Below are positions 1 to 35,072 of a DNA stretch of 35,072 nt, piece by piece. Position numbers and translations under genes: made by a program. The notes beneath the pieces are model-generated. The model made no database searches, was not told the origin of the DNA, and saw only the letters and a program-made list of their open reading frames with translations. The stretch comes from Pseudomonadota bacterium (GTDB lineage: Bacteria; Pseudomonadota; Alphaproteobacteria; Puniceispirillales; Marisalimonadaceae), in NCBI GenBank assembly GCA_027625145.1, contig JAQBXK010000020.1:1-35072 (forward strand), read 5' to 3'. Every line of letters starts with the position of its first letter. The stretch's first letter is position 1.

Positions 1-1
1 A

Positions 2-775
2 TTAACTGAAATTAAAGTTGGTTATGATGGTATTGTTGTAGCTAATTCAAAAAAAGGAGCTGTACTTAATATATCTAAAGCTGATTTAGGAAAAGCTTTG
101 ACTGCTTTTGTTCCTTTTGACAAAACTTTAGCTAAAACTAATGTTAATCTAACTTCTAAAGAAAATACTTTAGTAGCTAATCCATATAAAACATGGAAGC
201 AGGTTAATTCATCTTTACCTGACGTGGCTATAAGAGTATACGGACCACCGACAACCTCTGGTACCCGTGCATCATTCGCAGAGATGGTAAATGAAAAAGG
301 TTACTGCGGTAAAGACAAGGAAATGAAGGCCATTTTGAAATCACTAAAGAAAAAAGCTAAAACTTGTCGTGCAATGAGAACCGATGGTGTGTTTGTTGAA
401 GCAGGTGAACAAGATAACTTAATTGTACAAAAACTTCAAGAAGACATTAGCGCTTATGGAATTTTTGGATTTTCTTATTTAGACCAAAACTCTGATACAC
501 TTCAAGGTGCTGTAATTAGTAAAACTGCTCCAACTTTTGAAAATATTGCTGGTAATAATTATTCAGTGTCTAGAGCACTTTATTTTTATGTTAAGCATCA
601 ACACATTGGTGTTGTTCCAGGCATGAAAGAATATATGACTGAGTGGACAAAGCATTGGGGTGATGAAGGTGTTTTATCTGATGCTGGTTTAATACCAATG
701 CCTGCTTCTGAAAGAGCTAAGTATAAAGCTGCAATGTCTAATTTGCCTCTTTTAACTGCTGCTGATCTTAAGTAG
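2..775 (+). CDS. pstS: Phosphate ABC transporter substrate-binding protein PstS, C-terminal part (5' truncated by window edge)
   Basis: Periplasmic phosphate-binding protein of the high-affinity Pst uptake system, handing phosphate to PstC/PstA. The reading frame is open from base 2, so the N-terminus and signal peptide lie outside the window; 257 codons are visible before the TAG stop. Visible family hallmarks are the segment VGYDGIVVANSKKGA near the start, a PPTTSGTRASF ligand-loop motif and a C-terminal VPGMKEYMTEW stretch followed by PMPASER. An in-frame TTG at 98 is not the start, because the similarity continues upstream of it. It heads the pst operon and is separated from pstC by a hairpin terminator. 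Pho-box control is expected from family knowledge, but the promoter is out of view. Confidence 0.95.
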   Translation, partial: LTEIKVGYDGIVVANSKKGAVLNISKADLGKALTAFVPFDKTLAKTNVNLTSKENTLVANPYKTWKQVNSSLPDVAIRVYGPPTTSGTRASFAEMVNEKGYCGKDKEMKAILKSLKKKAKTCRAMRTDGVFVEAGEQDNLIVQKLQEDISAYGIFGFSYLDQNSDTLQGAVISKTAPTFENIAGNNYSVSRALYFYVKHQHIGVVPGMKEYMTEWTKHWGDEGVLSDAGLIPMPASERAKYKAAMSNLPLLTAADLK

Positions 776-787
776 TATAATTAATAT

Positions 788-820
788 AATAAGGGCTAAT
801 ACCTTACATTAGCCCTTATT
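788..820 (+). terminator. Rho-independent terminator/attenuator between pstS and pstC
   Basis: A perfect 13-bp inverted repeat (788-800 pairing with 808-820, core aagggctaat / attagccctt) with a 7-nt loop is followed by tcttttaa. It lies 12 nt after the pstS stop. As pstC and the rest of the operon continue only about 24 nt downstream on the same strand, it probably acts as a partial terminator that lets PstS be made in excess over the membrane subunits. That role is inferred. Confidence 0.8.
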
Positions 821-843
821 TCTTTTAATAGAGAATTACACAA

Positions 844-2229
844 TTGTTTAATCTTTACCTTTTATTTGTTATTATTTTAATTTCCCTTTTATTTTATTTT
901 TTTGGTGTAAACAATGCTAAAAAATTAAAATTACAAAATAATAAATTGCATTCCTTAAAACATTATTATGGTTTTTTTGCCTTACTTTATTCTCTCTTAC
1001 CTTCTTTAGGTGTTTATTTTATTTTAACTATAGGGGATGATATTTTGTTTTCTAATATGATTAAAATCTACATTCCTACTGATATAATTAATTCTAAAGA
1101 TTTTAATTTCACTATTGCTTTAGCACAAATAAATAATTCCGTTGACGGATTAATATTTGGAACTCCACCTGCATGGGTAATTAATGCAGCTAATATATGG
1201 AAATCATGGGTTATAAAATCTCATATTATCACTTCAATTTTATGCATAGTTACATCGTTAATATCTGGGTATTTGGGATACTCAAAAATTAATCATAACT
1301 TTAGATCAAGAAATGCTGTTGAAAAAATTGTAATATCTCTTCTTGCAATTAGTTCCATTATTGCAATTTTAACAACTGTCGGCATTATATTTTCTGTTGC
1401 TTTTGAATCTATTAGATTTTTTGCTCTTATTCCTATTGATGAATTTTTATTTGGAACTGTATGGAATCCTCAATTTGAGGGCGCTGAAAGAGCAGGATCA
1501 GGTCAGGAAGGATTGTCACAATACGGTTCATTACCTCTATTTGCGGGCACTTTTTTGATTTCATTTATTGCTTTATGTGTCTCTGTGCCTATAGGATTAT
1601 ATAGTGCAGTTTATTTATCTGAATACGCTTCAAAAAAAGAAAGAGCATTCTTTAAACCTTTATTAGAAATTTTAGCTGGGGTTCCTACTGTTGTTTATGG
1701 TTTTTTTGCTGCTTTAACTGTAGCTCCTTTCCTTAGAAATTCAGGTTCACTTATTGGTTTAGATATTGCTTCTGAGTCAGCTATGGCTGCTGGGTTAGTA
1801 ATGGGCGTTATGATAATACCGTTTATTTCATCTTTATCTGATGATGTTATTAATGCTGTTCCTCAATCTTTAAGAGATGCAGGTTATGGGCTAGGGTCTA
1901 CTAAAAGTGAAACAATCCTTCAAATAGTTATTCCAGCTGCTTTACCAGGTGTTGTTGCAAGTATAATTTTAGCTGTTTCAAGAGCAATTGGAGAAACTAT
2001 GATAGTTGTCATGGCAGCTGGTTTAGCTGCAAATTTAACAGGAAATCCTCTGGAAGCAGTAACTACTGTTACAGCTCAAATAATAACTATCTTAGTTGGT
2101 GATCAAGAATTTGAGTCCGCAAAAACTTTATCTGCATTTGCTCTAGCCTTAACATTAATCATTATCACTTTAGGATTAAACTTTTTTGCTTTACATGTTG
2201 TAAAGAAATATAGAGAGCAATATGAGTAA
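844..2229 (+). CDS. pstC: Phosphate ABC transporter permease PstC (long form)
   Basis: Inner-membrane permease subunit of the Pst transporter. The 461-residue product has two N-terminal membrane segments (about residues 3-20 and 40-64) before the standard permease core, a long form seen in alphaproteobacteria. The core carries an EAA-type loop, LRDAGYGLGSTKSET followed by IVIPAALPG, which contacts the ATPase. A conserved EILAGVPTVVYGFFA segment is typical of PstC. The start is a TTG at 844, preceded by a weak agag element; no in-frame ATG fits the family length better. The stop overlaps pstA by 8 nt, indicating translational coupling. Confidence 0.93.
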   Translation: MFNLYLLFVIILISLLFYFFGVNNAKKLKLQNNKLHSLKHYYGFFALLYSLLPSLGVYFILTIGDDILFSNMIKIYIPTDIINSKDFNFTIALAQINNSVDGLIFGTPPAWVINAANIWKSWVIKSHIITSILCIVTSLISGYLGYSKINHNFRSRNAVEKIVISLLAISSIIAILTTVGIIFSVAFESIRFFALIPIDEFLFGTVWNPQFEGAERAGSGQEGLSQYGSLPLFAGTFLISFIALCVSVPIGLYSAVYLSEYASKKERAFFKPLLEILAGVPTVVYGFFAALTVAPFLRNSGSLIGLDIASESAMAAGLVMGVMIIPFISSLSDDVINAVPQSLRDAGYGLGSTKSETILQIVIPAALPGVVASIILAVSRAIGETMIVVMAAGLAANLTGNPLEAVTTVTAQIITILVGDQEFESAKTLSAFALALTLIIITLGLNFFALHVVKKYREQYE

Positions 2230-3517
2230 AAAATTTTTAAATCCCGCTGATGCAACAGCTATTGTAAAAAAATCTATAAAAAAACGTCGAGCAAAAGATA
2301 GCAGACTTAAATTGTACGGTAGATTTGCTGTTGGTTTAGCTTCATGTTTTTTGATTTTTTTATTTTATACTATTTTTGAAAAAGGTACTCCTGGTTTTTT
2401 CCAATATTATGTAACTCTTGATGTTAATTTTGATAAAGAAAGAATTGATCCTAAAGGTGATTTATCAGACAATTCTTTATTTAGTGGAGATGCAAGTAAA
2501 ATAGTTAATGAAGCTTTATTTATTTTAATTGAACCAAAGGGTAGAAAAGAAAAAAAAGAAGCAAAAAAAATAATTTCTTCTGGAAAAGATGTCAGAATTG
2601 CTAAAATGGTTAAACAAAACCCCAACTTATTTGGTACAGTTACAAAAGTGAAATTTGCTTTAGACGATGATATAGATAGCTTTTTAAGAGGCTATATAAA
2701 AAGAGAAACTCCTGAAAATGAAAGGAGAGTTAATGATAATGTAATAAAGTTTATTGATAAACTTAATGCTGAAGGTAGAATTAGTTATAATTTCAGCGAT
2801 TATATTTTAAGTGGCAGTGCATCAGGCAATCCTGAGATGGCAGGTATTAAAGGTGCGTTTGTTGGATCGATTCTTACTTTATTTGTATGTTTGTTGATTG
2901 CTTTTCCTCTTGGTGTTGCAACAGCAATATATTTAGAAGAAATTGCTAAAAAAAATAAAATTACTGAATTTATTGAAGTTAATATTAATAATTTAGCAGC
3001 AGTTCCTTCTGTGGTTTTTGGTATAATGGGTTTAGCAATATTTATTGGTATTTTTGGAATGCCAAGATCTATTCCTTTAGTTGGAGGCATGGTTTTAGCT
3101 TTGATGACATTACCTACAATCATCATTTCATCAAGAGCCGCAATTAGAGCAGTTCCTCCTAGCGTTAGAGATGCAGCTTTGGGAATAGGAGCATCAAAAC
3201 TTCAAACTATTTTTCATCATGTCATTCCTTTAGCTATGCCAGGCATGTTGACAGGTACTATTATTGGCATGGCTCAAGCATTGGGTGAAACAGCACCTTT
3301 GTTAATGATTGGTATGGTTGCTTTTATAGTAGATGTTCCAAATAGTGTTGTTGATCCAGGAACCGTCCTTCCAGTTCAAATATTTATGTGGGCTGATTTT
3401 GCTGAAAGAATGTTTGTTCAAAAAACAAGTGCTGCAATAATAGTTCTATTAACTTTTTTAATTTCAATGAATGCATTTGCAATTTATTTAAGAAAAAAAT
3501 TAGAACGACGTTGGTAA
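2222..3517 (+). CDS. pstA: Phosphate ABC transporter permease PstA
   Basis: Second membrane subunit of the phosphate transporter, 431 residues. It has one N-terminal membrane helix (about residues 33-51), then a hydrophilic, lysine-rich, presumably periplasmic insertion of roughly 150 residues, and the BPD-type permease core from about residue 208 (KGAFVGSILTLFV). The core includes LAAVPSVVFGIMGLA, matching the PstC/PstA motif, and the ATPase-contacting loop VRDAALGIGASKLQT. The ATG at 2222 lies within the end of pstC. The long insertion is characteristic of the DUF3333-containing PstA of alphaproteobacteria, as known from the family. Confidence 0.93.
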   Translation: MSKKFLNPADATAIVKKSIKKRRAKDSRLKLYGRFAVGLASCFLIFLFYTIFEKGTPGFFQYYVTLDVNFDKERIDPKGDLSDNSLFSGDASKIVNEALFILIEPKGRKEKKEAKKIISSGKDVRIAKMVKQNPNLFGTVTKVKFALDDDIDSFLRGYIKRETPENERRVNDNVIKFIDKLNAEGRISYNFSDYILSGSASGNPEMAGIKGAFVGSILTLFVCLLIAFPLGVATAIYLEEIAKKNKITEFIEVNINNLAAVPSVVFGIMGLAIFIGIFGMPRSIPLVGGMVLALMTLPTIIISSRAAIRAVPPSVRDAALGIGASKLQTIFHHVIPLAMPGMLTGTIIGMAQALGETAPLLMIGMVAFIVDVPNSVVDPGTVLPVQIFMWADFAERMFVQKTSAAIIVLLTFLISMNAFAIYLRKKLERRW

Positions 3518-3531
3518 AAGGGTTAAAATAA

Positions 3532-4350
3532 ATGAATTTAAAAAACGATGAATTAACTAAATCAATTAACACAGTAGGGGACGTATTTGTAAAAGATGCT
3601 AGAATAAAGGCTAGAAATGTTAATGTTTTTTATGCTGAAAAAAAAGCAATAGATGAAGTTACTATAGATATAGGTAATAAAGAAGTTATATCATTTATTG
3701 GTCCATCAGGATGTGGTAAATCAACTTTCCTCAGATGTTTTAACCGAATGAATGATACTATAGATATTTGCCGTGTTGAAGGAAGTATTACTCTTGATGA
3801 AGAAAATATTTATGATAAAAATGTAGATGTTGTTCCATTAAGAGCAAGAATAGGTATGGTTTTTCAAAAGCCAAATCCATTTCCAAAATCTATTTTTGAT
3901 AATGTTGCTTATGGGCCCCGAATTCATGGATTAGCTGATAATAAATCTCATCTAGAAAATATTGTTGAAATGTCTTTAAAAAGAGCTGGGTTATGGAACG
4001 AAGTAAATGATAGATTGATTAGCCCAGGAACAGGTTTGTCAGGTGGTCAACAACAAAGGTTATGTATAGCAAGGGCAATAGCAGTTAGCCCTGAAGTTAT
4101 TCTTATGGATGAACCTTGTTCAGCACTTGATCCTATTGCTACAGCAAAAATAGAAGAACTTATTCATGAATTAGGTAATGATTATTCTATAGTTATTGTT
4201 ACTCATTCTATGCAGCAAGCAGCTAGAGTATCTAAAAGAACAGCATATTTTCACTTAGGTAAACTAATTGAAGTTGGTAAAACTAAGGATATATTCACTA
4301 GGCCTCAGCATAATCAAACAGAAGCATATATTTCAGGTAAAATTGGTTAG
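3532..4350 (+). CDS. pstB: Phosphate ABC transporter ATP-binding protein PstB
   Basis: Cytoplasmic ATPase energising PstC/PstA. The 272-residue protein shows Walker [10 protein letters not shown] (residues 57-65), signature LSGGQQQR (169-176), Walker B VILMDEP (189-195) and the switch histidine in IVIVTHSM (H225). PstB-specific text includes [10 protein letters not shown] and [24 protein letters not shown] (read across residues 66-133). A 14-nt gap separates it from pstA, and phoU follows after 9 nt. The first roughly 20 residues are variable, so the ATG at 3532 is supported mainly by spacing and by the absence of a better alternative. Confidence 0.96.
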
Positions 4351-4359
4351 GACTTAATT

Positions 4360-5067
4360 ATGGAAAATAAACATATAGATTCATCATTTGATAAAGATTT
4401 AAATAAAATAAATAATAACTTACTTAAATTAGGAACGTTAGGTTTAAATCAATTTGAAAAATGTATTAATAATTTCGGAACACAAAATTTAGAAGAAATT
4501 AATCAAGTAATTGCTTTTGACGAAAAACTAGATGAATTAGATGATAAAATTCAAAAAAGTGGTTTTGAAATTATAGCTTTAAGATCTCCACGAGCTATTG
4601 ATTTAAGGAGAGTTATTGTTGCTTTGAAAATATCAACAATTTTAGAGAGAATTGGAGATTATTCTAGAAATATATCTAATAGAACAAAAGTTCTAATAGA
4701 ATTGAATTACACAGATTTGCCAGGTGTTAATATTGGTAAAATGGGACAAAAAACTCAACAAATGTTTGAAGATGTTTTAGAATCATATACCAATGAAGAC
4801 GATAAACTAGCAATTAAAGTTAGAAATTCTGATTTTAAAATTGATAAAATGCATACAGAATATTATTTAGAAATTATATCTTCAATGCAGAGGAATAAAA
4901 AGTTAGCCCCTATTGGAACTCATTTACTTTTTATAGCTAAAAATATTGAACGTGTTGCTGATTATGTGACTGATATTGCTGAACAAATATATTTTTTAGT
5001 AAACGGTAAAATGTTATCAGATCATAGACCTAAAGCAGATGAAACAAGTTTGAAAATTCCCGAATAA
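4360..5067 (+). CDS. phoU: Phosphate signalling regulator PhoU
   Basis: PhoU links the Pst transporter to the PhoR/PhoB two-component system and represses Pho signalling when phosphate is ample. The 235-residue protein has the two tandem three-helix PhoU repeats with metal-binding acidic motifs: RRVIVALKISTILERIGDYSRNI in the first repeat (positions about 80-102) and IAKNIERVADYVTDIAEQIYF in the second. The length matches the family. It sits 9 nt after pstB and 25 nt before phoB, in the canonical alphaproteobacterial order. Confidence 0.95.
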   Translation: MENKHIDSSFDKDLNKINNNLLKLGTLGLNQFEKCINNFGTQNLEEINQVIAFDEKLDELDDKIQKSGFEIIALRSPRAIDLRRVIVALKISTILERIGDYSRNISNRTKVLIELNYTDLPGVNIGKMGQKTQQMFEDVLESYTNEDDKLAIKVRNSDFKIDKMHTEYYLEIISSMQRNKKLAPIGTHLLFIAKNIERVADYVTDIAEQIYFLVNGKMLSDHRPKADETSLKIPE

Positions 5068-5092
5068 TAACTGTTATTAGAAAGTTTTTTTT

Positions 5093-5791
5093 ATGATCAA
5101 AATATTGATTGCTGATGACGAGCCTAATCAATTAGAACTAATGGCTTTTAATCTTGAAAATGCTGGTTTTTCTGTAATTAGAGCTCAAAATGGAAAAGAA
5201 GCCCTTCAATTTACAGAAGATCATAATCCAGATTTAATTATTATAGATTGGATGATGCCAAATATGTCAGGAATTGATGTTTGCCGGATATTAAGATCAA
5301 GAACTGATACAAAGCTTTTACCAATTATCATTTTAAGCGCAAGAAGCGAAGAGGGAGATAAATCTCTAGGATTGGATACTGGTGCTGATGATTACATTTC
5401 AAAACCATTTTCTCCTAAAGAACTTATTTCAAGGGTTAAAGCACTATTAAGACGTTCAAGGCCATCATTAATAAATGATATTTTAGAATACAATAATTTA
5501 AAATTATCACTATCAGAAATGATTGTTACTTTTGAAAACAAGCCAATTAAATTAGGTCCTAAAGAGTTTAAACTTTTAACAGTTTTAATGGAGAGACCCG
5601 GTCATGTTTTTTCAAGAACTAAACTATTAGATTTAGTTTGGGGGCATGGAGTTTATGTTGAGGAAAGGACTATTGATGTTCACATGAGCCGTTTAAGAAA
5701 AGCTATAAAATCAGCTTCTGGTGATAAAAACATTATAAGAACTGTAAGAGATGGCGGTTATGGATTATTTAATAATCAAGTGGATCTATAA
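5093..5791 (+). CDS. phoB: Phosphate regulon response regulator PhoB (OmpR family)
   Basis: Transcriptional activator of the Pho regulon. The receiver domain (residues about 1-120) has the acidic pair D8-D9, phosphoacceptor D52 in IIIDWMMPN, S82 and K104 in DDYISKPFSPKE. The C-terminal winged-helix DNA-binding domain (about 130-230) contains KLGPKEFKLLTVLM, the recognition region VEERTIDVHMSRLRKAI and the final wing RTVRDGGYG. Its position after phoU and its high PhoB-like conservation make PhoB much more likely than another OmpR regulator. The cognate kinase gene phoR is not downstream; in this order it normally lies upstream of pstS, outside the window. Confidence 0.94.
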   Translation: MIKILIADDEPNQLELMAFNLENAGFSVIRAQNGKEALQFTEDHNPDLIIIDWMMPNMSGIDVCRILRSRTDTKLLPIIILSARSEEGDKSLGLDTGADDYISKPFSPKELISRVKALLRRSRPSLINDILEYNNLKLSLSEMIVTFENKPIKLGPKEFKLLTVLMERPGHVFSRTKLLDLVWGHGVYVEERTIDVHMSRLRKAIKSASGDKNIIRTVRDGGYGLFNNQVDL

Positions 5792-5853
5792 ATATTTATA
5801 TATTAAATTATTTTTATAATATACAAATTATCTTAATATAGTAAGTTAAAGTT

Positions 5854-6591
5854 ATGATATATATATATAAAATATTACCATTTCTTATCTCACCTTTAGG
5901 CTTAACTCTAATATTATTAATATTATCTATGTTTATATATCGTAGAATTTTAATATTACTCTCATTATTTATTTTATTAATATCAAGTAATATATTTATA
6001 TCTAACTATCTTTTGTTAAATTTAGAAAGCCCATATAAACCTATAGACATTAAATCTACTGAAAATACAGATGCTATAATTGTTCTTAGTGGAATGATAC
6101 ATCAGGTAGGTGATAATAAAATTAATAAATATGAATGGATTGATGCAGATAGGTTTTTTGCTGGCATAGAACTTTTCAATAATAATAAGGCTGATTTTTT
6201 AGTGTTTACTGGTGGAAGTTTACCCTGGACTAAGAATTGGAAACCAGAAGGCTTTATACTTAAAGAAAAAGCTATTGAATTTGGTATTAATCCAAATAAT
6301 ATTTTAGTAACGAATAATGTCCAGAACACATTTCAAGAAAGTGTTGAGGTTCTAAAGTTATTAAAATACGGATCATCTATTACACTTGTAACTTCTGCAT
6401 TCCATATGGAAAGATCTAAATATTTATTTGAAAAACAAGGCTTTAAAGTAACACCTTATCCTGTTGATTTCAAAATTTCTAATTCAAATAATACTATTTT
6501 AGATTATATGCCTAGTTTATCTGCTTTAAATCATACTTCATTGTTTATAAGAAAAAATATTGGTCGCTTTTATTATAAAGTTATATTGTAA
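5854..6591 (+). CDS. DUF218 (YdcF/ElyC/SanA-like) membrane-anchored protein
   Basis: A 245-residue protein with two hydrophobic segments at the N-terminus (about residues 5-28 and 30-55) and a DUF218 domain. The domain shows TDAIIVLSGM (about residue 72), FTGG, an NTFQESVEV segment and LVTSAFHMERSKYLFEKQGF, all characteristic of the YdcF/ElyC fold. Family members are linked to envelope biogenesis (ElyC) or vancomycin sensitivity (SanA), but the exact reaction is unknown. It is the last plus-strand gene of this block and ends tail-to-tail with the next minus-strand gene, 4 nt away. No link to phosphate uptake is evident beyond adjacency. Confidence 0.85.
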   Translation: MIYIYKILPFLISPLGLTLILLILSMFIYRRILILLSLFILLISSNIFISNYLLLNLESPYKPIDIKSTENTDAIIVLSGMIHQVGDNKINKYEWIDADRFFAGIELFNNNKADFLVFTGGSLPWTKNWKPEGFILKEKAIEFGINPNNILVTNNVQNTFQESVEVLKLLKYGSSITLVTSAFHMERSKYLFEKQGFKVTPYPVDFKISNSNNTILDYMPSLSALNHTSLFIRKNIGRFYYKVIL

Positions 6592-6595
6592 GGCT

Positions 6596-7480
6596 TTATT
6601 TTTTTTTAAAAGGAACTTGATCGGTATACCAATTATATATTTTTTTTCCTGTCATTATTTCTACACCATCATGTTCTAAAATATAATCTAGTAATTTTTC
6701 AAAAAACAATATTCTATGAGGAACCCCTGTTAAGTAAGGATGAACGCTGATTGCCATAATTTTGGGGTTTTCATCTGCCTCTTTATACAATCTATCAAAT
6801 TGAAATTTTCCTCTATTATAAATTTCATCTGATTTATGCATTTGTATTGAAGTCATTACTACATCATTAATTTCTATAGGGTAAGGAAGGCTAACCATAC
6901 GTTTCCCACTTTTAACTTTTAAATCTACAGGTAGATCATCTATAGGCCAATTAGCTGTATATTTAATACCATTATCTGACAATATATCTAGTGTATCAAG
7001 AGTTTCTGTAAGCCCTGGACTTTCCCAACCTATTACTTTGGTATTGGTAAAGTCTTCTATTTTATTAATTGCAGATTTAATATCTACAAATTCATTTTCA
7101 ACTTTATGCATAGGTCTTTGAATATAGCCATGGCCCATTGGTTCCCACTTTTCTTCCATAGCAGCTTTAACTGTTTCTGGGTAATGATCAACTACCGTTG
7201 CATTTAAAGCAAGAGTTGAACATATCTTTCGATCCTTAAGTGTCTTTAATAATCTCCAGAAGCCAACTCTCATACCATACTCATGCCAACTCCAATTTGG
7301 TAAATCAGGAAGCATTGGAATGCCCATTGGTGGTGGTAAAATATTTCTTGGTTGAGCTAAATCAGCATCCCAAACCTCTAAATTTACTATAACCCACAAT
7401 ATAATTTTTTTATTATCCTTCAATAATAATTTTTGCTTATTATTTGAATTTTGACTATTTAACCTCTCTCTTCTTTCCAT
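6596..7480 (-). CDS. Polysaccharide deacetylase-fold hydrolase (PuuE allantoinase / cyclic imidase-like)
   Basis: A 294-residue NodB-homology protein without a signal peptide, so probably cytosolic. Visible motifs are VNLEVWDADLAQPRNILPPP near the N-terminus, MGHGYIQRPMHKVE (the H..H metal motif region), GWESPGLTETLDTLDIL, and MAISVHPYLTGVPHRI near the C-terminus. These resemble the PuuE allantoinase, Helicobacter HP0310 and Pseudomonas cyclic imide hydrolase subgroup rather than sugar deacetylases, including in length (about 290-310). Opening of a cyclic imide, hydantoin or other lactam is therefore a reasonable guess; it would fit the other ring-processing enzymes nearby. It is transcribed with or after the OsmC gene 22 nt upstream. 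Confidence 0.8.
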   Translation of the reverse strand: MERRERLNSQNSNNKQKLLLKDNKKIILWVIVNLEVWDADLAQPRNILPPPMGIPMLPDLPNWSWHEYGMRVGFWRLLKTLKDRKICSTLALNATVVDHYPETVKAAMEEKWEPMGHGYIQRPMHKVENEFVDIKSAINKIEDFTNTKVIGWESPGLTETLDTLDILSDNGIKYTANWPIDDLPVDLKVKSGKRMVSLPYPIEINDVVMTSIQMHKSDEIYNRGKFQFDRLYKEADENPKIMAISVHPYLTGVPHRILFFEKLLDYILEHDGVEIMTGKKIYNWYTDQVPFKKK

Positions 7481-7502
7481 TTTAATAACCTTTTTAAAAA
7501 AT

Positions 7503-7952
7503 TTAGCTTATAATTACCCAATTTTCATTAATGATAGTTCCACTATTTCTTATAACTTTAGCAATAGGACAAAACATTGATAATTGTTTTTTAGCTTCAT
7601 TAATATCAATTTCAGAAGCATCTGTTGAAATTTCAATGTTTAATAATATTTCAGGAAATGGAACTTCAACTTCTTCAAGTAGTCCAACACCATCTCTATT
7701 AAACTTTGTTATAGCTTTAATATCCATATTAAAAACTTTAAAACCCATTTTTTCTAAAATTCTATGAGTTATAACATTTGTGCACCCAATCAATGATGAA
7801 ATAAGTGTCTCGGTTGGAGATAAACCTAAGTTTGTCCCACCCCTTGCAATTGGCTCATCTATTACACATTCTACATCTCTAGCAAGTATATCTGTTCTTG
7901 AATGGCTTTTTGAAGAACCTTCTACTTTGATTTGAATAATATTATTAGACAT
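7503..7952 (-). CDS. OsmC family protein
   Basis: A 149-residue OsmC/Ohr-fold protein. It has the two family cysteines, C57 in LIGCTNV and C128 in MFCPIAKV, which in characterised members form the peroxidatic pair reducing organic hydroperoxides. The start ATG at 7952 faces the divergent Mo-hydroxylase operon across 178 nt. It is followed closely by the PuuE-like hydrolase gene, so the two likely share a promoter. Whether it detoxifies peroxides or serves another thiol role in this pathway cannot be told from the sequence. Confidence 0.88.
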   Translation of the reverse strand: MSNNIIQIKVEGSSKSHSRTDILARDVECVIDEPIARGGTNLGLSPTETLISSLIGCTNVITHRILEKMGFKVFNMDIKAITKFNRDGVGLLEEVEVPFPEILLNIEISTDASEIDINEAKKQLSMFCPIAKVIRNSGTIINENWVIIS

Positions 7953-8039
7953 ATTTTAACCTTTATTATTTTAAAGAATTTAAAAAATATTCTATATATT
8001 TTAAACTAATAAATTAAATCATATGAATGAATAGATTAA

Positions 8040-8054
8040 ATCATAAAATACGAT
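8040..8054. promoter_or_regulatory. Candidate LysR-type operator, site B (ATC-N9-GAT)
   Basis: The 15-mer ATCATAAAATACGAT matches the candidate operator beside lysR (ATCATAAAATATGAT) at 14 of 15 bases. It has the ATC-N9-GAT form typical of some LysR regulators. An 11-bp direct repeat, attaaatcata, occurs at 8013-8023 and again at 8035-8045, exactly 22 bp apart (two helical turns), so a second half-site on the same DNA face is possible. The site lies in the divergent region between the OsmC and Mo-hydroxylase operons. Function is inferred. Confidence 0.55.
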
Positions 8055-8064
8055 CTAATAAATA

Positions 8065-8093
8065 TTGATACTATCTGGATTTAATGATTTAAT
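8065..8093 (+). promoter_or_regulatory. Candidate sigma70 promoter of the Mo-hydroxylase operon
   Basis: TTGATA (8065-8070) as -35 and TTTAAT (8088-8093) as -10 are separated by 17 bp; each differs from consensus at one base. Transcription would begin near 8100, about 30 nt before the ATG at 8131. The candidate operator at 8040-8054 would be centred near -53, a plausible position for LysR-type activation. Confidence 0.45.
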
Positions 8094-8130
8094 ATTTTAA
8101 TATATGGGGAAAGGGGGGGAAGAATTTATA

Positions 8131-8973
8131 ATGAAATCTCCAGATTTTTGTTATTACGAAGCACTTTCTATTGAAGATGCTATAAAATTTAAATCTAATG
8201 ATTTAGAATCTGTAATATTAGCAGGTGGTCAATCTTTAGTTCCAGCGCTTAACATGAGACTTTCATCTCCTTCATGTTTAATAGATATTTCTAAAATTAA
8301 AGAATTAAAAAATATTACTAAAGATAACGATTTTATTTATATTGGCTCTGCAGTTACACATTCAGAAGTTATGCAAAATAAAATTATAATAGATCATTTA
8401 CCAGTTCTCATAGACGTTCTTGATATGGTGGCGCATCCCGCAATAAGAAATAAAGGTACTCATGGAGGCAGCATTGCTTACGGAGACCCTGCGGCTGAAT
8501 TGCCAGCTTTTGCTGTGGCAGCGAATGCTGAAATAATTCTTATGGGTTTAAATGGCATTAGAACTATACAAGCTAGCGATTTTTATCATGGTTTATTTGA
8601 AACGGATATTCAAAATGATGAAATATTAACATCTATTAAATATCCAATATTAAAAGATAATCAAAAAATTTTATTTGATGAAATTTATCGACGACATGGT
8701 GATTATGCAATGGCGGGAGTTGTTGCAAATATTGAGATTTTAAATAATGAAATTAATAATTTAAAATTAGTTTTTTTTGCGACAGGCACTAAACCTGAGG
8801 TTGCATTAAAGACTTCTGAGCTTATTATAAAAGATGGTTATGATTACAGCAATGTTAAAAACATGATAAAAACTGAATTAGATTTTGAATCAGACCTTAA
8901 TAGTAACGCAGAAATGAAATTACATTTAGCAACTATTCTTACAAATAAAATTTTAAAATTAATGGAGACATAA
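8131..8973 (+). CDS. Xanthine dehydrogenase family FAD-binding subunit (CoxM-like)
   Basis: FAD subunit of a heterotrimeric molybdenum hydroxylase; it passes electrons from the 2Fe-2S subunit to an acceptor. The 280-residue protein shows the two FAD motifs AGGQSLVPAL (residues 31-40) and NKGTHGGSIAYGDPAAELP (108 onward). A longer reading from ATG 8104 would add nine residues encoded mainly by a G-rich tract. That tract (gggaaaggggggga) is better read as the ribosome-binding site for the ATG at 8131, after which the protein begins in the usual CoxM manner. The stop abuts the GTG of the 2Fe-2S subunit gene. Confidence 0.9.
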   Translation: MKSPDFCYYEALSIEDAIKFKSNDLESVILAGGQSLVPALNMRLSSPSCLIDISKIKELKNITKDNDFIYIGSAVTHSEVMQNKIIIDHLPVLIDVLDMVAHPAIRNKGTHGGSIAYGDPAAELPAFAVAANAEIILMGLNGIRTIQASDFYHGLFETDIQNDEILTSIKYPILKDNQKILFDEIYRRHGDYAMAGVVANIEILNNEINNLKLVFFATGTKPEVALKTSELIIKDGYDYSNVKNMIKTELDFESDLNSNAEMKLHLATILTNKILKLMET

Positions 8974-9459
8974 GTGCAGGGTAGTAAAAATATAACTATT
9001 AATTTTATAATTAATGATGAAATATTTAATAATATTACTGTACCTGTTCGCCAACATTTAGGAGATTTTTTAAGATCTATAGGACTAACTGGAACTCATA
9101 TAGGTTGTGAACAAGGTGCATGTGGGGCATGTACAGTTGAACTCGATGGAAAAGCAGTTAGATCTTGTTTAATTTTATCGTCTCAGATTAATGGCTCAGT
9201 TATTAAAACTGTTGAAGGTTTAGATGACACTTTAATGAAAAAAGTAAAGGAAATATTTTTAAAACATAATGCCTTACAATGTGGTTTTTGTAGTTCTGGA
9301 ATGTTAATTACCACTAAAGAGATCTTAAATAAAAAAAAGAAACTTAATAGAGAACAAATACGAACTGAAATTTCAGGAAATTACTGTAGGTGCACAGGTT
9401 ATCAATCAATAGTAGATGCTATTGAAGAAGCTATTGAAGACAATATTAAGGATATTTAA
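8974..9459 (+). CDS. Xanthine dehydrogenase family 2Fe-2S subunit (CoxS-like)
   Basis: Small iron-sulfur subunit of the Mo hydroxylase. The 161-residue protein has the plant-ferredoxin-type cluster motif CEQGACGACTVELDG with a further Cys in VRSCL, and the second, C-terminal cluster motif QCGFCSSGM plus NYCRCTGYQSI, giving eight cluster cysteines in the expected order. It starts at GTG 8974 directly after the CoxM stop, with a GGAGA ribosome-binding site at about 8964 inside the end of the preceding gene. The Mo subunit follows with 1 nt between genes. Confidence 0.93.
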   Translation: MQGSKNITINFIINDEIFNNITVPVRQHLGDFLRSIGLTGTHIGCEQGACGACTVELDGKAVRSCLILSSQINGSVIKTVEGLDDTLMKKVKEIFLKHNALQCGFCSSGMLITTKEILNKKKKLNREQIRTEISGNYCRCTGYQSIVDAIEEAIEDNIKDI

Positions 9460-9460
9460 A

Positions 9461-11854
9461 ATGGTTGATATAACTTTAAATCAAAATTCTAAATTAGGAT
9501 CTATAGATAGGCCAAACTCTTATATTGGTAGAAGTTTAACACGTGATGGTGCTATTAGACATCTAGAAGGTGGAGGAAAGTTTGTAGATGATTTAATTTT
9601 ACCTAGAATGGTTAATTCAGCTTTTTTAAGATCTCCTTATGCTCATGCTGAAATTAAATCTATCAATATAAGTGATGCTCAAAAGTATCCAGGCGTTATT
9701 GATATATTTTTATCAGAACATATTGATACCGTTTGCAAGCCATGGATAGGCGTTCTAAGTCATTTAGGTGAAATGAGGTCACCTGAACAGTCTCCTTTAG
9801 CTAAAAAGATTGCTAGATGGCAAGGTGAAGCGATTGCAATAGTTATAGCTAACACTCGTGCTCAAGCTGAAGATGCTATAGAGGCGATAGAAGTTGATTG
9901 GGTTGAAAAAGAACCTCAAATAAATATGGAGACAGCGTTAGATAAAGATACTGTTGTTATTCATAAAGAATTAGGTAACAATCTTTTTTGGACAAGAACT
10001 GTTGAACAAGGAGATGTCAAAAAAGCATTTAAAGAATCTTCTACAATTGTTGAAGCAACCCTAGATTTTGCTAGGCACACAGGTGTTACGCTTGAGACAA
10101 GAGGTATTGTTGCAGATTGGGATAAATCAGAAAAAAAAATGTCAATTTATCATAATGGTCAAGCTCCTCATATGATGCAACATATCATTGCAAAACATTT
10201 TGATATTTCAGAAGGTTTAGTAAGAGTTATAAGCAAAGACGTTGGAGGTTCATTTGGAATAAAAGTTCATGTTTATGGAGATGAAATGGCTGCTATTGCG
10301 GCTTCAAAAATATTAGGGCGTCCTGTAAAATTTGTTGCTGATAGATTAGAGAGCTTTACGACAGATATCCATGCAAGATGTCATAAAATAAGTGGTAAAT
10401 TAGGGGTAGATAAAAATGGCAAATTTCTTTCTATGGAAATAAACGACCTTAGCGGAATAGGTCCATATAGCATGTATCCAAGAACGTCAGCTATAGAAAC
10501 AAATCAAGTTTTAAATTTATCTGGCTCTCCATATATTATTCCTAATTATAAAGCTGTTGGCACAGTTGTTTTTCAAAATAAAACTCCAATGTGTCAATAT
10601 AGAGCAGTGGGACACCCTATTGCCGTAGCAATTACTGAGGTTTTGGTTGATAAAGCTGCAAAAAAAATTGGTATGAAAGTAGAGGATATTAGAAAAATTA
10701 ATTTTATACCAGATGATCAATATCCTAACAAAACTCCATCAGGAGTCCCTTTAGAAGATTTATCACATCAAGCTACAATGAATAAATTATTAAAGATAAT
10801 GAATGTACCTGATTTAGAAAAACAAAAAAAACTTGATTTAGAAAAAGGAATTTTAACAGGTATTGGTATTATAAGCATGTGTGAAGTTACTAATCCAAGC
10901 CCTTTATTTTACGGTGTCGGAGGAGCTCATATTTCATCCCAAGATGGAGCTTCTATAAGGTTAGAGGGATCAGGTGCTGTTCATGTTTCATCATCTATTA
11001 CTGAGCAAGGACAAGGAACTGAAGCAATTATGAAGCAAATAGCTGCAGATCAATTAGGAGTATCTATGGATACGATAAGACTAACATTAGGTGACACTGA
11101 TGCAACTCCTTATGGAGGTGGTACATGGGCCTCTAGAGGAGCAGGAATTGGAGGTGAAGCTGTTCTCAAAGCTGCAAGAACCCTAAAAAACAATATTTTA
11201 AAAATCGCTTCTGCAATAATGCAAACTGATATTGATACTATAGATATTGCAAATAATTCTGTAATTCGAAAAAATGGTGGAGAAGGTATATCATTAAAGA
11301 AATTAGCAGAAACAGTTTATTATCGTGGCCATGAGATTCCTCAAGGAACTAATCCAGAGTTAATAGCTACATCTAGTTTTTATATTGAGGGAATTCCTTT
11401 TGTTTTCACAAATAGTGCTATGGGATGTCAGGTAACAGTGGATCAGGATACTGGCCTAATTAAAATAAATAAATTTTGGGTTATAGAAGATTGTGGTACT
11501 CAAATTAATCCTAAATTAGTTGAAGAACAAATAAGAGGTGGTGTAATACAAGGTATTGGTGGCGCGCTCTATGAAGAATGTGTTTATGATGACCAAGGAA
11601 ATATGCAAAATGCTACTATGGCTGATTATTTAGTTCCAATGGCTTGTGAAATGCCAGATATTATAGTTGATCATGTTATAACAAATTCCGGAAGAAGTAT
11701 TTTAGGAGCAAAAGGGGCTGGCGAAGCTGGGACAGGAGGAGCTCCAGCTGTTATTATGAATGCTATAAATGATGCTTTATCTTCTATGAATAAAGAAGTA
11801 ACATCACAACCAATTACGCCAGAAAAAATATTAAAAGCTATCGGAAAAATATAA
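9461..11854 (+). CDS. Xanthine dehydrogenase family molybdopterin-binding subunit (CoxL-like)
   Basis: Catalytic Mo subunit, 797 residues from ATG 9461 (supported by an AAGGA site at about 9448; the in-frame start at 9416 overlaps the previous gene). It has the alpha/beta hammerhead domain at residues about 25-135 (GGGKFVDDLILPRMV), then the Mo-binding domains with DVGGSFGIK, QYRAVGHP, EQGQGTEA and the C-terminal KGAGEAGTGG, whose glutamate is the conserved catalytic base. The active-site loop QYRAVGHP differs from the AYRCSFR of true CO dehydrogenase, so this enzyme probably hydroxylates an organic, often N-heterocyclic or aldehyde, substrate. The substrate is unknown. Confidence 0.92.
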   Translation: MVDITLNQNSKLGSIDRPNSYIGRSLTRDGAIRHLEGGGKFVDDLILPRMVNSAFLRSPYAHAEIKSINISDAQKYPGVIDIFLSEHIDTVCKPWIGVLSHLGEMRSPEQSPLAKKIARWQGEAIAIVIANTRAQAEDAIEAIEVDWVEKEPQINMETALDKDTVVIHKELGNNLFWTRTVEQGDVKKAFKESSTIVEATLDFARHTGVTLETRGIVADWDKSEKKMSIYHNGQAPHMMQHIIAKHFDISEGLVRVISKDVGGSFGIKVHVYGDEMAAIAASKILGRPVKFVADRLESFTTDIHARCHKISGKLGVDKNGKFLSMEINDLSGIGPYSMYPRTSAIETNQVLNLSGSPYIIPNYKAVGTVVFQNKTPMCQYRAVGHPIAVAITEVLVDKAAKKIGMKVEDIRKINFIPDDQYPNKTPSGVPLEDLSHQATMNKLLKIMNVPDLEKQKKLDLEKGILTGIGIISMCEVTNPSPLFYGVGGAHISSQDGASIRLEGSGAVHVSSSITEQGQGTEAIMKQIAADQLGVSMDTIRLTLGDTDATPYGGGTWASRGAGIGGEAVLKAARTLKNNILKIASAIMQTDIDTIDIANNSVIRKNGGEGISLKKLAETVYYRGHEIPQGTNPELIATSSFYIEGIPFVFTNSAMGCQVTVDQDTGLIKINKFWVIEDCGTQINPKLVEEQIRGGVIQGIGGALYEECVYDDQGNMQNATMADYLVPMACEMPDIIVDHVITNSGRSILGAKGAGEAGTGGAPAVIMNAINDALSSMNKEVTSQPITPEKILKAIGKI

Positions 11855-11859
11855 TAATA

Positions 11860-12339
11860 TCAAACAGATATCCAATTATCCTTATTTTTTAATCTATGCT
11901 TTACCAAACCTGGCTTTAATGATGCTTCAATGAAACAACCTTTAATAGCCGCATTCAATAATTTTTTTTTTCTATCTAAGGTTTCATTACTTATAATATC
12001 AATATCTAAATTATACCCTTTGCATTCAGCAAGATATGGACCTTCGTCTGTAATATTACCATTCCATTCCATAGTTGCGTCTATTTTTATCTCATTTACT
12101 TGAATATTTAATTTTTTTCCAAAAGCTTTAATTTGCGTCATTACACAACCACATAGAGAAGCTGTAAAAAGCGCAAGTGGAGGAGGTGCTGTTCCTTTCC
12201 CTCCATGAAAAGCTCCTTCATCAGTAGCAAGTTGAAATCTTTCATCCATAGATTCAAAAATAACATCTATATCATTTCTCATGCTTCCAGTATTTATTGC
12301 ATTACCTTTAAAAGTTAAATTAAAGTTCTTATTTTTCAT
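11860..12339 (-). CDS. OsmC family protein (second copy)
   Basis: A 159-residue OsmC-fold protein, distinct in sequence from the one at 7.5-8.0 kb. Cysteines at C63/C65 (LCGCVM) and C135 (KGCFIEASLKPG) match the OsmC redox positions. The ATG at 12339 is preferred because GGAG lies 9 nt upstream. An in-frame ATG at 12354 overlaps the stop of the upstream monooxygenase gene (taatg arrangement) but lacks a visible ribosome-binding site. As the last gene of the minus-strand monooxygenase operon it may protect against peroxides leaking from flavin enzymes; that role is an inference. Confidence 0.85.
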   Translation of the reverse strand: MKNKNFNLTFKGNAINTGSMRNDIDVIFESMDERFQLATDEGAFHGGKGTAPPPLALFTASLCGCVMTQIKAFGKKLNIQVNEIKIDATMEWNGNITDEGPYLAECKGYNLDIDIISNETLDRKKKLLNAAIKGCFIEASLKPGLVKHRLKNKDNWISV

Positions 12340-12353
12340 TTTAATAAACTCCA

Positions 12354-13559
12354 TTAATCAATTGAGTGGTTTTTAATTTCATAAAGACTGATTGCAGTGT
12401 CTGATAAAACATTTAGAATATCTGGCATTATGAGAGTCTCATTTTTCATTGACTTGGATAAATATATACCTAGTTCTCTGCTTCTATTAACAAGAAATTT
12501 TCCTGCCTTAATTCTATTTTTTTCCCATTTACTCAAATTATTTAAATAATTATTTGAAGATAAAGAATTAGACAAAGTGAATGCATCTATCGCAGCTTTA
12601 GTAACTCCCATTCCAACATGAGGCCTTGCAGTAAAAGCAGCATCACCAAGTGTTATCAATCGTTTATTAACCATAAAATTGCTCTCAAGGTCATAAATAG
12701 GCTGTATTAAAGGTTGTGATGTCTTTATAATTAACTCATACATTTGAGGTGGTAAAATATTATTTGCTTCAAGTAATAATTGTTTTAAGACTTGATCCAG
12801 TATTTCATTAGGCGGAATTCCATCCTTATATTGTTTTCCAGATTTACCAAGAAACAATTTCTTTAAATCTTTTTCTGTTGCAGGTTTGTACCAAATCCAG
12901 TTTATCCGTCTATTACCTTTATCAAATGGATTTTCTCCTTCACCAGCTATAGGATACGAAGCAATTTGTTGATTAAATGGAAGAACTATTACAAAATATT
13001 CAGATAAAATTTTTAAAGATTCAACTGAAATATCTTTTTCATTAACAACGCCTCTCCAACCAACATATCCTGCATATTGAGGAATAGCATTTTGATCAAC
13101 GTATTTTCTAATAACTGATTTCATTCCATTTGCAATAATAATTAAATCTGATTTTTTTTTCTTCCCATTAGAGAATAAAGCAGTAGCTGATTCATCATCT
13201 TGTATTATTTTAATACAATCATCATTCATAAAATATTTACTGTTTTTTATATTATTTCTTAATAAGGAAAATAAATACTGCCAACTAGTATAAACTTGAG
13301 GATAATCATAACTTGAATTAATGTTACCTTTTATATCAAGTGACACTCTAGTTTTAGCTTTGGTTCCAAGCACTTGATTATTACCTGTTGCTTTAAAAAC
13401 CAAATCGGCTAATTCATCATATGTTGCAATTCCTGCACCTCTTCCAGATAAAGGAGATTCAACCTTTTCATGAACAGTAACATTCCATCCTTTTTGTATT
13501 AAGGCGTTAGCTGTAAAAAGACCTGCAATAGATCCACCAATTATAGTTGCAGTTGGCAA
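12354..13559 (-). CDS. FAD-dependent monooxygenase resembling 2,6-dihydroxypyridine 3-hydroxylase
   Basis: Class A aromatic flavoprotein hydroxylase of 401 residues. The N-terminal dinucleotide fold is IIGGSIAGL (residues 6-14), the DG-type motif is IANGMKSVIR (Asp replaced by Asn at about 144), and the FAD ribityl motif is LGDAAFTARPHVGMGVTKAA (304-323). The segment QYAGYVGWRGVV, followed by a YPIAGEGEN loop and a WIWY motif, resembles the DhpH family of pyridine hydroxylases. The start is TTG, because an in-frame stop lies three codons upstream; it directly follows the cyclase stop, implying translational coupling. The exact ring substrate is not determinable. Confidence 0.82.
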   Translation of the reverse strand: MPTATIIGGSIAGLFTANALIQKGWNVTVHEKVESPLSGRGAGIATYDELADLVFKATGNNQVLGTKAKTRVSLDIKGNINSSYDYPQVYTSWQYLFSLLRNNIKNSKYFMNDDCIKIIQDDESATALFSNGKKKKSDLIIIANGMKSVIRKYVDQNAIPQYAGYVGWRGVVNEKDISVESLKILSEYFVIVLPFNQQIASYPIAGEGENPFDKGNRRINWIWYKPATEKDLKKLFLGKSGKQYKDGIPPNEILDQVLKQLLLEANNILPPQMYELIIKTSQPLIQPIYDLESNFMVNKRLITLGDAAFTARPHVGMGVTKAAIDAFTLSNSLSSNNYLNNLSKWEKNRIKAGKFLVNRSRELGIYLSKSMKNETLIMPDILNVLSDTAISLYEIKNHSID

Positions 13560-13560
13560 T

Positions 13561-14529
13561 TTATTTTATAGCCATTGGATTAATTGGTGATCCTACAGCT
13601 TTTGTTATTGGCAATGGTGGAGCACAGAAGAAGAAATCATAAACTTTATCTTCTGCACAATCTTTTGCTAATTCTCTTAAATAAAAAATTTCACCCATTG
13701 TTATCCCTATCATTGGAATAACCACCCAATGCCATGGTTGTTGAGCATCTTTAGTCTCATTTGGCCTAACTTCACATCCCCAAGTGTCGGTACATATAGC
13801 TGCTATTTCTTTGTCATATATCCATTGAGCAGTTTCAAATGCTAGGCCAGGAGCGTCTCCTCCTGCATATCCACCCCATTCACCACAATCAAGTCTTTGT
13901 TCCATCTGACCAGTTCTAACAATAACAAAGTCACCTTGTTTAATTTCAACATTTTGAGATTTTGCACATTCATCTAAATCATTTGAAGTAATAGCTATTC
14001 CGTCTTCAAAATAATCAACTCCAGCCCATCTTGCTACATCTAATAAAACGCCTCTTCCAGCCATTTCAGCCTTTACTTTTTCAATCCCATTTTTTTGAGC
14101 ACCATCACTGTCTACTAATCTAGCATCATATCCATTCCACATATAGTCATCGTAGAAGATATGAGACAAAGCATCCCATTGTGTTGCACACTGAAGTGGA
14201 AGTGAAACCATATCATCAGCATACCTTAAACCAAAGTCATCAAATCTACCCGCGACGGCGTCAGTTCCTGTTGCAAGCATTAAATGAATAGGATTAAATC
14301 TATTACCCCAACTTCCTTTTTGTGGACCGTATCTATCAAAGTTTAATCCAAGACTAAATCGCTTACCTTTTTTAATCAGTTTGCTTGCTTCCACTATTTT
14401 TTCAGGTGTTATAAAATTTAAAGTACCAATTTCGTCGTCAGATCCCCAGCGACCCCAATTTTTTAGTTTGTCAGCTGTCTCGCGCAAATGCTTTATATCA
14501 AACATTTTTTCATTATATTTTCTTGGCAT
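13561..14529 (-). CDS. Cyclase family protein (long form, metal-dependent hydrolase)
   Basis: A 322-residue member of the cyclase/KynB superfamily, in the longer subgroup of uncharacterised bacterial and fungal proteins. The N-terminus has WGRWGSDDEIGTLNFITPEKI (about residues 25-45), and the metal-site region is CATQWDALSHIFYDD (residues 114-128), where the usual HxGTHxD motif is replaced by TQWDALSH. A second conserved stretch is CTDTWGCEVRP. Known superfamily members hydrolyse formyl-amide or cyclic amide bonds. Here it sits between a VOC protein and a ring hydroxylase, suggesting a ring-opening or downstream hydrolytic step. The start codon is preceded by a ten-G tract. Confidence 0.82.
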   Translation of the reverse strand: MPRKYNEKMFDIKHLRETADKLKNWGRWGSDDEIGTLNFITPEKIVEASKLIKKGKRFSLGLNFDRYGPQKGSWGNRFNPIHLMLATGTDAVAGRFDDFGLRYADDMVSLPLQCATQWDALSHIFYDDYMWNGYDARLVDSDGAQKNGIEKVKAEMAGRGVLLDVARWAGVDYFEDGIAITSNDLDECAKSQNVEIKQGDFVIVRTGQMEQRLDCGEWGGYAGGDAPGLAFETAQWIYDKEIAAICTDTWGCEVRPNETKDAQQPWHWVVIPMIGITMGEIFYLRELAKDCAEDKVYDFFFCAPPLPITKAVGSPINPMAIK

Positions 14530-14534
14530 ATCTT

Positions 14535-14544
14535 CCCCCCCCCC
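14535..14544 (-). promoter_or_regulatory. Ten-G homopolymer acting as ribosome-binding site of the long cyclase gene
   Basis: The mRNA strand reads ten consecutive G residues then aagat and the ATG at 14529. The tract occupies the Shine-Dalgarno position, since poly-G can pair with the CCUCC anti-SD using one G-U pair. In such an AT-rich sequence a ten-base G run is striking and may vary in length by slippage. Related G-runs precede starts at 8131 (G7), 14976 (G5) and 22902 (G5). Confidence 0.6.
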
Positions 14545-14559
14545 TTAAAAATTAAAAAG

Positions 14560-14976
14560 TTATTCTACAACAGCATAATTTAATTCAACTTTTACTCCAT
14601 CAGGATCATCAATAAATAATTGTTCTAAAGGAAAATCTGGAATTTTTCTGTGAGTATATTCAATTTTCTTAGTATCAAGGTTTCTTTTCATTCCTTCAAT
14701 ATCATCAGCATTAAAAGCAACATGATCTATCGCTCCTGATCCAGATTTAACATCATCTTTCTTGCCAATATAATAATCTTGGCCATCACCTTGTTTTCTC
14801 ATGGCCAAATGAATGCATGCAGCTTTTTTATTATCTTTTAAATACAACCAGTAACCTTGAAAAGGAAAGTCAGGCCTATAACCAGCTTCTAGGCCAAGCA
14901 AATCCACATAAAAGTTTTTAGTTTTTTCTAAATCATCTGCTAATATCAGTACGTGTTCAAAAGTTTTTAAAGCCAT
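14560..14976 (-). CDS. VOC family protein (glyoxalase/extradiol dioxygenase fold)
   Basis: A 138-residue single-domain vicinal-oxygen-chelate protein. It begins MALKTFEHVLILADDLEKT, where the histidine is the typical first metal ligand, continues with FYVDLLGLEAGYR and GAIDHVAFNADDIEG (second ligand region), and ends with LFIDDPDGVKVELNY, where the glutamate is the usual third ligand. The ATG at 14976 is chosen over the in-frame ATG at 14988 because the GGGGGAT between them is a good ribosome-binding site. It may be a ring-cleavage dioxygenase or a lyase/isomerase; single-domain VOC proteins cannot be assigned to a reaction by sequence alone. Confidence 0.85.
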   Translation of the reverse strand: MALKTFEHVLILADDLEKTKNFYVDLLGLEAGYRPDFPFQGYWLYLKDNKKAACIHLAMRKQGDGQDYYIGKKDDVKSGSGAIDHVAFNADDIEGMKRNLDTKKIEYTHRKIPDFPLEQLFIDDPDGVKVELNYAVVE

Positions 14977-15001
14977 TTTATCCCCCATTTATAATGATAA
15001 T

Positions 15002-15796
15002 TTAATTTAAAAATTCTAAAATTGTTTTGTTAAATATATCTGAAGCTTCAATGTTTAAAATATGAGCTGCACCAGGTATACATACGTATTTACTATTTGC
15101 TGTTAAGTGTGACATTTCTTCCATTGCTAAAGCAGGAGCTCCCATGTCTTTTTCACCTGCAATATATAACATGTCCTTATTTATTGTTGAAAGATCTTTT
15201 AGATAATTTAATGTTTTCAATGCATGAGCACATCCAATATAGCCATTAGATGAAGTATTTTTAATCATTTCTTTAGAAAGATTAATTATATTATTATTAT
15301 TGTGATCTGTTCTAAACTCTTCACTATACCATCTATCAATTGATCCTTCTACAACACCAGCAGTGCCTTTTTCTTCAATAACACTAATTCTTTGATTCCA
15401 AGACTCTATATAAGGAGGAGGGTTATCAGCACGTGCAGCACAACATATAATTTTATTAAATCTATTTGGGTATTTTAAACTTAGACCAAGGGATGTCATG
15501 CCCCCTATAGATAGGCCAATAAAATGAGCTTTATCAATATTAAGATTATCCATAATAGTGATTACATCATTCTCAAGTATTTCAAATGAATAAGGACCTT
15601 CAACAGGAGAGCTATCACCATGCCCTCTAGTATCATATCTTACTATACAAAAATTTTCTTTAAGTATGTTAATTTGAGTTTCCCACATACGTACATCAGT
15701 GCCTAAAGAATTTGAAAAAATAATTTTAGGGTTGTTAACATTTCCATCAATATTAATTTTAAGATGATTTCCATTTTCTATAGGCACAGATTTCAT
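15002..15796 (-). CDS. Alpha/beta hydrolase, 3-oxoadipate enol-lactonase (PcaD)-like
   Basis: A 264-residue cytosolic alpha/beta hydrolase. The oxyanion region NSLGTDVRMWETQI (residues 29-42) and RYDTRGHGDSS are hallmark PcaD-like sequences. The catalytic triad can be read as S96 in GLSIGGM, D217 in AGEKDMG and H245 in GAAHILNIE. PcaD hydrolyses an enol-lactone in the beta-ketoadipate pathway, but related proteins act on other lactones and on aminoacrylate (RutD). No other pca gene is present here, so a role in hydrolysing an oxygenated ring product of the neighbouring LLM monooxygenase is more likely than true protocatechuate catabolism. Confidence 0.87.
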   Translation of the reverse strand: MKSVPIENGNHLKINIDGNVNNPKIIFSNSLGTDVRMWETQINILKENFCIVRYDTRGHGDSSPVEGPYSFEILENDVITIMDNLNIDKAHFIGLSIGGMTSLGLSLKYPNRFNKIICCAARADNPPPYIESWNQRISVIEEKGTAGVVEGSIDRWYSEEFRTDHNNNNIINLSKEMIKNTSSNGYIGCAHALKTLNYLKDLSTINKDMLYIAGEKDMGAPALAMEEMSHLTANSKYVCIPGAAHILNIEASDIFNKTILEFLN

Positions 15797-15805
15797 AATT
15801 ATATC

Positions 15806-16903
15806 CTACTCAGTTGCTAATTGTATATTTTGGTTAATTTGGGGCATAACTTTATCTGACATTAATTCCATTGATTTTTTTGCTAAATCTACATCCTTCC
15901 AATCATGTCCAGCATAAAGTAAAGTACCAAAATCTCCAACCTTTTCTCTAAACTGTAACAATTTTTCCGAAACTTCATCAGCAGATCCATAAATAATTAA
16001 TTTATTACATATTTCATCAAGCTTTAATTCATTATCAGGAATAGATTGATCTTCTTTAAATAAATTAGCTCTTCCATGCTTTAACATTTTAGTTAGTAAT
16101 TGTTTATAATAAAAAACATATGGACTTCCATTTCCAAGGGCATATTCTTTAGCTTTATTTCTATCTTCACAAACAAAAATTGATTTAGCAATTCTCCAAT
16201 TTTTTGAAAGAGGCTTAATCCCTCCTTTATTACATCCTTCAACGTAACTAGGCCAATGTGTCTTAACCCATTTAGGTAATAAAAAATTAGCTGATATAGG
16301 GTGCCATCCTCTAGCCGCAGCTGCTATTAATCCTTTAGAGAAAGGAGCAACAACAGTACAAATAATTGGAGGATGAGGTTGTTGAAAAGGTTTCTGCATT
16401 ATACCTTGGCCAATATCAGTCATTTGGGTTTTTTCAGTAGAAATTTCCCAATATTTCCCTTTTATATTATATGGAGCATCTCTTTTCCAAATCTCTAGAA
16501 CAATGTCAATACATTCTACAAACATTTCATTTCGATCTTTTTCAAGGTTTCCAAAAACTTCTGCGTCAGATGCAAGGCCTCCAGGGCTTATTCCAAAATT
16601 AAACCTTCCATCGAGCATATGGTCAAGCATTGCAATTTGTCCTGCTATGGCCGCCGGATGAGAGTTTGGCATATTAACTGTACCAGTGCCGAGACGGATA
16701 TTTTTTGTTTCTGCTGCCAAAGAAGCTATAAATAATATACTAGATGTTATGTTTTCAGCAGAATCTGTTACATGTTCTCCACAATAGGCTTCAGAAAACC
16801 CAAGTTTGTCTGCTAAAAGAAAAGCTTCTCTATCTTCTTTTAATGTTTTTTTATAATCTTTATCAATAGGATGAATAGGCATAGTAAAAAAACCAATATC
16901 CAT
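15806..16903 (-). CDS. LLM class flavin-dependent monooxygenase (luciferase-like)
   Basis: A 365-residue TIM-barrel luciferase-family oxygenase. The N-terminus has MDIGFFTMPIHP, and AYCGEHVTDS matches the substrate/flavin pocket region. IRLGTGTVNMPNSHPAAIAG and LDHMLDGRFNFGISPGG are strongly conserved family segments. It starts at ATG 16903 behind a strong GGAGG site and is the first gene of a six-gene minus-strand operon. Such enzymes need reduced FMN from a partner; a flavin reductase of the right family is encoded at 24.0 kb. It is closer to alkanal/limonene-type monooxygenases than to pyrimidine monooxygenase RutA, judging from the motifs seen. Confidence 0.88.
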   Translation of the reverse strand: MDIGFFTMPIHPIDKDYKKTLKEDREAFLLADKLGFSEAYCGEHVTDSAENITSSILFIASLAAETKNIRLGTGTVNMPNSHPAAIAGQIAMLDHMLDGRFNFGISPGGLASDAEVFGNLEKDRNEMFVECIDIVLEIWKRDAPYNIKGKYWEISTEKTQMTDIGQGIMQKPFQQPHPPIICTVVAPFSKGLIAAAARGWHPISANFLLPKWVKTHWPSYVEGCNKGGIKPLSKNWRIAKSIFVCEDRNKAKEYALGNGSPYVFYYKQLLTKMLKHGRANLFKEDQSIPDNELKLDEICNKLIIYGSADEVSEKLLQFREKVGDFGTLLYAGHDWKDVDLAKKSMELMSDKVMPQINQNIQLATE

Positions 16904-16978
16904 AAATAAACCTCCATTTAAATTATAACCTTAATTTATCAATGACTAAATATTAAATGATTATTTTTAATGAAGTCT

Positions 16979-16993
16979 ATCAGAAACTCTGAT
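16979..16993. promoter_or_regulatory. Candidate LysR-type operator, site C (ATC-N9-GAT)
   Basis: ATCAGAAACTCTGAT is a perfect 6-3-6 palindrome of ATC-N9-GAT form. It shares 11 fixed positions with sites A (23912) and B (8040): ATCA, AAA at positions 6-8, T at position 10, and terminal GAT. It lies between the divergent LLM monooxygenase and beta-hydroxyacid dehydrogenase operons and abuts the predicted -35 of the plus-strand promoter. Confidence 0.55.
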
Positions 16994-17022
16994 TTACTTT
17001 TATTCAATTTATTTAATATAAT
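16993..17022 (+). promoter_or_regulatory. Candidate sigma70 promoter of the 17.0 kb operon
   Basis: A perfect TATAAT -10 (17017-17022) lies 18 bp after TTTACT (16993-16998), a 4-of-6 match to the -35 consensus. Transcription would start near 17029, about 20 nt before the ATG at 17050. The operator-like palindrome at 16979-16993 ends at the -35, a typical place for a LysR activator to touch RNA polymerase. Confidence 0.45.
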
Positions 17023-17049
17023 ATTTTAATAAATTCGTGGAGTATTGAA

Positions 17050-17928
17050 ATGAATCAAATTATTGGCTCAATAGGATTGGGAGTAATGGGAGGTAGTTAC
17101 GCTTCACATTTATTAGATAACAAATTTACTGTATATGGAGTTGATCCAGATCAAAAAAACTCTACTATTTTTAAATCTAAAGGCGGCATTATACTTAATG
17201 ATACAAATTCATTAATTAAAAAAAGTGATGTTATAATTTTAAGTTTGCCAACTGTTCCAATATTTAAAGAAGTAATTGAAAATATTGTTAAAAGTAATTT
17301 TCAAAAAAAGCAAAAAATATTAATTGATATGAATACAATTTCATTTGATGACAAATTAGATGCTAAATCTAAATTAGATAATTTAAATATAAAAATGATT
17401 GATGCTCCTGTAAGTGGCACAGGCGCACAGGCTAAAGAAAAAGATTTAGTTATAATGTCAAGTGGCAATAAAGAAATTGTCGATTTATGTGAAAATATAT
17501 TATTAAGTATTGGAAGAAAAAATATTTATGTTGGAAAATTTGGTAATGGTATAAAATTTAAATTATTAGCAAACCTATTAGTCACAGTGCATAATACCGT
17601 AGCTGCAGAAGCTTTGCTTTTAGGCAAAAAGGCTGGTCTAGATCCTCAAATGATTTATGAAGTATTAAGTTCCGGAGCAGGAAATTCCGTTATGCTAGAT
17701 AAGAGGATGCCACTAATGATTAATAAAGATTACGTTCCTGCCACAGCTTCAATGACAATTTTTTTAAAAGATATAGAAGTTATTAGGGATTTTTTATCTA
17801 GTTTTAACCTTAATGCACCTACTTTTGAAGCTGCTGCTAAAATATATGATCAAGCAAAAGATACAATTCCAAAACATTATGACACTGCGGCAGTCTATGA
17901 ACAATTAAAAATTAATAATAACAGTTAA
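17050..17928 (+). CDS. NAD(P)-dependent beta-hydroxyacid dehydrogenase (3-hydroxyisobutyrate dehydrogenase family)
   Basis: A 292-residue beta-hydroxyacid dehydrogenase. It has the Rossmann motif GLGVMG (residues 9-14), the substrate-binding motif DAPVSGTGAQ (118-127) and the catalytic-lysine motif G-x-G-x-x-x-K (G165, G167, K171, with N175). Family members oxidise 3-hydroxyisobutyrate, 2-(hydroxymethyl)glutarate or related acids, or reduce tartronate semialdehyde. It starts at ATG 17050 behind GTGGAG and leads an operon with a cupin, a YciI-like protein and a cyclase. A damaged relative lies at 32.4 kb and another intact one at 33.3 kb. The exact substrate cannot be read from sequence. Confidence 0.87.
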   Translation: MNQIIGSIGLGVMGGSYASHLLDNKFTVYGVDPDQKNSTIFKSKGGIILNDTNSLIKKSDVIILSLPTVPIFKEVIENIVKSNFQKKQKILIDMNTISFDDKLDAKSKLDNLNIKMIDAPVSGTGAQAKEKDLVIMSSGNKEIVDLCENILLSIGRKNIYVGKFGNGIKFKLLANLLVTVHNTVAAEALLLGKKAGLDPQMIYEVLSSGAGNSVMLDKRMPLMINKDYVPATASMTIFLKDIEVIRDFLSSFNLNAPTFEAAAKIYDQAKDTIPKHYDTAAVYEQLKINNNS

Positions 17929-17939
17929 TAGAGGTTAAA

Positions 17940-18512
17940 ATGAATAAAAATATAGATGATAAAAACTTACCTGAAATTAGAACTCTTTCAAGAAATGAAA
18001 TGGATAAAAGAATTGCTATTTTTAAAGATCAAAAAGGGTCTAAATTAGGTTTGCCTGATAGTAAATTGCCTGAATGCACAAGAGAGTTAATAAATATAAT
18101 TGGTTTCCAGCCACCAAAAGGAGATTCAAAACATGTTTCACCACTTGGCAATGATAATGCTCAAATACCTGCTATAAATATTTCAGAAGGTTTTAATTTA
18201 GGTTTTTGTAGATGCAAACCTGGTAAAGGACCATTAATGCATAATCATGATACTAATGAAACATTTATGCCAATTAGTGGTAAATGGAGATGTGAGTGGA
18301 ACGAAGGTAAAGAAATTGATTATGTAGACCTTGGACCATGTGATGTCATTTCTTTTCCTCCAGGATCTGCAAGACGATTTATGAATATTACTAAAGGTGA
18401 AGATGATGTTGATCACTTGCTTTTAGTTGTCATTGCTGGAGACGCTCCAAAAGCAGAGTTTACAAATAATGCCTACTCTAGAATAAAAGAATTTGAGAGT
18501 TCTAATGTTTAA
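17940..18512 (+). CDS. Cupin domain-containing protein
   Basis: A 190-residue protein with one cupin barrel in the C-terminal two-thirds. The first cupin motif is GPLMHNHDTNETFMPISGKW (about residues 97-116), with the H-x-H-x(4)-E metal ligands. In the second motif, FPPGSARRFMNI, the usual histidine is replaced by arginine, so metal binding may be incomplete. It sits 11 nt after the dehydrogenase and 22 nt before the YciI-like gene. Candidate roles are a dioxygenase, isomerase or small-molecule sensor; none can be chosen from sequence. Confidence 0.8.
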   Translation: MNKNIDDKNLPEIRTLSRNEMDKRIAIFKDQKGSKLGLPDSKLPECTRELINIIGFQPPKGDSKHVSPLGNDNAQIPAINISEGFNLGFCRCKPGKGPLMHNHDTNETFMPISGKWRCEWNEGKEIDYVDLGPCDVISFPPGSARRFMNITKGEDDVDHLLLVVIAGDAPKAEFTNNAYSRIKEFESSNV

Positions 18513-18534
18513 TTATTTTTATAAAGGATAAAAA

Positions 18535-18825
18535 ATGATTTGGGTTATTCTGTGCAAAGATAAAATGGATTCTCATGAAAGAAGAATGAATGTTATTGAA
18601 GAACATCGTAAATATTTATTAACAAATCCAATAAAAACATTAATTTCAGGCCCTTTGACAGACAAAGATGGAAAAAGAATGAATGGTTCTTTTTTTATGG
18701 TTGAAGCTGATACAGAAGAAGAAATAAGGATATTTCAAATAAATGACCCAATTTATCAAGCTGATGTATGGGATGAAATTACCATATCTCCATTTAATAA
18801 AAGAGTAGATAATTTATCATCTTAA
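18535..18825 (+). CDS. YciI family protein
   Basis: A 96-residue protein matching the YCII-related fold: an N-terminal strand MIWVILCKDK, the helix SHERRMNVIEEHRKYL with the conserved R and H, SGPLTDKDGKRMNGSFFMVEAD, and a C-terminal DPIYQADVWDEITISPFNKR. Characterised YciI-like domains include a dehalogenase component (TftG) and putative dehydrochlorinases or lactone-related enzymes. It probably acts on an intermediate made by the neighbouring enzymes. It is preceded by an AAGGA site and lies 17 nt before the cyclase gene. Confidence 0.82.
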   Translation: MIWVILCKDKMDSHERRMNVIEEHRKYLLTNPIKTLISGPLTDKDGKRMNGSFFMVEADTEEEIRIFQINDPIYQADVWDEITISPFNKRVDNLSS

Positions 18826-18842
18826 ATATAAGGCAAGACAAA

Positions 18843-19616
18843 ATGACTAGAAAATTTATAGATTTATCAGTAAGTCTTGAAGAAGGAATAAAGTCGGATC
18901 CTGATTTCATGTTACCAAAAATTAATTATCACCATCACAATAATACAAGTGATGAGCTTATTAAATTTTTTCCTGGTCTTAAAAAGAATGACTTACCTGG
19001 TGGAGAAGGGTGGGCCATGGAAACTATTACAGTTAGCACTCATAATGGAACACACATGGATGCACCTTACCATTATCACTCTACAATGAATAATGGTGAA
19101 AGAGCTATAACAATTGATGAAGTTCCCTTAGAATGGTGTTTTAATCCTGGTATTAAACTTGATCTAAGATCATATGATGATGGCTATGTCCTTACTAAAA
19201 ATGATATAGAGCATGAGTTCAAAAAAATTAATTATAAGTTAAATCCTCTTGATATAGTTCTAATTAACACTTCAGCAGGGGACAGATATGGTAAGGATGA
19301 TTTTTTATCTAAAGGGTGCGGCATAGGAAAAGACGCGACTATTTTTTTATTAGATAAAGGTGTTAGATTAACTGGAACAGATGCTTGGAGTTGGGATGCA
19401 CCATTTGTCCATACTGCAAAAAAATATAAAGATACTAAAGATGCCTCTCTTATTTGGGAAGGTCATAGAGCCGGGATGGTTACAGGTTATTCTCATATAG
19501 AAAAATTAGCTAATTTAAATTCATTACCTAGCCATGGTTTTACAATTTCAGCATTTCCTTTTAAAATAAAGAATGGATCTGCAGGATTTGTTAGAGTAGT
19601 TGCTATATTTAATTAA
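18843..19616 (+). CDS. Cyclase family protein (isatin hydrolase / kynurenine formamidase-type)
   Basis: A 257-residue metal-dependent hydrolase with the complete cyclase-family signature H-x-G-T-H-x-D-x-P-x-H (H67, G69, T70, H71, D73, P75, H77). Other conserved pieces are IDLSVSLEEG at the N-terminus, VLINTSAGDRYG, GTDAWSWDAPF and a C-terminal FPFKIKNGSAGFVRVVAIF. Its length matches isatin hydrolase and KynB, which open a lactam ring or cleave a formyl-amide using Mn or Zn. The product could hydrolyse a cyclic amide formed by the hydroxylases here. Its TAA stop overlaps that of the convergent DUF2798 gene. Confidence 0.87.
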   Translation: MTRKFIDLSVSLEEGIKSDPDFMLPKINYHHHNNTSDELIKFFPGLKKNDLPGGEGWAMETITVSTHNGTHMDAPYHYHSTMNNGERAITIDEVPLEWCFNPGIKLDLRSYDDGYVLTKNDIEHEFKKINYKLNPLDIVLINTSAGDRYGKDDFLSKGCGIGKDATIFLLDKGVRLTGTDAWSWDAPFVHTAKKYKDTKDASLIWEGHRAGMVTGYSHIEKLANLNSLPSHGFTISAFPFKIKNGSAGFVRVVAIFN

Positions 19617-19843
19617 TAAAACCACCCTGTGATTTTTAAGCCTACCTTTATCGCTATAGGTTTTATAACTAGAATTGCTGGAAATGCGATTATCACAGCA
19701 TACATCCAATTCCTTGGCCATACATGCCAAAATAATCCAGTATCAGATAAAGCCATATATGTAACACATGAGCTTATTAGCATTGTAATAAAAGTAGCTG
19801 TAATAAACGTAGTTATACATAGAAGAAACGTATTTTTTTTCAT
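19613..19843 (-). CDS. Small DUF2798-like two-helix membrane protein
   Basis: A 76-residue hydrophobic protein with two membrane segments (about residues 6-30 and 48-66) separated by GLFWHVWPRNWMYA. The tryptophan-rich loop and PAILVIKPIAIKV ending fit the DUF2798 family of unknown function. It is convergent with the cyclase gene, sharing a TTAA stop overlap. It lies downstream of the TRAP operon but beyond its predicted terminator, so it probably has its own promoter or depends on read-through. Confidence 0.65.
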   Translation of the reverse strand: MKKNTFLLCITTFITATFITMLISSCVTYMALSDTGLFWHVWPRNWMYAVIIAFPAILVIKPIAIKVGLKITGWFY

Positions 19844-19863
19844 AACATAAACCTAAAAAACAA

Positions 19864-19894
19864 AATAGACGACCTAATATAAAGATCGTCTATT
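19864..19894 (-). terminator. Rho-independent terminator of the TRAP operon
   Basis: A perfect 9-bp inverted repeat (aatagacga at 19864-19872, tcgtctatt at 19886-19894) with a 13-nt loop. On the minus strand it is followed by ttttgtttttt. It lies 23 nt after the dctP stop codon, in the right place and orientation to end the minus-strand TRAP transcript. Confidence 0.8.
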
Positions 19895-19916
19895 ATTTGT
19901 ATATTAATGGATTAAG

Positions 19917-21017
19917 TTAGCCACCAATTTTGTAACGAACAGGAAATTTGTGCCCAGTTTTTTCCATTTCTTCCATGTATGCATTCATTAAAGCTGCACC
20001 ATCAATACCATAATCTTTTGTTATGTCTTTAGCTCTTGAATTAGGCCAGTCTTTAATTGTTTCAGCCCATATTTTTTGTTGATCTAAAGGAAGATATGTA
20101 ACAGCATCATTAATGCCTTTCTTTTTTCCTAGTTTAACAAGATCTGTTAAACCTTTTTGATATCTTTGTTGGCCATCTTTGACAGCCGCTTTTTCATAAT
20201 TATGTGCTTCTTCTATAATTATTTTTGCAACTTCAGGTGGCAGTTTTTTTAAAGTATCAAGATTGATTGTTGTAATAGTTTGTGCCATAGCACCAAATCC
20301 AATTACTTTCCAATAAGGAGCTTGTTCATAAAATTTAAATCCTCCAGCATGTGCTGATGGAAAAATAATAACTCCTTTTGCAACCCCAGTCGCAAGATCA
20401 TTATACATGGTTGGGAGTGTAGACGTAACTGGAATAGAACCAAACAATGATACCCATGGTAAATTTGGACCAGCAGCTATTACTTTAACACCTTTAAGTT
20501 CACTTGCTTTCTGCCATTGTTTTACAGTTCCTAAGCCATAATCATCAAATCCCTGCATGCCAATAAATTTTTGGTTATATTTATCTTCAAGCATCTTAGT
20601 TAACTGAGGAAATTTTTTAAGAACCTTATGTTTTACAGCCCAACTAGTTTCTAAGTTAGAAGTTGTAAACGGAACAAAGTAATCAAAATTCCAAGGCAAT
20701 AATTTAGCAGTTTCAAAACATACACAATAAGAACCAATGTCTAAAAGACCTTTTTCAACGGCTTCTAAAGTCTCATGAACCTTTGCTATTTTACCTGCAT
20801 AAGCTTCAATGATCTTAACTTTATGTTTTGTTTCAGCTGCCACTCTTTTTTTAATATTTGGAACTAATACTTTTTCCATATTAGTAACGTAAGCTGTCGG
20901 TTTAGATGGATGGCCTGAACCAACCCTTAAAGTAAAAGTATCTGCTAAAGAAGCAGAAGCTATTATTGTCGTGGCTAATACACTTAATGGTATAGCATTT
21001 TTAAGATACCTAATCAT
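19917..21017 (-). CDS. TRAP transporter substrate-binding protein (DctP family)
   Basis: Periplasmic solute receptor of a TRAP transporter, 366 residues from ATG 21017. It has a classic signal peptide (MIRYLKNA, a hydrophobic core, then SASLAD with cleavage likely after LA), followed by FTLRVGSGHPSKPTAYV. A GGGAGGAAAAT ribosome-binding site fixes this start; a longer in-frame reading to 21146 would run into dctM and lacks a signal. The remaining segments (LLDIGSYCVCFETAK, LPTMYNDLATG, KVIGFGAMAQTI) fit DctP proteins. The ligand is unknown but is probably an organic acid-like compound fed to the neighbouring enzymes. Confidence 0.9.
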   Translation of the reverse strand: MIRYLKNAIPLSVLATTIIASASLADTFTLRVGSGHPSKPTAYVTNMEKVLVPNIKKRVAAETKHKVKIIEAYAGKIAKVHETLEAVEKGLLDIGSYCVCFETAKLLPWNFDYFVPFTTSNLETSWAVKHKVLKKFPQLTKMLEDKYNQKFIGMQGFDDYGLGTVKQWQKASELKGVKVIAAGPNLPWVSLFGSIPVTSTLPTMYNDLATGVAKGVIIFPSAHAGGFKFYEQAPYWKVIGFGAMAQTITTINLDTLKKLPPEVAKIIIEEAHNYEKAAVKDGQQRYQKGLTDLVKLGKKKGINDAVTYLPLDQQKIWAETIKDWPNSRAKDITKDYGIDGAALMNAYMEEMEKTGHKFPVRYKIGG

Positions 21018-21041
21018 ATTTTCCTCCCTAGGTAGTATTAA

Positions 21042-21073
21042 GTTTAGCTTATAACCCCATGTTTTTGCTAAAC
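21042..21073 (-). other. Inverted repeat in the dctM-dctP gap
   Basis: gtttagc (21042-21048) and gctaaac (21067-21073) can form a 7-bp stem with an 18-nt loop spanning the dctM stop codon. Stem-loops here could raise receptor expression over permease by protecting or processing the mRNA. The stem is short, so this is weakly supported. Confidence 0.3.
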
Positions 21074-22384
21074 AAAATTCGTTAACCAGCTTGCTAATTC
21101 TGGAAATAATATTACTAATAACATTACTATTAACATCATAATCCAATATGGAATTGACCCTTTAAATATTAGTCCCAGAGGTATGTTATCACCTCCAGCA
21201 GATAAGACGCCTTTAACTGTGTAAACGATAAGACCAAAAGGGGGTGTAAGTAAACCTGCTTCAATAGCTAAAATACCAAAAATTGCAAAAGCATAAGGGT
21301 TTATATCGCCTATTAGTAGAATAAATAAAGGAACAGTGAGTAAAATTATAGATATTGAATCCAATAACATTCCTAAAACTAACCAAATAATTACCATCAT
21401 AAAAAGAACCATTACTTCATTAAGTCCAGCAGATTGCATAGCTGATACAATAAGAGAATCTACATCAGACAAAGAAAGAAATCTCGAATACATTCCTGCT
21501 GTAATTAGTAAAATCATTATTGGAGCGGAAGTTTTTCCAGCATCAATAACTGATGCTACAATTCCTTTCCATTTCATTCCTTTAAATAAAGCAATAAAAA
21601 AACTAGCTAAAGCTCCTACACCAGCAGCTTCCGTAGCTGTAAATATGCCTCCCCATATTCCGCCTAAAACTAAAATTATTAATCCTATAATTGATAAGCC
21701 AGAAAAAACTTCATTCCTAGTAAGCTTTGAAATATCTCCTATACTATCAGGTTCGGGTGCAATATCAGGGTTTCTCCAAGCTTTAAAAAGGTTATATAAA
21801 GCAAAGAAAAGAGCTAATATTATACCAGGAATAACTCCGGCTACAAATAGTTTTCCTATTGAATCTTCAGTAATAATCCCCCAAACAATTAAGAGAACAC
21901 TTGGAGGTATTAACATTCCTAAGCAAGCACTGCCAGCAATCGATCCAACTGCAAAGCTATGATTATAGCCAGCTTTTTTCATTTCAGGCCATGCTATTCT
22001 AGAAAAAGCTGCAGCAGAAGCAATTGACGTTCCTGTTACAGCCGCAAATGCAGCATTTCCAGCAACAGTAGCTACTCCCAATCTGCCTGGAACACCTTTT
22101 AATCCTTTGTTAATTAAAGTATATAAATCACCTGCGGCTCCACTTCTTGACAAGAAGTCACCCATTAAAACAAATAATGGGATAGTCATAAATATATGAT
22201 CTCTAATCAATTCATATGCAGCTCCTCCAACTTGACTCGCCGCCATATATAAATCTTCAAATATAAAATAAGTACCAATCATTGCTGTAGCTCCTAAAGC
22301 TAAAGCAATATGAACACCTGAAAATATCGCTAGCAACATACCTAGCAAAGTTAATAACATAATTGTGTCTAAATCTATATCCAC
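21068..22384 (-). CDS. TRAP transporter large permease (DctM family)
   Basis: A 438-residue integral membrane protein with about twelve hydrophobic segments. TRAP large-permease hallmarks are GVHIALALGATAMIGTY near the N-terminus, HIFMTIPLFVLMGDFLSRSG, AVTGTSIASAAAFSRIAWPEM (ion-binding region), LIPPSVLLIVWGIITEDSIGKLF and LTPPFGLIVYTVKG. The start is GTG at 22384, 23 nt after the DctQ stop, with no strong ribosome-binding site, so translation may be coupled. It forms the transport core with DctQ and is sodium-driven by family knowledge. Confidence 0.93.
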   Translation of the reverse strand: MDIDLDTIMLLTLLGMLLAIFSGVHIALALGATAMIGTYFIFEDLYMAASQVGGAAYELIRDHIFMTIPLFVLMGDFLSRSGAAGDLYTLINKGLKGVPGRLGVATVAGNAAFAAVTGTSIASAAAFSRIAWPEMKKAGYNHSFAVGSIAGSACLGMLIPPSVLLIVWGIITEDSIGKLFVAGVIPGIILALFFALYNLFKAWRNPDIAPEPDSIGDISKLTRNEVFSGLSIIGLIILVLGGIWGGIFTATEAAGVGALASFFIALFKGMKWKGIVASVIDAGKTSAPIMILLITAGMYSRFLSLSDVDSLIVSAMQSAGLNEVMVLFMMVIIWLVLGMLLDSISIILLTVPLFILLIGDINPYAFAIFGILAIEAGLLTPPFGLIVYTVKGVLSAGGDNIPLGLIFKGSIPYWIMMLIVMLLVILFPELASWLTNFV

Positions 22385-22407
22385 TGTGAAAATCTTTTAT
22401 ATAATCA

Positions 22408-22902
22408 TTAATTTAAATTAAGAGTTTGTTTTTTATCGTTTACAAAAGTTTTAATTATTAAAGTTGAATATATTATTACAATTATAATTGAAGAAAAAAT
22501 AATTACAGTACGAATAGGGTAAACAGGGAATTCAATTGCTCCAATTCCTTGATATTCTCCTATCTCCCAGCCTTTAATCATATCAGTCCAACCTCCAACC
22601 GCAATTCCAGTAAAAAGAAGAACTCCAATAATATAGGAAATTCTATTTACAATTCTTTTACCTGTTTCTTTGAAAAAATCATAAATAAGGGTTGTTCTAA
22701 GCATGGTTCCTGAAGCAATAGCAAATGGAACCTGAAGAAAAACTATTGCAGGAACTGAGTTTTGAACAATTTGATCAGCCCCTAAAAAAAGACCGAAATT
22801 TCTAAAAGTCACTTCAGCAAAAATAGTTATAGCTACTAAAATTAGCCATATCGCTGCAATAGCTTGAAGTAATTCTGGTATTTTTTTTAAAAAATTTAAC
22901 AA
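22408..22902 (-). CDS. TRAP transporter small permease (DctQ family)
   Basis: A four-helix membrane protein of 164 residues, with segments near residues 14-36, 46-65, 82-102 and 128-150. AITIFAEVTFRNFG and PAIVFLQVPFAIASGTMLRTTLIYDF are typical DctQ sequences. Two TTG starts are possible; 22902 is preferred because GGGGGAT lies 5 nt before it, matching the G-run ribosome-binding sites used elsewhere in this region. The alternative TTG at 22914 would encode that G-run. It is the first TRAP gene, 62 nt downstream of lysR on the same strand. Confidence 0.87.
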   Translation of the reverse strand: MLNFLKKIPELLQAIAAIWLILVAITIFAEVTFRNFGLFLGADQIVQNSVPAIVFLQVPFAIASGTMLRTTLIYDFFKETGKRIVNRISYIIGVLLFTGIAVGGWTDMIKGWEIGEYQGIGAIEFPVYPIRTVIIFSSIIIVIIYSTLIIKTFVNDKKQTLNLN

Positions 22903-22927
22903 ATGATCCCCCAATCAAAATTAAACT

Positions 22928-22948
22928 TAGACATATTTATAGACATAT
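22928..22948. repeat. 12-bp-spaced direct repeat upstream of the TRAP operon
   Basis: tagacatat occurs at 22928-22936 and again at 22940-22948, a 12-bp period within the short gap between lysR and dctQ. It could be a regulator half-site pair, but the base composition makes chance plausible. Confidence 0.3.
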
Positions 22949-22964
22949 ATCAAGTACGTTTTAT

Positions 22965-23897
22965 TTAATCAGTTAAATTAACTAACTTATTCAACTTGCT
23001 ACTAATACTTTTAATTTTATCACATATTTTATTACTAAACAATTTTGCTGCAGGGCTTAATTCTTTGCTTGCTGAAGTAATAATTACATAATCAGTAATA
23101 AGAGTTGGAGATATTAATGGAGATAAAGTCCTTGCATCACCAGATAAATCTAGGTCACATAACGCCGCAGGTAAAATGCCACACCAATCACTGGAAGCAA
23201 TCATTTCTAGTGTTCCTATCATTCCATCCATTTCAAGTTTTTTTGATATATTTATATTGTGGGTACTAAAGTATTGATTAATAGCTACTCTCCTTGAATT
23301 ATCCGGTCCAGGTAGAATTATTTTAATATCTTTTAAGCTTGATAAATTAATTGGTTTAAGGTGTGTGAGTTTTGATTTTTTAGAAGTTACCAATAAATTA
23401 ATATCACTTGATACAAAATTAACATTTAAACCAGTTGGATTTTTAACTGAAGGAACTATGGCAAATTCTAACTTATTAGATCTTACCATTTCTTCTAAAA
23501 CTCCTGAATAAGCTTCAGTCACTTTTATGTCTACGTTTGGATATTCAAAAAGAAAATTTGATAAAGTAACTGGTAAGGCTGACCTAGTAAAGGTAGGCAT
23601 CAAGCCACAATTAAATGTGCCAGAAAGCTCCTTAGTGTCATTTTTTACGTCGATTAAAGCTTTTTCCATAAGTTTTAAAATATCTAAAGAATATTTATAA
23701 AAAGTTATACCACTTTCAGTGAGAATCAATTTACCCGGAATTCTGTTGATTAGTTTTTTACCAATACTTATTTCTAAATTTTGAACAAGCATAGACATTC
23801 CAGATTGAGTAGCGTTTAATCTTTGAGCAGCCATACTAAAAGATTTTTCTTCAACTACAGCGACAAAAGCTTTTAATTGTTTTATTGATACACTCAT
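22965..23897 (-). CDS. LysR family transcriptional regulator
   Basis: A 310-residue LysR-type regulator. The N-terminal winged helix reads SIKQLKAFVAVVEEKSFS, then AAQRLNATQSGMSMLVQNLE (the helix-turn-helix, about residues 18-50), and KKLINRIPGKLILTESG. The C-terminal effector-binding domain includes GLMPTFTRSALP and GVLEEMVRSNKLEFAIVPS. ATG 23897 is favoured over 23909 because the HTH then begins at the usual distance from the N-terminus. It stands between the TRAP operon and a divergent flavin-reductase operon. A palindromic ATC-N9-GAT site 15 nt upstream of its start suggests autoregulation, and matching sites lie at 8.0 and 17.0 kb. Confidence 0.93.
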   Translation of the reverse strand: MSVSIKQLKAFVAVVEEKSFSMAAQRLNATQSGMSMLVQNLEISIGKKLINRIPGKLILTESGITFYKYSLDILKLMEKALIDVKNDTKELSGTFNCGLMPTFTRSALPVTLSNFLFEYPNVDIKVTEAYSGVLEEMVRSNKLEFAIVPSVKNPTGLNVNFVSSDINLLVTSKKSKLTHLKPINLSSLKDIKIILPGPDNSRRVAINQYFSTHNINISKKLEMDGMIGTLEMIASSDWCGILPAALCDLDLSGDARTLSPLISPTLITDYVIITSASKELSPAAKLFSNKICDKIKSISSKLNKLVNLTD

Positions 23898-23911
23898 ATA
23901 TAAAACCATAT

Positions 23912-23938
23912 ATCATAAAATATGATAGATTTAATCTA
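23912..23938. promoter_or_regulatory. Candidate LysR operator, site A, with adjoining palindrome
   Basis: ATCATAAAATATGAT (23912-23926) is a near-symmetric ATC-N9-GAT box inside a perfect 7-3-7 palindrome (23911-23927). A second perfect palindrome, tagatttaatcta (23926-23938), abuts it. On the minus strand this gives TAGATTAAATC, the same 11-mer that adjoins site B at 8032-8042. The pair sits just upstream of lysR, where binding would cover its promoter or early leader. That fits classical LysR autorepression and possible control of the divergent flavin-reductase operon. Confidence 0.6.
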
Positions 23939-24037
23939 AATAAATAATTACTTATTATACATAAAAAATGATAAAAAAAAAATCTTTAATTAATTATTTG
24001 AAATAATTTTTTAAATTAAGTTAGAAAGAGATAAAGC

Positions 24038-24550
24038 GTGCCTATTCAAAAAAATGGAAAAATAGATATTGTTAATCATGAAAATAAAGAATTTGATGAA
24101 AAATTTTATAAAAATACATTAGGTTTATTTTCAACGGGTATAACTGTAGTTACAACTATTAATGAATATAAAAAACCAATAGGCATGACAGTTAATAGCT
24201 TTGCTTCTGTTTCTTTAAAACCCGCTCTTGTTTTATGGAGTATTGACAAAAATCAACCTAGTTATAATAGTTTTATAAATTCTAAAGGCTATGTTGTTAA
24301 TATTTTAAATAAAAATCAAATTGATTTGTGTTATATTTTTTCAAATCCTTCAGAAAATAAATTTAAAAATATTGAATGGGAATATAGTAAGAATGGGTTC
24401 CCTTTATTATCTAATTCACTTGCTTGGTTTGATTGTATGCCCTGGGCTAATTATCCAGGAGGTGACCATGAAATATTGGTTGGCAAAGTTAGTTCATATG
24501 ACCAAAATAAAAGTGAACCACTTACTTATTGGAATGGAAGCATTAAATAA
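24038..24550 (+). CDS. Flavin reductase family protein (HpaC/RutF-like)
   Basis: A 170-residue FMN-binding split-barrel protein. It shows FYKNTLGLFSTGITVVTTI, then GMTVNSFASVSLKPALVLWSID, typical of NAD(P)H:flavin oxidoreductases that supply reduced flavin to two-component monooxygenases. The C-terminal GGDHEILVGKVSSYD, with PLTYWNGSI, matches the family end (normally PLVFYRGRY). It starts at GTG 24038 behind AGAAAGAG. No oxygenase is adjacent; the LLM monooxygenase at 15.8-16.9 kb is the only obvious partner in the window. Confidence 0.88.
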   Translation: MPIQKNGKIDIVNHENKEFDEKFYKNTLGLFSTGITVVTTINEYKKPIGMTVNSFASVSLKPALVLWSIDKNQPSYNSFINSKGYVVNILNKNQIDLCYIFSNPSENKFKNIEWEYSKNGFPLLSNSLAWFDCMPWANYPGGDHEILVGKVSSYDQNKSEPLTYWNGSIK

Positions 24551-24628
24551 CATTTTTTTAAAAATACAAATAGACGATTTAAATAATAAATGTAAATTTA
24601 ATATATTATTAATAATTTTGAGGTTAAA

Positions 24629-25936
24629 ATGGCTAAGTGGTTAAAAAAAGGGAAGTCAGAAAATGAAATAAAAGAAGCTGATGCAAAGGTAAAAAAAACT
24701 GTTGAAGACATTCTCGCTGATGTTGCTAAAAGAGGGGATCAAGCTGTTAGAGAATTATCAAAAAAGTTTGATAATTACGAACCAGAAAATTTTATATTAA
24801 CTGAGCAAGAAATAGAAAAAGCTATTAGTGAAGTTTCTAAAAGGGATATTGAAGATATTAAATTTGCACAAAATCAAGTTAGAAATTTTGCTTCAAAGCA
24901 ATTAGAATGTATTAAAGATTTAGAAATTGAAACATTGCCTGGAGTTATTTTAGGTCATAAAAATATACCAATTAATGCTGTAGGCTGTTATGTTCCTGGA
25001 GGCAAGTATCCAATGGTTGCTTCTGCTCATATGTCAGTACTTACAGCTAAAGTTGCTGGTGTTAAAAACATCACTGCTTCTGCTCCACCTCAAAATGGAA
25101 AGCCTCATCCAGCAATAGTTACAGCCATGCATTTAGGAGGTGCTGATAAAATACTTTGTCTAGGTGGTATACAAGCTGTTGCTGCGATGGCAATTGGAAC
25201 AGAAACTATTAGTGGTGTAGATATGCTGGTTGGACCTGGGAATATGTTTGTCGCTGAAGCTAAAAGACAGTTATTTGGACGTGTTGGGATTGATCTTTTT
25301 GCTGGTCCAACAGAAACTTTAGTTATTGCCGATAAATCTTCTGATCCTGAAATATGTGCAGTGGATTTACTTGGTCAAGCTGAACACGGGCCAACAAGTC
25401 CATCTATCTTATTAACTAATTCAGAGGATCTTGCATTAAAAACTATAGACGAAATAGAAAGGCAATTAAAAATTATTCCTACGGCGGATATAGCTAAGGT
25501 GTCATGGAAGGATTATGGTCAAGTTATAGTATGTGATAATATAGATGAAATGGTTTCTGTTGCTAATAATCTTGCTTTTGAACATGTACAAGTAATGACT
25601 GAAGATCCGGATTATTTTTTAAAGAATATGACCAATTATGGTGCTTTGTTTCTTGGCTCAAGAACAAATGTTGCATTTGGAGATAAAGTAATTGGAACCA
25701 ACCATACACTTCCTACTAAAACTGCTGCAAGGTACACAGGTGGCTTATGGGTTGGTAAATTTCTAAAAACTTGTACATATCAGAAAATTTTAACTGATGA
25801 AGCTTCAGCAATGGTTGGAGAATATTGCTCTAGACTATGCGCACTTGAGGGTTTTTCAGGTCATGGAGAACAAGCTAACATAAGAGTCAGAAGATTTGGT
25901 GGAAGAAATATAAAGCCATATTCATCTGCAGAATAG
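24629..25936 (+). CDS. Histidinol dehydrogenase family protein (catabolic paralogue, HpsN-like)
   Basis: A 435-residue member of the HisD superfamily, a zinc-dependent NAD-linked dehydrogenase. Zinc and catalytic residues of HisD can be matched: Q250 and H253 in LGQAEHG, E318-H319 in AFEHVQVM, D352 in [14 protein letters not shown] and H412 in GFSGHGEQ. Cofactor segments include [12 protein letters not shown] and [11 protein letters not shown]. There are no other his genes here and it sits in a catabolic operon with an SDR, so oxidation of a diol or alcohol is more likely than histidine synthesis. The sequence [19 protein letters not shown] resembles sulfopropanediol 3-dehydrogenase (HpsN), but that assignment is tentative. 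Confidence 0.85.
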
Positions 25937-25944
25937 GAGTAGAA

Positions 25945-26709
25945 ATGGAATATCCAAAATTACCTAGTTTTAGATTAGATGGTAAAAATGCTTTAATAAC
26001 AGGTGCTGGCAGAGGAATTGGAATGGGAGCATCAATTGCTTTGGCTGAATCAGGAGCCAAGGTAACTCTTGTTTCAAGAACAGAAAGTGAATTAAAGGCA
26101 TTGACTAACCACATTAACTCGTTAGGTCTAAAAGCAACTTATGAAACATTAGATGTTAACAATGAAAATGAAATTGAAAATTTAATAAATAAATCAAATC
26201 CATTTGATATTCTTATTAACAATGCAGGTACAAATAGACCAGCAAAATTGATAGATACAGACCTTAAAGATTTCGATCATGTAATGTCATTAAATGTCAG
26301 ATCAGTAATGAATTTAACAAAACATGTTGTTAAAAAAATGTTAGAAAACAATATTAAAGGTTCAATTATTAATGTTTCATCTCAAATGGGCCATGTGGGC
26401 GGTCCAAATAGAACAACTTATTGCGCAAGTAAATTTGCTATAGAAGGTTTTACAAAAGCTCTTGCAATAGAATTAGGGCCAAATGAAATTAGAGTGAATA
26501 CCATTTGCCCAACTTTTATACAAACACCAATGACTGAACCTTTTTTAAAGGATGAAGACTTTAAGAAGGCAACGCTTAACATGATCCCACTTGGAAGATT
26601 AGGTGACATTAAAGACCTTATGGGGCCTTTTGTTTTTTTAGCTTCTGAAGCTTCCTTACTAATGACTGGGTCAAGCTTATTAGTTGATGGAGGTTGGACA
26701 GCTAGATAA
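25945..26709 (+). CDS. Short-chain dehydrogenase/reductase (SDR)
   Basis: A 254-residue classical SDR. It has the cofactor motif TGAGRGIG (residues 19-26), NNAG (92-95) and the catalytic S146, Y159 and K163 (YCASK). The C-terminal MTGSSLLVDGGWTAR is typical of FabG/gluconate-5-dehydrogenase-like members. The arginine in VSRTES after the second strand suggests NADP(H) preference, an inference. It starts 8 nt after the HisD-like gene behind AGGAG, so the pair is translationally close and may act in sequence on one alcohol or keto intermediate. Confidence 0.9.
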   Translation: MEYPKLPSFRLDGKNALITGAGRGIGMGASIALAESGAKVTLVSRTESELKALTNHINSLGLKATYETLDVNNENEIENLINKSNPFDILINNAGTNRPAKLIDTDLKDFDHVMSLNVRSVMNLTKHVVKKMLENNIKGSIINVSSQMGHVGGPNRTTYCASKFAIEGFTKALAIELGPNEIRVNTICPTFIQTPMTEPFLKDEDFKKATLNMIPLGRLGDIKDLMGPFVFLASEASLLMTGSSLLVDGGWTAR

Positions 26710-26758
26710 GCACTTTGCCAGCTAGTTTTTTTATTAATGGGGAGCATTAAGTTTTAAA

Positions 26759-27259
26759 TTGTCTAATGAAGTAAAATGTAAATTAAAAATAAATGGTTTA
26801 GTTTATAACTTATCAATACCTAGTGATACACCACTTATATTTGTTATAAGAAATAACTTGAATTTAAAGGGCACTAAACTAGGTTGTGGATTAGAGCAAT
26901 GTGGTTCTTGTACTTTATTAGTTGATGGTAAAAAAACTTTATCTTGTAATCAAAATGCTATTGATTTTGAAGGTAAAGAGATAACTACTATTGAAGGCTT
27001 AGAAGTTAATAATAAATATTCATTGTTACAAGAAGCATTTATAGAATTTAATTCAGCTCAATGTGGCTATTGTAGCAGCGGAATAATAATGTCTTTAACT
27101 TCTCTATTTAACGAGAAAAACATACCTACAGAAAATGATATAGTTAAATCTTTGGAAAACAACTTATGCAGATGTGGATCTCATCATTCAGTCTTAAAAG
27201 CTGTAGAAAAGGTGATTTCTATTTTATCTAATGAAAAAGTTGAGAATCAATATGAATGA
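26759..27259 (+). CDS. 2Fe-2S subunit of a NicA/IorA-type molybdenum hydroxylase
   Basis: A 166-residue iron-sulfur protein. The first cluster motif is CGLEQCGSCTLLVDG plus Cys in TLSCNQ; the second is QCGYCSSGIIM with NLCRCGSHHSVL. All eight cysteines are present. It differs clearly from the other 2Fe-2S subunit at 9.0 kb. The apparent start is TTG 26759, with GGGGAG about 14 nt upstream, longer than ideal, so the exact start is uncertain. The following Mo subunit overlaps it by 8 nt, and there is no adjacent FAD subunit, as in nicotinate hydroxylase NicAB and isoquinoline oxidoreductase IorAB. Confidence 0.9.
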   Translation: MSNEVKCKLKINGLVYNLSIPSDTPLIFVIRNNLNLKGTKLGCGLEQCGSCTLLVDGKKTLSCNQNAIDFEGKEITTIEGLEVNNKYSLLQEAFIEFNSAQCGYCSSGIIMSLTSLFNEKNIPTENDIVKSLENNLCRCGSHHSVLKAVEKVISILSNEKVENQYE

Positions 27260-29402
27260 GTTATCGACTGGGCCAAGCATTAAAGTTTATAATTTATTAT
27301 CTAATTGGATTAGCTTTAATAATAATAATAATAAAATTAAAATTTTTTCTGGCAAAGTTGATATTGGTCAACATATAAGTATGACTTTGTCTATCATAGC
27401 TTCTAGAGAGCTAGATATAGACATAGATAAAGTGGAAGTTGTAAATTTAATAACTGGTAAGTCACCAGATGAAGGCTTTACAGCTGGCAGTTTATCAGTA
27501 AGTCACTCAGGAACAGCTTTAAAAGCAGCTTCAATTACTTTTAGAAATTTATTTATTGAATATGTTCTTTCTAAATTTAATGTTGAAATTGATAATTTAA
27601 ATATAGAAAATGGAATTGCCAAAATTTCAGGTACAAATCATTTTTTTTCTTACTGGGATTTTGCTAAATTAGATACTTATAAAAATATAAAAATTACTGA
27701 ATTTATTCCAAAAAGAAATTTTGATATTAATTCTAAAAAAAAATCAAATACAAATAAGACAATAAGAGAAATAATTACTGGAAAATATGAATTTATTCAT
27801 GACTTAAATTTTCCAAATATGCTTCATGCAAGAATTCTAAGGCCACCAAATTATTTATCAAAGTTAAAATCTATAGACAATCAATTAATATCGAAATTAA
27901 AAAATGAGAATATCAAAGTTCTTGTTATAGGTTCTTTTATTGCTGCGATTGGCGTCGATGAATATAAAGTCATTCAATCAATTAATAGATTAAGATCTTC
28001 ATGTATATGGGAATCTTTAGGTGATATAAAAACAACCAACATATTTGATATGTTAGCTAATAACAAAAAAGATACCCTTCTTGTAAAAGCTGGGGGTGAA
28101 GCTTTTCATGAAAATATTCCAAATAAACAAATATTTGATAACAAACAATTTGTAACATTAAATAGCGAATATAAAAAGCCATACATAATGCATGGATCTA
28201 TTGGACCTTCTGCAGCGTGCTCTATTTTTGAAAATAATAGATTTAAAATTTTCACTCACAGTCAAGGCATATATCAAACAAGAAGTGCAATTTGTGAAGC
28301 TTTAAATGTTAAGGAACAAGATATTGAGATGAGCTTTATGCCAGGAGCAGGTTGTTATGGCCATAATGGTGCAGATGATGCTGCATTTGAGGCTGCAAAA
28401 ATTTCAATCTCATTTCCTGGTAAGTATATTTTACTTAAATGGACAAGAGAAGACGAAAATTGTTGGGAGCCTTATGGAAGCGCCGCATTAAGTAAAATAA
28501 CAGGAACTTTAGATTTAAAAGGAAATATTGTTTACTGGTCACACGAGACTTTTGCAGATACATTTATGACAAGGCCTTCAAATGGGGGAGCAGTTAACCT
28601 TTTATCTTTTAAATATATAGAAAATAGTTTTATTAAAAAAAATCATATACCAAGAACAGCTCCTCATATGGGTATACATAGAAACCTTGATCCATTATAT
28701 AATTTCAAAAACACTAGATTAGTAAAAAATTTAGTTCATGATTTACCATTAAGAACTTCTGCATTAAGAGGTCTTGGAGCTTTTGGTAATGTGTTCGCTA
28801 TTGAATGTTTTATGAATGAACTTGCAGAAATTGCCAATATAGATCCTTTAATTTTTCGATTAAATCACCTGGATGATATAAGAGCAAAAGAAGTTCTTTT
28901 AGATTTAAAGAAACAAATGGATAAAAGTATATTAGACACAAGTCATGCCCGTGGAATTGGATTTGCTAGATATAAAAATTCAGCTGCTTATTGTGCCGTT
29001 GGAATAGAAATTAGTATATCAGATGATGCTGAAATAAAATTAATTAACTCATGGATTACAGTTGATGCTGGTGAAATAGTTTATCCAGCAGGTGTCACCT
29101 CACAATTAGAAGGTGGTTTAATTCAAGGTGCTAGTTGGACAATATATGAACAAGTTGAATACGATACAAAATCTATTTTATCTAAGGATTGGGATGAATA
29201 TAAAATTATAGGTTTTGATAATATTCCTAATATAAATGTAAGTATGATTGACAGAAAAGGTTATCCATTTCTTGGTGTAGGTGAGGTTGTGGCTGGCCCA
29301 ATTAGTGCTGCTATAGGAAACGCATTATATAATTTAATAGGAGTAAGATTAAAAACCTTACCTTATACTAAAGTAAATATTAAAAGTGAGATTTTAAATT
29401 AA
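27252..29402 (+). CDS. Molybdopterin-binding subunit of a NicB/IorB-type hydroxylase
   Basis: A 716-residue Mo subunit with the domain order of the IorB/NicB group: a Mo-binding segment first (KVDIGQHISMTLSIIA, TAGSLSVSHSG), then the hammerhead domain (GKYEFIHDLNFPNMLHARILRP, near residue 180), then the remaining Mo domains (PGAGCYGHNGADDA, SALRGLGAFGN, and the C-terminal catalytic-glutamate motif GVGEVVAGP). It lacks the C-terminal cytochrome c domains of Pseudomonas NicB and has no CxxCH, so electrons must leave through another carrier. ATG 27252 is preferred over ATG 27231 because it overlaps the upstream gene by only 8 nt. No Tat signal is visible, so it is probably cytoplasmic. Confidence 0.88.
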   Translation: MNELSTGPSIKVYNLLSNWISFNNNNNKIKIFSGKVDIGQHISMTLSIIASRELDIDIDKVEVVNLITGKSPDEGFTAGSLSVSHSGTALKAASITFRNLFIEYVLSKFNVEIDNLNIENGIAKISGTNHFFSYWDFAKLDTYKNIKITEFIPKRNFDINSKKKSNTNKTIREIITGKYEFIHDLNFPNMLHARILRPPNYLSKLKSIDNQLISKLKNENIKVLVIGSFIAAIGVDEYKVIQSINRLRSSCIWESLGDIKTTNIFDMLANNKKDTLLVKAGGEAFHENIPNKQIFDNKQFVTLNSEYKKPYIMHGSIGPSAACSIFENNRFKIFTHSQGIYQTRSAICEALNVKEQDIEMSFMPGAGCYGHNGADDAAFEAAKISISFPGKYILLKWTREDENCWEPYGSAALSKITGTLDLKGNIVYWSHETFADTFMTRPSNGGAVNLLSFKYIENSFIKKNHIPRTAPHMGIHRNLDPLYNFKNTRLVKNLVHDLPLRTSALRGLGAFGNVFAIECFMNELAEIANIDPLIFRLNHLDDIRAKEVLLDLKKQMDKSILDTSHARGIGFARYKNSAAYCAVGIEISISDDAEIKLINSWITVDAGEIVYPAGVTSQLEGGLIQGASWTIYEQVEYDTKSILSKDWDEYKIIGFDNIPNINVSMIDRKGYPFLGVGEVVAGPISAAIGNALYNLIGVRLKTLPYTKVNIKSEILN

Positions 29403-29421
29403 TTATTTAAATTAATTATTT
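29396..29421. repeat. Perfect 13-bp tandem duplication at the end of the NicB-like gene
   Basis: aaattaattattt occurs twice head-to-tail (29396-29408 and 29409-29421) across the stop codon. The stop falls in the first copy, so the protein is unaffected. It is most likely a slippage product in low-complexity DNA. Confidence 0.6.
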
Positions 29422-29452
29422 ATAATAATACATTGATTTACAAGGAATATTT

Positions 29453-30589
29453 ATGAAACATAAAAGGAGTGAAATCGGATTAGCTATTGTTGGTTGTGGA
29501 ACTATTGGAAGAATTAGGGCTATTATGGCTAGAGATTATCCAGGTATTGGCTGGTTAGGTTTGTGTGACATTAATCAAGAGTTAGGAGAAAAACTAAAAG
29601 TAGACTCTAATGCTGATTTTTATACTACTAATTATAACGATTTATTAAAAAGAAGAGAGGTAACTGCTATAATAATAGCAACGGATGAAAATCACCATTT
29701 TGGCCCAGCTATGGCTGCAATAAATGCCAATGCTTCACTCTTTATTGAAAAACCTCTTGCAACTGATTTAGTTGAATCCAGAACGGTTCTTAATGCTATT
29801 CAAGAAGCTAAAGTTGATGCTGTTCTTGGCTATACTCAAAGGTTTAGAAGAAGGTTTTTATCTGTAAAACAAAAGTTACAAGATAATGAAATTGGTGATG
29901 TTACATCAGTTGTTACAAGGGCTTTTATGAATAGTATGGTTCCAATTGCTACCGTTAGAAGAACAAATGAAAGAAAAAACCTCACTCCTATGGTGGTTTC
30001 TGGAACACACAGCCTTGATATGTCTTTGTGGCTAATGGAAGGGAAAATACCTAAAACTATTTATGCACAATCTGTCGATAAAAAATTGCAAAGTCATGGA
30101 ACTAAAGATGCTACCTTTGGCATATTTACCATGACTGATGACACTATTTTTAGCATGAATATTAGTTGGGGACTACCAACAGTTTGGCCAGGTTCAGTTT
30201 ATGGATTAGAAGTTGGAATTGTTGGAACTGAGGGTGTTATAGATATAGAGGATACCCATCGAGATGTTGTGTTAGCATCTAATAAACCACAAGGAGCGGG
30301 CTATAGTCCATCAGGCTTTAATCCAGGCGTAGATAGGCATGTTGATTTTTTAACTTCCTATCCTCCAGGGGATATTTATAATAATCAATTGTGGGGACCT
30401 ATGAGAGAAGAGACAAACTCTTGGTTTCAAAGGTTGTATATTGGAACAGAAACACCTCATGCCTCTGCTTTTGATGGACATAGAAATCTTGTGTTGTCGA
30501 TGGCAATGGATGCCTCAAGTAAAATACAACAAAAGATAGAAATTAATGATGATATTGAAAAAGAAATTTTAAGAATTCAACACTTATAA
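29453..30589 (+). CDS. Gfo/Idh/MocA family oxidoreductase
   Basis: A 378-residue NAD(P)-dependent dehydrogenase. The Rossmann motif is IVGCGTIGRIRA (residues 12-23), and the family-defining EKP is at 99-101 (FIEKPLATD). The C-terminal catalytic domain includes GTHSLDMSLWLMEG, with the conserved H and D. Relatives oxidise myo-inositol and various sugar or cyclitol derivatives. It begins 50 nt after the Mo subunit behind AAGGA and is followed by an alcohol dehydrogenase after 16 nt. Substrate unknown. Confidence 0.9.
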   Translation: MKHKRSEIGLAIVGCGTIGRIRAIMARDYPGIGWLGLCDINQELGEKLKVDSNADFYTTNYNDLLKRREVTAIIIATDENHHFGPAMAAINANASLFIEKPLATDLVESRTVLNAIQEAKVDAVLGYTQRFRRRFLSVKQKLQDNEIGDVTSVVTRAFMNSMVPIATVRRTNERKNLTPMVVSGTHSLDMSLWLMEGKIPKTIYAQSVDKKLQSHGTKDATFGIFTMTDDTIFSMNISWGLPTVWPGSVYGLEVGIVGTEGVIDIEDTHRDVVLASNKPQGAGYSPSGFNPGVDRHVDFLTSYPPGDIYNNQLWGPMREETNSWFQRLYIGTETPHASAFDGHRNLVLSMAMDASSKIQQKIEINDDIEKEILRIQHL

Positions 30590-30605
30590 TTAAGGTTATT
30601 ATAAT

Positions 30606-31634
30606 ATGAAAGCTCTAGTTTTACATGGCCCTAATAATCCATTTTCTTATGAAAATGTTTCTGACCCTATCCCTAAAAATGGTGAAGCAGTTGCAAAAGT
30701 TATTGCATGTGGTTCAGGGTTAACTATTCAACATGTTAAAGCAGGTAGAACTGAAGTTAATTTTCCTATAATAATTGGCCATGAGATTACAGCAGAGTTA
30801 GTTGAGTTAAGAGGAAATTGTGGCGAATTAAAAGTAGGTATGCCTGTTACTGCATACTTTTATTTAACTTGTGGTTATTGCAAATGGTGTAAAATTAATA
30901 GAGAGAGCTTATGTGAAAACTTTAATGGATATATTGGCAGGCAAATAAATGGAGGGTATGCAGAATATATTTCTCTTCCAGCTAAAAACTTTATACCTTT
31001 ACCAAATACATTAAATTACAAAAAATACCCTTTAGAGACAGCTATAATTTGCGATGCAATTGCTACACCTCTTAAAGTAATAAAAAAAGGAAGAATTACC
31101 AATACTGATAAAGTTGCTGTAATAGGTGCTGGGGGTGGATTAGGCATTCATATGCTTAAGATGTTAAAAATGTATAACATTGATTGTATCGCTTTAGAAA
31201 CAAAGACTATTAAAGAAAAGGCATGCAAAGAAGCTGGTGCAAATTTGTTTTTATCAACAACATCTAATAACATTATAGAAACTATTCAAGATTATACAAA
31301 AACATATGGATTAGATGTTGTCGTAGACTTTGTTTCTAGTAAAGCATCACTGGAATTAGGCGTTTCTATACTTGGGAAGGGAGGTAGGCTCATAACACTT
31401 GGTGGAAGTGGTGAATCATTTGTTGCAGATTCTGGAAAAATGTTATTAAAGGAACTAGAACTTATAGGAAGCAGGTATTGTACAAAACAAGAAGTTTTAG
31501 ATAGCTTAGAATTGGTTGCTCGTAAACTTATAACCCCATTAGTAACTGAAAAAGTTTCTCCACTTGAAGCAAATGAACTTCATAATAAAATAGAAATGGG
31601 GACTGTTATTGGACGAGCAGGCATTATATTCTAG
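30606..31634 (+). CDS. Zinc-containing alcohol dehydrogenase, medium-chain (MDR) family
   Basis: A 342-residue MDR dehydrogenase. The catalytic zinc region includes C35 in ACGSG and the GHE motif (H59, E60) in IIGHEITAE. The structural zinc cysteines are C89, C92, C95 and C103 in TCGYCKWCKINRESLC. The Rossmann motif is VIGAGGGLGIHML (about residues 173-185). The usual CGTD-x-H after the catalytic cysteine is altered to CGSGLTIQH, so activity on typical alcohols is less certain. It ends tail-to-tail with the isochorismatase-family gene, sharing the palindromic CTAG as both stop codons. Confidence 0.9.
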   Translation: MKALVLHGPNNPFSYENVSDPIPKNGEAVAKVIACGSGLTIQHVKAGRTEVNFPIIIGHEITAELVELRGNCGELKVGMPVTAYFYLTCGYCKWCKINRESLCENFNGYIGRQINGGYAEYISLPAKNFIPLPNTLNYKKYPLETAIICDAIATPLKVIKKGRITNTDKVAVIGAGGGLGIHMLKMLKMYNIDCIALETKTIKEKACKEAGANLFLSTTSNNIIETIQDYTKTYGLDVVVDFVSSKASLELGVSILGKGGRLITLGGSGESFVADSGKMLLKELELIGSRYCTKQEVLDSLELVARKLITPLVTEKVSPLEANELHNKIEMGTVIGRAGIIF

Positions 31635-32323
31635 ATATTTAATTTTTTATAAAGTTCATTTTTATTTAATACCCATGCAATAGATCTTGACATAATATCA
31701 AGAGCAGCAAGGTGTTGATCTTTTCCTCGCATACTTCCTGTGCATTCTCTAATTAAAATAGGCTTGTATCCTCTATTACTAGCCCCAAAGGCTGTTCCGT
31801 ACACACATGTGTCAGTGTTAACTCCACAAATTAAAATGTTTTTAAGACCAATAATACGACTAATTAATTGATGTAATTCAGTTTCATGAAACGAGTCAAA
31901 GTTTCTCTTACTAGTAACATGAAAATCTCCTTTACCAATAAATAAGTCAGGAAGTTTTGATGACATTGTCCCTTCAACTCGTTCTGGCTTTTTTCTAGCG
32001 GATGCTTGAGCATTTTGAGATAAATTATTTGATTGGCTTACATCTATATATGGACTAATAAAAAAATTATGATTTAGTTCTTCTTTTCTTCTAACTACAT
32101 AGCAATGAATAATTGGAACATCATTTTTTCTCATTTTCATAAGAAAATCATTGGTATTTTTAGTAATGCTTTCTATGTCATCATTAGCTAAAGGAGACGT
32201 GCCATATTTAGGATTTAAATATTCATTCTGCATATCAACTGTAAGAACACATACATTATCTATAGAAATATCTAAGAGGTTATTCATTTTTTTTGTATAA
32301 TCTGAGAAGTTGTTTTGTTTCAT
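31631..32323 (-). CDS. Isochorismatase family cysteine hydrolase (amidase-like)
   Basis: A 230-residue cysteine hydrolase with the Asp-Lys-Cys triad readable as D30 (LTVDMQNEYL), K139 (TSKRNFDSFHETEL) and C173 (CGVNTDTCVYGTAF). Family members include ureidoacrylate, maleamate and N-carbamoylsarcosine amidohydrolases, so deamination of an open-chain amide is a reasonable role. ATG 32323 is chosen because AAAGGA lies at the right distance; the longer reading starts at a TTG (32347) without such a site. It is a single-gene minus-strand unit, divergent from the damaged dehydrogenase gene. Confidence 0.87.
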   Translation of the reverse strand: MKQNNFSDYTKKMNNLLDISIDNVCVLTVDMQNEYLNPKYGTSPLANDDIESITKNTNDFLMKMRKNDVPIIHCYVVRRKEELNHNFFISPYIDVSQSNNLSQNAQASARKKPERVEGTMSSKLPDLFIGKGDFHVTSKRNFDSFHETELHQLISRIIGLKNILICGVNTDTCVYGTAFGASNRGYKPILIRECTGSMRGKDQHLAALDIMSRSIAWVLNKNELYKKLNI

Positions 32324-32400
32324 TATAAATTCCTTTAAAAAATACAAATTGATATAATAAATCTAATTTATTATATTATATAATTTTAAGAGGAAAATAT

Positions 32401-33297
32401 ATGGAAAGTTTTTCATTTAATAACAAGATATCTATAATAGGATTAGGTGTTCTTGGTTCAGCAATTGCATAGAATTTTATAGAAAAAAAAATATCTATTT
32501 CAGGTTTTGATATATCAAATAAAGCAACTGAAAAATTAAAAAATAAAAATATAAAAATTTATAATTCTATTAATGAGGTAATTGATAATAATAAATTTAT
32601 AATCACCTCTCTCCCTTCGGAAAAAAGTTTGATCAGTGTATCTAGTCAATTATTTAATAAAAAAAAGGAAAAAATAATAATAATAGAAACATCAACTTTA
32701 CCATTAGATTGTAAATTAGAAGCTAAAGAAATCCTTTCAAAAGAGAACATTTTAATTTTTGACGCCCCTTTGTCAGGAAATAGAATGGCAGCTTTGGAAG
32801 GAAAATTATCTGCATATTTAAGTGGAGAAAAGTTAAATAAAGATTATGCAAAGACAATTTTAAATATGTTTTGTCAAAAGGTTACTGATGTTGGGGATTT
32901 TGGCAATGGTACCATTGTTAAATTAATAGGTAATATTCTAAATCTTGTTCACAATGCTGTTGCTGGAGAAGTTATGGCTTTAGGAATAAAATCTGGCCTT
33001 GATCCAGAGGTTATATTTAATGCTATAAGTGGCACTTTTTCATCTTCAGGTGTTTTTGAAAATAGAGGAAAACTTATGGTTGATGAAGATTATGAAAAAG
33101 AAGGAATGAATTTTTCAACATCCATTAAAGATTCTAGCTTTATAACAGATTTATCAAAAAAATATATGGTTCCACTTCCTATATATCAAGTTGCTCTGCA
33201 GTATTATTATGCGGCAGTCGCTCAGGGTCACTTTGATAAAGATGCTGCATCTGTTCTAAAAGTAATAGAAAAAAATGCAAATATTCATAGAAAATAA
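32401..33297 (+). pseudogene. Beta-hydroxyacid dehydrogenase gene interrupted by an in-frame TAG
   Basis: Reading from ATG 32401, behind an intact AAGAGGA ribosome-binding site, gives a normal 3-hydroxyisobutyrate-dehydrogenase-type N-terminus (ISIIGLGVLGSAIA) and then a TAG at codon 24 (32470-32472). The same frame continues without further damage for 274 codons to 33297, including DAPLSGNRMAA, FGNGTIVKLIGN (catalytic lysine) and a normal C-terminus. The stop falls in the first Rossmann helix, where many sorts of residue are tolerated. It is either a very recent pseudogene, a sequencing or assembly error, or a read-through codon. A TTG restart at 32629 would lack the cofactor motif. Confidence 0.8.
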
Positions 33298-33298
33298 A

Positions 33299-34159
33299 TT
33301 ACTTTACTATGTTTTTATTCCATAATTTATAAATTTCAGTGAAATCATTAAGATCTAATTTATTATTAAAATCATTTAATAAAGAACTAGTTAATTTTAT
33401 ATAATTATTACTTGTTTCTTTTGAATCAGAAAAATCTTTGACTAATTGAAGGTCCTTTTTTAAATTTTTAATAATAGACTTGCCATCAAATTTTTTATTT
33501 AAAATGTGATTTGGAAATCTTTCTTGACTTATATAACTTCTTGCATTTGAACAATTAAAAGTATTAATTAAATCTTCTAATGAAATACCTAACTCTTCTC
33601 CTAAGTTTCCAATTTCACACATCATTAGAAATATTCCATGGCACACAGAGTTATGTAATAATTTCATTGAGTGACCATTTCCAATGTTTCCATAATAAAA
33701 CACGTTTGAAGCCATTGATGAAAATATTTTAGTTAAATATTTTAATTCCTCTTTCTTACCTCCTATCATTAAAGTTAATGTACCATTTAAAGCGCCAGAA
33801 GCGCCTCCAGACATTGCTGCATCAAAGTAACTAATGTTCTTTAATTTAAGATATTTATAGAGTTCTAATGTGTTTTGAGGATTTGATGTTGTTAAATCTA
33901 TATAAGTAGAATTAAATTTTAAAATTTTATTTTCTATAATATTTAATATTTCTTTATTTGAAGGTACTGCAAATAAAATAACATCTGATACTTCTAAAAT
34001 GTAATCAATATTTTTATAATTAATTTCTTTTTTTGATTTTGTTAACTCAAGATTATTATCATATCCAAAAACATTGAAACCTTTTTTTTTTAATCTATTA
34101 TATATTGAACTTCCCATACTTCCTAGGCCAATAACAGATATTTTTAAATTTTGTTTCAT
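33299..34159 (-). CDS. NAD(P)-dependent beta-hydroxyacid dehydrogenase (second intact copy)
   Basis: A 286-residue protein of the 3-hydroxyisobutyrate dehydrogenase family. It has GLGSMG (residues 11-16), DAAMSGGASGALNGTL (113-128) and the catalytic motif G160-x-G162-x-x-x-K166 with N170 (GNGHSMKLLHN). It is convergent with the interrupted relative, with 1 nt between the genes, and lies 18 nt downstream of the ABC permease on the same strand, so it is probably the last gene of the transporter operon. It is a different subgroup from the 17.0 kb copy (DAAMSGG against DAPVSGT), suggesting a different substrate. Confidence 0.87.
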   Translation of the reverse strand: MKQNLKISVIGLGSMGSSIYNRLKKKGFNVFGYDNNLELTKSKKEINYKNIDYILEVSDVILFAVPSNKEILNIIENKILKFNSTYIDLTTSNPQNTLELYKYLKLKNISYFDAAMSGGASGALNGTLTLMIGGKKEELKYLTKIFSSMASNVFYYGNIGNGHSMKLLHNSVCHGIFLMMCEIGNLGEELGISLEDLINTFNCSNARSYISQERFPNHILNKKFDGKSIIKNLKKDLQLVKDFSDSKETSNNYIKLTSSLLNDFNNKLDLNDFTEIYKLWNKNIVK

Positions 34160-34177
34160 TGTTTCATTTATTAATTT

Positions 34178-35072
34178 TTAAATTTTCAATTTTGGATCTA
34201 ACCAATCACGAAGACTATCACCTAATAAATTAAATGAAAAAACAGCTATACTTACAGCAAGACCTGGATATATGATCATCCATGGTGCTGTTCTGTAGTA
34301 ATCACTATTAACACCTGATAACATTAATCCCCATGATGGAGTTGGTTCAACTACACCAAGCCCTAAATATGACAAACTTGCTTCTAATAAAATTGCCTGT
34401 CCAATGAAAGCTGTCAACATTATTAAAAAAGGAGCTGATACATTTGGAAGTATATGTCTAAATATAATTCTACTTGAGCTGTATCCTCCTGCTTTTGCAG
34501 CATCAATGTAAGGTAATGTGACAATTGTTAATGCCTGCGATCTTATAACTCGAGCAACTTTAGGTGTAAATGGAATTGCTATTGCTATAATTACATTTAT
34601 ATCAATACCAACTACGACTGTTTTAGGAAAAATTGCAATTACAACAATTGCTAAAACAACAATTGGAAACGAAAGCATTAAGTCTATTAGTCGTTGAATT
34701 ACAAGGTCTGTTTTGCCTCCAAAATAAGCGGATGTTGTTCCAATTATAGCTCCAAGTGAACAGCCAACTATTGCAGAAAGGAAACCAATAGCTAATGCAG
34801 TCCTAGCTCCGTAGATTAATCTTGTTAAAATATCTCTTCCAAAAGCATCTCCTCCAAGAGGATGTGCTAATGATGGCTGACCTCCACCTAAAGCAGGAGA
34901 AGCTTCAAAATCTATTAATTCAGGGTCATAAGGAGCAACATATGGTGCAAAAATAGCAGCCAAAAACATTATAATAATCAATACTAAGCCAATAAAACCA
35001 AGAGGTTGCTCTCGAATAAAATCTATAAATGTTCTTCTACTAGGTTTAACAACTTTAGTAGGAGTTGATACC
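34178..35072 (-). CDS. Dipeptide/oligopeptide-type ABC transporter permease (DppC/OppC family), N-terminus outside window
   Basis: Minus-strand permease whose frame stays open to the window edge; 297 codons are visible and the start is beyond 35072. The in-frame segment before the first possible TTG (34981) encodes FIDFIREQPLGFIGLVLIII, a normal DppC first membrane helix, so that TTG is not the start. It carries FAPYVAPYDPE, HPLGGDAFGRDILTRLIYGA, the ATPase-contact loop DAAKAGGYSSSRIIFRH and the C-terminal PSWGLMLSG and DSLRDWLDPKL. These place it in the DppC/NikC group. The partner permease, receptor and ATPases should lie beyond the window. The substrate need not be a peptide. Confidence 0.92.
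   Translation of the reverse strand, partial: VSTPTKVVKPSRRTFIDFIREQPLGFIGLVLIIIMFLAAIFAPYVAPYDPELIDFEASPALGGGQPSLAHPLGGDAFGRDILTRLIYGARTALAIGFLSAIVGCSLGAIIGTTSAYFGGKTDLVIQRLIDLMLSFPIVVLAIVVIAIFPKTVVVGIDINVIIAIAIPFTPKVARVIRSQALTIVTLPYIDAAKAGGYSSSRIIFRHILPNVSAPFLIMLTAFIGQAILLEASLSYLGLGVVEPTPSWGLMLSGVNSDYYRTAPWMIIYPGLAVSIAVFSFNLLGDSLRDWLDPKLKI

Follow-up and report, generated by a model that had tools for sequence, protein, structure and literature searches.

The window, i.e., the whole stretch of 35,072 nucleotides analyzed here, corresponds to one entire contig (C41) of the draft genome of a SAR116-type marine bacterium; this genome of 2.27 Mb comprises 83 contigs and is 95.7% complete. In this contig, a dehydrogenase gene of the HIBADH family is interrupted by a single stop codon and lies among intact genes. 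The features of the region are the following:

30606..31634, plus strand: Zn-dependent alcohol dehydrogenase gene (Zn-ADH), intact, a conserved neighbour, which itself ends in TAG
31631..32347, minus strand: isochorismatase-family hydrolase gene, intact, divergent, a conserved neighbour
32390..32395, plus strand: Shine-Dalgarno-like AGAGGA, read in the sequence, with a putative function
32401..33297, plus strand: HIBADH-family dehydrogenase gene with one internal stop (298 codons plus TAA), the focal gene
32470..32472, plus strand: in-frame TAG at codon 24, in the helix that follows the GxGxxG motif
32629..32631, plus strand: TTG at codon 77, the first in-frame start past the stop
33299..34159, minus strand: second HIBADH-family gene, intact, convergent, about 29% identical to the focal protein

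The reading frame of the focal gene begins with the ATG at 32401, with a Shine-Dalgarno-like AAGAGG stretch just 5' of it, and besides codon 24 its remaining 297 codons are open up to the TAA at 33295-33297. On re-reading, the TAG was found at the position and codon number given in a first-pass annotation of this DNA, and the claim made there that the ribosome-binding site, the start, the motifs and the 274 codons past the stop are undamaged was borne out. When the TAG is read through, the frame shows the HIBADH-like two-domain architecture, with Pfam matches to NAD_binding_2 (E 2.6e-27) and NAD_binding_11 (E 7.1e-20). The alignment with intact orthologues revealed agreement in the GxGxxG, DAPLSGN and FGNGxxxKLIGN motifs and in the C-terminal region, and the catalytic lysine K174 and N178 are invariant in it.

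The best structure matches of the read-through protein were 1vpd (tartronate semialdehyde reductase), 3cky (2-hydroxymethylglutarate dehydrogenase) and 5je8 (3-hydroxyisobutyrate dehydrogenase). The protein shares with the 3-hydroxyisobutyrate/tartronate-semialdehyde/threonate dehydrogenase superfamily the two Pfam domains as well as the GxGxxG, DAPxSG and catalytic Lys motifs; it differs from these enzymes in the interruption at codon 24 and in that no curated NCBIfam equivalog reached its cut-off. HIBADH, ThreonDh, GarR/GlxR and sulfolactaldehyde reductase were scored, all of them falling far under the cut-off (best score 152.8 vs 350), and for this reason an exact substrate was not assigned. 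A second copy of the focal gene was not found on another contig of this genome.

The closest orthologues belong to SAR116-cluster alphaproteobacteria, and the hosts of the orthologues found in a named collection are mostly members of the same cluster, many of them represented by single-cell genomes. With a GC content of 31%, the window is in keeping with the low-GC subclade of SAR116 reported in PMC8547437. That subclade is streamlined, and streamlined genomes generally carry few pseudogenes (PMC8547437). Of the 57 other genomes of the family, 12 had intact orthologues. A profile search of a collection of genome contigs identified 20 orthologous loci in relatives (a single-protein search of the same contigs gave none), and internal stops are absent from all 20. 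The full-length SAR116 orthologues are 53-76% identical to the focal frame. The gene order Mo-hydroxylase, MocA-type oxidoreductase, Zn-ADH, isochorismatase, focal gene, second HIBADH and ABC permease is kept in close relatives and partly kept in distant ones; a counterpart of the region was not found in the one other genome of the same genus that was examined. Since the sequences on both sides of the stop are orthologous to full-length SAR116 genes that occupy the same position in the gene order, the interrupted frame is not a product of chance.

Codon 24 could be read in 19 of the 20 orthologues, and in all 19 it is a sense codon, for Lys (AAA/AAG), Glu (GAA), Gln (CAA) or Arg (AGG), which makes the stop private to this genome. 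The orthologue comparison proposed in the first-pass annotation turned up no other damage in the relatives. The accompanying statement that a single substitution would bring the gene back is compatible with these sense codons. Viral contigs gave no match to an exact probe of 30 bases taken just 5' of the stop.

To evaluate the constraint acting on the gene, we compared its divergence with that of its neighbours. The read-through protein shares 73-75% identity with its orthologues from five close relatives, a range much like those of Zn-ADH (74-75%) and the isochorismatase (71-73%). For the branch of this lineage, a two-ratio codon model gave the focal gene a nonsynonymous divergence of 0.19 per codon, compared with 0.195 in Zn-ADH and 0.20 in the isochorismatase. 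Saturation of the synonymous sites (fitted branch length of 46) makes the absolute dN/dS of the focal branch untrustworthy; omega values were therefore set aside, and nonsynonymous divergence relative to the neighbours was used instead. Under neutrality, each substitution per site should add about 49 stops to the frame; since not even a second one is present, neutral drift is limited to about 0.06 substitutions per site. Besides the stop itself, no sign of decay was found in the gene. An older pseudogene was rejected on these two tests, given that further lesions are absent and nonsynonymous divergence is not raised. The neighbour-like divergence and the lack of a second stop indicate that maintenance of the gene continued until very recently, or continues today.

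These observations make it likely, in our view, that a very recent nonsense mutation, either fixed or present as a strain variant, arose in an otherwise healthy catabolic dehydrogenase gene; the probabilities assigned here to the competing readings are our own judgement. That the TAG exists in the organism, and hence that the gene has lost its activity, is our inference. According to this model, the gene would have been inherited vertically and kept under normal constraint until the nonsense change, which may be fixed in the lineage or be a variant in the sampled population. Translation would start normally and RF1 would terminate it at the TAG after 23 residues. No enzyme would be made: restarts, at codon 77 or later, would miss the half of the Rossmann fold that binds the nucleotide. 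If the base is real, the case has in common with recent bacterial pseudogenes created by a single nonsense change one private stop, an otherwise intact gene, ordinary divergence and a conserved gene order; no difference from them was detected.

The main rival of the nonsense mutation is a base error introduced by assembly, consensus calling or whole-genome amplification, in which case codon 24 would be a sense codon in the living organism and the gene would work. We regard this as possible but less likely. It would account for a gene that is fully constrained and free of a second lesion, and for a single private stop being the sole difference in integrity from the intact relatives. The source of the sequence also points in this direction, as the genome is a draft in 83 contigs with 95.7% completeness and the lineage is represented in this analysis only by uncultured cells and metagenomes; the scarcity of pseudogenes in streamlined genomes (PMC8547437) lends the error more weight. 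Against it, only about 5% of random single changes yield a stop, and a survey of about 183 kb from this genome showed no further gene that is clearly interrupted. Position 32470 was the sole clear case there of coding-like sequence that crosses a stop and has no new start behind it. The remaining cases listed are short segments, which were judged to be probable shadow frames. Interrupted paralogues suspected on contigs C3 and C29 proved to be complete ORFs (296 and 282 aa), with the TAA outside the gene proper.

A functional reading of the amber codon, in which a suppressor tRNA or leaky termination decodes the TAG and yields the full-length enzyme, seems to us very improbable. The constraint on the rest of the frame would agree with it, and codon 24 is a variable charged or polar site of the helix (K/E/Q/R) that would tolerate the insertion of Lys or Gln. 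However, a tRNA with a CUA anticodon was found in none of the 30 typed tRNAs (150 of 199 candidates were scored, in a genome that is 95.7% complete), nor by two pattern searches, the generic pattern recovering 27 of the 30 known tRNAs (about 90%). A suspected suppressor tRNA on contig C83 was a tRNA-Arg(TCT) matched out of register, and three matches to a long-arm pattern were at the same level as the reversed control. A partial tRNA at the end of contig C72 carries, as read by eye, the anticodon GCA (Cys). PylS had no match above the cut-off in this genome, and the genes for RF1 and RF2 are both present. In addition, TAG is a normal terminator here, ending 23 of 147 long coding-like segments (about 183 kb), and the search for TAG inside other genes gave no other clear case in the same 183 kb. 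The TAG shares with natural amber suppression and pyrrolysine decoding its in-frame location in a constrained gene; unlike in those systems, no suppressor tRNA or PylS above the cut-off was found, RF1 is kept, TAG terminates and no relative has a conserved TAG. It is equally doubtful that a real TAG, through leaky termination or a missed suppressor tRNA, would allow the enzyme to be made in small, tunable amounts.

The production of a functional shortened protein from a downstream restart is the least credible reading, since the in-frame TTG at codon 77, whose 222-aa frame still matches the C-terminal domain, lies past the cofactor-binding motif and cannot yield a working enzyme: GxGxxG and roughly one half of the NAD-binding domain would be missing from the product, the first in-frame ATG past the stop is codon 129 (32785), and the short form occurs in no relative.

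Four options had been raised at first for this stop; loss in progress, strain polymorphism and assembly error are retained, and amber read-through is left unsupported. The TAG is thus most likely an ordinary loss-of-function change (or an assembly base error) and not a new stop-codon reading, with little significance outside this genome. If the base is real, it would be the first step of gene loss in a low-GC, probably streamlined SAR116-type lineage whose surrounding catabolic cluster is still intact; if it is an error, it calls for caution in annotating uncultured genomes.

Other observations were made around the gene. The second HIBADH gene (33299-34159) diverges fast (57-60% identity with the same close relatives), and in relatives G004, G006 and G020 no counterpart of it was observed next to the focal gene. 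The large subunit of the molybdenum hydroxylase (27231-29402) is 53-57% identical to its syntenic counterparts in near-full-length matches, its MocA neighbour reaching 82-84%, so that, judged from the sequence, this subunit may have undergone unusually fast divergence or replacement. In relative G062, the MocA-type orthologue aligns as two overlapping pieces in different frames (L059:483-1614), suggesting a frameshift or a sequencing error. Finally, the cluster at 19917-26709 encodes a TRAP transporter (DctP, DctM, DctQ), a LysR regulator, a flavin reductase, and HisD-like and SDR dehydrogenases, a set that may resemble hpsKLM/hpsN-type sulfopropanediol (DHPS) catabolism.
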